DNA of 62,185 nucleotides from Prochlorococcus sp. AG-418-G23 (GTDB lineage: Bacteria; Cyanobacteriota; Cyanobacteriia; PCC-6307; Cyanobiaceae), in NCBI GenBank assembly GCA_003214195.1, contig QCLY01000003.1, positions 1 through 62,185 of the forward strand. The letters run 5' to 3'. Positions 1 through 62,185 of the stretch are shown in pieces. The position numbers were made by a program, and so were the translations under genes. The notes under the pieces are model-generated. The model worked only from the letters and a program-made list of their open reading frames with translations. It ran no database searches and was not told the origin of the DNA. Within the stretch, counting starts at the first letter, position 1. The number at the start of each line of letters is the position of its first letter.

Positions 1-1
1 T

Positions 2-268
2 TTAACACCAGTCGATGAAAGCAAAATGCCGTTTGCAGGATGTCTATGGTACTCAAATGATTTTTGTAATTCTTATGAAAGGAGAATGGAGGAAGTATGC
101 CTCAATCAGAATGTTCCGTTTCTTCCTACTTTTAGAGAAATGTACTCTGATAAAAGGAGTAAAAATTGGATTACGCATGATGGAATTCATCTAAATTCCC
201 AAGGTCATTTCTGGCTTTTCCAAAGACTGAAGAGTTGGGAGGTTCTTAAAAAATGGAAGGAATCCTAA
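2..268 (+). CDS. SGNH/GDSL-type hydrolase, C-terminal part (cut by window edge)
   Basis: Only the last 88 or so residues are present; the reading frame is open to the left edge of the window, so the start lies outside. Near the end is THDGIHLNSQGH, matching block V of SGNH/GDSL esterases, where the Asp and His of the catalytic triad sit. The Ser and Asn blocks would be upstream and cannot be seen. Substrate unknown; such enzymes deacylate lipids or glycans. Family assignment rests on this one motif. Confidence 0.7.
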   Translation, partial: LTPVDESKMPFAGCLWYSNDFCNSYERRMEEVCLNQNVPFLPTFREMYSDKRSKNWITHDGIHLNSQGHFWLFQRLKSWEVLKKWKES

Positions 269-282
269 TTCTTTTAAATTTT

Positions 283-1026
283 TTAATTTAAAAAATATGA
301 ATATAAAATAAGAGCAAAGATAGCAAAAACAGAAGCAATACTTGTCTGAATAGCATTTACCATTTCATTACTTAAGTTATATTTATTTTGAAATCTGGCA
401 CCAATAATACTTTCAGAGAGTGTTGCCAAAAATCCCGATGCTGCAACAATTATGAAGTGGTAGTTTGTAGAAATAAGTGATAAACGAAGCATTATAAAAG
501 CCATAAGTATTGATCCCAATACACTAGCTAATGTTCCTTCTAAACTTATTCCTCCTTCAGTTCCTCTCTCAACCTTTTTTAGGGAAGTAATTAAATATGT
601 ATTCTTTCCAAACCTTTTTCCAATTTCGCTACCAAAAGTGTCCGCTAACTTTGAAGCAAAACTTGCAGCAAATCCTATTTTAAACATCACTTCATTGGCA
701 GCATTAAATTTGATCATAATGGCAAGAAATAATCCTGTAGCTGCCGCGCCCCAAACATTTTCAGGACCTCTTTTACCACCTCTTTTTTCTGCTATTCCTT
801 GTTCTTTTTTAAATTTAAACCCTATTTTGGTGACGAGAGATCCAAATAATAAATAAATTACAACTGACATCCATCCCTGCCAATCTAAACATCCCCACAA
901 AATGGAGCCTAAAATCCCTGCACTTATCCAACCACTTTTTGTCATCAAAGGAATCTTGCAAAAAATACAAATCAAAATAAAATTTATGCAAAATCCTATA
1001 AAAAATTGATTTGTAATTAAACTCAT
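283..1026 (-). CDS. DUF92 family membrane protein (phytyl-phosphate kinase VTE6-like)
   Basis: A 247-residue polytopic membrane protein with about six hydrophobic segments. The central part carries the DUF92 hallmarks: an ASKLADTFGSEIG segment near residue 125, then a glycine-rich GTEGGISLEGTLAS stretch. In plants this family includes VTE6, which phosphorylates phytyl phosphate to phytyl diphosphate for tocopherol or chlorophyll salvage; that role is inferred here. It starts 1 base after the stop of rsmE on the same strand, so the two are probably co-transcribed. Confidence 0.85.
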   Translation of the reverse strand: MSLITNQFFIGFCINFILICIFCKIPLMTKSGWISAGILGSILWGCLDWQGWMSVVIYLLFGSLVTKIGFKFKKEQGIAEKRGGKRGPENVWGAAATGLFLAIMIKFNAANEVMFKIGFAASFASKLADTFGSEIGKRFGKNTYLITSLKKVERGTEGGISLEGTLASVLGSILMAFIMLRLSLISTNYHFIIVAASGFLATLSESIIGARFQNKYNLSNEMVNAIQTSIASVFAIFALILYSYFLN

Positions 1027-1027
1027 T

Positions 1028-1801
1028 TTATTTAGTTAATTTAAAATCATTTCTCCATTGATTTAGGATTGATGATGCATTAATACTAGCTGTTGAAGTT
1101 CTTAAGATATTGTCAGAGAGTTTAACAAAGGTATTATTATTTTTATTAAAAAAATCAATTTCTCTTGAGGACCAACCTCCTTCAGGGCCAATAACATTCC
1201 AGAAAATGCTTCCTTTTTTATTTATAAATTCTTGTTGTTTTTTTAACCATTGATTTAAGTCATAACTAGTATCTTCTCTAGTTATCGATATTGAAACTCT
1301 TTCTTTATTATCTCTAATTTTGATCCATTCAATAATATCCATACTTTTTAAAATAGATGGTTTCCATAATCTCTCGCTTTGCTCAACCGCTTCTTTAATA
1401 ATTGAATTCCATCTCAAAATTTTTCTGGTAAAGTTAAGATTTTTATTGACCTGTCTTTCTGAAAATAATGGTTGTATGAAATCAATTCCAATTTCAGTAC
1501 ACATTTTCAAAATGTCCTCAAAACCGCTTTTTGGTATAACAACAGCTATTCCCAATAAGTAAATTTCTTGTTCTTGAAATAAGTAAGGCTTTTGTAATTC
1601 ACTAATTTCTAAACAATCATTTTTAAGTTTTATAGCTTTCCATAATGAACCCAAGCCATTTGTTATAAATATTTCTTTACCTGTTTTTATCCTCATTACT
1701 TTGTTTATGTAATGAGCCTCATCATTAGTAAGTTCTAAATTATTATTCTTTATACTTAAAATTCTTTCTTCTGAAATAATTAGTCTTGTTAAATCTTCCA
1801 T
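1028..1801 (-). CDS. rsmE: 16S rRNA (uracil-1498-N3)-methyltransferase RsmE
   Basis: A 257-residue SPOUT-family enzyme that methylates N3 of U1498 in 16S rRNA. The N-terminal part looks like the PUA-like RNA-binding domain. The C-terminal SPOUT knot shows NVIGPEGGWSSREIDFF near residue 205 and LSDNILRTSTASINA near 235, the usual SAM-binding knot motifs. Length is normal. It is the middle gene of a minus-strand run DUF3531-rsmE-DUF92 with gaps of 9 and 1 bases. Confidence 0.93.
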   Translation of the reverse strand: MEDLTRLIISEERILSIKNNNLELTNDEAHYINKVMRIKTGKEIFITNGLGSLWKAIKLKNDCLEISELQKPYLFQEQEIYLLGIAVVIPKSGFEDILKMCTEIGIDFIQPLFSERQVNKNLNFTRKILRWNSIIKEAVEQSERLWKPSILKSMDIIEWIKIRDNKERVSISITREDTSYDLNQWLKKQQEFINKKGSIFWNVIGPEGGWSSREIDFFNKNNNTFVKLSDNILRTSTASINASSILNQWRNDFKLTK

Positions 1802-1810
1802 CTAAAGCAC

Positions 1811-2254
1811 TTAATCTTTAAAAACCAAGTCTTCATGTTCTTCAATAGCCCAATCATTATTTTCGCCGCCAAAAATTAACTCTTCAATTTTTACATAATT
1901 ATTTGATATCTCATTTAAAGAATTAATTAATATATCTATTGAAAGCGAATCTGAAGTTCCGAAATCGACCCAACATCTAGCCCAAAGGTTTTGATATTCC
2001 ATAATTCCTAAATTATGCATTAAGGCAGGAAGAGATTCGTTTTTTTGCTCATTATCGTAGGACATCCAACTAAGATCTGACCCCTCTTCATGAGTTTGCA
2101 AATTTTCAGAATTAAATCCCCCTAATCTTCCTAAAACGTACCAACTATCAAAAACACCATCCAAATAATTTTTTTCATCTTGAGTTGGGGATTCTAAAAA
2201 CCTTATCCAAATCCAACAGTTAAAAGGATCAACTTCTCTAAAAACAATATTCAT
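1811..2254 (-). CDS. DUF3531 family protein
   Basis: A 147-residue soluble protein matching the cyanobacterial and plastid DUF3531 family. It has an N-terminal REVDPFNCWIWIRF segment and a conserved acidic, Trp-rich middle (WYVLGRLGGFNSENLQ). No catalytic motif, signal peptide or membrane segment is visible and the function is unknown. It is probably the first gene of the operon with rsmE; the divergent ABC ATPase gene starts 83 bases away. Confidence 0.8.
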   Translation of the reverse strand: MNIVFREVDPFNCWIWIRFLESPTQDEKNYLDGVFDSWYVLGRLGGFNSENLQTHEEGSDLSWMSYDNEQKNESLPALMHNLGIMEYQNLWARCWVDFGTSDSLSIDILINSLNEISNNYVKIEELIFGGENNDWAIEEHEDLVFKD

Positions 2255-2337
2255 ATTGACTAATAGCTTTTTATATCTATAGCTATTATAAATAAGTTAT
2301 TACTAGATTAAAAATCATACCTATAACTTAATTAATA

Positions 2338-2964
2338 ATGCTTGACTTAAAGGAAATATCTTATCAGCCTCAAACTGGTGAACGAAAAATAATTGATAAC
2401 CTTAATTTAAAAGTTCATGAGAATGAAATTGTTTTAATTTGCGGAAATAGTGGTTCTGGCAAAACAACCTTGCTCGAAATAATAAGCGGACTAACAAATC
2501 CCCAAAAAGGGGAAATTTCTTGGAAAAATAAAATTTTATCTCCTAGGCAAAGAAGATGGTTTTGTGGAGTTGTATTCCAATTTCCTGAAAGATACTTTAT
2601 AGGCTCAACTATTGGAAAAGAATTAAAAGTAGGCCATAAATCTTTAAGAGAAAAAAATATAGAAATAGTTTTAAATAAGGTTGGCCTGAAAGATTTAAAC
2701 CTTACCCAACCACCAGAACAACTTAGTGGCGGACAACAAAGAAGATTAGCTGTAGCAGTTCAGCTAATTAGAAACCCCTCTATTCTTTTACTTGATGAAC
2801 CAACTGCTGGATTGGACTTGTCAATGAGAAATGATGTGAAGAATTTAATTCTTGATCTACAAAATAAAAATACAATTATTATTGTTACTCATGAACCTAC
2901 CTTATTTAATGGAATTCCATCTAGAATGTTAAATCTGGAAAAAGGGAAAATCAAAAACTTTTAA
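2338..2964 (+). CDS. ABC transporter ATP-binding protein
   Basis: A 208-residue stand-alone nucleotide-binding domain. Walker A is GNSGSGKT (residues 36-43), the signature LSGGQQRR is near 132, Walker B SILLLDEP near 155, and the switch His is in VTHEPT near 185. No permease gene is adjacent, so the substrate is unknown; the sequence is closest in style to CbiO/ECF or lipid-type ATPases. It ends 7 bases before hslO, suggesting co-transcription. Confidence 0.88.
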
Positions 2965-2971
2965 AAAAATC

Positions 2972-3880
2972 ATGAATGATAGGATAGTTCGTGCTACAGC
3001 AGCAAATGGGGGAATAAGATTAGTTGCAGTCTTAACAACAGAATCTTCCTTAGAAGCAAAAAAAAGACACAATCTTTCTTATTTAACCACCTGTATCTTA
3101 GGAAGAGCATTTAGTGCATCACTGCTTTTAGCAAGTTCGATGAAGATAATGCATGGGAGAGTAACTTTAAGAGTTAGGTCTGACGGACCTTTGAAGGGTT
3201 TACTAGTCGATGCGGGGAGAGACGGCAAAGTTAGAGGTTATGTAGGGAATCCCGATTTAGAATTAGATTTAATCAAAAAAGATAATAATAAATATTCTTT
3301 TGATTTCACAAAAGCCTTAGGTACAGGATATTTAAATGTAATTAGAGATAGCGGAATTGGAGAGCCCTTTACAAGTACTGTTGAATTAGTAAATGGGAAT
3401 ATTGCCGAAGACTTAGCTTCATATTTATATCATTCAGAGCAAACTCCTTCTGCTGTATTCATTGGAGAAAAAATTCAAAATAAAAGTATTATTTGTAGTG
3501 GTGGCTTATTAGCTCAAGTTTTGCCTAAAAAAGACACTGACCCTTTATTAGTTTCATTACTTGAAGAAAGATGTAAAGAAATTAATTCTTTTAGCGAAGA
3601 CCTATTTCAGTCAAAAGATAATCTTCTTTCGTTAATAAGAAATATATTCCCCGATATTGACGATAAATCAATATCTGAGAAGGCTCGTTCCCAAACAGTT
3701 AGTTTTAAATGCAAGTGTTCCAAACAAAGAAGTTTGAATGCAATAAAAATGCTTGATAGGAACGAATTGGAGGACATCCTCAAAAAAGATGGTAAGGCAG
3801 AATTGGTTTGTGAATTTTGTAAGAATAAATATCACATAAATTATGAAGAAATTCAATCGATGATAGAAAGTAAATCATAA
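2972..3880 (+). CDS. hslO: Redox-regulated chaperone Hsp33
   Basis: A 302-residue cytosolic holdase activated by oxidation. The N-terminal chaperone domain is complete ([15 protein letters not shown] near residue 47; [16 protein letters not shown] near 74). The C-terminal redox switch has the four zinc-binding cysteines as CKC near 247-249 and CEFC near 280-283, the family CxC...CxxC arrangement. The last 6 bases overlap the convergent CPP1-like gene. Confidence 0.95.
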
Positions 3881-4549
3881 GAAAATTACGCCTAGCCATA
3901 AAATAACCAAGGCTGGAATACTTTGAATTTTTTGTATTGATAAAGAATTGTTTGATATTTCCTGAATGAAAGAATTCGTTTCAAGTAATCCACCGAATAT
4001 TAATCCTATTGAAAGAAAGGTAACACTCCATCCTAGAGAACCTATAAATCTTTTACCAGATTTAATTTGAGTATAGGTAAGTATTAATGTTGATATAGAG
4101 AGCAGGAGTCTACTATTAGAATCTGGACTGATAAATAATAAAATCAAAAATAATAGTCCAAAAGATATTTTTATTGAAAGATTATCAAATGAGGGGGGCG
4201 TTATTTTTGGCAGACTATAAAAACTAGAGTTCTTAGAGTTATTATTTAAATTTTTAATCTTTGAAAGCAGTGGAAAATTATTGTTGGTAAATTGATTAAT
4301 TTGCTTTTCTTTTTTTGAGGCACTTACAGCTTCATAGCTTACATTACCTGATTGTCTAGCTTTCAAACTCCCCATGAGTAATTGATCGAAGGAGGATTCT
4401 ATTTTTGCTTTTAAAATTAAATCTTCACCTGCCTCTTTAACTTTAAGATCTCTAGCCTTTTGAATATCCTCAAAAGCAGCGTCCTCTCTAACACCTAGGA
4501 TTTCATAAGGTGACTTTTCATTATTGTTTTTACTGCTGTTTGAATCCAA
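3875..4549 (-). CDS. CPP1-like (DUF3353) J-like membrane protein
   Basis: A 224-residue protein. The N-terminal J-like domain begins [18 protein letters not shown] but has no HPD triad, so it is not a canonical DnaJ. It continues as [15 protein letters not shown], typical of CPP1, a plant chaperone-like protein that protects light-dependent protochlorophyllide oxidoreductase. After a Ser/Asn-rich linker come three or four hydrophobic segments (about residues 125-224). A role with pigment-biosynthesis enzymes at a membrane is inferred from the family. Confidence 0.85.
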
Positions 4550-4600
4550 AATTTTTTACCAATACTAACAGATTAACTAATTTTATAATCCATTAAGGCT

Positions 4601-6238
4601 TTATAAAACAATTGGTTCGACTCCACTAACAACGGGTGCAACTTTGTTTAAATTTAATTGATTATTATCTTCAACAAATTGATTTAGATTCCACTCATTT
4701 TTAAAAAGAATAACTGGCCTATTCCAACAATCTTTAACTACCTTACAATTAAATACTCTACCAAGTTTTTCAATAGCTGGCCATCCATCAGAGACCCATC
4801 TTGCCAATTGATATGGCATTGATTCAAGGTTTGCATCTACACCATATTCGCTTTTTAGCCTGTGAGTTACTACCTCCAACTGTAATTGACCAACAGCTGC
4901 GAGTATTGGATCTCTTTTACTCTCATCGTAGTCGTAAAGAATCTGAACAGCACCTTCTTCACGAAGTTCATTGACTCCCTTTCTAAAGTTTTTAAATGCT
5001 GAGGGATTTGGATTTCTTAGCCAACTAAATATTTCAGGACTAAATGATGGTATACCTTCGTACTCCAAATGAGTACCAGTATATAGAGTATCTCCAATAG
5101 AAAACATACCTGGATTATTTAATCCAATAACATCTCCAGGAAAGGCATCGTCAACGACTGCTCTATCTTGCCCGAATATTTTTTGTGGTCTTGATAATCT
5201 TATTGTTTTCCCAGTTCTGGAATGTTTAACTGACATATCCTTTTCAAATTTTCCACTACAAACTCTTATAAAAGCAACCCTATCTCTATGCTTTGGATCC
5301 ATATTCGCCTGAAGCTTAAAAACAAACCCACTAAATTCATCGCTTACAGGCTCAATATCACCTTTATTACTATTTCTTGAAGTTGGCTTTTGAGCCATTT
5401 CTAAAAAACTATCCAAAAATGGTCTAACACCAAAATTAGTCATAGCAGATCCAAAGAAAACTGGAGTTAAAGATCCACTAAAAACTTTTTCTTTTTCAAA
5501 TTTTGATCCTGCCTCATCAAGAACCTCTAATTCTTCAAGTGAGTTTTCAAGTAAATTTCTCTCTACATATTTTGATAGTTCTTTATCTTCTAGACTTAAT
5601 CTTTTCTCATTTGATTGTTTCCCTCTCACTGCTTTGTCAAATAGAACGACCTCTCTCGAAAATCTGTCAATAACTCCTCTAAATTCCTCTCCACTCCCAA
5701 TTGGCCAGTTAATAGGTAAAGTATTTAATCCAAGTTCTGATTCAATTTCATCAAGTAAAGAAAATGGCTCTCTCCCTGGTCTATCCATTTTATTTATAAA
5801 AGTAAATATTGGTATTTTTCGCATCTTGCAAACTTCAAACAACTTCCTAGTTTGAGGTTCTAGTCCTTTAGCCGCATCTTCTAACATAACTGCATTATCA
5901 GCAGCAGCTAATGTTCTGTAAGTATCTTCAGAGAAATCTTGGTGTCCTGGTGTATCTAATAGATTGATTACTGATCTTTCATATTCAAACTGTAATACAG
6001 TTGATGTGATTGAAATCCCTCTTTGTTTTTCAAGTTCCATCCAGTCTGATGTGGCTTTTCTCTGATTACCCCTAGCCTTTACTGCTCCTGCCTGTTGGAT
6101 GGCACCTCCATATAAAAGAAGCTTTTCAGTAAGAGTCGTTTTCCCCGCATCTGGGTGTGAAATAATGGCAAAATTTCTTCTTTTATTAACCGCATCAATT
6201 ATGTCTTTATTTTTTAGAATTTTAGTATCTAAGCTCAT
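4601..6238 (-). CDS. prfC: Peptide chain release factor 3
   Basis: A 545-residue translational GTPase that recycles RF1 and RF2. G1 is [10 protein letters not shown] (about residue 27), switch I/G2 lies around QRGISITS, G3 is [12 protein letters not shown] and G4 is NKMD. Domains II and III follow ([11 protein letters not shown] near 350; [17 protein letters not shown] near 455). Length is slightly above the usual 525-530. On the same strand a methyltransferase gene lies 31 bases upstream. Confidence 0.95.
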
Positions 6239-6269
6239 TTATATATAGTAAGGGCCTTTCACTTAGTTT

Positions 6270-6965
6270 TTAAACATTACCATATACTACTAAATATTGA
6301 TCACCGTCTTCAAAAACATCTAAAGAGGATAGATCATTTTCTAAAGTGAAATTTTTCAACTCTTTAAAAGTATAAGAAGCTCTTAAAGATGCATAATAAT
6401 CATTAGTTAAAATCTCGTTATATTTAGTTGAACATTGTGCTTTGATTCTTAGAGCAGACTTTTCATCTAATGGCCTTTTTAAGTCCTTGTGAAAATTAAC
6501 AGTTATATTACTAGACAAAATTCTTATAGTGTTAAAGAAATCTTCGAGACGAGTTATGTGATGAATCAAACTGTTACTTACAAGTAATGTAATTTTTTTT
6601 TTAAATAAAAAATTATTTGATTTAATGTCTTTGATATCAGTACAAATGTAACGTAAATTTTTTAAATTTTTTGGATTAGTAGAAATCTTTTTGTTATATT
6701 CTGCTCTCAAAATCATCTCTTTAGAACCATCTATTCCAACTACTTCAGTATCAGGCCATTTTATTGCTAACTTTTCAGACATATTTCCTGGCCCGCATCC
6801 CAAATCAACTATTAAATCTTTTTCACTTAAAGAAATATTTTTTTTCAAAAGATAATGATCTATTTGATTAATTAGATTAACTTCCCCTTTTGAAAAATCA
6901 GCTTCGTCATAAGCAATGACCTGCTCTTTTCTTTCCATTAGTTCAGGTTCTGGGATTCTCTCCAT
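6270..6965 (-). CDS. Class I SAM-dependent methyltransferase
   Basis: A 231-residue Rossmann-fold methyltransferase. Motif I is IVDLGCGPGNMSEKL (about residues 48-62), followed by VVGIDGSKEMI for the acidic ribose-binding residue and LLVSNSLIHHI for motif IV. The target cannot be read from the sequence. It stands head-to-head with nrdJ and upstream of prfC; no dedicated partner is nearby. Confidence 0.82.
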   Translation of the reverse strand: MERIPEPELMERKEQVIAYDEADFSKGEVNLINQIDHYLLKKNISLSEKDLIVDLGCGPGNMSEKLAIKWPDTEVVGIDGSKEMILRAEYNKKISTNPKNLKNLRYICTDIKDIKSNNFLFKKKITLLVSNSLIHHITRLEDFFNTIRILSSNITVNFHKDLKRPLDEKSALRIKAQCSTKYNEILTNDYYASLRASYTFKELKNFTLENDLSSLDVFEDGDQYLVVYGNV

Positions 6966-7097
6966 ATCTTTAATTGAAAAAAGATTTCATATTAAACATA
7001 ATTCTACACAAACCGTTAAATAGTGGTAAGAATAGTTGCAGACGCCACAGGTAGAGTTATTCTTCCAGTACGGGTTATTTACATACATTCTTTTATC

Positions 7098-9431
7098 GTG
7101 ACTGTTGCACCAAATAAAGCCTCTTCAGAGAGCAACTCCAATAATCTTAAAAAAGATGATTTTCCAAACACAGCACCTGCTGCTTATCCTGTTTTTTTCA
7201 GGTCTTACAGTAGAAAAACTTCCTCCGGCAAAAGAGAAAACTGGAGCGAAGTAGGTGAAAGAAATTTATCTGGATTAAAAGAATTAGGAAAACTTTCTGA
7301 TGAAGAAATGACCTTAATGAGGGAGATGCAAAGTAACCAAAAAGCCCAACCATCTGGGAGGTGGTTATGGATTGGTGGAACCCCTTGGATTAATAAGAAC
7401 CAAAATTTCTCAGGAGCATACAACTGTACCTCAACAAACTTAATTGATTGGGAAGCCTTCGCATTAATGATGGACTTGGCAATGATGGGATGTGGAACTG
7501 GTGCAATAATAGAGCCTCATTTCATAAACAAACTACCTACTGTCATTAACAAAATAAATATTAAATCAGTTAGTGAAGTAGGAATAACACCTAAAAATCA
7601 AAGAGAAGAAAAGTCATCATTAAAAATCAAAGGGAAAGATCTTTTTATCAAAGTTGGAGATAGCAGAAGAGGTTGGGTAGATAGCTATAAATATCTTCTT
7701 GAGGCGTCAAGCGACCTAAGTCTTGAAAGAGAAATTGATGTTTATATTAATTTGGAAGATATTAGACCTGCAGGAGAATCATTAAAAGGTTTTGGTGGTA
7801 TGGCAAACCCCATTAAATTGAAAGATCTCTACTCTAGAGTCGCATCACTTCTTGGAAAGGCAATAGGAAGGAAATTAAGTACAGTAGAATGTTGTTTATT
7901 AATTGATGAAGCGGCAGTAACTATAGTCGCGGGGAATATAAGAAGAAGTGCCGGAATGAGACAATTTGCCTCAAATGATGATGAAGCAGCATCGGCAAAA
8001 GAAAATCTATGGAGTCAAGATGAGAATGGTAATTGGAGAATAGATCCTGAAAAAGATGCTCTAAGGATGGCCAACCATACAAGGGTTTACCATACAAAAC
8101 CCTCCTACAAAACTGTCTTGGATGCTGTCACAAAGCAATTTCATTCAGGAGAGGGGGCTATTCAATTTGCTCCAGAAGCAATAGCAAGATCAAATGCAGA
8201 TATTCTTAACGATGATGAATTGAGAAAAGAATTTATTGAAATTTACTCAGAACAGGGGAAAGATGAAGCGAGAGATTGGATAAATAGTAGTTATGGTCCG
8301 TTTTCTGAAGAAGAGCTAAATCACAGAATGAGCAGATATGGGCTCAACCCTTGTGGAGAGATCTTGGGAAATGATTTTCACTGTAATTTAGCTGAAGTTC
8401 ATTTAAATCAAATTGATCCAGAAAATTTTGAAGAGCAAAAAAAGGCTTTTAAAGCAGCAGCTCTTTCTGTTGCGTGCTTACTAAATCATGAATTTGAAGT
8501 TGAGCGTTACAGAAAAAGTAGGGAATATGATCCGATTGTAGGAGTAAGTTTCACTGGATTATTTGATTTCTGTGTCCATGCATTTGGGACACCATGGTTA
8601 AAATGGTGGGAAGCAGGAAGGCCAAATAGCCAGGAAGGTAAGGCTTTCAAAAAGAAGGAAGCAAAATTCCTAAATTCCTGGAGAAATATAGTAAAAGAAA
8701 CTGTCTGGGAATATTGTGATAAACATAATCTAAGAAGACCAAATAGATGCACAACGGTTCAGCCTGCAGGGACTAAAAGTCTTCTCACTGGAGCAGCTCC
8801 AGGATGGCATCCTCCAAAGGCTCAAAGATTCATAAGAAGAATAACTTTTCGAAAAAATGATCCAATCGCTTTAGCTTGTATGGATTATGGTTATTCAGTT
8901 GTTCCATCTCAATCTGATAAAGATGAAAATGGCTGTTTGCTTGATAATCCATTTGATCCAAGATGCACAGAATGGCTAGTTGAAATCCCCACAGAAGTTA
9001 GTTGGGCAAATATAGATGGTGCAGATCAAATAGATATCAATAATTTTTCAGCATTAGCTCAGTTTGATTTTTATATGCAAGTCCAAAAATTTTATACAGA
9101 ACATAATACCTCTGCAACCTTAGAATTTAGAGAAAATGAAATCAAAGATTTAGCTAAAGCTATTCATAATGCAATAGAAAATAATGAGGGATATATTTCA
9201 GCTGCATTACTAGCTCGATTTAGTGCCAATGCTACTTTCCCGAGATTACCTTTTGAACCAATAAGTAAAGAGGAATATATATCATTACAAAATAAAGTAA
9301 TAGAAAGGAAAGTTAATAATGATTTCTTTGACGCTCTTAATAAATATGATGTTGGAGAACTATCTGAAGCAGGACCAGCAGGTTGTGATTCAGATAAGTG
9401 CTTACTGCCATTGGCTAAACCTAAAGATTAA
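7098..9431 (+). CDS. nrdJ: Adenosylcobalamin-dependent ribonucleoside-triphosphate reductase (class II)
   Basis: A 777-residue monomeric class II reductase making dNTPs. GLNPCGEILGN holds one of the active-site Cys residues and the radical-site glutamate; QPAGTKSLLTGAAPGWH is the phosphate-binding loop; the C-terminal CDSDKC pair is the thiol relay. The GTG at 7098 (TVAPNKASS...) is chosen because it begins the disordered N-terminal tail. The frame is open further up to a GTG at 7023, adding 25 residues of uncertain meaning. The enzyme requires a B12 cofactor. Confidence 0.93.
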   Translation: MTVAPNKASSESNSNNLKKDDFPNTAPAAYPVFFRSYSRKTSSGKRENWSEVGERNLSGLKELGKLSDEEMTLMREMQSNQKAQPSGRWLWIGGTPWINKNQNFSGAYNCTSTNLIDWEAFALMMDLAMMGCGTGAIIEPHFINKLPTVINKINIKSVSEVGITPKNQREEKSSLKIKGKDLFIKVGDSRRGWVDSYKYLLEASSDLSLEREIDVYINLEDIRPAGESLKGFGGMANPIKLKDLYSRVASLLGKAIGRKLSTVECCLLIDEAAVTIVAGNIRRSAGMRQFASNDDEAASAKENLWSQDENGNWRIDPEKDALRMANHTRVYHTKPSYKTVLDAVTKQFHSGEGAIQFAPEAIARSNADILNDDELRKEFIEIYSEQGKDEARDWINSSYGPFSEEELNHRMSRYGLNPCGEILGNDFHCNLAEVHLNQIDPENFEEQKKAFKAAALSVACLLNHEFEVERYRKSREYDPIVGVSFTGLFDFCVHAFGTPWLKWWEAGRPNSQEGKAFKKKEAKFLNSWRNIVKETVWEYCDKHNLRRPNRCTTVQPAGTKSLLTGAAPGWHPPKAQRFIRRITFRKNDPIALACMDYGYSVVPSQSDKDENGCLLDNPFDPRCTEWLVEIPTEVSWANIDGADQIDINNFSALAQFDFYMQVQKFYTEHNTSATLEFRENEIKDLAKAIHNAIENNEGYISAALLARFSANATFPRLPFEPISKEEYISLQNKVIERKVNNDFFDALNKYDVGELSEAGPAGCDSDKCLLPLAKPKD

Positions 9432-9519
9432 ATACTAAATTATTTGTTAATAAAAAATATAAATTAGTTTTTAAAAATTTAATTTATGGCTAACTCTTAA
9501 ATAGAGACATAAATTATTT

Positions 9520-9786
9520 ATGACATTAAGCTTACATATTGGGAACTTATTTAATGATTCCTCTAGTCATGCCTTGGTGGATGAACTAAGAAAGAGAACA
9601 TCAGAAAAAGAGATATTAGACTTTGCAGAAAAATTTAATTCCAAAAATGAAAAAAATCTTCACATCTACATATGTGAATTTCTAAAGAATAGATCAATAT
9701 CTAGAGGAGTTGCCTCTAAGTGGTTAATAACAATAATTAAAGATAAAGAATCAAAAATTGATGCTTTGCAAAAATTAAATAATTAA
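9520..9786 (+). CDS. Hypothetical small soluble protein
   Basis: An 88-residue charged, helix-prone protein with no signal peptide or membrane segment and no family I recognise. It reads like an all-alpha cytosolic protein (DELRKRTSEKEILDFAEKF; SRGVASKWLITIIKD). It lies 88 bases after nrdJ, and its stop overlaps that of a convergent membrane gene by 4 bases. Confidence 0.65.
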   Translation: MTLSLHIGNLFNDSSSHALVDELRKRTSEKEILDFAEKFNSKNEKNLHIYICEFLKNRSISRGVASKWLITIIKDKESKIDALQKLNN

Positions 9787-9977
9787 GTCAGGGCTGAGAG
9801 TCTCCATAATGCAATTCCAAAAATTGAGAATCCCATAATAAAAGTAAAAGCCAAAGCATTGACCAATTGAACTTTATCATTCATTTTATTTGCGAATGGT
9901 AGTAATTGAGCAAATAATGGAGTCTCTTCAGCTATGGCAGATTTTTTTAGTGTAGGTTTTTTGCTTTTAGAAAACAT
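9783..9977 (-). CDS. Small single-span membrane protein
   Basis: A 64-residue protein with a polar N-terminus and one clear membrane segment near the C-terminus (LVNALAFTFIMGFSIFGIA). The size and layout resemble accessory subunits of photosynthetic or NDH complexes, but I do not recognise a specific one, so no function is assigned. The stop overlaps that of the convergent 88-residue gene. Confidence 0.65.
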   Translation of the reverse strand: MFSKSKKPTLKKSAIAEETPLFAQLLPFANKMNDKVQLVNALAFTFIMGFSIFGIALWRLSALT

Positions 9978-10173
9978 TAAACAAATTTTATAATCCTAAG
10001 AATTTTACATTTAAAAGCTCATTAAATAAAAAATACTTCTTAAAAACGAACAAAATGTAACCTGCAAGAGACTATATTAAAAGATAAATATAGAATTTTT
10101 TTTATAAGCCTAATTTCATAATTAAAGTATTAAGTTTATTTATTAAAAACGTAGACATATAATTTTCCTAGAT

Positions 10174-10179
10174 GATAAT
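10174..10179 (+). promoter_or_regulatory. Putative -10 box of Yfr6
   Basis: GATAAT lies about 8-10 bases before the first base-paired stem of the leader (GTAGC at 10188). That places a start near 10186-10188 and gives a transcript of about 245 nt to the terminator. No convincing -35 box is visible. Confidence 0.45.
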
Positions 10180-10283
10180 ATAAATATGTAGCAACCGCTA
10201 CCAAAACGTTCAACTTGCGTTTAGCAAGCCGCAAATCGACTTAAGCCATGGAACGGGGACTTAAGCGAAACCGGAGCTTAAAA

Positions 10284-10385
10284 ATGACTCTAATTTACAG
10301 AGGACAAAAGTACGTCCAGAGCAAAGCAGCAGCTAAGAAGCAGCACATCGAATTAACATACAGAGGTAAAGCTTATACAAGCTAG
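10284..10385 (+). CDS. 33-residue DUF4278 peptide encoded in Yfr6
   Basis: ATG at 10284 follows a good ribosome site, GGAG at 10273-10276, 7 bases away. The peptide begins MTLIYRGQKY and ends ELTYRGKAYTS, so it contains the YRG-x-x-Y signature twice, as in DUF4278. It is basic and soluble. Nothing is known of its activity from the sequence. If the leader is a glutamine riboswitch, the peptide may act in nitrogen control; that is inference. Confidence 0.85.
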   Translation: MTLIYRGQKYVQSKAAAKKQHIELTYRGKAYTS

Positions 10386-10402
10386 CTCATTTGTCCAATA
10401 AT

Positions 10403-10430
10403 AAAAAAGCCACTTTTAGTGGCTTTTTTA
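10403..10430 (+). terminator. Rho-independent terminator of Yfr6
   Basis: A long perfect stem AAAAAAGCCACT / AGTGGCTTTTTT with a three-base loop lies 18 bases after the DUF4278 stop codon. It ends in a T-run and is also A-rich at the 5' side, so it could work in both directions. Confidence 0.9.
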
Positions 10431-10516
10431 TTGTCTAATATTAGAAAATTAAAAATCACTTAGTACATCTAACAAGCATTAAACTAAAATTATTTGCACT
10501 TATACATCCCATAACC

Positions 10517-10666
10517 ATGGCAGATCAGAAACCTTTATTTAAAGCACCTTATGACATTAAGGATGTAAGTGCTCTTTTCGCCATAGTTGCCTTAGTTTTA
10601 ATAATCGCCGCCATAATTGGTAACAACTTATTTGGTTTGTTTCAACAAAATGTAAACTTTGGATAA
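10517..10666 (+). CDS. 49-residue single-span membrane protein
   Basis: ATG at 10517, 49 codons, ending QQNVNFG. A polar N-terminus (MADQKPLFKAPYDIKDVS) is followed by one strong membrane segment (ALFAIVALVLIIAAIIG). It resembles small thylakoid subunits in size but has no signature I can name. It stands alone between the Yfr6 terminator and a convergent nuclease gene. Confidence 0.65.
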   Translation: MADQKPLFKAPYDIKDVSALFAIVALVLIIAAIIGNNLFGLFQQNVNFG

Positions 10667-10720
10667 AATAATTAATCCATAATTTAAGGATTCATAAAAA
10701 ACAGTGCAATATTTTTATAT

Positions 10721-11098
10721 TCATTTTGCCCATTCACACTGGTATGAATACTTTTTATAGATCTTTCCATATCCTTTATTGACTATTAATTCTTGAATAT
10801 TGATATCATCTTTAAAAATCTCAGCTACAGTTCTACCGTATCTATCTTTCGTAATTCTTTTTATTGATACTTTTTTATTTGCTACCAATTGATTAAGAAA
10901 GTCCCTAGCCTCTTTTGCTTTTTCAAGATCAGAATTCTTACCTTTTAATTCGGGAGTATCTATACAAGCTAATCTTAGCTTCTCCCCATAAATCGTTATG
11001 CAGGTATCACCGTCATAACAATTCTTAATATGTGTCGAGGAGAAATCTGAGTTAGCTAATATTTCAAGACTTAAATAAAAAATAAAGAATAAGGACAT
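10721..11098 (-). CDS. Secreted thermonuclease-like (SNase) protein
   Basis: A 125-residue staphylococcal-nuclease-fold protein with an N-terminal signal peptide (MSLFFIFYLSLEILA). The fold motifs are NCYDGDTCITIYGEKLRL with the metal-binding Asp, ACIDTPELKG, and KDRYGRTVAEIF, which carries the second catalytic Arg. Expected action: hydrolysis of DNA or RNA outside the cytoplasm. Shorter than typical SNases (about 150) but all catalytic segments are present. Confidence 0.85.
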   Translation of the reverse strand: MSLFFIFYLSLEILANSDFSSTHIKNCYDGDTCITIYGEKLRLACIDTPELKGKNSDLEKAKEARDFLNQLVANKKVSIKRITKDRYGRTVAEIFKDDINIQELIVNKGYGKIYKKYSYQCEWAK

Positions 11099-11168
11099 TT
11101 TATTTTGGTTATGTAGTTATTTTGACGTTTACAAACTTTATTAAAATTTTAAATAAAATTAAATACCA

Positions 11169-11210
11169 GGAGACTGGTCAAGTGGTTAAAAGAACTAATC
11201 ATTCCAACTA
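11169..11210 (+). pseudogene. Degraded 5' half of tRNA-Ser (relic 1)
   Basis: The segment keeps GGAG, TGGTC, AGTGGTT and a CTAATC...AACTA anticodon-arm outline in register with the intact tRNA-Ser at 13508. Several substitutions and about one single-base deletion are present. Similarity stops at the anticodon arm; no D-to-T continuation or acceptor 3' strand follows. It reads as the left boundary scar of an insertion into tRNA-Ser. Confidence 0.6.
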
Positions 11211-11390
11211 AATTTAACTAAATTTTACCAACTGATTTGAAAGTTGTTTACAAAGGTACTCCTTAAAAGATTTTTGTCTCAATTTTTCAAAATTCAGTGT
11301 GCGCTAAATATTTTAAAATATACAGAATCTAAAAAATATTTTTATAAACAAAGTTATTTGGGTTAATCTACACAAAAGAGTTTTTTGTTT

Positions 11391-11720
11391 ATGGAAAGAA
11401 AAGGTCAATCAAAATTAGGAATCGCTTCATTATTAATTTCCATATTTACTGCTATAGGTTTATTTATAGTTTTTCTAATTGCAGGTGTTATGGAATCAAA
11501 TACTTATGGAGGAATAGATGAGGAATCTGCAGGAGCAATTATTTTGGGTTTGTTTATTTTCGGATTTGTATTTCTAGATCTTTTAGCTATTGGATTAGGT
11601 ATTGTTGGGATTTTACAAAAAACTAGAGAACGGATTACTGCAATTATTGGGACAATTATTTCTTCAGCAACATTTTTAATTACAGTATCTTTAATAGGTA
11701 TAGGACTTTCAATGGGTTAG
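11391..11720 (+). CDS. Small DUF4190-like membrane protein
   Basis: A 109-residue protein starting MERKGQSKLGIASLLIS, with three hydrophobic segments (about residues 10-27, 43-68, 80-107). The opening followed by a Gly-rich tandem of helices resembles DUF4190-type proteins. A TTG six bases upstream is in frame, but the ATG is preferred. It lies in the first tRNA-Ser-bounded module. Function unknown. Confidence 0.65.
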   Translation: MERKGQSKLGIASLLISIFTAIGLFIVFLIAGVMESNTYGGIDEESAGAIILGLFIFGFVFLDLLAIGLGIVGILQKTRERITAIIGTIISSATFLITVSLIGIGLSMG

Positions 11721-11961
11721 TAATTTAATTTTAAAACATAATTATTAACAAGTAATTAAAGTATTTATCTTTTCTGATCAGTTTAGATATTAATCTACAT
11801 TTTTTTCACGAGGTTAAGTTGTCAATTTTTCAAATTTATAATTGGAAATTTTTTAGAATTTGAATATGAATTAAGTTCTTGACATATTTTTTAAATAGAT
11901 AAATCTATTTATTTCAACTTTTCTTAGAATTATTAATAAAGAATTATATGTTTGAAATTTT

Positions 11962-12294
11962 TTAGTAAGAAAACATTTTACCAAGAGCAGCAAGTTTAGC
12001 CAAAGCATCAAGTACAGAGATCATTTGAATCGAAGTGAAGATGATACTAATACAAATAATTAGTAGTGGGAAAATATTCTCCTTTCGTATTGAATAACTA
12101 TCTCTAACAATATAAGCAAAGAAAGAAATGTTAATTAAATATAGGATGCTTAAAAATAAATTAGTTAATCCGGTAAATATACACAAAAAGCTGAGCAGAA
12201 AAGATATCGGAGGCAAAATATAAATTTGATCTCTTTTTTTAATTGATGATACAAATCCATCAAATTGAGTACCTAAATTTTCGAAATAAGACAT
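11962..12294 (-). CDS. Hypothetical membrane protein
   Basis: A 110-residue protein with a polar start (MSYFENLGTQFDGFVSSIK) and three hydrophobic segments (about residues 28-52, 54-64, 74-93). I recognise no family. It is the second gene of the module between tRNA-Ser relics 1 and 2, opposite in strand to the first. Confidence 0.6.
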   Translation of the reverse strand: MSYFENLGTQFDGFVSSIKKRDQIYILPPISFLLSFLCIFTGLTNLFLSILYLINISFFAYIVRDSYSIRKENIFPLLIICISIIFTSIQMISVLDALAKLAALGKMFSY

Positions 12295-12591
12295 TTTTTT
12301 GATTGTTTTTAAAATTAACTAAAAGAGTAGTAATACTTATTCATAACATGTAGAAGTTACAAATACTAGAGTTATTGTTGATATTAAATCCAAAACTTAT
12401 TTTTATTAATAAATTTCTTGGCCAGATTACTTTTAATTATCACTAATGAGGACTCATCAACAGTCTTTACTTTAAAGTTGAAAAGTTAATTAATTTTTTT
12501 TAGGATAAGTATTTTGGTCATAAAATTTTCTAACCTACGACTAACTTCCTATGCTAAAATTATCGAGTTCAAAAAAATTGAATAGACCCAA

Positions 12592-12634
12592 GGAGGGGTG
12601 GTCGAGTGGTTTAAGGCTCTATTCTTGAAAACTA
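12592..12634 (+). pseudogene. 5' half of tRNA-Ser (relic 2)
   Basis: The 43 bases match bases 1-43 of the intact tRNA-Ser at 13508 with a single mismatch (T for G at 12622). Identity ends abruptly after the anticodon arm (TCTTGAAAACTA) and is followed by unrelated AT-rich sequence. A TAAAAT box sits 37 bases before it, as TATAAT sits 35 bases before the intact gene, so the promoter seems to be duplicated too. Confidence 0.85.
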
Positions 12635-12738
12635 AAGAGTCTCGACTAAATAAAATTTTTAAGATTCTTAAAAAGCATTTATATAACTAATTTCTTAATA
12701 AGACAATATTGATAATCAAAAATAGCTATCAAGACAAG

Positions 12739-12756
12739 GAGACCAGAAAGAGACCA
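12739..12756 (+). repeat. GAGACCA-N4-GAGACCA, left copy
   Basis: Two identical 7-mers at 12739-12745 and 12750-12756, exactly 11 bases apart. The same double motif recurs at 13343-13360 on the far side of the single gene of this module. Spacing of one helical turn suggests a protein-binding site. Confidence 0.75.
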
Positions 12757-12818
12757 TTAAAAATATTTGTTAATTTTGAACTCTTATATAAAATAAGGAA
12801 AAATTATATTCTCTTTTT

Positions 12819-13331
12819 GTGAAAAGATTTTTAATTACTTTATTAGCTGTTCTTGCCTTCCCTAGTGCTGTTAATGCCAAAATTTATGAGACTAGACTTC
12901 CAAGAGAACAATGGTCAAAATCCATATCATTCATAAAGAATTTTATAGGTAAACCAAAATTAGAGAGTATTTTCTGCAGTACCGTGGAAGACTTCAAAAT
13001 TGCATCTTTTGAAGAAAAATGGGCCTCTTTACCTTGGATTTATAATCCTTCAAATGGCAAACTTTATGATTATGATGTTTTTTTAAATGAAATCATTCCT
13101 TTGAATGAATGGAGATCTGATGGTGATGTTTTTACTTATAAATCAAAAATTAAGAATAATATTTTAAAAATTTTAGAGTCAGAAAAAACCCTAAAATATC
13201 CAGATCAAAGATATTTAATTGATTTAAAAGCTATGACATATACAAGTTATAGTGTAGAAGCTCCAGAAGATAAGACTCTTTTAACGTGTGAAAAATTGGA
13301 CTTTCCAAAGGGAGTAAAAATAAATTATTAA
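12819..13331 (+). CDS. Hypothetical secreted protein
   Basis: A 170-residue protein, GTG start, with a clear signal peptide (MKRFLITLLAVLAFPSAVNA, cleavage after residue 20) and two cysteines in the mature part. No family recognised. It is the only gene between tRNA-Ser relic 2 and the intact tRNA, and is bracketed by the two GAGACCA double repeats. A periplasmic or exported location is predicted; function unknown. Confidence 0.65.
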   Translation: MKRFLITLLAVLAFPSAVNAKIYETRLPREQWSKSISFIKNFIGKPKLESIFCSTVEDFKIASFEEKWASLPWIYNPSNGKLYDYDVFLNEIIPLNEWRSDGDVFTYKSKIKNNILKILESEKTLKYPDQRYLIDLKAMTYTSYSVEAPEDKTLLTCEKLDFPKGVKINY

Positions 13332-13342
13332 ATATAAATGTG

Positions 13343-13360
13343 GAGACCACATAGAGACCA
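13343..13360 (+). repeat. GAGACCA-N4-GAGACCA, right copy
   Basis: GAGACCA at 13343-13349 and 13354-13360, period 11, same orientation as the copy at 12739. It begins 12 bases after the stop of the secreted-protein gene and continues into ATTTTT. Confidence 0.75.
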
Positions 13361-13472
13361 TTTTTCAATAAAAAAACCTATTTAAACACTCTTAGTAAAA
13401 TAAAATCAAAAACCATATTTTTATTTTTAAATATCTACTAAATTAGAAAACTTTTCTGTAACTCAATACTGC

Positions 13473-13478
13473 TATAAT
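13473..13478 (+). promoter_or_regulatory. -10 box of tRNA-Ser
   Basis: TATAAT, perfect consensus, 35 bases before the mature tRNA 5' end. The surrounding CTGCTATAATT resembles ATGCTAAAATT upstream of relic 2. Confidence 0.6.
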
Positions 13479-13507
13479 TCAAAAGTCAAAACAAAATATC
13501 TAACCCT

Positions 13508-13594
13508 GGAGGGGTGGTCGAGTGGTTTAAGGCTCTAGTCTTGAAAACTAGCGTGTCTGCAAGGGCACCGTGGGTTCGAATCCCACCCCCTCCG
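13508..13594 (+). tRNA. tRNA-Ser (anticodon UGA)
   Basis: An 87-nt class II tRNA. The acceptor stem GGAGGGG pairs with CCCCTCC before discriminator G13594. The anticodon stem CTAGT/ACTAG encloses loop CTTGAAA with anticodon TGA at 13542-13544. A long variable arm (GCGTGTCTGCAAGGGCACC region) and the T-loop GGTTCGAATCC are present; CCA is not encoded. It is the only intact tRNA in the window and is surrounded by partial copies. Confidence 0.95.
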
Positions 13595-13622
13595 TTGTCT
13601 ACAACTGACTTTTATAAAAATT

Positions 13623-13642
13623 ACTCCTAAGGGAGTTTTTTT
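13623..13642 (+). terminator. Terminator after tRNA-Ser
   Basis: ACTCC-TAAG-GGAGT stem-loop followed by a run of seven T, 28 bases after the tRNA. Short stem but well placed. Confidence 0.7.
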
Positions 13643-13710
13643 GTGGCTCTTTATTTTTGACGATAATTCATTAGATTTCGCGTTATTTCATGTAATCAGA
13701 TTAAGAAAAG

Positions 13711-13729
13711 TGGCACAGATTCGGCACAA
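13711..13729 (+). repeat. GGCACA double repeat, period 11 (left of module)
   Basis: GTGGCACA is followed by GGCACAA, with GGCACA at 13712-13717 and 13723-13728, 11 bases apart. A related pair occurs at 14587-14606 on the other side of the two genes. Confidence 0.65.
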
Positions 13730-13792
13730 CTATAAAAGAATAATTTGGTTGACAGTCGATCTAAAATTGGAGGGATAAAACCCTCTTTTCTA

Positions 13793-14155
13793 ATGGGAAA
13801 TAATAATAAACAAGTAGATAAATTTTGTTGGGTAATAGGTTTTTTTACAGTTATTATTGCTCTTGCAATTTTTAGAAGTACTCCGCCAGACCCATATAAA
13901 TTAGATAAATATGTTGGCTATTGCCTTTTAATAGTTATTTGGATGCTTACAACTAGAACCGAGTTGAAGAATACTAAAAAACTAAGTTTTAAGAAAGTTT
14001 TTAAAGCAAGTTCAGCTGCATTATTGGCTAATGGAACTTTTTATTTGGGTCTATATTTTATTATTCGTGTTTTTCTCATAAATCCTTTATTAATTTTAAT
14101 TCCCCCTGTTTGTTATTTGTCTTATAAGTTAGTTGAGAATACAAAAATTAAATGA
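13793..14155 (+). CDS. Hypothetical membrane protein
   Basis: A 120-residue protein starting MGNNNKQVDKFCWVIG, with about four hydrophobic segments and a basic linker (KNTKKLSFKKVFK). The frame is open 16 codons upstream to a TTG, but the ATG is the more natural start. Its stop overlaps the next gene's start (ATGA, 14152-14155), so the two are translationally coupled. Unknown family, in the tRNA-Ser island. Confidence 0.6.
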   Translation: MGNNNKQVDKFCWVIGFFTVIIALAIFRSTPPDPYKLDKYVGYCLLIVIWMLTTRTELKNTKKLSFKKVFKASSAALLANGTFYLGLYFIIRVFLINPLLILIPPVCYLSYKLVENTKIK

Positions 14156-14523
14156 AACGTTTACTGCTTGCACTTCTATTATTTTCTAGCCCAGTATTGG
14201 CAGAAAAAGAACGTATTTATTATGTTCACACAAGACCTCCTCACTCCTACTCAGGAACATTAGATGACGATGGTTTTTTCTACTATTTCACTAACTCCCG
14301 TGTAAGTGCATCTAAAGATGGATGCGATATGCGAATTGATGGAGCATGCTTTATTAAAACTGATATTCCCGCAAAAATAGTTAAAGAAGGAATTATGAAA
14401 ACTCCAAATTTGTATTGGTGTTCAGAAGCAGTTATTAAGGAAGCTCGAGAGACTCAAACATTGTCTCCAAGAAATTATAGTGGCTATGGAACTTGTACAG
14501 AAAAAGGATGGGTATTTAAATGA
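14152..14523 (+). CDS. Hypothetical secreted protein
   Basis: A 123-residue protein with an obvious signal peptide (MKRLLLALLLFSSPVLA) and four cysteines in the mature part (DGCDMRIDGACF; WCSEAV; YGTCTEKGW), which could form two disulfides. Codon use is less AT-rich than the neighbours, suggesting separate acquisition. It is coupled to the preceding membrane-protein gene by a 4-base overlap. No family recognised. Confidence 0.65.
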   Translation: MKRLLLALLLFSSPVLAEKERIYYVHTRPPHSYSGTLDDDGFFYYFTNSRVSASKDGCDMRIDGACFIKTDIPAKIVKEGIMKTPNLYWCSEAVIKEARETQTLSPRNYSGYGTCTEKGWVFK

Positions 14524-14586
14524 AACGCTTACAAGTTGGATAGAACAATCAAACATATTTATTAATTAGTTTTTTAAAAAATTAAA

Positions 14587-14606
14587 GTGGAACAAAAGTG
14601 GCAAAA
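14587..14606 (+). repeat. GTGG double repeat, period 11 (right of module)
   Basis: GTGGAACAAAA is followed by GTGGCAAAA; GTGG occurs at 14587-14590 and 14598-14601. It resembles the GTGGCACA/GGCACAA pair at 13711 and lies 47 bases before the tRNA-Ser 3' relic. Confidence 0.6.
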
Positions 14607-14652
14607 TTGTTTCATTAAAACCACTAAATCCCTTGATATAACAAAAGATCAC

Positions 14653-14712
14653 CTAATCTTGAAAACTAGCGTATCTGCAAGGGTACCGTGGGTTCGAATC
14701 CCACCCCCTCCG
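14653..14712 (+). pseudogene. 3' portion of tRNA-Ser (relic 3)
   Basis: Sixty bases matching 13535-13594 of the intact tRNA with three mismatches. It runs from the start of the anticodon stem through the variable arm, T arm and 3' acceptor strand to the discriminator G. The 5' half is absent. This is the expected right-end scar of an insertion into the anticodon arm. Confidence 0.9.
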
Positions 14713-14732
14713 TTCAAATATTCGTCCCTGAT

Positions 14733-14758
14733 AGTGTCTGCTGTGTTCAGAGAGTGTC
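14733..14758 (+). repeat. AGTGTC pair, period 20
   Basis: AGTGTC at 14733-14738 and 14753-14758, with a third copy at 14825-14830. Short and therefore weak on its own, but it sits immediately after tRNA relic 3, where paired motifs recur. Confidence 0.35.
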
Positions 14759-14865
14759 AAAATTTTTAAAATATAAGTATTTTCAAAAAATAATCCATCT
14801 TTTTCTTAAAAAACTGCTCCCCTTAGTGTCAGAGTATGTACTCCATTATCAGAATTTTGATTAAA

Positions 14866-14899
14866 AGTGTTGGCGGAATTTTGAAAGTGTTGGAGGAAT
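14866..14899 (+). repeat. AGTGTTGG-N-GGAAT pair, period 20
   Basis: Two 14-base copies (14866-14879, 14886-14899) differ by one base. A third, slightly diverged copy (AGAGTTGGGGGAATG) is at 15314-15328, just after the next gene, so this repeat also brackets a one-gene module. Confidence 0.7.
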
Positions 14900-14924
14900 G
14901 TATTAAATTTGAATAAACTCTTTT

Positions 14925-15311
14925 ATGCGAAATAAATTCTTTGCAAGAAAAAAGACTTTAATATTTTTAATTATCATATTCTTTTTATCAACCAATAAAG
15001 TATTTTCTAGTGAGTATAGATGTTTCTACGGTATAAATAATAGTAAATCTTTTAAATTGGTCAGAAGGAGAAATAATTTCTTATGGGTTACGCAAAGTTT
15101 GAGGGAGTTCCCACTAGAAATTTTATGGGAAAATAAGGAAGAAATTGTATTAGGTGGGAGTTTTACAGTTAGAGATATTGATTACTATAAAGTTTATTAT
15201 TTAGATAAAACATCTTTAAAAGTCAATACTGGAAATATTAACTCTCCAAAAGACTTCAAATCTCAATCAGAGAGTATTCGAAGTCTTTATGAATGCATAT
15301 CTTTAAATTAA
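14925..15311 (+). CDS. Hypothetical secreted protein
   Basis: A 128-residue protein with a long basic and hydrophobic leader (KKTLIFLIIIFFLSTNKVFS, probable signal peptide) and a polar mature part with two cysteines. No family recognised. Flanked by AGTGTTGG repeats on both sides. Confidence 0.6.
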   Translation: MRNKFFARKKTLIFLIIIFFLSTNKVFSSEYRCFYGINNSKSFKLVRRRNNFLWVTQSLREFPLEILWENKEEIVLGGSFTVRDIDYYKVYYLDKTSLKVNTGNINSPKDFKSQSESIRSLYECISLN

Positions 15312-15313
15312 GA

Positions 15314-15328
15314 AGAGTTGGGGGAATG
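15314..15328 (+). repeat. Third copy of the AGTGTTGG-type repeat
   Basis: AGAGTTGGGGGAATG matches AGTGTTGGAGGAATG (14886) at 13 of 15 bases. It starts 2 bases after the stop of the 128-residue gene and is followed by GGGTTCGAT, which resembles a tRNA T-loop but is too short to call. Confidence 0.55.
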
Positions 15329-15381
15329 GGTTCGATTTTTAAAATTAATAATTGTTCTTTTTTTCTATAAGAGCAACTTAA

Positions 15382-15723
15382 TCAGTTTGATTTTAAAAAA
15401 GAACATTTTTTGAATATATTACCTTGTTGTTCCATTGAGGATATTCCATCATTAAAACCTGCATTTGCAATATCGTATTGTCTTTTGCTTTTTTCCTTAA
15501 AATAGTTAACATAATCGGTTTTAGTTCTTTTGGCATAATTAATAGAAATCTTATTATCGACAAATATTTGGCATAAAGTATTCGCCACTCCAGCAGCACC
15601 ACCGTAAAGAAAAAACTCAGACCCATCTTTTGGTTGAACTTCCTGAAAAAAATCTGCCTTGATTTTATTTGATAAATTTGCACAAAAAATAAAAAAGATT
15701 AATATTCCTAATTTCTTATACAT
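15382..15723 (-). CDS. Hypothetical secreted protein
   Basis: A 113-residue protein with signal peptide (LGILIFFIFCANLSNKIKA) and a mature region with a short hydrophobic patch (FFLYGGAAGVANTLCQIFV). Two mature cysteines. No family recognised. A second minus-strand frame of 96 codons overlaps it but has no start context or composition to prefer it. Confidence 0.6.
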   Translation of the reverse strand: MYKKLGILIFFIFCANLSNKIKADFFQEVQPKDGSEFFLYGGAAGVANTLCQIFVDNKISINYAKRTKTDYVNYFKEKSKRQYDIANAGFNDGISSMEQQGNIFKKCSFLKSN

Positions 15724-16131
15724 TTTGTTCCATTAAGTTCTTAAATAATATCATTTTTGACCAATATACAATTTCGAAGTATAAGAGTGAGGCGGGGGAT
15801 TTAACCTTTTTATAAAAATATGCCTGTTAGTAAGTATCTGACAATTTTTAGTGAAATTATCTCAACTAACACCCCCTCTGTCTTCAAAATATTTTCAAAA
15901 AGTTTTATGTTTAGCAATTAAAGCGCAACATTTAGCAATCTCACTTTTTTGGCAAAATTTTTGAATGGATAATAACTCTCCCTATTTGGTACTTTAGTTT
16001 ATTAAAAATTCATAAATTGATATGGATTTCACTTTATCAATAAATTCTTACAAAATTTATCAACTAATTATTAATAAACTCTGAAATTCTTACTTTTTAT
16101 TTTTTTAAAGTAGAATAATAAAAAACTAAAT
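15724..16131 (+). other. 408-base gap without a recognisable gene
   Basis: Very AT-rich. It holds a GGCGGGGGATTT patch near 15790, a CACCCCCTCTG patch near 15870, and the repeat-like TCAAAATATTTTCAAAAAG at 15884 that resembles sequence at 19002. The last 50 bases carry the likely promoter of the SPFH gene (TAGAATAATAA near 16110). No RNA gene or ORF is convincing. Confidence 0.5.
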
Positions 16132-17154
16132 ATGTCAATATCAACCATACAAAATAAATCTAATACTGATTTTCTTATTTGGAAATCACCCATAAATTCA
16201 ATAACAATTGGTTCTCAAATAATAGTCCATGAAAATGAAGAAGCCTTATTATTTGAAAATGGCCAACTACTTAATATCTTTAAACCAGGGAGACATCTTA
16301 TTGAATCAGGCAACATACCAGGACTAGAAGGTCTCATATCAAGGTCTTTTAAAGGAGGTAGTCCAATTATTGTAGAGATCTGGTTTGCTAGCAAAGTCGC
16401 GTCCTTTGATTATAAGTGGGGGACAAGATTACAGGTTAAAGATAATACATATGGTTTAATACTCCCAATGACCTCTTATGGGTCGTACGCATTAAAAATA
16501 TCAGATGCAGCATCATTGATAGTTCAACTAGTTGGGAAAAATCAAAGTCTTTCTAAACTCGAGTTAAAGCAAAAATTAGTTCCACTTTTAGTAAGAAATC
16601 TTAAAGAGGAGGTAGCAGATACTATTGTAGATAAAAAGGCTGATATTTTTACTATTTCTACAGAACTAAGAAATATCTCTAAAAATGTTCAGGATTCCCT
16701 TTTTGATGAATTTAGTAGATTTGGGTTAGATTTATTTGACTTTTATATAGAATCATTAGAAGTGGATGAGAAATGTGAAGAATATAAAAAACTTAAAAGC
16801 AGTTTAGGAGATGCTGCTTCATTGAAATTAAGAGCTAATGCTGCAAAAGATTCAGGTAATTTCTATCAAACAGAACGAAGCTTTGACGCTCTTCAGGCAG
16901 CTGCAGAGAATGAATCAGGAATATCTGGAACCTTGTTGTCTGGAGGTTTGGGACTTGGTATGGGTTTAGGCGCAGGCCAACAGATGGCTAATACAATAAA
17001 CCAAAATACTAATCCGAATCTTAATAATAATCAATCTAATGGACCTGATAATATAGAAGAAAAGCTTTTAAAAATTAAGAAGTTGTTTGACTCTGGATTG
17101 ATTACAGAGAAAGAATATCAAGATAAAAAACTTGAGTTATTAAATCAACTTTAA
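16132..17154 (+). CDS. SPFH-like (YdjI/virion-core-like) protein with SHOCT tail
   Basis: A 340-residue protein. Residues 15-215 fit the SPFH-like family of bacterial YdjI proteins (VHENEEALLFENGQLLNIFKPGRH near residue 31). A Gly/Met-rich hinge (GLGLGMGLGAGQQMAN) and Asn-rich linker follow. The last 35 residues are a SHOCT domain (KIKKLFDSGLITEKEYQDKK), a short oligomerisation motif. Likely a membrane-associated scaffold; the next gene, 17 bases on, is a membrane protein and may be its partner. Confidence 0.8.
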   Translation: MSISTIQNKSNTDFLIWKSPINSITIGSQIIVHENEEALLFENGQLLNIFKPGRHLIESGNIPGLEGLISRSFKGGSPIIVEIWFASKVASFDYKWGTRLQVKDNTYGLILPMTSYGSYALKISDAASLIVQLVGKNQSLSKLELKQKLVPLLVRNLKEEVADTIVDKKADIFTISTELRNISKNVQDSLFDEFSRFGLDLFDFYIESLEVDEKCEEYKKLKSSLGDAASLKLRANAAKDSGNFYQTERSFDALQAAAENESGISGTLLSGGLGLGMGLGAGQQMANTINQNTNPNLNNNQSNGPDNIEEKLLKIKKLFDSGLITEKEYQDKKLELLNQL

Positions 17155-17171
17155 ATATTATTTAATTTTCT

Positions 17172-17804
17172 ATGACTAAAATTGCAAAAAAAGAATTTTA
17201 CGTATTTTTTCTACCTCTATTGGGTTTTTGGGCTCTCTTAATTGCTATTTATCTCGGTAAGGATTTTGAAGAAAGTTTTAAATTAGTTCCGACATTTTTC
17301 TATTTTGTATCTTCAGGACTAACAGTTTTTAATGTAAAAAATCTTATATCTGGCTCAGAATATGATCCAATTGTTAAGAACGCAAAAACTAGAGGGTTGC
17401 TTATCTGTCTTTTAGTTTCAACCTTATCAATACTAGTTGAGTTTTCCTTTGAAGAAAAGAATTTAATTCCTACCATTTTTATTATATTTTCAACAATAGC
17501 AAGCTTCTTCTTAACAGGTTTATTTGATTATAGTAATGAGCAATTAGAGGAAAAATTTCTTGAAAGATCATCAGAGAGGAATTTTTCAATTGAATCAAGA
17601 GATTTATGGGAAGTATATTTAGACCAAATAGAAATTAAATTTGAAAACTCTATTAAAATTCAGAACGAAATTAAAAGAATTAGAAACATACTACCTTACA
17701 GTTCATTTTTTAGAAGTGAGAAATCTAAAACAATAATGGAACAAGTTGAAAAAATTAATAATGAAGATAATTTACTTTTCACACTAAAAAAATATGTTAA
17801 GTAA
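17172..17804 (+). CDS. Hypothetical membrane protein with cytosolic helical tail
   Basis: A 210-residue protein with four hydrophobic segments (about residues 10-28, 38-52, 71-87, 96-116) and a charged, probably coiled C-terminal 90 residues. No family recognised. It follows the SPFH-SHOCT gene by 17 bases and is likely in the same operon. Confidence 0.65.
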   Translation: MTKIAKKEFYVFFLPLLGFWALLIAIYLGKDFEESFKLVPTFFYFVSSGLTVFNVKNLISGSEYDPIVKNAKTRGLLICLLVSTLSILVEFSFEEKNLIPTIFIIFSTIASFFLTGLFDYSNEQLEEKFLERSSERNFSIESRDLWEVYLDQIEIKFENSIKIQNEIKRIRNILPYSSFFRSEKSKTIMEQVEKINNEDNLLFTLKKYVK

Positions 17805-17810
17805 TTTAAC

Positions 17811-18224
17811 CTAAAAGTCAGGGAAAACTTTTACTCCTAATGAAAAATACATTATTAATCTATAAAACCAATACATTAAAAAGAAAAAGAATCCAATATG
17901 AAAAAATTTGCTTTTAAAATTTATTTTTAAAAGCGTTTTTCTTCTCAAAGATAATATCGACCACATAATTAACAATATCGCCAAAGGAGGGCCAAAAAGA
18001 TGAATTTTGAATGCATTAAAAATATCACCTCCTAAACTTGCGCAAATTGATCTTGTTAAAAAACAAGAAGGACATGGCACCCCAGTTGCGTGCCTTATTG
18101 GACAGCTGTATCCTGGAAGCCAAGGAAATTTTTGTTTGAAAAATAAATATGAAGTCAATGATAATGGTAAAAGATAGCTTAAATTCGTAAATTTTTTGCT
18201 AGTTATTTTTAATTTATTACTCAT
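17811..18224 (-). CDS. DUF2752 family membrane protein
   Basis: A 137-residue protein with three membrane segments and the DUF2752 signature, a Cys-containing loop (CPIRHATGVPCPSCFLTRS, about residues 41-59) followed by a small-residue segment and FGPP. The function of the family is unknown. It converges with the preceding gene, 6 bases apart. Confidence 0.8.
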   Translation of the reverse strand: MSNKLKITSKKFTNLSYLLPLSLTSYLFFKQKFPWLPGYSCPIRHATGVPCPSCFLTRSICASLGGDIFNAFKIHLFGPPLAILLIMWSILSLRRKTLLKINFKSKFFHIGFFFFLMYWFYRLIMYFSLGVKVFPDF

Positions 18225-18337
18225 ACATTCTTTAGTTTTATTTCTAGATACAATTTAATCGAAAATATTAAAATTAAGAAATTTGATTGAAAGACTAACA
18301 ATTTTGAATTAATCTAACCAAGATCCTTTAATAAGTC

Positions 18338-18955
18338 ATGGGAACAAAGTGTCCAAATTGTGGAGCGATTAATAAAAGCGATGTTATCTCATGTGAGTAC
18401 TGTGGAACCGCTTTAGTTGTTAAAGACAGTAGTAAATTTAACAGTTTAATAAAACCAAAAGGTAATGTAACTAATGAGCTTTCAAACTCATTAGATTCTT
18501 CGTCATTAAAATATCGTGATCAGGGTAAAGTGGCCCTATTCTTAATCTTTACATGTGGTTTTTACTATTTTGTGTTGCTTGGGGACTGGCTGAATGCTAT
18601 TAAAAAAAATAAAAATAATGTTGGATTAACGAGCGTTGATCCTGGATTAGCAATTTTTCTTACAATAATTACTTGTTCTGCGGCTTCTATCTACTTTAAT
18701 TATAAAGTCGCAAGAGATGCTGCATCTATATCCAGGAAAAGTGGAGGAAATAATTCTCCAATGAGAAATGGTCTGAACCCTCCATTGGAGAGCTTGCCCG
18801 AAATTATCCTATGGGGTGGAATAATATCATTCTTTATAGGACTTGTTTCTGGTGGGGCGTTAATATTCATAGATGTTATTTTTGCAATTTGGAGTACTAT
18901 AGCTTTACAAAAATCAGTGGAATTTATGGTTGGTGTTAAGCCTAGTAATTATTAA
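18338..18955 (+). CDS. Zinc-ribbon protein with DUF4234-like membrane domain
   Basis: A 205-residue protein. Residues 4-26 form a zinc ribbon (CPNCGA ... CEYCGTAL). After a Ser-rich linker comes a membrane domain of three or four helices starting YRDQGKVALFLIFTCGFYY, which fits DUF4234-type proteins. Function unknown. Confidence 0.72.
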   Translation: MGTKCPNCGAINKSDVISCEYCGTALVVKDSSKFNSLIKPKGNVTNELSNSLDSSSLKYRDQGKVALFLIFTCGFYYFVLLGDWLNAIKKNKNNVGLTSVDPGLAIFLTIITCSAASIYFNYKVARDAASISRKSGGNNSPMRNGLNPPLESLPEIILWGGIISFFIGLVSGGALIFIDVIFAIWSTIALQKSVEFMVGVKPSNY

Positions 18956-19001
18956 GTTTTACATTTAAATTTATCCGAATTATCTAAGCATCCTCTCCCT
19001 A

Positions 19002-19022
19002 TCAAAACATTTTCAGAAGTTG
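19002..19022 (+). repeat. TCAAAACATTTTCAGAAGT element
   Basis: Resembles TCAAAATATTTTCAAAAAG at 15884-15904 (about 18 of 21 bases with one gap), and both follow a CCTCT-rich stretch. AT-rich and short, so chance is possible. Confidence 0.3.
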
Positions 19023-19250
19023 TAATTAGTTTCATTGGCTTTTAAATTGATTTAAATCATAATTTTCAATCAAGTTTTGAAGAATTCTAGAAACTTAGCG
19101 TAATCAAAGATCTCGGTAAAATTCATACATTCTCAAATTTTTACTAGTGATTTACTATGGGATTTAAGGAATTTAATTAAGGAATTATCTTCATAGGTTG
19201 CAATCTTTCTTCTTTTTGACTTATTATCTTTACAACTTTTACTAGGATTA

Positions 19251-19598
19251 ATGACTCAAATTGATAAGAATGATTCAGATAATAAACTTGCTAATTGCAA
19301 TTTAGTATTAATGGCTTGTTTATATGCACTCTCAGCCTTTTTAGGAACATTGGGGACTTTAATTGTTTCAGTGATTTATGGCATATATTACAAATATTGG
19401 AAGCCAACTTTATTTATAATTCCTATTGTCTTGTTCTTATTGGTAATAATTGTAATTTTGGCCTTTAGCGGCATCCTAGTTTCAGAGGATTCTGCCTATG
19501 CAGTTGGTTGGTTTTTAGGAGTTATTCCTAGTATAGTTTCATTTTTAATTTTTAGAGATAGAGTATTAACCTTAAGAAAAAGACAAAATTTAAGTTGA
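19251..19598 (+). CDS. Hypothetical membrane protein
   Basis: A 115-residue protein with three membrane segments (about residues 18-45, 50-74, 82-100) and polar ends. No family recognised. Isolated by AT-rich gaps of about 280-295 bases on both sides. Confidence 0.6.
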   Translation: MTQIDKNDSDNKLANCNLVLMACLYALSAFLGTLGTLIVSVIYGIYYKYWKPTLFIIPIVLFLLVIIVILAFSGILVSEDSAYAVGWFLGVIPSIVSFLIFRDRVLTLRKRQNLS

Positions 19599-19768
19599 TT
19601 ATATAAAAATTTGGTTTAATTTAATTTAAAAAAATAACTAAAGTTGGGTTTTAAAAAAGAAAAATGTTTAAACCCAGATGAGCTGTGTTAGTTAAAGTAC
19701 ATCAAATTATCTGCTATAAAATGAAAACAAATAGATTTAAAACTTGCTTGCATGCAGGAACTCCATAG

Positions 19769-19788
19769 TTTTGAACCCTAACCCCTCC
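19769..19788 (+). pseudogene. Possible degraded 3' end of a tRNA-Ser (relic 4)
   Basis: TTTTGAACCCTAACCCCTCC matches the T-loop plus 3' acceptor strand of the tRNA-Ser (13574-13593) at about 15 of 20 bases. The 25 bases upstream show only scattered agreement. It may mark an older outer boundary of the same island. Confidence 0.35.
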
Positions 19789-19878
19789 TTACTAATAAAA
19801 AAGTACCAAAAGGCAAATATATTAAATAAGCGCTATTTTATTACTCTCTTGTTAAGATAAAAAAATTATTTATTTACT

Positions 19879-20079
19879 ATGAGCAAAGGCTTCGCCACAA
19901 ATAATTCATTATCCCAAAAATCAAAAAAAAGGTTGATTCCCGCTGAACCTCAGGGCAGATTAATATCTTGGTCTCCTTGGCCACCTGCTAATTTTCAATC
20001 AAGATATCCTGCTTTCCCTTTTGTTCTTACTATATTAATCATTCTTGTTGGGCAATGGTATATATCTCTCCTCAAATAA
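19879..20079 (+). CDS. Small single-span membrane protein
   Basis: A 66-residue protein: basic, polar N-terminus, a conserved-looking middle (GRLISWSPWPPANFQSRYPAFP) and one C-terminal membrane segment (FVLTILIILVGQWYISLL). The layout recalls small thylakoid proteins. It lacks the ExxN-xRxAM motif of high-light-inducible proteins, so I do not call it an Hlip. Confidence 0.65.
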   Translation: MSKGFATNNSLSQKSKKRLIPAEPQGRLISWSPWPPANFQSRYPAFPFVLTILIILVGQWYISLLK

Positions 20080-20133
20080 TTTGACCCTTTTTCTTTTATT
20101 TAAAATTAATGATATTTAGTTTGAGAATTTATT

Positions 20134-20745
20134 TTGTTTTTTTCAATTTTATTAATAGCACATATTCAAGCAGCGGTTATCCCCATAATATTGGGAATAA
20201 AATCTTTTAATAAATTCAAACATTTAAGTAACAACAAATTTATACCTTTCGGTTTTATTTTTTTAGGATTAGCCTCAATTGCTGAAATGATTGATCATAC
20301 CCAAACTTCTTGGATTTACGTTGATCACTCATCGTTATTTAATTGGTTATTTTATTCTTTTCTATCTTTAGGCCTAACATGTTTATCAATATCAGTTATA
20401 AAAAATAAAATTTTTCAAACAACAAACCTTTACATTTCTTTTTGTTCAATAATCTCATATTTATTATTTGGCAAGACGATTGCTCTTTTTTTTCAAGTAA
20501 TAGTAAGTATCTTTCTAATAATAAATTGGCAAAGAATCTTTAAAGATTGGGTTTTAATCCTTTACCCAATATTTGGCATTATTTTTACAACTTTCTTTGG
20601 AACAAATCTCGCAACTAGTGGAGATCAATTTTGGCATGTTTTAATAGGTCCATCTGGAACTATAAGTGTTCTTGCTTTTTTTTTAATATTAAAAAGGTCA
20701 GGCAAAAAAATTTCTAAAAATTCTCATGAAAATATTCATTTTTAA
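20134..20745 (+). CDS. Hypothetical polytopic membrane protein
   Basis: A 203-residue protein starting at TTG, with six or seven hydrophobic segments and conserved-looking His residues near the second and last helices (MIDHTQ; DQFWHVLIGP). No family recognised. The 3' end overlaps the next gene by 20 bases, pointing to co-translation. Confidence 0.6.
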   Translation: MFFSILLIAHIQAAVIPIILGIKSFNKFKHLSNNKFIPFGFIFLGLASIAEMIDHTQTSWIYVDHSSLFNWLFYSFLSLGLTCLSISVIKNKIFQTTNLYISFCSIISYLLFGKTIALFFQVIVSIFLIINWQRIFKDWVLILYPIFGIIFTTFFGTNLATSGDQFWHVLIGPSGTISVLAFFLILKRSGKKISKNSHENIHF

Positions 20746-21055
20746 AAGTTTTATAGTGTGCTTATTTTCAATTATCTCTCCAATTCATATGTTGGGCAGT
20801 ACCGCACTTGATGTTTATATGAATGATTTTTATTCTAAGTCAAATGAAGCTAGCCAAATTCTTAAAGAAATTGAAAATAGTCTTAAAGATGGCTCAAGAG
20901 AAAAAGTATGTTCTAGGCAAAGAGAAGCAGCAAAACTGGGTTTATTAGCTAATAAATCATTAATTAAAGCATTTGAAATAGAGGGAACTCAACCACCAAT
21001 GGAAGTAATAAAAGCAAATCAACAAAGATGGGAATCAATACTGAATAATTGCTGA
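20726..21055 (+). CDS. Hypothetical secreted helical protein
   Basis: A 109-residue protein with an N-terminal signal (FIVCLFSIISPIHMLGS) and a helical, charged mature region with two cysteines (VCSRQ; final NNC). No family recognised. It begins inside the preceding membrane-protein gene. Confidence 0.6.
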   Translation: MKIFIFKSFIVCLFSIISPIHMLGSTALDVYMNDFYSKSNEASQILKEIENSLKDGSREKVCSRQREAAKLGLLANKSLIKAFEIEGTQPPMEVIKANQQRWESILNNC

Positions 21056-21081
21056 AAAAATTTACTAGTTAAAAACCTTTT

Positions 21082-21516
21082 TTAAATTTGCATTCTTGCT
21101 GATTTACTAATTAAGGGTATTTCAGGTTCAACTCCAAACATACATTGAGAAATTGAATAAATAAAAATGCAGAGAATGAATACAAAAATTATTGAGCCAA
21201 GCTCCACTATTGGAAATATTCTCAAAAGGTATGAAGTTATTATCAGGGCAATATCAAGAAGTAATGCTTGGCATGAGTTATATCTTACAAAATAGGGGAC
21301 TTTAGGATTTCTTACTAATCCTGCAAACAAAATTATGAATAATAAAAACCCGCCAAAAGGTAATGATTGTTCAATTATCGCTATTGGGAAAGTAAGAATC
21401 TCTAAAATTTTTAAAAAAGAATATTTATAAAACAAAAAATATCCAAAAGGTATTGCGGCCTTTAGCGGCAAAGTATATATAAATGCTGATGAGAGTCTCT
21501 GGAATATTTGATCCAA
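21082..21516 (-). CDS. Tic20 family protein (Ycf60-like)
   Basis: A 144-residue protein with four membrane segments and the family signature RNPKVPYFVRYNSCQALLLD near residue 70, ending FGVEPEIPLISKSA. In plastids Tic20 belongs to the inner-envelope import channel; in cyanobacteria the role is undefined, possibly membrane protein transport. Length matches other picocyanobacterial members. Confidence 0.88.
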   Translation of the reverse strand: MDQIFQRLSSAFIYTLPLKAAIPFGYFLFYKYSFLKILEILTFPIAIIEQSLPFGGFLLFIILFAGLVRNPKVPYFVRYNSCQALLLDIALIITSYLLRIFPIVELGSIIFVFILCIFIYSISQCMFGVEPEIPLISKSARMQI

Positions 21517-21647
21517 TAATCTATGAGAAGACTAGTAATATCTTAACCTAAATTTTCTGAACTTAAATTGCGACTTAGTCTTGAAACTGTAAATTTTATC
21601 ATATGGCTATTAAATATTGGATAATAGATTTAGGTTCATAATTCAAG

Positions 21648-22037
21648 ATGCGCATCCTTCATACAATGTTGAGAGTTGGTGATTTAGATAAATCTCTCGA
21701 TTTCTACGTAAATAGATTAGGAATGAATTTAATAAGAAAAAAGGAATATCCTCATGGAAAATTTACTTTGGCATTTGTGGGTTACGGTTCAGAAAAAGAG
21801 AATACTGTAATTGAATTAACTTATAACTGGGATAAAAAGTCAGACGACTATGAGCTTGGAGACAAGTATGGTCATATAGCAATTGGAGTAAAAGATATTA
21901 ATTTTATTTGCCAAGAATTAGAAAATAATGGTTGTAAAATAACTACCAAACCTAAAACAATGAAAAATAGCTCAACTGTCTTGGCTTTTGTTGAAGATCC
22001 TGATGGATATAAAATTGAACTAATTGAAAGAGATTAA
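21648..22037 (+). CDS. gloA: Lactoylglutathione lyase (glyoxalase I)
   Basis: A 129-residue VOC-fold enzyme that converts the methylglyoxal-glutathione adduct to S-lactoylglutathione. It begins MRILHTMLRVGDLDKSLDFY with the first metal His, then ELTYNW with a Glu, YGHIAIGV with the second His and DPDGYKIELIE with the last Glu. All four metal ligands of the bacterial type are present. Confidence 0.93.
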   Translation: MRILHTMLRVGDLDKSLDFYVNRLGMNLIRKKEYPHGKFTLAFVGYGSEKENTVIELTYNWDKKSDDYELGDKYGHIAIGVKDINFICQELENNGCKITTKPKTMKNSSTVLAFVEDPDGYKIELIERD

Positions 22038-22260
22038 ATGCTCTAAAACTTCTTCAAATAATAAGGATTAAACAAATTTTTGGAGATGAGTCGAATTAAT
22101 TTATTAAATCATACTCAGTTAACAGAAATTAAGAAGAAATTAACTATAGAACTAGCACTGGAACTCTATTTTAAGATTTTTTTTAATTTGCCAATTTTTA
22201 GTCATTTTTTTTTAGCAAGATGTGTAGAACGCATAAAATGAGTTTAATTTAATTATTATA

Positions 22261-22319
22261 ATCTAAATACAATCTAAATACATTCTGTAGACAATCAATA
22301 TAGATTGATATATTGTAGA
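22261..22319 (+). promoter_or_regulatory. Candidate operator: 11-bp tandem repeat plus palindrome
   Basis: ATCTAAATACA is repeated perfectly in tandem at 22261-22271 and 22272-22282. It is followed by the inverted repeat ATCAAT-N4-ATTGAT (22294-22309), enclosed by direct TGTAGA copies at 22286 and 22314. It ends 17 bases before the ATG of the RHH-like gene, a position suited to autoregulation. Confidence 0.55.
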
Positions 22320-22336
22320 ATTACTGCATAAAGCTT

Positions 22337-22834
22337 ATGTCCAGTAATTGGTCAAAATTAAGAGATGAATGGCTCGATAGCACAGCTATTGCTAAAGATG
22401 ATGCTAAATGGGCATTAGAAGCATTAATAAATTCAGAAGAAGAGTTATTTGAAATTGATCAAAAAATTAGAAATAAAGAGGACGTAATAAGCCAAGTAAA
22501 AAATTTGAAAAAAAAAGTAAAAGAAACTATCTCCTCCAAAGAAATTAGTCTGGATGATATTGCATTAAATGCTTCAAATTCAAACAAGGTACAAATCTCT
22601 GTACCATCAAATCTTACTTATCTTTTGAAGGTATGGGCTGCAGCAGAAGGCCGTGATCTGTCGAGCGTCGCTTTTCAGTGTTTAGAAACTGGCATAAGGG
22701 AAATGAAAAGCAAAGGTTCAATCCCTTCAGTAGCAGTAAGTAGATATGACTCAGCTTGTCAAAAGAGGATTGCTTTAGCCGAGGTAAACAATCTATTGGA
22801 GAAATTCGAAATAGCTCATAATAAAACTTATTAA
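22337..22834 (+). CDS. RHH-like (ribbon-helix-helix type) protein
   Basis: A 165-residue protein. An N-terminal helical, coiled-coil-like part (residues 1-60) is followed by VQISVPSNLTYLLKVWAAA and GRDLSSVAFQCLETGIREM (about residues 84-126). Together these read as one strand plus two helices, as in CopG/Arc-type proteins. Its stop is 2 bases before the next gene, and an operator-like repeat lies upstream. A DNA-binding role is inferred. Confidence 0.55.
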   Translation: MSSNWSKLRDEWLDSTAIAKDDAKWALEALINSEEELFEIDQKIRNKEDVISQVKNLKKKVKETISSKEISLDDIALNASNSNKVQISVPSNLTYLLKVWAAAEGRDLSSVAFQCLETGIREMKSKGSIPSVAVSRYDSACQKRIALAEVNNLLEKFEIAHNKTY

Positions 22835-22836
22835 TC

Positions 22837-23229
22837 ATGAACAATAAAAAATTCAAAAAAGTATACCAATTATTAAGACCAAGAGCTTTCAATGTAGATA
22901 CTTATTCTAATAAATTAAAGGTTGGGATAATTTATACACTTTATTTTGAAGGAAGTAATTATATTAAATTAGGTTTTGCTGAAAATGAAGGTGCTTTAGA
23001 TAACAAATTATGGAGTGAGCCATTTATAATATTGGGCAGAAAAAAGGGTCAAAAGAAAGAGCTATTACTTTTAGTGAATACTTTAAAGGAACTTGGAATC
23101 GAATATTCAGAAAACCTTAATTTCAAATATTCAAGTTCTTTGATGAGGCATTTATCTACTTTAGGTTGGCCAGTTGGTAAATCACTTTACCAGCAAAGAA
23201 AAATCAAAAAAGAAATACTTTGTGCATAA
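22837..23229 (+). CDS. MUG113/T5orf172-like (GIY-YIG-type) protein
   Basis: A 130-residue basic protein. The segment VGIIYTLYFEGSNYIKLGFAEN has the GIY-YIG-related pattern of MUG113/T5orf172 domains (Y-x-L ... IKLGF). The catalytic Arg and Glu of true GIY-YIG nucleases are not clearly seen, so nuclease activity is doubtful. It forms a tight operon with the RHH-like gene. Confidence 0.55.
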   Translation: MNNKKFKKVYQLLRPRAFNVDTYSNKLKVGIIYTLYFEGSNYIKLGFAENEGALDNKLWSEPFIILGRKKGQKKELLLLVNTLKELGIEYSENLNFKYSSSLMRHLSTLGWPVGKSLYQQRKIKKEILCA

Positions 23230-23231
23230 AT

Positions 23232-23705
23232 TTAAATATAATCACACTCTAAAGTTTCCCTAGTCTCTCTATTTGTAAAGGGATTAGTACCAGATGCATT
23301 CTCACAAAATTTCCTGGCAACATCTTTTGGCAAGAAAACATTTGTGAAGTCAGCGCCTTGAATTTTTACATTTTCAAACTGTGTACTATAAGCAAAAGAA
23401 TCCTCTAAATTAGTATTTGATAAATCTGTTCCATCTAGGACAGCCGAATCTAAAGTTACTTCTCTTAAATTAGAATCACTTAAATTAGTATTTTTCAATT
23501 TTGCTCCATATAAAGTTGCATTTTGAAGATCACAATCTGATAAATTCGCGTCTTGTAAATCAGTTAAATAAAAAGTTGCTCCTTTTAAATCAGATCCAGA
23601 GAAATCTACCCCCACTAAGGATTGTTTACCATAATCCAATGCTGCAAATCCTATAGAAGGGAAGGTTAAAACAAACATTAGAAGAGTTAAAGTTAAAAGT
23701 CTCAT
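23232..23705 (-). CDS. Secreted pentapeptide-repeat protein
   Basis: A 157-residue protein with signal peptide (LTLTLLMFVLTFPSIGFA) and about 18 tandem A(D/N)Lxx-type pentapeptides from residue 36 to 125 (SDLKGATFYLTDLQDANLSD), predicted to form a right-handed quadrilateral beta-helix. The C-terminal cap has two cysteines. A lumenal or periplasmic location is likely; function unknown, as for many cyanobacterial members. Confidence 0.85.
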   Translation of the reverse strand: MRLLTLTLLMFVLTFPSIGFAALDYGKQSLVGVDFSGSDLKGATFYLTDLQDANLSDCDLQNATLYGAKLKNTNLSDSNLREVTLDSAVLDGTDLSNTNLEDSFAYSTQFENVKIQGADFTNVFLPKDVARKFCENASGTNPFTNRETRETLECDYI

Positions 23706-23813
23706 TTATTTTGGTTAACTTATTAGTAAAATTCTAACTTCCTACGTTGAAATCTAGAAGTTAATTATTTACTGAATGCTATATTTATTTAAAAACAAAG
23801 CTCGAATATAATT

Positions 23814-25454
23814 TTGAATATAAATCCCTATGATGCAATTGTCGTCGGTTCTGGAGCAACAGGGGGTATAGCAGCACTTACATTGGCAGAACAGGGTATA
23901 AAAGTATTAGTAATAGAAGCCGGACCACAAGTTAAAAGGAATGAAGCTAGCAATCATGAACCAATAAGCACCTTAAAGAGAGTCTCCGGAGTTTTAACAA
24001 AAAAGCATTCTAAGCAGTGTCAACATCCTGGTTATTGGAAAAATAATCCAGATTTATATTCTAATGAATTAGAACACCCCTATGAATTCCCAAAGAAGAA
24101 ACCTTTCCTTTGGACTCAGGGGAAACAAATTGGGGGGAGATCATTAACTTGGGGAGGTATAACATTAAGATTTTCTTCAGAAGACTTTCATCCCGCCAAA
24201 AAAGATGGATTAGGACCAAACTGGCCTATTTCATACAATGACCTTGCCCCTCACTATGATTTCATTGAAAATTTCTGTGGAATATATGGACGAAAAGATG
24301 ATGTAAAGGAAGTTCCAAATGGAAAATATATAGGAGAAATTCCTCTTACAGAAAACGAAAATGATTTTGGCAGGAAAGTTAAATCAAAATTAAACTACCC
24401 TTTCATCCAATCAAGGGGATTTGACCGTAATTCATCAGTTAAAGAAAAAAAATGGCCAAAGTCTTCGAGTATAGGAAGCACTTTAAAAAAAGCTTTAGAT
24501 ACTGGGAATGTACAAATAATCTCTAATTGTATTGTGGAGTCTTTTGAAATTAACAAAAGAACTGAGCTTGCATCAAATCTAACGATCATAAACCTAGAAA
24601 ATGGATACAAAGAAAAATTAAATTGTGATTTAATTCTTCTTTGCGCATCAACAATTTCAACACTGAGAATACTTCTGAACTCAGAACATGAATCAAATTC
24701 GTCAGGTTTTAAAGATAATTCTGGGAAATTAGGTAAATACCTCATGGATCATATATCTATCTGTAGATTTTTTTCAGTCCCGAAAATAAAAAACCCAGGG
24801 AAACAATTAGATAATCCTCCTGATCTTTCTGGAGCAGGCAGCTTTTTTATTCCATTTGGTTCAAATTTACCAAAAAAAGATATCATAGATTTCAATAGAG
24901 GGTATGGAATCTGGGGAGCAATTGATAGATTAGGGATACCTAAATTTTTGCAAAAAGATCCAAATACATCCATTGGATTTCTTATCGCGCATGGCGAGGT
25001 ACTTCCTAAGGAAAAAAACTCAGTTTCCCTTTCAAGAAAAACTGATAAGTGGGGTATTCCAATTCCCTACATTGAATTTGAATGGGGTCAGAACGAGTTA
25101 AATATGGCAAGACATATGGCAAACACAATACAAAAATCAATAGAAGCTGCAAATGGAGAAATAAAAAATATTGATGAACTAGTTAATATCCCCTTAGGAA
25201 GTTTATTTACAAAAAATTTGATCTCACTTTCAGACAATCCTCCTCCTCCAGGATATTACATTCATGAAGTGGGGGGAGCACCAATGGGATTTGAGGAAGA
25301 GAATAGTGTACTTGATAAGTTCAATAGATTATGGAGATGTAAAAATGTACTTGTACTAGATGGAGCGTGCTGGCCTACGTCTTCTTGGCAGAGTCCTACG
25401 CTTACAATGATGGCATTAAGTAGAAGAGCTTGTTTAAATATTAAAAAGACTTAG
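23814..25454 (+). CDS. GMC-family FAD-dependent oxidoreductase
   Basis: A 546-residue flavoprotein, TTG start. Rossmann motif GSGATGGIAALTLAEQG (about residues 12-28), then IEAGP for ribose binding, GGRSLTWGGIT for the second GMC motif and a C-terminal domain ending PTSSWQSPTLTMMALSRRA. A candidate catalytic His is in YIHEVGGAPMG. Substrate unknown; polyols or sugars are usual for the family. Its end overlaps the convergent gene by 14 bases. Confidence 0.85.
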   Translation: MNINPYDAIVVGSGATGGIAALTLAEQGIKVLVIEAGPQVKRNEASNHEPISTLKRVSGVLTKKHSKQCQHPGYWKNNPDLYSNELEHPYEFPKKKPFLWTQGKQIGGRSLTWGGITLRFSSEDFHPAKKDGLGPNWPISYNDLAPHYDFIENFCGIYGRKDDVKEVPNGKYIGEIPLTENENDFGRKVKSKLNYPFIQSRGFDRNSSVKEKKWPKSSSIGSTLKKALDTGNVQIISNCIVESFEINKRTELASNLTIINLENGYKEKLNCDLILLCASTISTLRILLNSEHESNSSGFKDNSGKLGKYLMDHISICRFFSVPKIKNPGKQLDNPPDLSGAGSFFIPFGSNLPKKDIIDFNRGYGIWGAIDRLGIPKFLQKDPNTSIGFLIAHGEVLPKEKNSVSLSRKTDKWGIPIPYIEFEWGQNELNMARHMANTIQKSIEAANGEIKNIDELVNIPLGSLFTKNLISLSDNPPPPGYYIHEVGGAPMGFEEENSVLDKFNRLWRCKNVLVLDGACWPTSSWQSPTLTMMALSRRACLNIKKT

Positions 25455-25698
25455 AGGGTGTAAATAATTGGTTTAAATAAATCTCTGATACAGAATTATC
25501 AGTACATCCATTTTGAACGAGGAAAGTAGCTAATGCTGAATTTATAAGCTTATATTGATCCCAGGTTGGATTACTTAGAACAAAGTCTTTCATACTTCTA
25601 TAAAGAGTCTCTGAAAGCTCTGTTTCAAGAGAAACATTGTTTAAAGAACTTTCCTCGAATTTAACATCGGATAGATTGGTCTGACTGATTTGATCCAT
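25441..25698 (-). CDS. Hypothetical small protein
   Basis: An 85-residue soluble protein (SLETELSETLYRSMKDFVLS; DQYKLINSALATFLVQNG). It looks helical with no signal peptide, and its C-terminal coding part overlaps the GMC gene antisense by 14 bases. No family recognised. Confidence 0.6.
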   Translation of the reverse strand: MDQISQTNLSDVKFEESSLNNVSLETELSETLYRSMKDFVLSNPTWDQYKLINSALATFLVQNGCTDNSVSEIYLNQLFTPSKSF

Positions 25699-25917
25699 AA
25701 ATTTATATTTCCTACCGAACTATCATTATGTTTTTTTAATTAAAAGTCAAAAAAAATTAGGAACTAAACTTTTTCAATTATCAAATGAGACTCATGTTAT
25801 AAATTAAATCTATGAAAATATACTTTTTAAATAAGGAAATTGATAAGTTATAAAAGAAAAGTCAATAATAATGTTGAAGTCCTGTTTTTTTTAAAAAATA
25901 CTGGCATTATTAAACCA

Positions 25918-26022
25918 ATGTGGATTTGGACGTGGAAAACAACCCGTAAGTTGTGGAAAATTAAACTAAAAATACTTTTAAAAATTTATATTAGTAATAC
26001 TTATATATACCGAGTCTATTAA
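25918..26022 (+). CDS. Possible 34-residue Trp-rich basic peptide
   Basis: ATG at 25918 opens a short frame MWIWTWKTTRKLWKIKLK with four Trp in the first 14 residues, ending at 26022. The rest of this 350-base gap (25699-26049) holds no other candidate. GTGGAAAA occurs twice 21 bases apart inside the frame, and a hairpin GAGTCT-ATTA-AGACTC (26012-26027) covers the stop. No clear ribosome site is seen; it may be RNA rather than a gene. Confidence 0.3.
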   Translation: MWIWTWKTTRKLWKIKLKILLKIYISNTYIYRVY

Positions 26023-26049
26023 GACTCAGGCGAGAAAGAGACAGTTGAT

Positions 26050-27201
26050 TCAGTTATTTTCAACGGAATTTCTTAAGATTTGATCTTCATTAGATAGACG
26101 AAGCGTGACAGGGCCTAAGGGGTGTTTTGCATTTGGATAAATACTATGGTTGTGGTGGTGATTATGTTCGTGTTGGTGAGATTCTAAGTTTTCATGTTCT
26201 ACGAAATCACTTTCTAATAAATTGGATTTTTCTTTGTTATGAATTGGGATTGGATTTTGTTCCTCACAAGCACCATTACATTCAAGATCACATAAATCGC
26301 AGCTTAGACCCAAACCCTCTACATGATCATGATGACTTTCTTGAGCCATTCCAACTTCTTTTTCAAAGCCAAATAAATTTGATCTATATTTACAAGTGGA
26401 GCAATTCATAAAATTCTTATCCTCATCATTAAGAATCTCTTCAATCCTCTCTACAAAAGTTTCGACAACATAAGACTGTGATGAAAGATATTTTGCATGT
26501 ATAAATGAAATATGTGGATTGTTAATCGCAACTAGATCACTTTGCCTTTTTATTCTCGTAACAAGCACTCCTGAAAAAAGGAAATAAGGGAAAATAATTA
26601 TATTTTTATAACCAAGTCTCACAACATTTTTCAACCCAGGTTCAACAAGAGGGAAAGTCACTCCAGAAAAAACTGTTTCCCCCCACCCTAGACCAATACC
26701 CTCTACAATCATCCTCGTAATTTTGGAAACATTGGAATTCGCATCTGGGTCAGAAGAGCCTCTTCCAACAACAACTAATAATGATTCTTCAGGTTTGAGA
26801 GTATTATTTTGCTTGAATACATCTTTTACTCTTTCACAAGCTGCACTAATCATTAAATTATTAATACCTAATTCTCTTCCATAAATTATTTCAATACCTG
26901 TTTTACTTGAATAATTCATAAGCAAGCTAGGTATATCATTTTTTACATGTCCCGCAGCAAAAAGCATTGCAGGTATTGCAATTACTTTTTTTATAGAATT
27001 TTCTTTTAGTTTGTCTAGAGCATCGACAAGTGAAGGTTTAGCAAACTCCAAGAAACCATATCCAACTAATATGCTTGGATATCTCTTTTGAATGAGTTTG
27101 GTTAATTCTTCAAATTCAGTGATGGCTAGTTTATTTCTACTCCCGTGTCCACAAATAAGAATCGCGACTTGGTTATTTAACTTGGAATCTAAATTATCCA
27201 A
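26050..27201 (-). CDS. Sirohydrochlorin chelatase (CbiX/SirB-like) with Cys/His-rich tail
   Basis: A 383-residue enzyme inserting a metal (iron for siroheme, or cobalt for B12) into sirohydrochlorin. The N-terminal half has ILICGHGSRNKLAITEFEEL with the catalytic His, and the second half repeats the fold (VGRGSSDPDANSNVSKITRM). The C-terminal 110 residues carry NCSTCKY, LSCDLCDLECNGACEEQ and HQHEHNHHHNHS, probable metal-binding clusters. Which metal is used cannot be told from the sequence. Confidence 0.85.
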   Translation of the reverse strand: MDNLDSKLNNQVAILICGHGSRNKLAITEFEELTKLIQKRYPSILVGYGFLEFAKPSLVDALDKLKENSIKKVIAIPAMLFAAGHVKNDIPSLLMNYSSKTGIEIIYGRELGINNLMISAACERVKDVFKQNNTLKPEESLLVVVGRGSSDPDANSNVSKITRMIVEGIGLGWGETVFSGVTFPLVEPGLKNVVRLGYKNIIIFPYFLFSGVLVTRIKRQSDLVAINNPHISFIHAKYLSSQSYVVETFVERIEEILNDEDKNFMNCSTCKYRSNLFGFEKEVGMAQESHHDHVEGLGLSCDLCDLECNGACEEQNPIPIHNKEKSNLLESDFVEHENLESHQHEHNHHHNHSIYPNAKHPLGPVTLRLSNEDQILRNSVENN

Positions 27202-27248
27202 AATTAGGTTATTACTTATACCATGATAGTAAGGAACATTATTATGTA

Positions 27249-28529
27249 GTGAAAAAAAATAATAACCTACTTGAAATTCCCAATATCAACTCAAAGGACG
27301 CCAAGTTTAAGGATTTGATTTATGACGTTGACGATTACTTATTCAATGAAAATAATTCTTCCATGAAAGGATTCCAGCACTTATGCGTATGCAGTGGAGG
27401 TACAACTTCTAGCTGTGCTAAAAATGGTCTTACAACACTTGATCTAAGAAAAAATTACAACAAAATTCACCTAGATCTAGAGAGCAATTCAGTAACAATT
27501 GGAGGTGGAGTAATAATGGGGGATCTAATAAATCATTTACAGAAAAATAATCGAAGTTTTCCTATCGGACTTTCTAAACTTCCTGGAGCAGGCTATATAC
27601 TTACAGGTGGTGTAAGTCCGCTTAGTAGAACTTACGGACTAGCAATTGATAATATTGAATCAATAAAATGTTTCTTGGGCAATGGCACATTTATCTCTTT
27701 AAAAAAAAATCAAATAAATCCAGAAAAACAATTAATTTGGGAGGCCATTAAAGGGGCAGCACCCTTCTTCTCAATCGTTACAGAGATAGAACTTAAGACT
27801 ATCCAATCTAATCCAATTAAAGTTATTGAAGGATTTGTAAATCTAAATGAACTTTCAGAAATAATACAACTATCAGAGAAATTTCCAGAAAATATTAGTC
27901 TTCAATGGATTTATGCCCAAAAAATTTATATATATGTTTTTGCTGAACTCAAAAAAAATTTAGAGGATAAAATAACAGAAGAATACTTAATGCCTCTAGA
28001 CAAATTTCCTGCTCTAGAAAAAAAAATTCATGAGAGCTTTAACAAAATAACTTTCTTCCCAAAGGAACTGAATTTATATGAGCTGAATCCAAACAACCAT
28101 TCTGAGGTTATTAGTCTTCTTGGAGAAGATTTAAAAAATGATATCCCAATTTTTATAAAGTGCTTGAATGAAATAATGGATAATAAACCTAATAATTCCT
28201 GTTATGTTGCTTCTCAACAACTAGGTTGCAAAACTAAAAAGTTAAATCATGGCTCAAGCTTTTTTGTTCATAGAAAAAGTACTTGGAAACCATGGATATA
28301 TGCATCATGGGAAAAACATGATCTTCATGAAAAAAAAGTCGTGATGGAATGGATGTATAACTCATGGAATAAACTTAAAAGTTTTTATCCGAATATTCAC
28401 TTGGCTCAATTGCATAATCATTTAAATTCTCATGAGGAGGAACTTACATTAGCTTTTGGGAATAGAATAAATGAGTTAAAAACTTTAAAGAAAATTTTTG
28501 ATCCACAAGGAATTTTGCCTCCTTTATAA
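27249..28529 (+). CDS. FAD-binding (PCMH-type) oxidoreductase
   Basis: A 426-residue protein, GTG start. The FAD-binding PCMH domain includes VCSGGTTSSCAKNGLTTLDL, VTIGGGVIMGDLINHLQ and GAGYILTGGVSPLSRTYG (about residues 37-140), as in flavoproteins of the GlcD or berberine-bridge type. The C-terminal part ends KKIFDPQGILPP, also typical. Substrate unknown. It stands head-to-head with the chelatase and 30 bases before the SulP gene. Confidence 0.82.
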   Translation: MKKNNNLLEIPNINSKDAKFKDLIYDVDDYLFNENNSSMKGFQHLCVCSGGTTSSCAKNGLTTLDLRKNYNKIHLDLESNSVTIGGGVIMGDLINHLQKNNRSFPIGLSKLPGAGYILTGGVSPLSRTYGLAIDNIESIKCFLGNGTFISLKKNQINPEKQLIWEAIKGAAPFFSIVTEIELKTIQSNPIKVIEGFVNLNELSEIIQLSEKFPENISLQWIYAQKIYIYVFAELKKNLEDKITEEYLMPLDKFPALEKKIHESFNKITFFPKELNLYELNPNNHSEVISLLGEDLKNDIPIFIKCLNEIMDNKPNNSCYVASQQLGCKTKKLNHGSSFFVHRKSTWKPWIYASWEKHDLHEKKVVMEWMYNSWNKLKSFYPNIHLAQLHNHLNSHEEELTLAFGNRINELKTLKKIFDPQGILPPL

Positions 28530-28559
28530 GGTAACTTTTTAATTATAAAGAAACTTAAA

Positions 28560-30125
28560 ATGTCAAATTTCTCAAGATATTTATCTAAAAATTGGTTAGA
28601 TGATCCAAAGTCAAATATTCTATCTGGCTTAGTTGTCGCTTTTGCAATGATCCCAGAAGCAATTGCTTTTTCAGGTATAGCTGGTGTAGATCCTAAAGTT
28701 GGACTCTTTGGCGCATTTTGCTTATCTATAACAATTGCGATTGTTGGAGGAAGAAGGGGTATGATCACTTCGGCTACAGGTTCAACAGCTCTTTTAATGA
28801 CAGGACTTGTTGCTTATGGAGAATCACAAGCTCCTGGATTAGGAATCTCATATCTCATTGCAGCTGGAATATTAACTGGGATATTCCAAATTCTTTGGGG
28901 ATATCTAAGACTTGCCTACCAAATGAGATTCGTGCCAACAGGAGTATTAAGTGGATTTGTAAATGCACTAGCACTTTTAATATTTCAAGCACAACTACCT
29001 CAGTTAGGAATAGGTATTAAAGAATCAAAAGGATTAGTTGAACAAACAATAAGTCAATATCCAGTTAACTCTCAGATTCCAGTAGTTTGGATTCTTGTAA
29101 TCCTAGGATTAGTAATTATCTATGGGCTTCCAAAAATCACGAAAATAGTCCCATCTCAACTTATCGCAATAGTAGTAATTACTCTTATAAGCATATTTTT
29201 TAATCTAGATGTCCCAACAGTTAGCGATTTGGGTAAATTGCCTGATGGATTACCAACTATTTCTCTTCCTTTTGGATCAATAGAAAATGGGAAAGTACCA
29301 TTTAGTCTTGAAACATTAGGGATAATTTTACCGACCTCACTGGCAATATCTCTTGTGGGTTTAATGGAAACCTTTTTAACTCAGGACATATTAGACGATG
29401 TAACTGATACAAGTTCCAATAAAAATAAAGAAGCAAGAGGACAGGGGATTGCGAATATTGTGGCATCCTTATTTGGTGGAATGGCAGGATGTGCCTTGGT
29501 TGGGCAATCTGTTATGAATAGTGAAAATGGTGGTAAATCTAGATTATCAACCCTCTCCTCAGGCATATCTCTACTAATTATGATAATCCTCTTGAAGACT
29601 TGGATTGGAGCTATCCCAATGGCTGCTTTAGTAGCAATTATGATAACTATCGCAATAAGTACTGCTGATATAAATGGATTAAGAAATATTGGAAAGATTC
29701 CTAAAAGTGACACTGCTGTAATGCTTATGACTTTTGCAGTTACCATGCTTACAAAACCTCATAATCTTGCACTTGGAGTTATTGCAGGAGTTGCATTAGC
29801 GGCAATCCTTTTCAGTAGAAAAGTCGCAAAAGTTATTACTGTCTCAAGAACAAAAGAAAAGAATTTTACTATTTACAAAGTAAAGGGACAATTATTTTTT
29901 GTAAGTAAAATTTATTTTCTGCAAGGGTTTGATATTTATGACCATCCAGAAAATATAGTGATTGATATGTCCTTAGCTCATATTTGGGATCAAAGTGGCG
30001 TTGTAGCTCTTGAGCAAATTATTAGAAAATTCCAGAATGGTGGTTCTAAAGTGGAAATTGTAGGATTAAATAAAGAGAGTCTTAACTTATTTGAAAGACT
30101 AGGTGGTATGGAAAGTAGTCATTAA
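28560..30125 (+). CDS. SulP family anion transporter (sulfate or bicarbonate, BicA-like)
   Basis: A 521-residue protein with about 12-14 membrane segments. The signature is GLVVAFAMIPEAIAFSGIAG near the N-terminus, with a cytosolic STAS domain from about residue 440 (IVIDMSLAHIWDQSGVVALE). Cyanobacterial SulP proteins import sulfate or, as BicA, bicarbonate with Na+. The sequence alone does not settle which. Neighbouring metA and metY make sulfate plausible; carbon uptake is equally possible. Confidence 0.85.
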   Translation: MSNFSRYLSKNWLDDPKSNILSGLVVAFAMIPEAIAFSGIAGVDPKVGLFGAFCLSITIAIVGGRRGMITSATGSTALLMTGLVAYGESQAPGLGISYLIAAGILTGIFQILWGYLRLAYQMRFVPTGVLSGFVNALALLIFQAQLPQLGIGIKESKGLVEQTISQYPVNSQIPVVWILVILGLVIIYGLPKITKIVPSQLIAIVVITLISIFFNLDVPTVSDLGKLPDGLPTISLPFGSIENGKVPFSLETLGIILPTSLAISLVGLMETFLTQDILDDVTDTSSNKNKEARGQGIANIVASLFGGMAGCALVGQSVMNSENGGKSRLSTLSSGISLLIMIILLKTWIGAIPMAALVAIMITIAISTADINGLRNIGKIPKSDTAVMLMTFAVTMLTKPHNLALGVIAGVALAAILFSRKVAKVITVSRTKEKNFTIYKVKGQLFFVSKIYFLQGFDIYDHPENIVIDMSLAHIWDQSGVVALEQIIRKFQNGGSKVEIVGLNKESLNLFERLGGMESSH

Positions 30126-30130
30126 AAAAG

Positions 30131-31021
30131 TTAATTAAGACTAACTTGTTGATAACAAAACCAAAGCCATTGCTGAAAAAGCAAATTCCTATGAGATCTC
30201 CAAGCAGTTTTTGAACTATTTGGATCGAAATTTTTAGGAGGGGGAACATCTCCCTTTTCTTTGTCTCTTTCAATTTCGCTAATAATTCTATGCACCGTAT
30301 ATTCAGGATGACCTAAATGCATAAGTTGTTTTTGATCATGAGATTCAAATATTGTATATCCGACGTTTTCTCCATAAGCCAACAAATTCAATTTCCCTTC
30401 TTTTTGCGCCTTCTCCATTTCTAAATCTGGCAATCCCGCAAATCTACTTTGAGGACATATAAATTCATCATCTTGTGTACCCATCAAAGGGTGTCCAGGA
30501 ACAAGACTTTTTAAAGGAAATACCCCAAATAATTTCCTATCAAAAACTTGCTTATCAACCCCTGCCAAATAAGCTAGCGCAAAGCCCGCCCAACATAATC
30601 CAAGAGTACTCGCACAAGAATTTCTGGCTTCATTTACAATTTTCACAAATTCATCCCAATACTTAACCTCCTCAAAGGCTAGGTGCTCAATAGGTGCTCC
30701 AGTAATAATGATTCCGTCTAAAGGTTCTGGATTATTTGCTTCTTCCCAAGTTATGTATAGATTATTTAGATGATTAAGATCCCATGTTTTATAAGAGTGA
30801 GTTTCAAGCCTTATCCAAACTGGCTCAATTTGAAGAGGAGATAAACCAAGTGGATGTAGTAAGTTAAATTCATATTGCTTACCAAGAGGCATGATATTTA
30901 AAATACCAATCCTAAGAGGACGTATATCCTGTCTTTTTGCCAATTCTGGTTCGATCCAAGATATATGATTTTTCTCAACATCACTAATCTTGTGATAGTT
31001 ACTAGGAATTATTAAAGCCAA
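30131..31021 (-). CDS. metA: Homoserine O-acyltransferase (MetA type)
   Basis: A 296-residue enzyme acylating homoserine in methionine synthesis. The glutamine-amidotransferase-like fold shows IRPLRIGILNIMPLGKQ, ITGAPIEHLAFEEVKYW, the nucleophile in LGLCWAGFALAYL (Cys near residue 142) and HLGHPEYTV with the catalytic His. MetA proteins use succinyl- or acetyl-CoA; the partner metY, 13 bases upstream, suggests O-acetylhomoserine as product, by inference. Convergent with the SulP gene (5-base gap). Confidence 0.93.
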   Translation of the reverse strand: MALIIPSNYHKISDVEKNHISWIEPELAKRQDIRPLRIGILNIMPLGKQYEFNLLHPLGLSPLQIEPVWIRLETHSYKTWDLNHLNNLYITWEEANNPEPLDGIIITGAPIEHLAFEEVKYWDEFVKIVNEARNSCASTLGLCWAGFALAYLAGVDKQVFDRKLFGVFPLKSLVPGHPLMGTQDDEFICPQSRFAGLPDLEMEKAQKEGKLNLLAYGENVGYTIFESHDQKQLMHLGHPEYTVHRIISEIERDKEKGDVPPPKNFDPNSSKTAWRSHRNLLFQQWLWFCYQQVSLN

Positions 31022-31034
31022 TAAATCTCCTTTC

Positions 31035-32390
<1,356 letters not shown>

Positions 32391-32435
32391 TTAACTTAGA
32401 AAAGTCCAAAAAAAAAACAAAAAAAAGATAAATAT

Positions 32436-33095
32436 TTATAAATCCTTTTTTAATGAGGGGTAATTTTCTACCATATATGAGCTCAAATTCTCTTTTATCG
32501 CTGATCTGAGTTTCTCAATATTTGCAGATTCAATTATTGGAAAAGTTTTATTAGCCTCAGGATCTTTTTCAGTAATTGATTTCCAATTCTTACCAACATC
32601 TTTTTTAGAGTTGTTTAAAACCTCATCAAAGTTGAAGACGCTATCGTTATTTTTAGCGTCAAATTCGCTAAACGCTTTATTTATGAGCTGTTTTCTATTT
32701 TCGAATAGATTCTTGGCCTTTAAAGTATCTGGAAGACCCATAACTGGTTTAAATTCCTTAAGAAGTTGTATTTCTTCTTCAATTAAGAGTGTCCAGACAC
32801 CATGTTTATTTTTTGGGAGATTAGAATTACAAAAAATATTTATTTCATCTAGGTAAAAATTTAACCATAAATAATATGATTTTTCTTCAATAGTTTTTTT
32901 AACGGATATCTTTTTATTTTGAATCTTTGGGAGTAACTTTTCTGCTTTCTTTAAAAACTGTCTGTCTTCTCTTTCTAAATTTATTAATCCCCATCTTTGA
33001 CTATAGTCCCATAAATCTTCGTATCTTGTTAAATCTTCTTGATTCCAACCAAGAGCTTTCAGTTCATGAGAACGATGTGATAATTCCTTTTTCAA
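32436..33095 (-). CDS. Hypothetical soluble protein
   Basis: A 219-residue charged, helical protein (ELKALGWNQEDLTRYEDLWD near the start). No signal peptide, membrane segment or family I recognise. It is on the same strand as metY and the following dehydrogenase-like gene, with gaps of about 70-90 bases. Confidence 0.7.
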   Translation of the reverse strand: MKKELSHRSHELKALGWNQEDLTRYEDLWDYSQRWGLINLEREDRQFLKKAEKLLPKIQNKKISVKKTIEEKSYYLWLNFYLDEINIFCNSNLPKNKHGVWTLLIEEEIQLLKEFKPVMGLPDTLKAKNLFENRKQLINKAFSEFDAKNNDSVFNFDEVLNNSKKDVGKNWKSITEKDPEANKTFPIIESANIEKLRSAIKENLSSYMVENYPSLKKDL

Positions 33096-33187
33096 AAAAA
33101 CCTTTTAAAACCATAAATATTCTAACCCTGCAATTAAGATTAGTAAATAAATGGAAAAACTTAGTTTTTTGCAAATTCAACAAATAA

Positions 33188-34696
33188 TCAATTATTAAAA
33201 TAATTATTTATTATTTTTAATAAATTAATATAACTTGGATTTTTTTTAGAAATTTGATTACTAGAATCATTATTTTTAAGATCATTTTCCTCTTTGTCAA
33301 TTAAATATTCCTTGTAAAACATCTCAATATCATTAAAAAGATAATCTCCTTTTAATTTTTCATTTAGTTCTAAAGATAATTCAGACTTCACAGATTCTTG
33401 GCAAAAATTAGTGATTTCTTCTGAACTAATTAAAACCTTATAAATTTCTTTTTTTTCTTCTGAATTAGCATTAAAGCATAAATAAATCAAATTAATCATT
33501 GAACAATTATTATTTTTGATTTTGAATTTTTTATAAATGTCTGGCCAAAATTTTAAGGATTTTAGACCTTCTAAACCTCCTTGACTGAGAGAGTATTTGT
33601 TACACCAATCTACAAATTCTGAGACATCTTTTGGACATCTTTTGAGTTGTAAAACCATATCTGATAAAACTTGTCCTGCCTGAAAATTCCTTGTTGGTTT
33701 TCCTTCGGTTGGTAGAGTCATGCTCCCTAAGACATCAGCCTTAACAGCATTTAACTGAGAGAAAGTATAATCTCCTTTTTCACAAGATTTGTCATTAATT
33801 ATTTCCTTTGCACTAATTATTTCTTCACCATAACCAAGTTCTTTTAATGAAAGATATTTGTTCTCTAATTTATTTTCTTTCCTAACTTGGAATGATACTG
33901 AAGCGGCCTGATCTAAACATTGAGTCAATAAAATTGTATTAATGCTAGGCAACATTCCTGGCTTATCGGAATGAAAGTTGTTTATAAAACCTGCAAATAT
34001 GGATGAGATATTTTTTATTGATTTTATATATTGACATTCAATATTATGAACTCCAGGAGAAACTTGAATTTTCGGTGACAATTGATTCAAAATACGAGCT
34101 CCTATTAAAGCAGTTAGGGCATCAGGATGGCAGAAATTTGCAGTAAAACTATCATTAGGATTTCGTAAGGCCCCATGACGATGAAATCCTGTAAAAAAAG
34201 CTAAATTTGGATATTTATTACAGAGAATAATGGGATTTTTACTCTCATTATCTATACAAAAAGAACCGACTAGACATCCAAGAACCACATTTTCTCTTTT
34301 TAAAGTTTTTCTAAGTTCTAAAGCATGTTTAACATCATCTTGTATATGATTACTATTTGAAGCAAGAATAACTATTTCGCATCCCAATAGAAGATCTTTT
34401 AGATCAAAAGACTTTCTTATTCCTTCTGATGAATAATGTCCCATCCTCTTAATCTTTTCTACAGTCTCATTATCCATATCAGAAAGAACATCATTTGAGA
34501 AAGCACCTAACAAATCTCTATCTTCCCTAGGAGCTAAGAGAATATTTTTTGAACTCCCATGCATAGCACAGTTATATGCTAATGATGCAGGATATAAACC
34601 AACACTGTAAAATCCAACTTTGCTATTCTCTATATTTTTAATCAATGAATAAAAATACTTTTTATCATTTATGTTATCAATGAAATTATTCTTCAT
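33188..34696 (-). CDS. Rossmann-fold dehydrogenase-like protein (glycerol-3-phosphate dehydrogenase-like)
   Basis: A 502-residue protein. The N-terminal 110 residues read as a nucleotide-binding fold (VGFYSVGLYPASLAYNCAMH; CEIVILASNSNHIQDDVKHA), like NAD-dependent glycerol-3-phosphate or 6-phosphogluconate dehydrogenases, but the usual GxGxxG is altered to VGLYPA. The C-terminal 200 residues are helical. It is divergent from the glucosylglycerol-phosphatase homologue, which needs a glycerol-3-phosphate-derived substrate. Function inferred, not established. Confidence 0.55.
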   Translation of the reverse strand: MKNNFIDNINDKKYFYSLIKNIENSKVGFYSVGLYPASLAYNCAMHGSSKNILLAPREDRDLLGAFSNDVLSDMDNETVEKIKRMGHYSSEGIRKSFDLKDLLLGCEIVILASNSNHIQDDVKHALELRKTLKRENVVLGCLVGSFCIDNESKNPIILCNKYPNLAFFTGFHRHGALRNPNDSFTANFCHPDALTALIGARILNQLSPKIQVSPGVHNIECQYIKSIKNISSIFAGFINNFHSDKPGMLPSINTILLTQCLDQAASVSFQVRKENKLENKYLSLKELGYGEEIISAKEIINDKSCEKGDYTFSQLNAVKADVLGSMTLPTEGKPTRNFQAGQVLSDMVLQLKRCPKDVSEFVDWCNKYSLSQGGLEGLKSLKFWPDIYKKFKIKNNNCSMINLIYLCFNANSEEKKEIYKVLISSEEITNFCQESVKSELSLELNEKLKGDYLFNDIEMFYKEYLIDKEENDLKNNDSSNQISKKNPSYINLLKIINNYFNN

Positions 34697-34862
34697 TTTT
34701 GGAGATTCTTCATGATTTTTTTAATTTCTTACCCATACCAATATTTTTCTACATTAAAGCAATTCTTGACCATAGCAAATTATTTATTTTAAATATTGAA
34801 TTTTTTAATTTATAATTTTTATGAAAAATGAAAATTAAATTTAAAGATAAATAATTATAAAT

Positions 34863-36083
34863 ATGGAATATATGGCAAGTAATTTAAAGGCACAAAAACA
34901 ATTAATTTCTTCTAAAAATATCTTAATTATTCAAGATATTGATGGGGTTTGTATCCCTTTAGTTAAAGATCCAATGACTAGAAAGTTAGAGTCAAAATAT
35001 ATCTATGCAGTAAAAAAGTTTGCCGAGGAATTCTTTGTATTAACTTGCGGGGAACATGAAGGTCCAAGAGGGGTTAACAGAATAATAGAAAGAAGTTTAA
35101 AGAGCACTACTGAGCCTAAAAACAAAGCACTATATTTAAGAGGTTTAGCAGCCTGTGGAGTAGAGTATCAAGACAACAAAGGTAAAATAAGTTTTGAAGG
35201 AGTCTCAGAAAAAGAACTAACTTTTTTATCTAAAGTGCCTAGTCTAATAAGACCAAAATTTAATTTTATAGTTAAGAATATTTTTCCTGAACTTAGCCAA
35301 GAGGATATCAATTTTCACGCAGTAAAATCAATATGTGAAACACGCTTCTCACCAACGATTAATTTCAATAGTCTATTTGATTTAGTTCACAAAGATTCTG
35401 ATAAAAGAAAGCTTATTCAAATTAGTTTTGAAAAAATGATGAATGAAATCATCTTAAAAGCTGAATCAGAAGGCCTCAAAAACTCATTTTTCCTTCATAT
35501 TTCACCAAATTTAGGTAATAAAAATGGCAGAGAAACAATTAAGCTTTCTTCTCAAGATGATATCGGATCAACAGACATACAATTACTTATCAAGGGAGCA
35601 GTTAAAGATTCTGGAGTTTTATTTCTTTTAAATAAATTTATTGCAGATAAAACTGGTAAAGCTCCTTTTGGAAGAAATTTTAATTTTAGAAACTCTCCAA
35701 ATTCTGTTAAAGAAAAAATTGATTTATGCAAAAGAACCATTCAAAAAGAAGATATGCCTCTGATTGTAGGAGTTGGCGACACAGTTACATCAAAAAAAAA
35801 TAATGATGAAAAAAGTTATTCAAGAGGAGGAAGTGACAGGTCTTTCCTTGAATTAATACAAATATTAGGTGATGAATTTGGGATTAAGAATAAAATAATT
35901 TTTGTAGATAGTAGTTCTGGTGAAGTTGAAAGACCCTCTACAAAAAAAACTGGTTTAATGGGGATCAGTGATGTTCATGACAACTTAAAATTTGACATAG
36001 TTTTTAAAAATGGTCCCAAAGAATATATAAGTTGGTTTATTGAACTTGCTAATGAGAGATCAAACTTTAAAAAAAATAGTTGA
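34863..36083 (+). CDS. stpA: Glucosylglycerol-3-phosphate phosphatase homologue (StpA/GgpP-like)
   Basis: A 406-residue HAD-like phosphatase. The nucleophile motif is IIQDIDGVCIPLVKDPMTRK (about residues 22-41), and VGVGDTVTSKKNNDEKSYSRGG near residue 300 has the acidic C-terminal motif. The StpA family dephosphorylates glucosylglycerol phosphate to the compatible solute. ATG at 34872 is an alternative start (MASNLKAQ). The synthase gene ggpS is not in the window. Confidence 0.82.
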   Translation: MEYMASNLKAQKQLISSKNILIIQDIDGVCIPLVKDPMTRKLESKYIYAVKKFAEEFFVLTCGEHEGPRGVNRIIERSLKSTTEPKNKALYLRGLAACGVEYQDNKGKISFEGVSEKELTFLSKVPSLIRPKFNFIVKNIFPELSQEDINFHAVKSICETRFSPTINFNSLFDLVHKDSDKRKLIQISFEKMMNEIILKAESEGLKNSFFLHISPNLGNKNGRETIKLSSQDDIGSTDIQLLIKGAVKDSGVLFLLNKFIADKTGKAPFGRNFNFRNSPNSVKEKIDLCKRTIQKEDMPLIVGVGDTVTSKKNNDEKSYSRGGSDRSFLELIQILGDEFGIKNKIIFVDSSSGEVERPSTKKTGLMGISDVHDNLKFDIVFKNGPKEYISWFIELANERSNFKKNS

Positions 36084-36123
36084 CTTTTTTATTTTCGAAT
36101 GACAATTTATAAATAATAGATTC

Positions 36124-37056
36124 ATGAAAGAAAAATTCCCTTCAATATATAAAGAACCTATAGAAACATTGCAAATTAATATAGGTTATAAATGCAATCA
36201 GGCTTGTAAGCATTGTCATGTCAATTCGAGTCCCCTAAGGACTGAAAAGATGTCCAATGAAATGATATCTCTTATTCCAAAGATAATTGAAAAATACAAA
36301 ATCAAGACTTTAGATATTACAGGTGGTGCGCCAGAACTTCACCCAGAATTTAAAAACTTAATAACCAGCTTGAGCACAAAACAAGTTGATATTATTGATA
36401 GGTGCAATTTGACAATTTTTTTTGAAGAAGGTTATGAAGATCTTCCTCAATTTCTTGCAAAAAATAAAGTGATCGTTACTGCTTCGCTACCGTGTTATGA
36501 AAAAAATAATGTTGATTTTCAAAGGGGTTTTGGCGTTTTTGAGAAAAGTATTAATGCCATAAAAATTCTTAATGATTTAGGGTATGGGAAAAAAGAAAAT
36601 GGATTACAATTAAATCTTGTTTACAATCCTGTAAGCCCAATTCTTCCTCCTTCTCAGGAAATATTGGAGAAGAATTATAAAAAAATTCTATTCGAAAAAT
36701 ACAATATCGTTTTTAATAATTTATACATAATAACTAATATGCCAATAAATAGATATGAAGAATCTCTTAGAAGAGAAGGGAAACTAAATACTTATTACAA
36801 ATTACTAAAAGAAAATTTTAATGAAAAAAATTTAGATAATCTTATGTGTAAAAAGACAATTAGCGTAAATTGGTTAGGAGAAATTTATGATTGTGACTTT
36901 AACCAACAGATAAATTTCCGAGAGAACAAAGGACCAAAGACACTTTTTGATCTATTGAATGAATCATTTACTTTTGACTACGGAGTGGCTGTAAAAGAAC
37001 ATTGTTTTGCCTGCACTGCAGGTGCTGGGTCAAGTTGTGGAGGGACTTTAAGTTAA
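36124..37056 (+). CDS. arsS: Radical SAM protein, ArsS-like (arsenosugar biosynthesis family)
   Basis: A 310-residue radical SAM enzyme. The [4Fe-4S] Cys motif is CNQACKHCHVNSSP (CxxxCxxC, about residues 20-27), followed by LDITGGAPELHPEF for SAM binding. The C-terminal Cys-rich part (YDCDF; CFACTAGAGSSCGGTL) defines the ArsS-type family linked to arsenosugar synthesis from methylated arsenic. ArsM is usually adjacent but is not obvious here, so the substrate is inferred. Confidence 0.82.
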   Translation: MKEKFPSIYKEPIETLQINIGYKCNQACKHCHVNSSPLRTEKMSNEMISLIPKIIEKYKIKTLDITGGAPELHPEFKNLITSLSTKQVDIIDRCNLTIFFEEGYEDLPQFLAKNKVIVTASLPCYEKNNVDFQRGFGVFEKSINAIKILNDLGYGKKENGLQLNLVYNPVSPILPPSQEILEKNYKKILFEKYNIVFNNLYIITNMPINRYEESLRREGKLNTYYKLLKENFNEKNLDNLMCKKTISVNWLGEIYDCDFNQQINFRENKGPKTLFDLLNESFTFDYGVAVKEHCFACTAGAGSSCGGTLS

Positions 37057-37062
37057 AACCTG

Positions 37063-37515
37063 CTAGATGCAATTGGGACATATAGCTCTCACATTTAAAG
37101 AGGATTCAATTAGTTTAAAACCATTAACTTTTGCTGCAACTTTACCTGCTTTTAAAACTTCGTCATTTTCGAATTCTTCTGTTCTTCCACACCTAATACA
37201 AATCAAATGATGATGATCAGGAGTGTCATTACTAAGTAATTCATATCTATGTCCGCCCTCACTGAGTTCTAATTCATGAAGCAAGCCCATTTGTACTAAA
37301 AGTCTCAAAGTCCTGTAAATAGTTGCAAGTGAAACTTTAGAACTTGATTTAACTAACTTTTCATGAACTTCTTCAGCACTAAGATGCTTCCCAGAACCAA
37401 TGTTTTCAAATAAATTAAGAACCTTAAGCCTTTGAGGGGTTAACCTCTTCCCATCTTTATGTAAACCATCACCAAGAGGAGATGAAATGACATTGTATTG
37501 AGAGGATAATGACAA
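37063..37515 (-). CDS. Fur-family metal- or peroxide-responsive repressor
   Basis: A 150-residue regulator. The winged helix includes GKRLTPQRLKVLNLFEN and VSLATIYRTLRLLVQMGLLH. The metal site region is HHHLICIRCGRTEEF, and the structural Cys4 zinc site is formed by CIRC and CPNC. Which of Fur, Zur or PerR it is cannot be settled from the sequence. It converges with the ArsS-like gene (6-base gap). Confidence 0.9.
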   Translation of the reverse strand: MSLSSQYNVISSPLGDGLHKDGKRLTPQRLKVLNLFENIGSGKHLSAEEVHEKLVKSSSKVSLATIYRTLRLLVQMGLLHELELSEGGHRYELLSNDTPDHHHLICIRCGRTEEFENDEVLKAGKVAAKVNGFKLIESSLNVRAICPNCI

Positions 37516-37636
37516 GAATTAACTCATGGCTATTCTCAATAATAACTCTTGATGAGAGTAAGACAACTTTTTTATTTAAAATATTTACTAAATTTCTTTA
37601 AATTATAATGTTGAATATATTTTAAATATAGAAAAA

Positions 37637-38203
37637 ATGAAGGATCACGAAAACTCTTCTGATAAATTATCAATGAGAGTAAACGCATTAGTAATTATTG
37701 ATATTCAGGAAAAAATAATAAGGCCTATTTTTAATAAAGATTCAGTAGTAAAAAACGTCAGAAAGCTTGTTGCTGCTTACCAAATCTTAGAAGAAAACAT
37801 ATTTATATCAGAACAGAACCCATTCAAATTAGGACCAACGATCCCTGAATTATTGCCTATAACTGGACATAAAAAAATTGAAAAGATGGACTTTAGCCTA
37901 GCTAATATAGAAGAATTTTTAAAAGAACTTAAAAATAATAAAATTACAAATTTAATAGTTTGCGGAATTGAAACTCATATTTGTATTCAACAAACAGTTT
38001 TAGATTGTTTAAGAAAAGGATTTGACGTTATTCTTATATCAGATGCCATGGGCAGTCGAAATATGCTAGATCATGAAATAGCCTTACAAAGAATGACCCA
38101 TAGTGGAGCAGCCTTGACAACTACTGAATCAATAATTTTTGAATTATGCAAAACTGCGGATAGGGAAGAATTTAAAGAAATTAGAAACATAATAATGAGT
38201 TAA
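37637..38203 (+). CDS. Isochorismatase-like cysteine hydrolase
   Basis: A 188-residue protein of the isochorismatase superfamily. The catalytic Asp is in ALVIIDIQEKI (residue 23 or so), the Lys in KIEKMDFS, and the nucleophile Cys in ICGIETHICIQQTVLDCL (the first Cys at about 124 is usual: VCGIETHICI). Substrate unknown; such enzymes hydrolyse amides such as nicotinamide or ureidoacrylate. Confidence 0.85.
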   Translation: MKDHENSSDKLSMRVNALVIIDIQEKIIRPIFNKDSVVKNVRKLVAAYQILEENIFISEQNPFKLGPTIPELLPITGHKKIEKMDFSLANIEEFLKELKNNKITNLIVCGIETHICIQQTVLDCLRKGFDVILISDAMGSRNMLDHEIALQRMTHSGAALTTTESIIFELCKTADREEFKEIRNIIMS

Positions 38204-38281
38204 AAGAAATTTTAGACTGGTTTGTTGTTTAGAGATAATTTAAAATTTTATTAGAGATAAATTTTTAGGTTTTATTTAAAT

Positions 38282-39334
38282 ATGAAATTAGTCACTGAAA
38301 ATATTAAATTAGTCACTGAAAACTTCGTTCTGGCAATATCTATTTTTTTTATTGGAATTTTATTGTCGATAATAATTTCTAAACTTTCAAAAATATTTTT
38401 TAAAAAGATCTCCAAAAGGACAAAAACAAATTTCGATGATTTTATTTTTGAGGTGATCTCTGGGATTATAAAGCCTGTAGGTTTCCTCCTCTCATTTTAT
38501 TTTTCAATTGACTATTTTTTTGCAGATGAAATAACTTTTATTTCTGTCTTATTGAATATTCTTAAATTATTTATATTGGTAATCATTATAAAAGCTCTTA
38601 ACAAATTTTTAATCAGATCTTTAACAGAATCTACATCAAAAATTAATGATTCATCAATTAGTTCAATGGTATCTTCACTAACGCCTTTGATAAAAGCATT
38701 AACATGGACTATTGGTACAATATTTTTCTTACAAAATATAGGCGTTCAAATGACTGCAATTTGGGCTTTACTAAGTGCAGGCGGAATTGGAGCAGGGTTA
38801 GCTTTGAAAGATCCAGTTCAGGAGTTTTTTGAATATATAACAATTTTGCTTGACAAGCCTTTTCAAAAAGGTGAGTTTATTAAATCTGATGGGGTCCTGG
38901 GAATGGTTGAGAGAGTGGGAGTAAGATCCTCAAGGATAAGAAGTATTAATGGAGAAGTAATAGTAATGAGCAATAGTGCCCTTACAAATGGAATAATTTC
39001 AAATTATGCACAAATGGAAAAAAGAAGGTTAGTACATAAATTGGGAGTTGTTTATGAAACCTCTCCAAAGCTTATGAAATTGATTCCAGCAATAATTCAG
39101 AAAATAGTTGAAGAGACAAAAGATGCTTCTTTTGATAGATGTCATTTTACAGATTTTGGCGACTTCAGTCTTAATTTCGAACTTGTTTATTACATACCAA
39201 CTAATAATTATCTTGCGGCAATGGAAGCTCAACAATCTATAAATTTAAAAATCATTGAGGAATTTGCATTCAATAATATAGAGTTTGCATTCCCAACACA
39301 AACCTTAAATATTGAGAGTAATAAAGCCAAATGA
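38282..39334 (+). CDS. MscS-family mechanosensitive channel
   Basis: A 350-residue protein with four or more membrane segments. The pore-lining TM3 region is WALLSAGGIGAGLALKDPVQEFF (quoted in parts: GGIGAGLALKDPVQEF), followed by the beta domain (GVLGMVERVGVRSSRIRS) and the alpha/beta C-terminal domain. It relieves osmotic pressure. The first 15 codons contain a direct duplication, giving KLVTEN twice. The 3' end overlaps a convergent SDR gene by 30 bases. Confidence 0.9.
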   Translation: MKLVTENIKLVTENFVLAISIFFIGILLSIIISKLSKIFFKKISKRTKTNFDDFIFEVISGIIKPVGFLLSFYFSIDYFFADEITFISVLLNILKLFILVIIIKALNKFLIRSLTESTSKINDSSISSMVSSLTPLIKALTWTIGTIFFLQNIGVQMTAIWALLSAGGIGAGLALKDPVQEFFEYITILLDKPFQKGEFIKSDGVLGMVERVGVRSSRIRSINGEVIVMSNSALTNGIISNYAQMEKRRLVHKLGVVYETSPKLMKLIPAIIQKIVEETKDASFDRCHFTDFGDFSLNFELVYYIPTNNYLAAMEAQQSINLKIIEEFAFNNIEFAFPTQTLNIESNKAK

Positions 39335-40306
39335 TCCGCAAATCTCCTCACTTAAAATCCAAAGTTTTGAAGCCAACTCACCGCTATTTGCTTCATCACT
39401 AACATTACTTTCAACTAATTTATGTTTTTTCCTAGCTATAAGTTTATTACTCAAATATATGAAACCAACATTTTTTAAATTTGAATCAAGAACAATCTGA
39501 GAAAGAATGTTTCCAGCATTTTCTATACTTTCAGAGATTCCTAAAATATTTTTTGCAACTCTAGAAAAAATTAAATATCCAAAGAGATTAAAATGCTTAC
39601 TATATCTAAAAAAACCTGAATCATCATTTGGTATTACAAGACCGGGAGCCCATGTAATTACAGAAATTTTACTAGAGGATCTTTTTAATTTTTTTGAAAG
39701 TTCTTTAGCAAACAAAATATTACATAACTTACTATTTTTATAAGATTCATCAGCATTAAAATTTAAAAATTCACCTGTAACTTTTTTTCTAAAATCAACT
39801 AGATTATTAAGCCCTGCTTTCTTTCCTATATTTCCACCTGAGCTTTTAGGATCGTGTACATCTGATGATGTAATAATGATTTTAGATTCTTCTTTATCTC
39901 TAATAAAATCTTTTAGGACATTTACCAAGTAAAAATGTGCAAGATGATTTACCGCAAAAGTTAGTTCTATGCCTTGTTTTGATACTTTAGGGTAAAAAGA
40001 GCCTGTATATTGCAATCCTGCATTTAAAACAAGAACATCTAAAAAAATCTTTTTACTAATAAAGTAATCTTTAATTTTTTTAATATTCTCTAGATCTGAA
40101 AGATCAGAATTTTCAATAATATTTAAAAATTTACTAAGGTAATTTTTATCAAAATATTTCTCGATTTTTTTAAGAAATTCATTCTTTCTTAATTCGTTTT
40201 TAATTACAACATATAAAATATTTTTCGTCTTCAGTAAATTAATAATGGCAAAAAACCCTATTCCTGAATTACCTCCAGTAATTAAAATATTTTTATTTTT
40301 AATCAT
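39305..40306 (-). CDS. Short-chain dehydrogenase, protochlorophyllide-oxidoreductase-like
   Basis: A 333-residue SDR. The cofactor motif is ITGGNSGIGFFAI (about residues 8-20), LNAG the structural NAG variant, ITSS the catalytic Ser and SYKNSKLCN the YxxxK pair. An insertion after the Ser (SGGNIGKKAGLNNL) and the C-terminal extension resemble POR (GNVPPKANLGDL). It is more diverged and more Lys/Ile-rich than a housekeeping POR, so it is probably a paralogue with an unknown substrate. Confidence 0.75.
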   Translation of the reverse strand: MIKNKNILITGGNSGIGFFAIINLLKTKNILYVVIKNELRKNEFLKKIEKYFDKNYLSKFLNIIENSDLSDLENIKKIKDYFISKKIFLDVLVLNAGLQYTGSFYPKVSKQGIELTFAVNHLAHFYLVNVLKDFIRDKEESKIIITSSDVHDPKSSGGNIGKKAGLNNLVDFRKKVTGEFLNFNADESYKNSKLCNILFAKELSKKLKRSSSKISVITWAPGLVIPNDDSGFFRYSKHFNLFGYLIFSRVAKNILGISESIENAGNILSQIVLDSNLKNVGFIYLSNKLIARKKHKLVESNVSDEANSGELASKLWILSEEICGSFGFITLNI

Positions 40307-40529
40307 TTAAATTCTTATATTTTTTTTATGATAAAAAATAAATAAAGTTTTTTTTATTTTGTAATCTTATAAATTATTGTTAAAACACTGAAAACTTAGT
40401 CACTAGTATTTGAGTAATTTGATTATTATTAATCTACTCACATTATAAATATTGGATGAAAAATATAATTTTAGGCGATGAAGTAATAATTTGTTCCATA
40501 AATTTCTTTAATCATAAGATTTATATTTA

Positions 40530-41813
40530 ATGTCAAAAGAAAATATACCAGATGTTCTTGTTTTGGGTGCAGGACCTGCAGGTATGGCTATTGCCTCAGC
40601 TTTAGGGAAGGAAAAATTAGATGTTCAAGTGCTTTCTCCAAATGGACCAGATGAACCTTGGCCAAATACATATGGCATTTGGGGGGAAGAAGTTGATCAA
40701 CTAGGGCTTCAGGATTTACTTGAATATAGATGGAAGAATACTGTAAGTTTTTTTGGGCATGGCGCTTTAGAAGAGCAGGACGACGAGAATAAAGCCACGG
40801 AACATTCACTAGATTATGGACTATTTGATAAGAAGAAACTTCACAATTATTGGTTTAATGAATGCAATAAGTCTTTCATTAAATGGCATCAAGGCTTTGC
40901 AAACAAAATACATTTTGAAAAATACAAAAGTACAGTAACTACAAAAGATGGCAAAAGTTACTCTGCAAGATTAGTAGTAGATGCAACAGGGTATGATCCT
41001 GTTTTTCTTAAATTAAAATCGTGTGGTCCCTTAGCAGTCCAAACTTGTTATGGGATAGTGGGTAATTTTAGTAAACCTCCGCTTAAGAAAGGGCAGTTTG
41101 TATTAATGGACTATAGAAATGACCATCTTAACGATGAGCAAAAAAAAGAACCGCCAACTTTTCTTTATGCCATGGATATGGGGGATGGGAAATATTTTCT
41201 TGAAGAGACATCTCTTGGTTTAGTAAATCCTCTAACAATGGAAAATTTAAAAGAGAGATTAGAGAAGAGGCTTTCTTATCGAAATATATCAATCACAAGC
41301 ATGCAGCACGAAGAGCTTGGCTTATTTCTACCTATGAATATGCCAATCCCAGATTTCAAACAACAAATACTTGGATATGGTGGTGCTGCTTCAATGGTTC
41401 ATCCTGCATCTGGATATTTAATTGGTAATGTTTTAAGGAGAGCTCCACTTGTCGCCAAGGCAGTCTCAGAAGCAATTAAAAACAAAAATCTAAGTACCTA
41501 TCATATTGCTAGAAAAGGTTGGGAAACTTTATGGTCAAAAGAATTAATTAGGAAGAAATCACTTTACCAATTTGGATTAGAGAAATTAATGAGGTTTGAC
41601 GAGAAACTATTGAGAGAATTTTTTGGTAGTTTTTTCCAACTACCTAAAAATCAATGGTATGGTTTTCTAACTGATACTCTTTCTTTAAAAGAGATTGTAT
41701 ATGCCATGTGCGTAATGTTTATAAAGGCTCCATGGAGTGTAAAGAAAGGTCTTATGATTATGCATGGAAGAGAATTTAAAATGTTACTTAGGATAATATT
41801 TCCAAACATATAG
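40530..41813 (+). CDS. crtL: Lycopene cyclase (CrtL type; beta or epsilon)
   Basis: A 427-residue flavoprotein-like cyclase making the rings of carotenes. The dinucleotide motif is LVLGAGPAGMAIASALG (residues 10-26), followed by EPWPNTYGIWGEEVDQLGL, the CrtL family hallmark, and GGAASMVHPASGYLIGN near residue 290. Prochlorococcus has two such enzymes, and I cannot separate the beta from the epsilon form with certainty; epsilon is my preference. An SDR gene follows 7 bases later. Confidence 0.87.
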   Translation: MSKENIPDVLVLGAGPAGMAIASALGKEKLDVQVLSPNGPDEPWPNTYGIWGEEVDQLGLQDLLEYRWKNTVSFFGHGALEEQDDENKATEHSLDYGLFDKKKLHNYWFNECNKSFIKWHQGFANKIHFEKYKSTVTTKDGKSYSARLVVDATGYDPVFLKLKSCGPLAVQTCYGIVGNFSKPPLKKGQFVLMDYRNDHLNDEQKKEPPTFLYAMDMGDGKYFLEETSLGLVNPLTMENLKERLEKRLSYRNISITSMQHEELGLFLPMNMPIPDFKQQILGYGGAASMVHPASGYLIGNVLRRAPLVAKAVSEAIKNKNLSTYHIARKGWETLWSKELIRKKSLYQFGLEKLMRFDEKLLREFFGSFFQLPKNQWYGFLTDTLSLKEIVYAMCVMFIKAPWSVKKGLMIMHGREFKMLLRIIFPNI

Positions 41814-41820
41814 TTAAAAA

Positions 41821-42528
41821 ATGAGAACCATATTAATAAGTGGAGCCAGTAGAGGTATTGGATTAAATATTGCACATAAAGAATTAAAAGAAGGCAATAG
41901 AATTAGTGTTGGCATAAGAGATTTAGAATCATTAAAAGGAAGCGCCATTGATCCAAAAAAGTGGCCACAAGGGAAAATTATAATCAACCACTATGATGCT
42001 TTAAAAAAAATTACAGCCGAAAATTGGATAAAAAATACCGTAGATGAATTTGGAGGATTTGATTCAGTAATAAATTGTTCTGGAGTATTATCTAGAGTTC
42101 CTTTCTTATACAAAGATGGTGATGAGGAAGATATTTTAAATACACTCAATATTAACTTTTTAGCAATTTGGAATTTATGTAGGCTTTCTTGGGATCATTT
42201 AAGTGCCTCAGGCAGAGGAAGAATTATTGTTTTAGTTTCAATGAGTGGGAAAAGATCCAAAGGTGATTTAGCAGCATATTCTTCTTCAAAGTTTGCTTTG
42301 ATGGGATTATGCCAAACTATGAAAAATAAAGGTTGGGATAAAAATATAAGGATTTCAGCAATTTGCCCAAGTTGGGTTAATACAGAAATGGCCCGAAATA
42401 TCTCTTCCCTAGACAAATCAAGCATGACACAGCCTGAAGATATTGCTGAAATATGCTCAACTATTCTGAAGTTACCTACCCAATCAGTTCCATTTGAAAT
42501 TGCCTTAAATTGTAATTTTGAAGTTTAA
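41821..42528 (+). CDS. Short-chain dehydrogenase/reductase
   Basis: A 235-residue classical SDR: ISGASRGIGLNIAHKEL (residues 5-21), INCSGVLSR for the NAG equivalent, VLVSMSGKR for the catalytic Ser and YSSSKFALMG for Tyr and Lys. It is 7 bases after crtL, so a role with carotenoids or another isoprenoid is possible but unproven. Its stop overlaps the convergent gene by 4 bases. Confidence 0.85.
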   Translation: MRTILISGASRGIGLNIAHKELKEGNRISVGIRDLESLKGSAIDPKKWPQGKIIINHYDALKKITAENWIKNTVDEFGGFDSVINCSGVLSRVPFLYKDGDEEDILNTLNINFLAIWNLCRLSWDHLSASGRGRIIVLVSMSGKRSKGDLAAYSSSKFALMGLCQTMKNKGWDKNIRISAICPSWVNTEMARNISSLDKSSMTQPEDIAEICSTILKLPTQSVPFEIALNCNFEV

Positions 42529-43067
42529 CCTAAATTGAAAATTAAGTAAGCTATTGATAGCATTGCAATTGCTATAAAAAAACCTTTTATTCTATTAGTT
42601 AACAATGAAAAAAGAGATAAATCTTCAGAAAAATATCCACCAAAACTACCTGTAATAAACAATACAACCATTGGTAAAGATGCCATTCCAAAAGAATAGG
42701 ATATAGCTTTTACAAATCCAAAATTTAGATAATTAAAAATAAAGGAACTTAATGAAAATAACAAAAAAGATGCAAATAGAGTAATAGAAACTTCAGCATC
42801 TAAAGTATGAGGCAAGCTTCCCTTTAATTCAAATTGCTTTTTGCATTCTTTAATTTGTCTCTTAGAGAGCCTCAAATAACCAGTTTCAGGAATTCTTTGT
42901 GACTTATATTTTCTTAGTAATCTTGCTTCAAGAGTTTCTGGTTCCTTTGTCATGATTGATGTTAATACTTCATCTGGTTTTAATTTCTTAATTTTCTTTT
43001 CAAGATTATCTGTTTTCCCAATCCTATAAAGGTCTCCTACTCTTATAAGGTAAACATATCCCGACAT
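42525..43067 (-). CDS. GIY-YIG/MUG113-like domain fused to membrane segments
   Basis: A 180-residue protein. The N-terminal 80 residues match the MUG113/T5orf172 pattern: GYVYLIRVGDLYRIGKTDNLEKKIKKL, then ARLLRKYKSQRI and TGYLRLSKRQI (quoted in part as GYVYLIRVGDLYRIGKT). The last 80 residues form three membrane helices. The fusion would tether the domain to a membrane. Function unknown. Confidence 0.7.
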   Translation of the reverse strand: MSGYVYLIRVGDLYRIGKTDNLEKKIKKLKPDEVLTSIMTKEPETLEARLLRKYKSQRIPETGYLRLSKRQIKECKKQFELKGSLPHTLDAEVSITLFASFLLFSLSSFIFNYLNFGFVKAISYSFGMASLPMVVLFITGSFGGYFSEDLSLFSLLTNRIKGFFIAIAMLSIAYLIFNLG

Positions 43068-43141
43068 TTGCGTTGTAAGATAAATACTGTTCCTATTTAA
43101 ATAATACTAAAAGAATCAAGGAAATTAAATTTTTTTACAAA

Positions 43142-43801
43142 ATGACAACCGATATTTTATATTCATTTCGAAGATGTCCATATGCAATTCGTGTTAGATG
43201 GGCCTTATTAATTTGTGAAATAAAAGTAGAGATAAGAGAAATTGATTTAAAAAATAAACCCTTAGATTTTCTGAATAAATCAAAGACAAAAACAGTTCCA
43301 ATACTTATAAAAAAAAATAGTGAAGTTATTGAAGAAAGCCTTGAAATAATCTTATGGGCACTCTCAGAGTCAAAAAAAGAACAAATTAAATTAATTTATT
43401 TTCCTGAAAACAAAAAGGAAGATATTTTTCAAATAATTAATGAAAACGATAACGAATTCAAATATCATTTAGATCGATTTAAATATGCCAATAGATATCA
43501 AAATAGTAATGAAGAATTCCATTTCACAAAAGCGAATAAATTTATTAAAAGATGGAACAACCTTCTTTCAGAAAACAACTACTTTTTTGGAAATAATCCT
43601 ACAATCGCTGATTGGTCAATTTGGCCTTTTGTAAGACAATTTAAGATCGCATGTGAAAGTCAAAAAAGAACAAATTATTTGGGGGGCTCAATAAAAAACT
43701 GGTTAGATACCTTTGAAAATAACACAAAATTTAGATCCCTAATGTATAAATACGAATTATGGACTCCAACTTCTAGAAAGGATTATTTCCCTTCTAACTA
43801 A
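43142..43801 (+). CDS. Glutathione S-transferase-like protein
   Basis: A 219-residue protein. A thioredoxin-like N-terminal domain begins YSFRRCPYAIRVRWALL, with Cys in the CPY position, and TKTVPIL has the conserved cis-proline. The helical C-terminal domain contains NNPTIADWSIWPFVRQF, the usual N-capping Asp motif. Likely a glutathione-dependent redox or detoxification enzyme. The 3' end overlaps the convergent gene by 4 bases. Confidence 0.85.
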   Translation: MTTDILYSFRRCPYAIRVRWALLICEIKVEIREIDLKNKPLDFLNKSKTKTVPILIKKNSEVIEESLEIILWALSESKKEQIKLIYFPENKKEDIFQIINENDNEFKYHLDRFKYANRYQNSNEEFHFTKANKFIKRWNNLLSENNYFFGNNPTIADWSIWPFVRQFKIACESQKRTNYLGGSIKNWLDTFENNTKFRSLMYKYELWTPTSRKDYFPSN

Positions 43802-44055
43802 CTTTCTAAGAGCTTCCTTTTCTCAATTATTCTTGCTAACTCCAAAAAATATCCTGCAGTCCTAAATTTACCAATATTTTTTTCCTTAAAATCTAGATCG
43901 CTTCGGATTTCTGCAGTCTCCGCCATAAGCAAATCTAAATCATTTGTTCCAAGACTATATAATTCACCAAGTTCTATTTCCCTCCCTAGTAAATGACTCC
44001 TAAACCATTTCCCTTTATTTTCTTGAGGCGGAACATCGTAAGGAGTAAAAGACAT
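43798..44055 (-). CDS. Hypothetical small protein
   Basis: An 85-residue soluble protein (SFTPYDVPPQENKGKWFRSH; TNDLDLLMAETAEIRSDLD). It looks conserved and alpha-helical but belongs to no family I recognise. It lies between GST and the symporter gene. Confidence 0.65.
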   Translation of the reverse strand: MSFTPYDVPPQENKGKWFRSHLLGREIELGELYSLGTNDLDLLMAETAEIRSDLDFKEKNIGKFRTAGYFLELARIIEKRKLLES

Positions 44056-44090
44056 TAAAATAAAATTAAACTAAAGTCATTCTAGGGTTA

Positions 44091-45473
44091 TTATTGAAAC
44101 TTTTTCATATCAAATTTATTAAAACTCAATGCAATTAAAAGAATTACAAATGTAATTAGGGCACAAATTTCTGTCCAATAATCTAGCCCAATCTTAGAAA
44201 TCATTAACGGTGCCAGCACTGTGAACAGTCCCCCTGAAAGAATTAACTGAGCAAATAGCTGTTTTGATGTAAAAATTGGTAATGTCTTAGAAATATTTTT
44301 TGGATCTGCAAGCCTCAAAAGAAGTAATCCAGAAGCTACTACACCTGTAGAATTTCCAAACTCTATCAAACTTTTTTCAAACCAATAATCATCAAAAATA
44401 AAGTACGCAAAATAAGCAATGCAGATTAAATTCCAAAATAGACCAAAAATAGTAAATACTAAAATCAGTATCCAATTATCAAAAACAACAGCAATATCTA
44501 AACTTGCCATAGCAGTAAAAATCAATAAGTCTGTAGATAAAATACCAATTTCCCTTTGTAGAATATTTGAAATGAATTCTGTATTTTTAGTTTTCTCTAA
44601 GATGTATCTAATAAGGAGAGAACCAATAAGGATAAAAGGAAATACTGGTAGTGAAAAAATAATTTCCTTCGAAAAACCACCAAAAGAACTAGAAATATAC
44701 TTTAAAAACTCAAGTAACAAAAAACCAAAAGAGATTGCCAAACCAGAGAATCCAAGATTTATTATAAGAATTCTTAAATCTGCAAAAATTCCTATCTTAT
44801 TTTTTACCTTTAGATTATCTTTTTGTTCAACAATCTCCTCAGTATCTGAGAGACCTAAAGTTCTTCCAAGAAAGATAAAAATACTGCCCAATATTGAGGA
44901 TGACAAAAGACCCATTGTTGCCATAGCCAAACCAAGATCTAAACCATTTGAAAACCCAAGTTTATTAAAGCTTTCACCGATTATTGATGCGGCTCCATGA
45001 CCACCCTCAAAGCCAACCTCTATTAAACATCCCATTAACGGATTTGAATCCATAGATGGAGGCAAAAAATATTTAACCACTAAACCGCCAACAAAAAATT
45101 GTCCAAAACCTAGGGCAAGAGCTAATAGAAATTGATTAAAAATTGGTTTAACTAAACCATTTATATTTGGGATAGGTCTGCCCATCATTAAAGTTGCAAA
45201 AACTAAAGATAAAAGAGGAGTAGGAAAATTACTCCAAACATTGATTGTTTCTTTTGGCAAAAAGTGTATTGCGCCAAATGGACCTATAGATATACCTAAA
45301 ATCCCCGATATAACTGCTATCGGCAATCCAAATCTTTCAAGTTGAACAGCTAATTTAAATTTCCTCCCAAAGACCAACAAAAAAAATATAATTAATAATC
45401 CAAAAAAACTTATTAATAGAGAATTTGAAAAAATATCTTTATTCTGTAGAAAAAGAATATTCAATGATTTCAA
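44091..45473 (-). CDS. GltS-type sodium/glutamate symporter
   Basis: A 460-residue membrane protein with 11 or so segments. The two inverted halves carry GLIEVGFEGGHGAASIIGES-like (GCLIEVGFEGGHGAASII, near residue 145) and IEFGNSTGVVASGLLLLRL (near 365) hairpins, typical of the GltS family. Expected: Na+-coupled uptake of glutamate or a similar acid. It sits downstream of pcb on the same strand, beyond a terminator. Confidence 0.87.
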   Translation of the reverse strand: MKSLNILFLQNKDIFSNSLLISFFGLLIIFFLLVFGRKFKLAVQLERFGLPIAVISGILGISIGPFGAIHFLPKETINVWSNFPTPLLSLVFATLMMGRPIPNINGLVKPIFNQFLLALALGFGQFFVGGLVVKYFLPPSMDSNPLMGCLIEVGFEGGHGAASIIGESFNKLGFSNGLDLGLAMATMGLLSSSILGSIFIFLGRTLGLSDTEEIVEQKDNLKVKNKIGIFADLRILIINLGFSGLAISFGFLLLEFLKYISSSFGGFSKEIIFSLPVFPFILIGSLLIRYILEKTKNTEFISNILQREIGILSTDLLIFTAMASLDIAVVFDNWILILVFTIFGLFWNLICIAYFAYFIFDDYWFEKSLIEFGNSTGVVASGLLLLRLADPKNISKTLPIFTSKQLFAQLILSGGLFTVLAPLMISKIGLDYWTEICALITFVILLIALSFNKFDMKKFQ

Positions 45474-45516
45474 GAATATATAATTCTAAATCTAAATTAA
45501 TAAACAAAATTTTTCA

Positions 45517-45548
45517 AATAAAAAAGGCTCCTGTAATAGAAGCCTTTT
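45517..45548 (-). terminator. Terminator of pcb
   Basis: On the minus strand the perfect 8-bp stem AAAAGGCT/AGCCTTTT with an 11-base loop runs into TTTTTTATTT, 24 bases after the pcb stop. Confidence 0.9.
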
Positions 45549-45572
45549 GATATTAGTAATGGAATTTGATAA

Positions 45573-46631
45573 TTAATCTTTAAGAGTGACTGTTGCACTA
45601 TCAATATTACTGATAGCATTTGTAACTCTCTTGAAATCAAAGCCTAGAGCTCTTAAAGCATGCCATAAATGACCTTGGATAAAGAAGAATCCAAAATAGT
45701 AATGAACATTAGCTAACCACGCCCTTGATGTGTAATCACCATCAGGAAGATCTACAGTATCAACCCAATACGGTGAAATACTAAACTTCAATTCAAGTGG
45801 TTCACCAAAGAATTCAGTCGGATAAACTGTTGTGTTAGCCGCACTCCAGAAAGCTGCGATAATAGCCATCCAACCTATACCTGCCAAAGACCAAGAGAGA
45901 ACTGCTTCTGCAGATAGAAGACCTTTACCTTTGAACTTTGTATATTCGCCAACCTGCTTAGTAGCAATATGCCATGCACCACCAGTAATCTCGACGAAAG
46001 CAAGAAATGCATGTCCACCCATTACTTCTTCTAGACTATCAATAGTCAAGAAGTCGGCTTGATGATTCCATATTTTTGCTAAGTTTAATTCGTATTCAAC
46101 TTGTCTAACAGCTCCAATTGCTGGATCGTAGATACCATGAACTCTTGCCCATTCTACAAATGCAATAACTGCAAATCCTAAGAATAGAAGGTGGTGACCA
46201 AGAATAAATGTCAACTTGTCAGGGTTATCCCATTCAATATTGAATTTTCTTGCTCTAGCAATATCTGAATCTTCTAAATTTCCTGGAAGAAGTAAAGAGT
46301 GTAAAAGTCCTCCTGCTGCCAAAACCATAGAAGAGACTAAATGAACAATTGCTATTGCAAGAACAGGTTTAGTATCTCCCATCGCTACGCCATTAGCATC
46401 AAACCCTATCCCAAGAGTTGCTAAATGAGGAAGAACGATTAGAGGTTGATGCCCCATAGGGACGGTAGGGTCAAATCGTGAAAGTTCAAAAAGGGTGAAA
46501 GCACCGGCCCAGAAAACAATTAATCCTGCATGAGCTACATGAGCAGCAATAAATTTTCCTGAGCGATTTGCTACACCTGAATTTCCAGCCCACCACCCGT
46601 AAGTGGTATCTGGATTACCATAGGTTTGCAT
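45573..46631 (-). CDS. pcbA: Divinyl chlorophyll a/b-binding light-harvesting protein Pcb
   Basis: A 352-residue antenna protein of the IsiA/CP43 family with six membrane helices carrying chlorophyll-ligand His residues ([17 protein letters not shown] near residue 27; [19 protein letters not shown] near 143; [20 protein letters not shown] near 310). It lacks the large lumenal loop E of CP43. It is the main photosynthetic antenna of Prochlorococcus. Less AT-rich codons than neighbours fit high expression. Subtype A is inferred because high-light strains carry one pcb. Confidence 0.95.
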
Positions 46632-46960
46632 TTAGGAAATGATTAGCTTAAACGTCTTGAGAATACTTTATATTTCATCAAACAGTTGAATTCACAACAA
46701 AATTGTAAAAATTAGTAATCCAAAGAAAAAAAAATAAAATAATTTACTAAAACCATCAACCATAGAAGAAGTTTGATTTAAACAGTAAAGTTATTGTTAA
46801 AGAAGCGGTTTCAGATAAAATCTCAAGTTTTTTAAAGTTAACTTTTTTTTTAATAAATTTCATTATGCTGACATAAAACAATGTTTTGTTTCATTACATC
46901 ATCCTCTTTATTGCCTGATTCCCAAACTATTACTAAAAAAGGGATAAGACATCTAAAATC
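46632..46960 (-). promoter_or_regulatory. 329-base divergent promoter region, pcb and 58-residue gene
   Basis: No ORF is visible. The pcb leader and promoter must lie here on the minus strand. An AAAAC-AAT-GTTTT palindrome at 46878-46890 and long A/T tracts are visible. I can see no unambiguous -10/-35 pair or known regulator site. Confidence 0.4.
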
Positions 46961-47137
46961 ATGACTACTTCTCAAGAGTCTTCTAGGAAAATTTCACTAG
47001 AAATGAAATCAGAAGTTCATTATCAAAAGGCAGCAAAATCCTACAGAAGATCTCAACAATACATTGAAATGATTAACTTGTACCCAACTTTGCAAAACAC
47101 TCTAATTGAGTGTAAGGACGAGAATCTAATTGAATAG
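46961..47137 (+). CDS. 58-residue basic helical protein
   Basis: ATG at 46961, ending CKDENLIE at 47137. A polar, helical protein (YQKAAKSYRRSQQYIEMINL) with no signal or membrane segment. It is head-to-head with pcb across a 329-base control region. The coding character is good and it is flanked by a natural gap. No family recognised; a link to pcb is positional only. Confidence 0.55.
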   Translation: MTTSQESSRKISLEMKSEVHYQKAAKSYRRSQQYIEMINLYPTLQNTLIECKDENLIE

Positions 47138-47188
47138 CAATTTATTAGTTTAATCTTTTCTAATTAATATTTAAATTAAATATCCCAT

Positions 47189-47422
47189 TTAAGCTGCGAT
47201 ATTATTATTTTCGCCAGAATAAAATTTATTAATAGTTTTTCTGCACATTTTTATGTTGTAAAGCGCCTTAGGATTCCAAGGCTTTTTCTGACCAAGGGGA
47301 GAACTTTTCCAATGAATCCCAGGCTTTAGTATCCCATTTTCACGTAAAAAAGAAAGTTTAAATTCAGTTATTCCTAATTTTTCTGAAGTCATCTCAGATG
47401 AGCTCCATATATCCCCTAACAT
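47189..47422 (-). CDS. Small helix-turn-helix-like protein
   Basis: A 77-residue protein. SEKLGITEFKLSFLRENGIL reads as a helix-turn-helix and is followed by a wing-like GIHWKSSPLGQKKPW, as in excisionase or MerR-like small DNA-binding proteins. The assignment is tentative. Confidence 0.5.
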   Translation of the reverse strand: MLGDIWSSSEMTSEKLGITEFKLSFLRENGILKPGIHWKSSPLGQKKPWNPKALYNIKMCRKTINKFYSGENNNIAA

Positions 47423-47506
47423 TGAACTATGAAATTAATATTAATCCTTAATAACGTTATTTTTATTTTTGTGAAAGGGGTAAAACTTTTAATTAATTAT
47501 TAATTA

Positions 47507-47529
47507 ACAAAAACCCTTTCTTAAAAGGG
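47507..47529 (-). terminator. Terminator of the hisS run
   Basis: On the minus strand CCCTTT-TAAG-AAAGGG followed by TTTTTG, about 28 bases past the stop of the Trp-rich-family gene. Confidence 0.75.
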
Positions 47530-47556
47530 AAGAGTAATCTAAGGAAATTTATCTAA

Positions 47557-47931
47557 TTAAGAAATATTAAAAAGAGAATCTTTGTTAACGAATAATATCT
47601 CATCGATTTCTTGTGATTTTCGACTAGATTTATAATGAAGATATTCCTCGGTAATAGATTCAGGTTTAGGAAGATCAAGCCATCCCTTATGCCAATTTCC
47701 ACTAATTATTAATTCTTCGTAAGATATTTTTAAATTTATTTCAGAATCAAGTACAGAAACCATCAAAAAAATTATATTTCCTTTTTCTTTAATCTCATTT
47801 AACAACACAAAATGTCTCAATCCATTTATGGGTTTGTTAGAAGTCCAGAAATTTTCCAAGATCAATATAAAATTAAATTTTTTTAGATTTCCCTTTAGAG
47901 ATTTTCTTATATTCTTTTCTAATTTCTTCAA
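47557..47931 (-). CDS. TIGR02450/DUF2389-like Trp-rich family protein
   Basis: A 124-residue protein. FWTSNKPINGLRHFVLLNEI and SGNWHKGWLDLPKP follow the pattern of the small Trp-rich family (SKWTA ... EKHF ... WRQGW). Function unknown. Its start overlaps the 93-residue gene by 59 bases in another frame, an unusually long overlap, so its true start may be further in. Confidence 0.65.
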   Translation of the reverse strand: MKKLEKNIRKSLKGNLKKFNFILILENFWTSNKPINGLRHFVLLNEIKEKGNIIFLMVSVLDSEINLKISYEELIISGNWHKGWLDLPKPESITEEYLHYKSSRKSQEIDEILFVNKDSLFNIS

Positions 47932-48154
47932 GTAAGATTTTCCTTTTATTTAAATAATTCATAGATTCTTGTTTTGATAATTTGTATCTTTCTTTTTTAG
48001 TTAAATTCATCCAGTTATTTAGATTCTTCTTATTAAAGGTTGATAACTTTTTTTGCTTAAAAACTTTCTCACCCTTTTTTAATTTAAGAAAATTTCTTAA
48101 ATTAAAGAAAATAAATATTAAGAGAAAAATTATCATTATCTTTAAAAGCTTCAC
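47873..48154 (-). CDS. Small membrane-anchored basic protein
   Basis: A 93-residue protein: an N-terminal membrane anchor (MKLLKIMIIFLLIFIFF) and a strongly basic, helical cytosolic tail rich in Lys. It follows hisS by 3 bases and is probably in the same operon. No family recognised. Confidence 0.6.
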   Translation of the reverse strand: MKLLKIMIIFLLIFIFFNLRNFLKLKKGEKVFKQKKLSTFNKKNLNNWMNLTKKERYKLSKQESMNYLNKRKILLEEIRKEYKKISKGKSKKI

Positions 48155-48157
48155 TAT

Positions 48158-49432
48158 CTAGAGTAAATTAGTTTTAAGCCAATTTTCCAATTTAGTATCA
48201 TTCGCAAAAGATATAGTCTCTTCTCTATTTCCAAAACTTTCTTCATTAAATAGCCTTATTTTAAATACATTATTAGTTGCCTCATCGTCACCAATAACAA
48301 TAATACTTTTAGATTTTAATTTATTTGCCCTTTTAAATTGTTTTGAGAAAGAAGCTCCACTCAAATCCAATTCAACTAACAAATCATAATTTCTTAATTT
48401 TCTAGATAAATTGATTGCCAATGATTCGGCAATTAAGCCTTGATTAATAATATAAATATCAGTATTTCTTGGAACTCCAAGCTCTTTCCCAGCTAGCAGG
48501 ATTAATCTTTCTAAACCAATAGCGAATCCAATCGCAGGGGTATTTCCCCCCCCCATTTGTTTTATTAAATCGTCATATCTGCCTCCACCACAAACTGTAG
48601 ATTGGGTCCCTAAAGCCCCACTTGTAATTTCAAAAGCTGTATGAGTGTAATAATCCAAACCTCTCACTAAATTTTGGTTTTCCAAATAAGGTATATTTAA
48701 AACTTCTAATTGTTTTTTCAAGTTTGAATATCTTTTAAGACTTTTTTCAGACAAAAAATTAAATAATCTTGGGGCATTTTCAAGGATTTTTTTTGTTTGA
48801 ATATTTTTAGAGTCTAATATTCTCAATGGATTTTTATTAATCCTATTCTGAGAATCTAAATCTAACGAATTTTTATTTTTTTCTAACCAATTTACAAAAG
48901 ATTTTTGAAAATTCAATCTGTCGTTAATATCACCCAACGTATTTATTTCAAGATTTAGTTCTTGTATTCCTAATTTTCCTAATATGTCCCAAGCTAAAGC
49001 AATAATTTCAACATCGCTTCTAACAGATTCGTATCCTATAAACTCAACACCTAACTGATGAAACTGTCTTTGCCTTCCTGCTTGAGGCCTTTCATATCTA
49101 AACATCGGTCCCATATACCAGAGTTTTTGAAGTGGATTAGACGAAATTCCATTTTGTATTAAAGCTCGCGCCACAGAAGCAGTTCCTTCAGGTCTCAGAG
49201 TGCAAGATCTCTCTCCTCTATCTAAAAATGTGTACATTTCCTTACTTACAACATCTGTTCCTTCTCCAATTCCTCTTATGAATAATTCAGTCATTTCCAA
49301 TATTGGGGTTCTAATTTCTTTGATAGATGATCTAGAAAGCTGCTCCAATATAATTTTCTCAACATTTTGCCACTTTATTAATTGATTTGGTAGCAGGTCT
49401 ACCGTTCCTCTGAGATTTCTTAAGTTATTCAA
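48158..49432 (-). CDS. hisS: Histidyl-tRNA synthetase
   Basis: A 424-residue class II synthetase. Motif 1 region LRGTVDLLPNQLIKWQ near residue 7, motif 2 MFRYERPQAGRQRQFHQLG (about 111-129), the His-binding LVRGLDYYTHTAFEI and motif 3 GFAIGLERLILL. The C-terminal anticodon-binding domain is complete. First of a three-gene minus-strand run. Confidence 0.96.
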   Translation of the reverse strand: MNNLRNLRGTVDLLPNQLIKWQNVEKIILEQLSRSSIKEIRTPILEMTELFIRGIGEGTDVVSKEMYTFLDRGERSCTLRPEGTASVARALIQNGISSNPLQKLWYMGPMFRYERPQAGRQRQFHQLGVEFIGYESVRSDVEIIALAWDILGKLGIQELNLEINTLGDINDRLNFQKSFVNWLEKNKNSLDLDSQNRINKNPLRILDSKNIQTKKILENAPRLFNFLSEKSLKRYSNLKKQLEVLNIPYLENQNLVRGLDYYTHTAFEITSGALGTQSTVCGGGRYDDLIKQMGGGNTPAIGFAIGLERLILLAGKELGVPRNTDIYIINQGLIAESLAINLSRKLRNYDLLVELDLSGASFSKQFKRANKLKSKSIIVIGDDEATNNVFKIRLFNEESFGNREETISFANDTKLENWLKTNLL

Positions 49433-49529
49433 AGTTCTAGAAAATAATTCAAAATTTTAATTAAAGAAGAAATTAAATTTTGATTGGTTGTTCCATGAGA
49501 TAATTTTAATTTAACATTTAGAAAAACTA

Positions 49530-49961
49530 TTGGAAAATAAAAAAAATAAAGAGAGTCAACATTGTGGCACAAAACCGAAAAAAATTGCCTTTGGCATAGC
49601 TCCTCTTGGGATAATTTCAATAGGAATAGTTCCTATGGGAGTAATAAGTATTGGAATAGTTCCAATGGGTGTTTTTTCTTTTGGTGCAGTGGCAATGGGT
49701 ATAGTCAACTTATCAGTAGTTGGAATGGGAATTTTCTCTGCTGGGATAACTACTATGGGGGTATGGGAGTATTCACCTAATTCAAAAAATCATTCTCACC
49801 AAAGAAAAATTTCAAATTCAAACGAGAATAATATTATGCCAAATCTATTTAACACGAGAGAAGATGCTGAAAAAGCTTCATCAAAACTGGGATGTATTGG
49901 AGCGCACAAAATGGGTGAAAAATGGATGCCCTGTAATATGCACAAAAAATATTCGAAGTAA
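49530..49961 (+). CDS. Glycine-rich decapeptide-repeat protein with DUF3721 tail
   Basis: A 143-residue protein, TTG start. After a polar 18-residue head come about six ten-residue repeats of the form G-I-V-P-M-G-V-I-S-I (residues 22-80), hydrophobic and beta-prone. The C-terminal 35 residues match DUF3721 (NTREDAEKASSKLGCIGAHK ... MPCNMHKK). No function is known for either part. Confidence 0.72.
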   Translation: MENKKNKESQHCGTKPKKIAFGIAPLGIISIGIVPMGVISIGIVPMGVFSFGAVAMGIVNLSVVGMGIFSAGITTMGVWEYSPNSKNHSHQRKISNSNENNIMPNLFNTREDAEKASSKLGCIGAHKMGEKWMPCNMHKKYSK

Positions 49962-49977
49962 AAATTCAAATAATATA

Positions 49978-50754
49978 TTAATTTAAAATTTCTACTCTAA
50001 AATCTAGATTTTTTGCCTCATCTGTAGTTAATTTTTTTGACCAGGCACCCTGCACAGGACTATTCCATCTAAAGCCAGCATCTTTGGCTAAGGACCTCTC
50101 TTCATAGTTAACCATCGCCTTATATAAAAACTTTGGTTCAGTAGCTTTAAGTAATAATTTTTCTAAATTATCACATTTTTTAAAGACCTCAGATATGTAA
50201 AAACAGTCAGAAAGAGCTCTATGTAAATTCCAAACTGGTATTGAAAAAGACAAAGCAAGATCCGTTACTGAAGGTCTGATTTTTAGTGTTTTTTGAAAAG
50301 ACCAATTAATATCTTCTAAGCTACAAATCCATTTTTTATTTAGTTTAGGCAATCTTCCTTTCCCAAACCACTTCTTATCAAATTCTGCATTATGCGCAAC
50401 GATGAAATCGGAATTATCAACAAGTTTCAAAAAGAAATTCAATCCATCTTCCCATGGTTGAGAAATATTAGTCACTTCTGCAGATATACCATTTATGTGT
50501 TCAGCTTCATTACTATTAACAGGGAATAAAAAAGAGATCTGTGAAAGTACACTTTTAGAGGATACGTCAAACAAAATACAGCCTATTTCTATCACTTCAT
50601 CTTTGTTTTCATCTAATCCAGTTGTTTCAGTATCAAGAATTAAAATTTTTTCTATTTTTTTATTTTGATCAGTAAAACAAGTGGCAGAGGAAGCATTAAC
50701 TTTATCCTGAAGAAAGTCCAATTGATTTAATTCTTTTTTGTTAAATAGTTCCAA
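49978..50754 (-). CDS. DnaQ-like 3'-5' exonuclease with DUF5710-like tail
   Basis: A 258-residue protein. DEDDh exonuclease motifs: LILDTETTGLDE (Exo I, residue 36 or so), VAHNAEFDKKWF (Exo II) and HRALSDCFYI (Exo III, His then Asp). The last 45 residues (NYEERSLAKDAGFRWN; GAWSKKL) resemble small AK-x-G-x-x-W modules such as DUF5710 found with DNA-processing enzymes. Probably a proofreading or repair exonuclease. Confidence 0.82.
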   Translation of the reverse strand: MELFNKKELNQLDFLQDKVNASSATCFTDQNKKIEKILILDTETTGLDENKDEVIEIGCILFDVSSKSVLSQISFLFPVNSNEAEHINGISAEVTNISQPWEDGLNFFLKLVDNSDFIVAHNAEFDKKWFGKGRLPKLNKKWICSLEDINWSFQKTLKIRPSVTDLALSFSIPVWNLHRALSDCFYISEVFKKCDNLEKLLLKATEPKFLYKAMVNYEERSLAKDAGFRWNSPVQGAWSKKLTTDEAKNLDFRVEILN

Positions 50755-50883
50755 TTTACTGAAAGCACTTTTATTTTATCTTGACGCATTTAATAAAAAT
50801 TTCTTTTAAATTAATATAAATTAAACAAATATATCAGGAAATAGTTTTTAAAACCTCTTTAGATTTAAAAATTAAATATAAAA

Positions 50884-51606
50884 ATGACTTTTACAAAATA
50901 TCAATTTAACAATTTTTGTTATTGGCCTTCAAAGCCCAAGAAAATTGTTGAATTTATTGGTGGAAGTTATTTAGCTTCCAAACCAGATTTAACCTATAGA
51001 AGATTTATAGAGAGCTTAATTAATAAAAATTATGCAGTTCACGCATATAAATACACTCCACAGTTTGATCACCAACAACTTGCTATTAGAGCATGGAAGG
51101 ATTTTAAGAATTGCCAAATATCTTTATTTAAGAGAATAGGATCATCAATCCCTTCGATAAGAATTGGTCATAGTCTAGGCAGTAAACTTCATTTAATTTC
51201 TCCCGATGGAGGAAGAAATTGCGAAAAATTCATATCAATTAGTTTTAATAACTTCAGTGCAAACAAATCAATACCATTACTGAAACAAATTTCTCAAAAG
51301 TTAGAATTTAATAGCGAATTCAGTCCAAGCCCAGCAAGAACTTTAAGAATAATTGAAAAAACTTATAACCAAAAAAATAACTTCCTAATAAAATTTAACT
51401 CAGATGAATTAGATCAGACAGACAAATTATTTTCTTGTCTTAAAGCAAGAAAAGAAGACAATTCTAAGGGAATTATGTTGAGAGGGACACATACTATAAT
51501 TGCTAGTGCAGGACTAAGAGAAAATTTCCTAGGGGACTGGGCAGACGATGATTTAAAAAAAAATACTATAAAAAAGATTTCGAAATTAATCGATGAATCC
51601 GATTAG
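50884..51606 (+). CDS. DUF1350 family protein (alpha/beta-hydrolase-like)
   Basis: A 240-residue protein of the cyanobacterial and plant DUF1350 family. [20 protein letters not shown] near the start and [15 protein letters not shown] near residue 95 (GHSLG, nucleophile-elbow-like) suggest an alpha/beta-hydrolase fold. [11 protein letters not shown] near the C-terminus may carry the His. Activity unknown. Overlaps acs convergently by 4 bases. Confidence 0.8.
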
Positions 51607-53585
51607 CGTGGTTCTTTCAACTTTTCCAAAACAGAACTATCTTCAAGGGTACTTATATCACCACTTATTTCTTCTCCTGAAGCCAAGGATCTTAAAATTC
51701 TCCTCATAATTTTTCCACTTCGTGTTTTCGGGAGAGAATCAGAAATTATTATTTTTTCTGGTTTAGCGATAATTCCAATTTCATGAACTACATGCTCCTT
51801 TAAATCCTTCAATAATTCTGAAGAACTTTTTACATTTTTTTCCAAAGATACAAAGGCAACTATAACTTCACCTTTTAGATCATCACTCCTTCCCACAACA
51901 GCAGCTTCAGCAACAAATTCATGACTTACCAAAGCAGATTCTATCTCCATCGTTCCCAACCGATGACCCGAAACATTTATAACATCATCAACTCTCCCCA
52001 TAATCCATATATATCCATCCTCATCAATACGTGCACCATCACCAGCGAAATAAACATTCTTTTCTCCTTTAAAAGAGATATATTCCCAATAACTCTCCAA
52101 GTATCTTCGTGAGTTACCATGAATTGTTCTCATCATTCCTGGCCAAGGTTTCTTAATAATTAAATAACCACCCTCGTTCTCATTTACCTTATCTCCATTC
52201 TTATCAACTACTTCAACTTCTATCCCAGGTAAGGGGAAAGTAGCAGAACCAGGTTTTGTTGAAACAACTCCAGGCAAAGGGCTTATCATTACTCCACCAG
52301 TTTCAGTTTGCCACCAAGTATCAACAATGGGACATTTATTTTTACCAATAACATCTTTGTACCATATCCATGCTTCAGGATTAATTGGTTCTCCTACTGT
52401 CCCCAAAAGCCTAAGACTCTCCAAATTATATTGATCAGGTATATCACGCCCAGATTTCATAAATGCTCGAATTGCAGTTGGAGCAGTGTAAAAAATGGAA
52501 ACCTTATATTTCTGAACAATTTCCCAGAAAGCTCCTAAATTAGAAGGCCTTGGGACTCCCTCAAACATTAAGGTTGTAGCGCCATTAGATAATGGCCCAT
52601 AGACTATGTAACTATGACCTGTTATCCAACCAACATCAGCAGTACACCAGTAGATATCATCATCTTTCAAATCAAAAATCCATTTGAATGTCAAATGAGT
52701 CCAAAGATTATAACCACCTGTAGTATGAACTACACCTTTAGGTTTTCCAGTGGATCCTGAAGTATAGAGAATAAAAAGTCTATCTTCGCTGTTCATTATT
52801 TCTGGCTCACACCAATTATTTTGAACTTTCAATAATTCATGCCACCAAAAATCTCTATCATCAACCATAGAAATATTTCTTTTAGTCCTTTGAACAACTA
52901 TTACTTTTTCAACAACTTTGTCTGCCCCACTCTCAATAGCCGAATCAACTGCTTGCTTAAGCTCAATAACCTTATCCTTTCTAAAGCCACCATCAGCAGT
53001 AATAATAAATTTAGCATTTCCATCAATTAATCTATCTTTTAAGGCTTCTGAAGAAAACCCTCCAAAAACGACTGAGTGTGGCGCTCCAATTCTTGCACAA
53101 GCTAACATTGCAAACATTGCCTCAGGAATCATTGGCATATAAATACATACCAAATCACCCTTTTTAACTCCAATTTCTTTTAATGCATTAGCTGCTTTGC
53201 ATACTTCCTCTAGAAGTTCTTTATAAGTATATTTTTTGCTATCACCTGGTTCACCTTCCCAGATCAAGGCAGTTTTTCCTCCAAGTCCTTTTTTAATGTG
53301 TCTATCTAAGCAGTTATATGTGATATTAAGTTTTCCTTCTTTAAACCACTTAAAAAAGGGTGCATTATCACCATCTAAAACAGTTTGAAATGGCTCAAAC
53401 CAATCTAATTCAGATTTTGCAAAAGGTCCCCAAAATTTAATGGGATTATCTAATGCTTGTTTTCTTAGAGAAAGTAATTCTTTTTGGGTTCTGATATTTG
53501 AGATTTCCACAAATTCTTTTGGAGGATGGAAAATTCTCTTTTCTTTGAGGATGTTACTGATTGAATTTCTTTTATCTAATGACAT
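51603..53585 (-). CDS. acs: Acetyl-CoA synthetase
   Basis: A 660-residue AMP-forming ligase that turns acetate into acetyl-CoA. The phosphate loop is [20 protein letters not shown] (about residues 272-291), then [13 protein letters not shown], the [20 protein letters not shown] hinge and [12 protein letters not shown] with the catalytic, acetylatable Lys. Normal length. Confidence 0.96.
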
Positions 53586-53679
53586 TAAATGAATCTATGT
53601 TTAATAAACTTAGTCGAAAAATATATGGTTTTCAAAAAAATTAATATTAATTTAGCTGAGGAAATTTATTTTAACAAAT

Positions 53680-54651
53680 CTAGAACATGCGGCTGAGAAC
53701 AAATTCTGGGAGAGCCAACAAGGCTCTCTTATACTCTGAATCAGGTAGCCAAACTATAGCTTCTTTGGATAAAGTTGCGAAATCCTCAGCTAGCTTTCTG
53801 GAATTCTCGATAGCTTTAGAATTCATAATGATGGTCAGAGCATCATCTAAATCATCTTTCTCGGCAAGTTCTCTATTTATAAGAACAGATAATTTTTTAT
53901 TTTCTTCTAAGGCATATAAAACTGGTGCAGTAAGATAGCCACTAGCAAGATCACTTACAGCAGGTTTTCCAAGCTGTTTATCATTTCCAGTGAAATCAAG
54001 TATATCATCTACAACTTGGAAAGCTAAACCTATATTTTTACCAAAATCGTACAAAGAGTTTAATTCTTCGTTATTAAGCTCACTCAAAACTCCAGCTGCT
54101 TTGCAACTATTTGCTATTAATGATGCTGTCTTACAATAGCTTTTGTTTATGTATTTAGAAAAAGATTGAGCAGAATCAAACCTATTTAAATTTTGTTTAA
54201 TTTCACCATCTGCTAGATCCATTATTACTCTACTAAGTAATTTAACTACATTTACATTGTCTAGATTTGCCAAGTGCCAACTTGCTTGTGCGAATAAAAA
54301 GTCTCCCGCCAAAACAGCTACTCTAGTATTAAATCTACTATGTACTGTATCTACTCCCCTCCTTGTTGAAGCCTCATCTACAACATCATCGTGAACTAAT
54401 GATGCTGTGTGAATCATTTCGGTAATTTCAGCAAGCCTTTTGTGTTTGCTAGTTAAACAGAAATTAGGGGATATTGCTTTTGAAATTAATAAAACAATTC
54501 CTGGTCTTAATCTTTTACCCCCAGCACTAAAAAGATGTTCTGCTGCGGCTTGAAGAATCGGGTGGCCAGCTCCTATAAGATTTTTCAGCTCAAGAATAAG
54601 ATCATCAAGATCATTTTCAACTGGTTGTAGTAGTTCGGTTACTGTATTCAT
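53680..54651 (-). CDS. sds: All-trans polyprenyl diphosphate synthase (solanesyl type)
   Basis: A 323-residue E-prenyltransferase. The first Asp-rich motif is LVHDDVVDEAS (about residue 91), the second QVVDDILDFTG (about 215). GGKRLRPGIVLL is the IPP-binding segment. It makes a long isoprenoid side chain, probably for plastoquinone. It belongs to the minus-strand run with murI (27 bases upstream). Confidence 0.92.
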   Translation of the reverse strand: MNTVTELLQPVENDLDDLILELKNLIGAGHPILQAAAEHLFSAGGKRLRPGIVLLISKAISPNFCLTSKHKRLAEITEMIHTASLVHDDVVDEASTRRGVDTVHSRFNTRVAVLAGDFLFAQASWHLANLDNVNVVKLLSRVIMDLADGEIKQNLNRFDSAQSFSKYINKSYCKTASLIANSCKAAGVLSELNNEELNSLYDFGKNIGLAFQVVDDILDFTGNDKQLGKPAVSDLASGYLTAPVLYALEENKKLSVLINRELAEKDDLDDALTIIMNSKAIENSRKLAEDFATLSKEAIVWLPDSEYKRALLALPEFVLSRMF

Positions 54652-54678
54652 GATTGACCTCTTACATATACTAAGGAA

Positions 54679-55473
54679 TCAAACATTGCTTCGGAGGTTA
54701 ATCAACCTAATTTCTTTATTAATTTCAAACCAAATTTTTACTTTTTTGGAAAATACATCTTTTTCTGCAGTAACAAAGAATTTCACATTATCTAAAGAAA
54801 GAGTTTCATAGCTGACTTTTTTAGGGATATCAAAAGATTCATTAAATTTGTTAATTAACGCTGAGGAAGGATCAATAATTTTTATTTTTGAGTCTATTTT
54901 TTTTCTTAAGAAGTCATAAATTAAAGGATAGTGACTACATCCAAGTATTAATTCTTCTATTTTATTGTTTATTAGAGGACTTAAATACAAATCCGAAAGA
55001 TAATTTAACTTATCAAAGTTTAGTTTCTCTTTTTCGATTTCTGATACAAATTCGGGACATTCTTGCTGAAATATTTTCAAATTTTCTTTTTTAGATTTAA
55101 TTGCATTTTTATAATATGATGACTTAACTGTGGCTTGTGTTGCCCATACACCAATTATTTGTTTGTCAACTACTTCCGATACTGAGTTTATTAGGTCAAA
55201 GCAGGGGACTCTTAAATTATTCATCAGAATATCGAGTGCACATGCATTTGTTGTGTTACAAGCTATTAAAAGTGCATCCAAATTCTTATCTTCAAAAAAG
55301 GTGCAAATCTCTTTTGCAATTAACCTTATCTCTTTAAAATTTTTATTACCAAAAGGGATTCTTTTTGTATCAGCTAAATATAAAACTTCGACATCTTTGC
55401 GGGTTTTTAGTAAAGAATTAAGGATAGTAAAACCACCTATACCACTGTCAAATATACCTATTCTAAACTTCAC
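54679..55473 (-). CDS. murI: Glutamate racemase
   Basis: A 264-residue cofactor-free racemase supplying D-glutamate for peptidoglycan. IGIFDSGIGGFTIL at the start, the first catalytic Cys in IACNTTNACAL (residue 73 or so) and the second in LGCSHYPLIYD (about 180). It overlaps the amidase gene by 4 bases. Confidence 0.94.
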   Translation of the reverse strand: MKFRIGIFDSGIGGFTILNSLLKTRKDVEVLYLADTKRIPFGNKNFKEIRLIAKEICTFFEDKNLDALLIACNTTNACALDILMNNLRVPCFDLINSVSEVVDKQIIGVWATQATVKSSYYKNAIKSKKENLKIFQQECPEFVSEIEKEKLNFDKLNYLSDLYLSPLINNKIEELILGCSHYPLIYDFLRKKIDSKIKIIDPSSALINKFNESFDIPKKVSYETLSLDNVKFFVTAEKDVFSKKVKIWFEINKEIRLINLRSNV

Positions 55474-56555
55474 CTTACTTGCGAAAGATATTCAAGGATT
55501 CCTTTTGCAATGGCATAAGCTATTATTTTTCGATGTGAGTCCTTTTCTAATCTTCTTGAATCTAATCTTCCAGTAAGAAATCCAATTTCGACTAAAACTG
55601 CAGGCATATCTGTATTTTTAATTACGTAAAACCTACTTTGTTTGACACCTCTGTCAGGACTTCCAGGAGAAACTTTTAGAATTTGTTTTTGAATTCTTTT
55701 AGCAAGTGATCTTCCTTTCCAACCTCTATAGTAAAACGTTTCTAAACCATTAATATCCTTTCTTTTCCCTCTTGAAGCATTCGCATGAATACTTACAAAA
55801 ATATCCGCAGCCGTTTTGTTAGCAAAGGAAACTCTTTGAGGTAAATCCAAATCAATTTCAGTTTTTCTGGTTAACATCACTTCCACCCCTTTTTCCGATA
55901 GTAACTTTTTAACTATTTTTGATACCTCAAGGACAACATCTGATTCCCTTATCCCACTAATCCCTATTGCTCCTGGATCAGACCCTCCATGCCCAGGATC
56001 AATAACTACCAAGAATTTATTTTGTTTTACATTTGGCAATTCTAAATAACCAGGAACACTTTTTTTTAAATAACTTGAATTTTGAGTTGTTTTAGTGTTT
56101 TGAATTCTTTTGTCAACTAAACCTTCGCCAATCCTATTAAATGAATTGCTTGGGTTAAATAGTTTAATTTTCCATATATTTTGATTGAATCCGACTAATC
56201 GCCAAGTCAAAGGATTCAAATAAGTTCCTTCCTTAAATTCAATAACTAGTCTCGTTCTACCTCTATTAGGTTTGCCTAACCTTATTTCTTTGATTGGACC
56301 ATTACCTTTTATCTTTCTTGGATTTTTTAATTCTCCAGGGAAATCTATCCAAAATCTATCCCCATAAATTTGGTTGCCATTTTGAAAGTACGCTTTTAAA
56401 TTTGTATTTGATTTAGTTCTAAATTCTAAAACTCCATTTTTTTTTAATGCCCATGCAGCTAAATCACTAGAAGAATATACAGGATGGTTCGTAAAATTTA
56501 AAAATAAAAAAATTGATAAACAACGAAAAAGTTTATTATTCAAAAACTTTGTCAT
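55470..56555 (-). CDS. amiC: N-acetylmuramoyl-L-alanine amidase (AMIN plus Amidase_3)
   Basis: A 361-residue exported cell-wall hydrolase. Signal peptide (CLSIFLFLNFTNHPVYS), an AMIN domain (about residues 35-135) and a zinc amidase domain with VVIDPGHGGSDPGAIGISG (first His), Glu in GIRESDVVLE, FVSIHANAS (His) and VLVEIGFLTG (catalytic Glu). Linked to murI (4-base overlap) and nitrilase (1-base overlap). Confidence 0.93.
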   Translation of the reverse strand: MTKFLNNKLFRCLSIFLFLNFTNHPVYSSSDLAAWALKKNGVLEFRTKSNTNLKAYFQNGNQIYGDRFWIDFPGELKNPRKIKGNGPIKEIRLGKPNRGRTRLVIEFKEGTYLNPLTWRLVGFNQNIWKIKLFNPSNSFNRIGEGLVDKRIQNTKTTQNSSYLKKSVPGYLELPNVKQNKFLVVIDPGHGGSDPGAIGISGIRESDVVLEVSKIVKKLLSEKGVEVMLTRKTEIDLDLPQRVSFANKTAADIFVSIHANASRGKRKDINGLETFYYRGWKGRSLAKRIQKQILKVSPGSPDRGVKQSRFYVIKNTDMPAVLVEIGFLTGRLDSRRLEKDSHRKIIAYAIAKGILEYLSQVR

Positions 56556-57382
56556 TAGTTTGAAAACAATTTATTTTTTCTATGCTTGAGACTTGGCATC
56601 TGTTCCCTAATTTTTTTTACTCGTTCTTTATCAGCTGGCGCTATTGCAGCACCCTGCGTTTTTCCAGCATCAGACAAAACAGTTCCCCATGGATCTATTA
56701 CCATTGCATGACCATGACTTTGCCTTCTCCCATAATGAATTCCAGTTTGAGCTGGCGCGACTACATAAGCCGTATTTTCAATCGCTCTTGCTTGTAGTAA
56801 TATTTGCCAATGATCCTTTCCAGTAAAAGCTGTAAATGCTGCAGGAATCATGATTAACTCTGCACCATTAGAAGACAGATATCTATAAAGTTCGGGGAAT
56901 CTAACATCATAACAAATTGATAATCCCACTTTGCATAACCCAGGAACATCTACCACTGGAGGATATTCGTCTCCTGACAAGATAGTAGATGACTCTTTAT
57001 ATAAATTTCCGTCGGGTAAATCAACATCAAATAAATGAATCTTGTCATATTTAGCCAAAACCTGTCCATCTCGCCCAAAAAGAGCGGACCTATTTAAAGT
57101 ATGACTATCATCACCGGCAGGAACAGGATATCCTCCTCCCAAAAGAAATACTTGATATCTTTGCGACATAGTTTTGAGGAAATTTGTACACTTTATTGAC
57201 AATTCGGAAGCTAATCTAAGTTTTTCGCTATCTTCTCCTAAAAAGGCAAAATTCTCGGGCAATCCAATTAATTCAGCACCTCTTCTGGCCGCTAATTCAA
57301 TCTGTTCCTCAGCTTCGACAAAATTTGCTTCAACATTAGAAGTACTTGTAATTTGCAATGCAGCTACCAAAAAATCAGTCAA
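56555..57382 (-). CDS. Carbon-nitrogen hydrolase (Nit1/Nit2 type)
   Basis: A 275-residue nitrilase-superfamily amidase. The catalytic triad is visible: Glu in IGLPENFAFLG (about residue 43), Lys in KYDKIHLFDVDLP (about 117) and Cys in LSICYDVRFPELYRYL (about 156). Nit1/Nit2 enzymes act on deaminated glutathione or omega-amides; that is the likeliest role here. Confidence 0.9.
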   Translation of the reverse strand: MTDFLVAALQITSTSNVEANFVEAEEQIELAARRGAELIGLPENFAFLGEDSEKLRLASELSIKCTNFLKTMSQRYQVFLLGGGYPVPAGDDSHTLNRSALFGRDGQVLAKYDKIHLFDVDLPDGNLYKESSTILSGDEYPPVVDVPGLCKVGLSICYDVRFPELYRYLSSNGAELIMIPAAFTAFTGKDHWQILLQARAIENTAYVVAPAQTGIHYGRRQSHGHAMVIDPWGTVLSDAGKTQGAAIAPADKERVKKIREQMPSLKHRKNKLFSN

Positions 57383-57411
57383 AACATACTCCTAATAAAC
57401 CAATTTGTAAA

Positions 57412-58140
57412 TCATGAGGCTCGAATCACACCTCTCTCAACTTGAGTAGGAACAATGTCTAAGCAATCAAGTTCCGAGCAACATTTAAAATCTTCCTCAT
57501 AATCACCAAGACTTGTCAATCTTTTGCCATGGGTTGCTGTTTTTAAACATTTCAAAATATCATTTTTCCAGAGACTCCAGAGCGCCAAAGCAGCCTGTAA
57601 TTCGTCATTCATTATATTGACTTTAAAGTCGCAGTTTGTTTCCAAGTATGAGGCCAATGCTCCAGCAGCTAAAGAATCCTCTAGTGAATATGACCCTTCC
57701 CAACCACTACCCAGAATTAAAACATTATCTTTTTGCAGTGAAATTATTTTTTCAGCAACTGCTTTCCGATTTGGAAGTCCCATAGCAAATAGATATTTTG
57801 CATGTTGAACTTTTTGCAGCGACTTAGTACCATTTGTCGTGCTCATAAATAGTCTTTTACCCTTAACGACTGTTTTCGTGACTGATAGTGGAGAATTACC
57901 TAAGTCAAAGCCATTAATTTTCTTACCGCCTCTCTCCCCAAGCATTAGTCTTTCATCAGCATGCCACTTGGTAGCAGATTCTTTCAATAAATCTAAATCA
58001 GCAAAAACTTGTATTGAATCAGCACCATTTTTCAAAGCCCAAGAGATTGTAGTTGTGGCTCTTAAAACATCTATTACCACGGCAATATCAGGTTTTATAT
58101 CTGGGACATCATTCGCGACGTGATAATAAGTAAGATTGAT
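57412..58140 (-). CDS. comB: 2-phosphosulfolactate phosphatase-like (ComB), non-canonical start
   Basis: About 242 residues. AVVIDVLRATTTISWALKNG near residue 18, LMLGERGGKKINGFDLGNSP, STTNGTKSL and GSGWEGSYSLEDSLAAGA are ComB family motifs. The first GTG (58080) would cut off the start of the fold. The frame continues upstream with NLTYYHVANDVPD, matching the usual ComB N-terminus, but it begins at ATC (58138-58140). AGGA lies 7 bases before it. No ATG, GTG or TTG exists before the next stop. Confidence 0.82.
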   Translation of the reverse strand: MNLTYYHVANDVPDIKPDIAVVIDVLRATTTISWALKNGADSIQVFADLDLLKESATKWHADERLMLGERGGKKINGFDLGNSPLSVTKTVVKGKRLFMSTTNGTKSLQKVQHAKYLFAMGLPNRKAVAEKIISLQKDNVLILGSGWEGSYSLEDSLAAGALASYLETNCDFKVNIMNDELQAALALWSLWKNDILKCLKTATHGKRLTSLGDYEEDFKCCSELDCLDIVPTQVERGVIRAS

Positions 58141-58271
58141 GATCGTATCCTTTTCTAAAAATATTATAGAAAACAGTTACTTACTTTGAATATTTTTTTT
58201 TTAAAAACAAACTTATTGATATCATATTACTAATTTGAACTAATAAAACCTTATCAAATATTAAATTGAAA

Positions 58272-59582
58272 ATGAATAATATCCGCACAATAGAAGGTGG
58301 AGCAAATTTGAAAGGAAAAATAAAAGTACCCGGAGACAAATCTATTTCTCATAGAGCTTTGATAATCGGGAGTATTGCAGAGGGTGAAACCACGATTGAG
58401 GGCTTTTTAGATTCTGAAGATCCACTTTCAACTGCCGATTGCCTAAGAAAATTAGGCGTAAATATTCCAAGTATAAAAAAAGATGAGCCTTTTACAATCT
58501 CAGGCTTGGGTCTTAATGGATTAAAAGAGCCTAAAGAAATTCTCAACTGTGGGAATTCGGGAACCACCATGAGGTTATTAATGGGGTTATTAGCTGGTCA
58601 AGAAGGTAAAAATTTTATATTAACAGGAGACAATTCTCTTAATGAGAGGCCAATGGGGAGGGTAAATAAACCATTATCTTTGATGGGTGGCAAAATTTTT
58701 GGTAGGGAAAAAGGGAACAAAGCTCCAATATCAATTAATGGGAACAAACTTAAAGGATGTGTTATTGGAACGCCAGTAGCTAGTGCTCAAGTGAAATCTG
58801 CAATATTATTGGCCGGCCTTAAAGCTTCTGGGACTACTTCTGTTATTGAACCAGCATCCTCAAGAGATCATACAGAAAGAATGTTAAAAGCATTTGGAGC
58901 AGATATAAGTATCAGAGGAGAATTAGGGAGGAATGTAGTTGTAAAGTCAGGTAGCAAGTTGATTGGTCAGAGAATATTAATCCCTGGAGACATAAGCTCT
59001 GCATCCTTTTGGATGATTGCTGCATCTATTGTTCCAAATTCAGAGATTTTAATAAAGAATATTGGATTAAATCCTACTAGAACAGGAATATTATATGTAA
59101 TGGATTCAATGGGGTGCGATTATGAGATTTTAGATAAATCGACTATTGCGGGAGAACCTATTGGATCTATTAAAGTAAAAACTGCAAACAAATTAAGATC
59201 ATTCATTATTGAAGGAGATATTCTCCCAAAACTTATAGATGAAATTCCAATTCTTACTGTAGCTGCTTGTTTTTGTGATGGGGTTTCTGAAATTAAGGAT
59301 GCCCAGGAATTAAGAGTTAAGGAAACAGATCGATTAAAAGTCATGGCAAGACAATTACACAAATTCGGGGCTGAAATTAGAGAAAAAGAAGATGGATTAA
59401 TTATTAATGGCCAATCAAAATTTCATTCTGCAGAGGTAGATAGTGAGACGGATCATCGAGTAGCAATGAGCCTTGCTATCGCTTCTCTTCTTGCCAAAGG
59501 CAAATCAAAGATAAAGAGAGCAGATGCAGCTAGTGTCTCATATCCATCTTTTTGGGAAGACCTTGCCAAACTAACAAACTAA
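58272..59582 (+). CDS. aroA: 5-enolpyruvylshikimate-3-phosphate synthase
   Basis: A 436-residue shikimate-pathway enzyme joining PEP to shikimate 3-phosphate. [19 protein letters not shown] (residues 19-37), [19 protein letters not shown], and [15 protein letters not shown]-like [16 protein letters not shown] near 350 are the substrate-binding motifs. ATG at 58272 is preferred over a TTG two codons upstream. Confidence 0.95.
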
Positions 59583-59602
59583 GCTATCTAATCATAAAGT
59601 TT

Positions 59603-60508
59603 TTGTCTGAATTAATTGAAGTTATAACTAAAGATGGAAGTTCTTCTTTAAGAAGCATTTTTTTTCAAGAGAATTTCCATAGCTTTTTAGGCGCTTTGGA
59701 GGAAACAAAAACAAAGTTTACAGCTCCCTCTGATTTGCAAAGGTATAAGGATAAATCTCTTAATGTTTTGGATATATGTTTTGGTTTAGGATACAATTCA
59801 GCATCTTTACTTAACGAATTACTTAAACAAAAATCGTATTTAAATTTATATGCTTTGGAAATTGATAGAAAGCCTCTTAAATATTCACTCAGTAAAAAAT
59901 CATTCCTGAAATTATGGGCTCCAAAAGTTACAGAAATATTTGAAGCATTGAGCCGAAACGATTTTTTTGAGGATCAATTTTTTAAATGTAAGATTTTATG
60001 GGGTGACGCTAGAGAAAAAATCAACATCATTCCTTCATCCATTAAATTCGATCTAATTTATTTAGATGGTTTTTCTCCTCAAAAATGTCCACAAGTATGG
60101 ACAATTGAATTTTTATCTAAAGTCACAGAGAAGCTAAATTCTCAGGGTTATTTAATAACCTATTCTTCATCAGCGGCAGTAAGAAAAACTCTAAGAAATC
60201 TTGGATTAGAGATTTTTTCTATTAAACCAAGTTTTAATAACAAAACTTTTTGGAGCCAGGGAACTGTAGCAATATCAAAATTTGATAAGAAAAAATTGAA
60301 CCCCAAATGCAATATTGAAAAGTTATCTTTAATGGAAGAGGAACATCTATTAACTAAAGCTAGTATTCCATATAGAGATCAAAATTTAAACTCAAGCAAA
60401 GACGATATAATTAGTAGAAGGTTAAATGAGCAATTATTCTCAAATCTATTATCTACAAAAAAATGGAGAGAGAAGTGGAAAATGACGAAGTCATCCGTCA
60501 AGAGTTAA
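59603..60508 (+). CDS. MnmC-like tRNA-modifying methyltransferase (DUF752)
   Basis: A 301-residue SAM enzyme corresponding to the methyltransferase half of MnmC, which completes mnm5s2U34 in tRNA. VLDICFGLGYNSASLL (motif I, about residue 51) and LIYLDGFSPQKCPQVWT (DxFxP motif) are diagnostic. The FAD oxidase half of MnmC is absent. The TTG at 59603 avoids a 31-base overlap with aroA that an earlier TTG (59552) would need. Confidence 0.82.
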   Translation: MSELIEVITKDGSSSLRSIFFQENFHSFLGALEETKTKFTAPSDLQRYKDKSLNVLDICFGLGYNSASLLNELLKQKSYLNLYALEIDRKPLKYSLSKKSFLKLWAPKVTEIFEALSRNDFFEDQFFKCKILWGDAREKINIIPSSIKFDLIYLDGFSPQKCPQVWTIEFLSKVTEKLNSQGYLITYSSSAAVRKTLRNLGLEIFSIKPSFNNKTFWSQGTVAISKFDKKKLNPKCNIEKLSLMEEEHLLTKASIPYRDQNLNSSKDDIISRRLNEQLFSNLLSTKKWREKWKMTKSSVKS

Positions 60509-60533
60509 ATTTAAATAAGGATTTCAAATAAAC

Positions 60534-61883
60534 ATGTTAAGTGTTGCGATATTAGCGGCAGGTAAGGGCACTAGAATGGAAAGCTCATTGCCAAAAGTTT
60601 TACATAAAATTTCTGGCAAAAGTCTTCTGCAAAGAGTAATTGATTCATGTGTTGAATTAAAACCTGATCAAATTTTCGTAATTACTGGACACAAATCAAT
60701 AGAGGTACAAAGGTCAATCCCAAAAGATAAAAAAATCCATGTTGTCATTCAAGAGCCTCAATCAGGAACAGGTCATGCTATCCAGGTACTTTGTAAAGAA
60801 GTAAAAAAACATAAAGGAAAACTTTTAGTCCTTAACGGCGATGTGCCACTTATTAAGCCAAGTACTCTAAAAAAACTTTTATATTTACATGATTCAAAAA
60901 ATGCTGATGTTTCTTTAATTACTACAAAGAAGATAAATCCTAATGGATATGGGAGAGTTTTTTTGAAGGGGGATTTAATAGAGAGAATTGTTGAAGAAAA
61001 AGATTGCAATGATTTAGAAAGAGAAAATCCATTAGTAAATGCAGGTATTTACTGTTTTAACTGGGATAATTTGTCAGCAATAATTAATAAATTACAAAGA
61101 AATAATAATCAAAAAGAAGTTTACTTAACAGATACAGTATCTTTGCTAAAGAATTCCTTAAGCCTACGAGTAGAGGATAATGGGGAGCTTCAAGGAATAA
61201 ATAACAGAATTCAGTTATCAGAGTGCGAGGAAAATATCCAGAATTCAATTAAAGAAAAGCATATGCTTAATGGTGTAACTTTTATAAATAAAGCAAGTTG
61301 TTCAATTAGTGAAGAAGCTGAAATTGCTAAGGATGTAATAATAGAGGCTAATACCCATGTAAGAGGGAATACCAAAATAAATAGTCATTGCATTATCGGA
61401 CCAAATACTTTTATAGAGAATTCTAATATTGGATTACATTGTGAAATTTCAAACTCTACTGTTTATGATTCTCAGATAATGGATTATATAAAAATTGGCC
61501 CTTATAGTCATATAAGACCTAATTCCAAAATATCATCCTTTAGCAAAATAGGTAATTTTGTTGAAATCAAAAATAGTCAATTAGATAAAGAATCTAAAGT
61601 AAACCATTTAAGTTATATTGGGGATTCTATTATTGGAAGATCTACAAATATTGGAGCGGGTACTATTACTGCAAATTTCGATGGTCAGAAAAAATATCAA
61701 ACAAAAATTGGTAAAAATTCCAGTATTGGTGCAAATACAGTTTTTGTAGCGCCTATAAATCTCGGGGAATCAGTAACAACAGGTGCCGGTTCAGTGATCA
61801 CCAAAGACTCTAAAGATAATTCATTGGCAATCTCAAGAACTAAACAAGTAAATATAGAAAATTGGAAAAAAAAGAAAATTTGA
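60534..61883 (+). CDS. glmU: Bifunctional UDP-N-acetylglucosamine pyrophosphorylase / glucosamine-1-phosphate acetyltransferase
   Basis: A 449-residue enzyme making UDP-GlcNAc for cell wall. The N-terminal uridyltransferase has [19 protein letters not shown] (residues 6-24), [11 protein letters not shown] and LNGDVPL. The C-terminal left-handed beta-helix has hexapeptide repeats, [10 protein letters not shown] with the catalytic His, and [13 protein letters not shown]. Convergent with murF, 1 base apart. Confidence 0.96.
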
Positions 61884-61884
61884 T

Positions 61885-62185
61885 CTAATTAATTAATTCA
61901 ATAATTTTTTCAAGCTGCCAAAATCTGCTACCTTTTATAAGAATAGAATCCCCTTTTCTTGTAGTTTTGTTTATCTCTTTAGGTACATCATTAATATTAT
62001 TTAAAACTAAAAATTTTTTCTTATTTTTTAGAAAATTGATATAAAGTTTTTCATTTTTTTTATCGCAAATAAATAAACATTTTTCTATGTCTGAATTATT
62101 TACTAAGTTGAATATTTCTTTATGATACTTTTCAGATTTATCTCCCAATTCTTGCATACTTCCAAATATAAAAAATTTATTTCTA
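61885..62185 (-). CDS. murF: MurF, C-terminal end (cut by window edge)
   Basis: The last 100 residues of UDP-N-acetylmuramoyl-tripeptide--D-alanyl-D-alanine ligase; the frame is open to the right edge. FIFGSMQELGDKSEKYHKEI matches the LGDMLELG segment that starts the C-terminal ligase domain, and KGDSILIKGSRFWQLEKII matches its VKGSR end. Convergent with glmU. Confidence 0.85.
   Translation of the reverse strand, partial: RNKFFIFGSMQELGDKSEKYHKEIFNLVNNSDIEKCLFICDKKNEKLYINFLKNKKKFLVLNNINDVPKEINKTTRKGDSILIKGSRFWQLEKIIELIN

What the first reader, a model, noticed from the sequence alone, without database searches (positions are those of the whole stretch)
11169..14712. Stack of small gene modules bounded by partial tRNA-Ser copies
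One intact tRNA-Ser(UGA) at 13508 is preceded by two 5' halves (11169-11210, degraded; 12592-12634, one mismatch in 43) and followed by a 3' part (14653-14712, three mismatches in 60). The spaces between them are 1.42, 0.92 and about 1.1 kb, each holding only one or two small secreted or membrane proteins, with no integrase. It looks like successive insertions of very small, non-autonomous elements into the same tRNA from both sides, each restoring the gene. Their relation to Prochlorococcus tycheposons is inferred.
Basis: partly seen in the sequence, partly recalled or inferred. Interest (0 to 1): 0.85.

Follow-up and report, generated by a model that had tools for sequence, protein, structure and literature searches.

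The report
Tiny gene cassettes stacking at tRNA-Ser
In the ocean cyanobacterium Prochlorococcus, one tRNA gene collects very small gene cassettes on both sides, each rebuilding the tRNA as it inserts; they carry no recombinase of their own, yet one of them sits almost identical in a second genome whose surrounding DNA is clearly more different.

Summary
Real, and better than first described. tRNA-Ser(UGA) at 13507 has on its left a 0.92-kb module B (12592-13506) and on its right a 1.06-kb module C (13597-14652). Each is flanked by a displaced tRNA half and by matched direct-repeat pairs of 11-bp period, which look like integrase arm sites, at fixed distances. Among 101 Prochlorococcus loci, 9 are empty on both sides. 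Genome G228 holds module B without A, C or D: 98.5% identical over 1005 bp (tRNA included), bounded by tRNA copies, while upstream core DNA is 91.1% identical. Cassettes of one family share their ends, mostly not their cargo. Module B's repeat pair (loosened) occurs 28 times in 266 genomes, always within 200 bp of a tRNA-Ser copy, never in the reversed control. Divergent recombinases lie at this tRNA in 17 of 101 loci; none was found in the window's incomplete genome. The leftmost 'half' (11169) is not above chance; a probable ancestral 3' end lies at 19736. The same genome has eight tRNA-Pro 3' parts in another island. Best reading: recombinase-less cassettes inserting at the anticodon stem-loop, recombinase supplied in trans (inferred): a miniature variant of tycheposon-like tRNA islands.

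The parts
10517..10666 (+). upstream core anchor gene (49 aa); starts 341-376 bp before the tRNA in upstream-empty genomes
10721..11098 (-). SNase-domain gene in the upstream island DNA; relatives lie downstream of the tRNA, other strand, in G228 (66%) and L111 (64%)
   Evidence: Pfam SNase E 1.2e-15
11169..11210 (+). claimed degraded 5' half: not above chance, not accepted as a border
11391..12294 (.). module A region: two small ORFs (11391-11720 +, 11962-12294 -); left boundary unassigned
   Evidence: no tblastn relative in the other 100 loci
12592..12634 (+). displaced tRNA-Ser 5' half = left border of module B
   Evidence: 42 of 44 matches
12739..12756 (+). left arm-like pair GAGACCA-n4-GAGACCA (period 11), about 104 bp after the 5' half
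12819..13331 (+). module B cargo: 170-aa protein with signal-peptide-like start
   Evidence: 94% identical protein in G228
13343..13360 (+). right arm-like pair, same word as the left one; the pattern GRGACCANNNNGRGACCA occurs nowhere else in the 1.18-Mb genome
13361..13506 (+). module B right end with TATAAT-like box (13474-13479); conserved in related cassettes
13507..13595 (+). intact tRNA-Ser(UGA); its anticodon stem-loop is the segment shared by 5' halves and 3' parts
13597..13710 (+). module C proximal end with terminator-like hairpin and T run
13711..13728 (+). module C proximal arm-like pair TGGCACA-n4-CGGCACA
13793..14523 (+). module C cargo: 120-aa membrane ORF and 123-aa secreted ORF (14152-14523)
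   Evidence: 123-aa relatives in 25 of 200 genomes, the window's own included
14588..14605 (+). module C distal arm-like pair, 65 bp before the 3' part
14653..14714 (+). displaced tRNA-Ser 3' part = right border of module C
   Evidence: 59 of 62 matches
14715..19735 (.). older downstream insert(s), incl. SPFH gene 16132-17154; another repeat type at 14867-14899 (GTGTTGGMGGAAT twice)
19736..19788 (+). degraded 3' end of the ancestral tRNA-Ser (probable, by position; weak by sequence)
19879..20079 (+). downstream core anchor gene (66 aa)

Best explanation
Modules B and C are small non-autonomous integrative cassettes. The recombining segment is the anticodon stem-loop of tRNA-Ser(UGA). A cassette carries that segment plus either the rest of the 5' half with a promoter-like region (inserts upstream) or the rest of the 3' half with a terminator-like hairpin (inserts downstream). 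Recombination with the resident tRNA leaves an intact tRNA at one end and the displaced resident half at the other, so new cassettes stack next to the tRNA and old halves drift outwards. Paired 11-bp-period repeats near both ends are the presumed integrase arm sites; the tyrosine recombinase is presumed to come in trans from satellite-like elements at the same tRNA or, more speculatively, from a fixed host recombinase. Shown: anatomy, empty sites, conserved ends with exchanged cargo, one module shared without its neighbours. Inferred: arm-site function, trans action, circular intermediate.
For: Empty sites. Module B in G228: 1005 bp (tRNA included) at 98.5% bounded by tRNA copies, upstream core 91.1%, no A/C/D (same-strand blastn; tblastn finds only SNase 66% and a 71-aa 31% SPFH hit), different upstream neighbour; B alone 900 of 916 identical, RNR gene 91.5%. 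Single cassettes in otherwise empty sites, G227 and G251. Matched repeats at fixed geometry: 13 of 29 upstream modules score >=24 of 28, 10 of 18 downstream >=21 (0 of 60 shuffles for nine, 1 of 60 for the window). GNGACCA pair: 28 of 28 within 200 bp of a tRNA-Ser copy in 266 genomes, reversed control 0. In all 9 genomes with both pairs at one tRNA no recombinase lies between them. Conserved ends. 18 antisense recombinases in 17 of 101 loci; 5 of the 6 such elements with a detected left end have matched repeats. An IMG/VR element carries a recombinase and the repeat pair of cassette L053. Presence of the 165-bp unit follows the RNR tree no better than shuffled labels.
Against: No recombinase with module B's GACCA repeats at both ends was found; none of the family in the window's genome (70.5% complete). 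Module C's repeats resemble but do not equal those of the IMG/VR element. 16 of 29 long upstream and 8 of 18 downstream modules showed no matched repeats by this test, and 9.6% of cross-paired ends also reach >=24 because families share words. In G238 a GACCA left pair faces a right end of another repeat type with a recombinase: a hybrid or decayed stack. No excised circle was seen. G228 is one pair; the tree is one gene and its GACCA test (5 of 53) has no power.
Confidence: 0.8

Rival explanations
1. The modules are decayed remains of full integrase-bearing islands (CIME-like): recombinase and other genes were deleted after insertion, and the tRNA halves and repeats are leftovers that do not move alone.
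For: CIMEs and 130-220-bp gene-less microCIMEs are described so in Streptococcus (PMC7563491 passages); a 165-bp gene-less unit lies next to the tRNA in 21 of 101 loci, with repeats like those of recombinase-bearing elements in the 12 printed. In L048, L078 and L096 an int-less unit or its end lies outside a recombinase-bearing element, as CIMEs do; G238 is a hybrid.
Against: GACCA cassettes share one compact layout with different cargo and no recombinase in 9 of 9; module B has the same 916-bp length in two genomes; many int-less units lie next to the target, whereas CIMEs were 'always the most distant'.
Confidence: 0.17
2. Cassettes spread only by homologous recombination between tRNA-Ser loci after DNA uptake, using tRNA copies or core flanks as homology; no site-specific recombination takes place today.
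For: Flanking genes and tRNA are shared; tRNA fragments of 44-90 bp could serve as homology (inference).
Against: High identity stops at the tRNA copies, with 91.1% core upstream; matched element-specific repeats at fixed distances have no role in this model.
Confidence: 0.1
3. Tandem duplication of the tRNA region or single-cell assembly chimera.
For: Partial copies in direct orientation; the window's genome has 61 contigs.
Against: Interposed DNA differs between copies, sites empty in relatives, same architecture on single-contig genomes such as G050, G182, G041.
Confidence: 0.01

Closest known systems
Tycheposons of Prochlorococcus (Hackl et al. 2023, Cell; not held, recalled; secondary passages PMC10872708, PMC11389934)
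   Same: Elements at tRNA genes of the same genus, tyrosine recombinase at the tRNA in larger relatives, cargo genes, some phage satellites
   Different: About 1 kb instead of the quoted 4-200 kbp, no recombinase found inside, insertion from both sides of one tRNA
CIME / microCIME (cis-mobilizable elements, PMC7563491 passages)
   Same: att-flanked, recombinase-less, tandem accretion; 130-220-bp gene-less forms resemble the 165-bp unit
   Different: CIMEs are decayed ICEs/IMEs and lay most distant from the target; here many int-less units lie next to it, with conserved ends and exchangeable cargo
tRNA genomic islands of the Islander type (PMC4383910 passages)
   Same: regenerated tRNA plus displaced fragment, anticodon-centred crossover, tandem arrays
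   Different: Islander requires an integrase gene and found 5' fragments in 159 of 3919 islands; here both kinds flank one tRNA and the units have no integrase
Integron gene cassettes (from general knowledge)
   Same: 1-2 genes per unit, no recombinase, recombinase in trans (here inferred), arrays with the newest next to the platform
   Different: attC and IntI not involved as far as seen; tRNA half instead of attC

Membership tests
Tycheposon | deep-branching tyrosine recombinase gene inside the element (recalled from the abstract) | tested here: not met
   PF00589 none in G000; window without hit. Larger elements at the same tRNA have divergent ones.
Tycheposon | integration at a tRNA gene with a restored tRNA | tested here: met
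Tycheposon | size 4-200 kbp (PMC10872708 passage) | tested here: not met
   0.92 and 1.06 kb
Tycheposon | dispersal in vesicles or phage particles | not testable with these tools
   module C protein gave no relative in viral contigs, which is weak evidence
CIME | flanked by att sites, no recombination genes | tested here: met
   att function inferred
CIME | derived by deletion from an ICE or IME | not tested
   modules were not scanned for conjugation genes
Islander-type tRNA island | tRNA fragment in correct orientation plus integrase gene inside | tested here: not met
   fragments yes, integrase no
Integron cassette | attC site and IntI | not tested
   no attC search was run; borders are tRNA-derived

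The most novel reading that the evidence does not exclude
A tRNA-based, integron-like capture system: tRNA-Ser(UGA) and tRNA-Pro(UGG) are docking platforms at which recombinase-less cassettes with exchangeable cargo are traded between cells, served in trans by satellite recombinases or by the conserved hemH-linked host recombinase of the same deep family, and able to capture chromosomal operons such as the 11.6-kb urease/urea-transport cluster.
Probability: 0.25. Interest if true: 0.9.

Novelty: new variant of a known kind. Interest (0 to 1): 0.72.

Why it matters
Prochlorococcus genomes are streamlined, yet their islands turn over fast. A 1-kb cassette class with recognisable repeat signatures would let one read which recombinase moves which gene, shows gene-sized exchange below the size range quoted for tycheposons, and predicts testable circles and empty sites. 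Two genomes appear to have their urease/urea-transport cluster relocated into such an insert, linking the mechanism to nitrogen nutrition in the ocean.

Tried and rejected
Tandem duplication and assembly chimera: rejected. The 11169 copy as a border: not supported. Viral contigs: no relative of the module C protein nor of recombinase I158. Module B protein relatives: 7 of 200 genomes (window's own included), mostly short matches to the signal peptide; over more of its length only contig C6 of the window's own genome (residues 48-168, 31%) and G168 (70-168, 24%). A recombinase with GACCA repeats was sought by pattern in 266 genomes: 28 pairs; no recombinase in the 12 of 28 hit stretches (3 kb or less each) read for genes; of four wider stretches read, one (G238) has a recombinase, with another repeat type at its own end. 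Pfam gives no family over its cut-off to the cargo of B or C; NCBIfam, given the B protein and the 123-aa C protein, none either. A shared leader sequence (12 places in the genome) turned out to be common before island genes; I first took its main island on contig C6 to lack cassette structure, but a later check found eight tRNA-Pro 3' parts there.

Limits: one genome per species, so no within-species test; the 100 genomes fetched were those with convenient tRNA places, from the 200; the phylogenetic test uses one gene (53 of 102 rows, the rest without a full RNR in the fetched stretch). An earlier count said 12 of 19 downstream modules; recounted it is 10 of 18.
Full report
WHAT IS THERE. The window is contig C3 of a 1.18-Mb, 61-contig, 70.5% complete genome. 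A named collection searched with four recombinases from this locus returned 11 loci: 10 titled Prochlorococcus, one Synechococcaceae; three of those contigs have the same length as contigs of my unnamed same-genus genomes, so the genus is almost surely Prochlorococcus. tRNA-Ser(UGA) is intact at 13507-13595. A 5' half lies at 12592 (42 of 44) and a 3' part at 14653 (59 of 62); neither is chance. The third copy claimed at 11169 is not above chance. A worn 3' end at 19736-19788 is weak by sequence (38 of 62 ungapped against a null maximum of 33; local alignment not significant), but lies 90 bp before the core gene that follows the tRNA in empty genomes, so I take it as the ancestral 3' end, with an older insert of about 5 kb (14715-19735).

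EMPTY SITES. I fetched stretches of up to 20 kb from 100 of the 200 genomes and compared them with the window. The upstream core gene starts 341-376 bp before the tRNA in 17 of the 64 loci where it was in reach; the downstream core gene starts 70-125 bp after it in 38 of 91. Nine of 101 are empty on both sides (341-364 bp and 71-85 bp). The window is filled on both sides (2990 and 6282 bp). In L039, L055, L066, L068 and L069 the outermost 5' half keeps the empty-site distance from the core gene (344-363 bp), as expected if new DNA enters between the resident half and a new tRNA. G251 shows the simplest case: one 0.8-kb GACCA cassette, 5' half 343 bp after the core gene start, downstream side empty.

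RECOMBINING SEGMENT. Most 5' halves end at tRNA positions 40-48 (extremes 38 and 52); 3' parts that start before position 40 begin at 28-34. The overlap is the anticodon stem-loop. Module B brings a 5' half with a promoter-like end, module C a 3' half with a terminator-like hairpin (sequence). Anticodon-centred crossovers are common for tRNA islands, 2083 of 3919 in Islander, where 5' fragments are the rare kind, 159 of 3919 (PMC4383910, passages).

ARM-LIKE REPEATS. Module B has GAGACCA-n4-GAGACCA at both ends and nowhere else in its genome under GRGACCANNNNGRGACCA. Of 53 upstream modules 29 were long enough to test; 13 have matched pairs at the two ends (score >=24 of 28). Random cross-pairing of ends reaches this in 9.6%, because families share words. 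GACCA pairs start about 104 bp after the 5' half and 162-167 bp before the tRNA. Of 18 downstream modules 10 score >=21, with proximal pairs 111-114 bp after the tRNA (126 in L109) and distal pairs 64-67 bp before the 3' part; 0 of 60 shuffles reach nine of them, 1 of 60 the window's. GNGACCANNNNGNGACCA occurs 28 times in 16 of 266 genomes, reversed control 0; all 28 lie within 200 bp of a tRNA-Ser copy.

CASSETTE NATURE. All-against-all comparison of 33 modules of cassette size: module B shares 126-173 bp on the left and 165-181 bp on the right with six others (L040 only left, L064 only right above the listing cut); module C shares 170 and 126 bp at 88-89% with L043. Middles mostly differ; shared cargo was seen in L051/L068/L109, L096/L101 and L040/L095. 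Cargo is often one or two small genes, several with a start like MKRFLLPLLAALALPTAVNA.

MOVEMENT. In G228 module B is present (1005 bp with the tRNA, 98.5%), upstream core DNA is 91.1% and downstream core 80.1% identical, and A, C and D are not found; its upstream neighbour is a 165-bp unit. Module B alone is 900 of 916 identical, the RNR gene 91.5%. On an RNR tree of 53 rows the 165-bp unit (13 of 53) needs 11 changes, shuffled mean 11.9 (61 of 200 shuffles as low); downstream emptiness (17 of 50) 14 against 14.4 (90 of 200); GACCA (5 of 53) is too rare to test. So presence does not follow descent of this one gene.

RECOMBINASES. 17 of 101 loci hold 18 antisense tyrosine recombinases (16 of 18 are 381-414 aa ORFs with the stop 185-230 bp from a tRNA copy; L069 lies 699 bp away, L086 is a shortened ORF). 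The two of them scanned match PF00589 only below its cut-off; four aligned ones, I221 included, keep R, K, R/H, H and Y. Of six such elements with a detected left end, five have repeats matched between ends: TTCCGA type, period 11, or GGTGGACT/GATGACT type, period 14. The 165-bp unit (next to the tRNA in 21 of 101) has TTCCG-type repeats, worn in some, in the 12 printed. IMG/VR record L221 has a downstream element with recombinase I221, a VapE-like gene, a weakly terminase-small-subunit-like gene, and the repeat pair GTGGCTCACTTTCGGCTCAC of cassette L053; a close I221 relative was seen in 1 of 265 genomes. For GACCA cassettes no recombinase is known: none between the pairs in 9 of 9 genomes with both pairs at one tRNA. 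A 389-aa recombinase with the catalytic residues lies beside a ferrochelatase-like gene (name recalled) in the three loci whose neighbours I printed, and ORFs of 386-392 aa occur in all 14 loci read; 210 of 265 genomes match I221 at E<=1e-10, the window's does not.

BREADTH. tRNA-Pro(UGG) has displaced parts on both sides in L217 and on one side in L211. The window's own genome has eight tRNA-Pro 3' parts on contig C6 (17.8-44.7 kb), four on each strand, most beginning at position 29 or earlier; no intact tRNA-Pro was found in this incomplete assembly. In G136 and G103 an 11.6-kb insert between a 5' half and tRNA-Ser carries urease and urea-transport genes (names recalled), with GACCA-type pairs at both ends, exact in G136, worn in G103; the urease gene queried is single there and beside this tRNA, while in complete genomes such as G127, G171, G050 and G182 it lies over 100 kb away (150 of 200 genomes have a match, some only fragments).

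KNOWN KINDS. The tycheposon paper was not held; what I say of it is recalled or from passages in PMC10872708 and PMC11389934. CIMEs and microCIMEs (PMC7563491, passages) are the closest recombinase-less relatives. PMC8776855 (passages) reports tRNA-Leu attP sites in 11 of 13 integrase-bearing T7-like cyanophages. PMC2784084 (passages) describes pseudo-tRNA-Met copies in a Prochlorococcus island; PMC12416821 (one passage) only names tycheposons. Listings (open-licence papers only) showed no title or abstract start on recombinase-less 1-kb cassettes at this tRNA; I read passages, not whole papers, so this is no proof of absence.

VERDICT. Modules B and C are real, mobile-looking, recombinase-less cassettes on both sides of one tRNA: a new miniature variant of a known kind. 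Trans mobilisation is the likeliest mechanism but is inferred.

Noticed in passing
L235:6282-6446 and L131 (G136:C6:6282-18021); L234/L107 (G103): Urease plus urea-transport genes sit in an 11.6-kb insert with GACCA-type ends at tRNA-Ser; the urease gene is single in both genomes.
   Followed up: partly
G000:C6:17829-44710 (L205-L207): Eight tRNA-Pro(UGG) 3' parts, four per strand, in another island of the same genome, without an intact tRNA-Pro in the assembly.
   Followed up: partly
L222 (IMG/VR 3300030451_002253): T7-like phage record with RNA polymerase and integrase genes carries tRNA-Ser(UGA) positions 31-89 as likely attP; its flank is 73% like the distal end of the L046 module. Published T7-like cyanophage sites seen are tRNA-Leu.
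   Followed up: partly
L144, L150, L153: A 389-aa tyrosine recombinase with catalytic residues lies beside a ferrochelatase-like gene; possible trans-acting enzyme.
   Followed up: partly
window 13749-13767; L205-L208: Leader TTGACARTCGATCTAAAAT (up to 2 mismatches) recurs 12 times in the genome (control 0), before several small island genes: a shared promoter-like element.
   Followed up: partly
window 14518-14540 and L096, L101, L105, L109 near distal ends: A start-of-gene remnant like ATGAAACGCTTAC (MKRLL) often follows the cargo, as if cargo genes had been swapped behind a common signal peptide.
   Followed up: no
L048, L069, L078, L086, L096, L097 left ends: A second anticodon-arm-like sequence follows the left repeats of these elements by roughly 30 bp.
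   Followed up: no
L095, L127 just after the tRNA: About 80 bp like a downstream cassette end is fused to the core flank at a short shared word: likely deletion scars.
   Followed up: no
L268 (G238:C2): GACCA left pair after a 5' half, but the right end at the tRNA has 14-bp-period repeats and a recombinase: hybrid or decayed stack.
   Followed up: partly
L217, L211: tRNA-Pro(UGG) with displaced parts on both sides in L217, one side in L211.
   Followed up: partly
L243 (G138:C1:35172-38189): A broken tRNA-Ser copy with a GACCA pair about 31 kb from the intact one.
   Followed up: no
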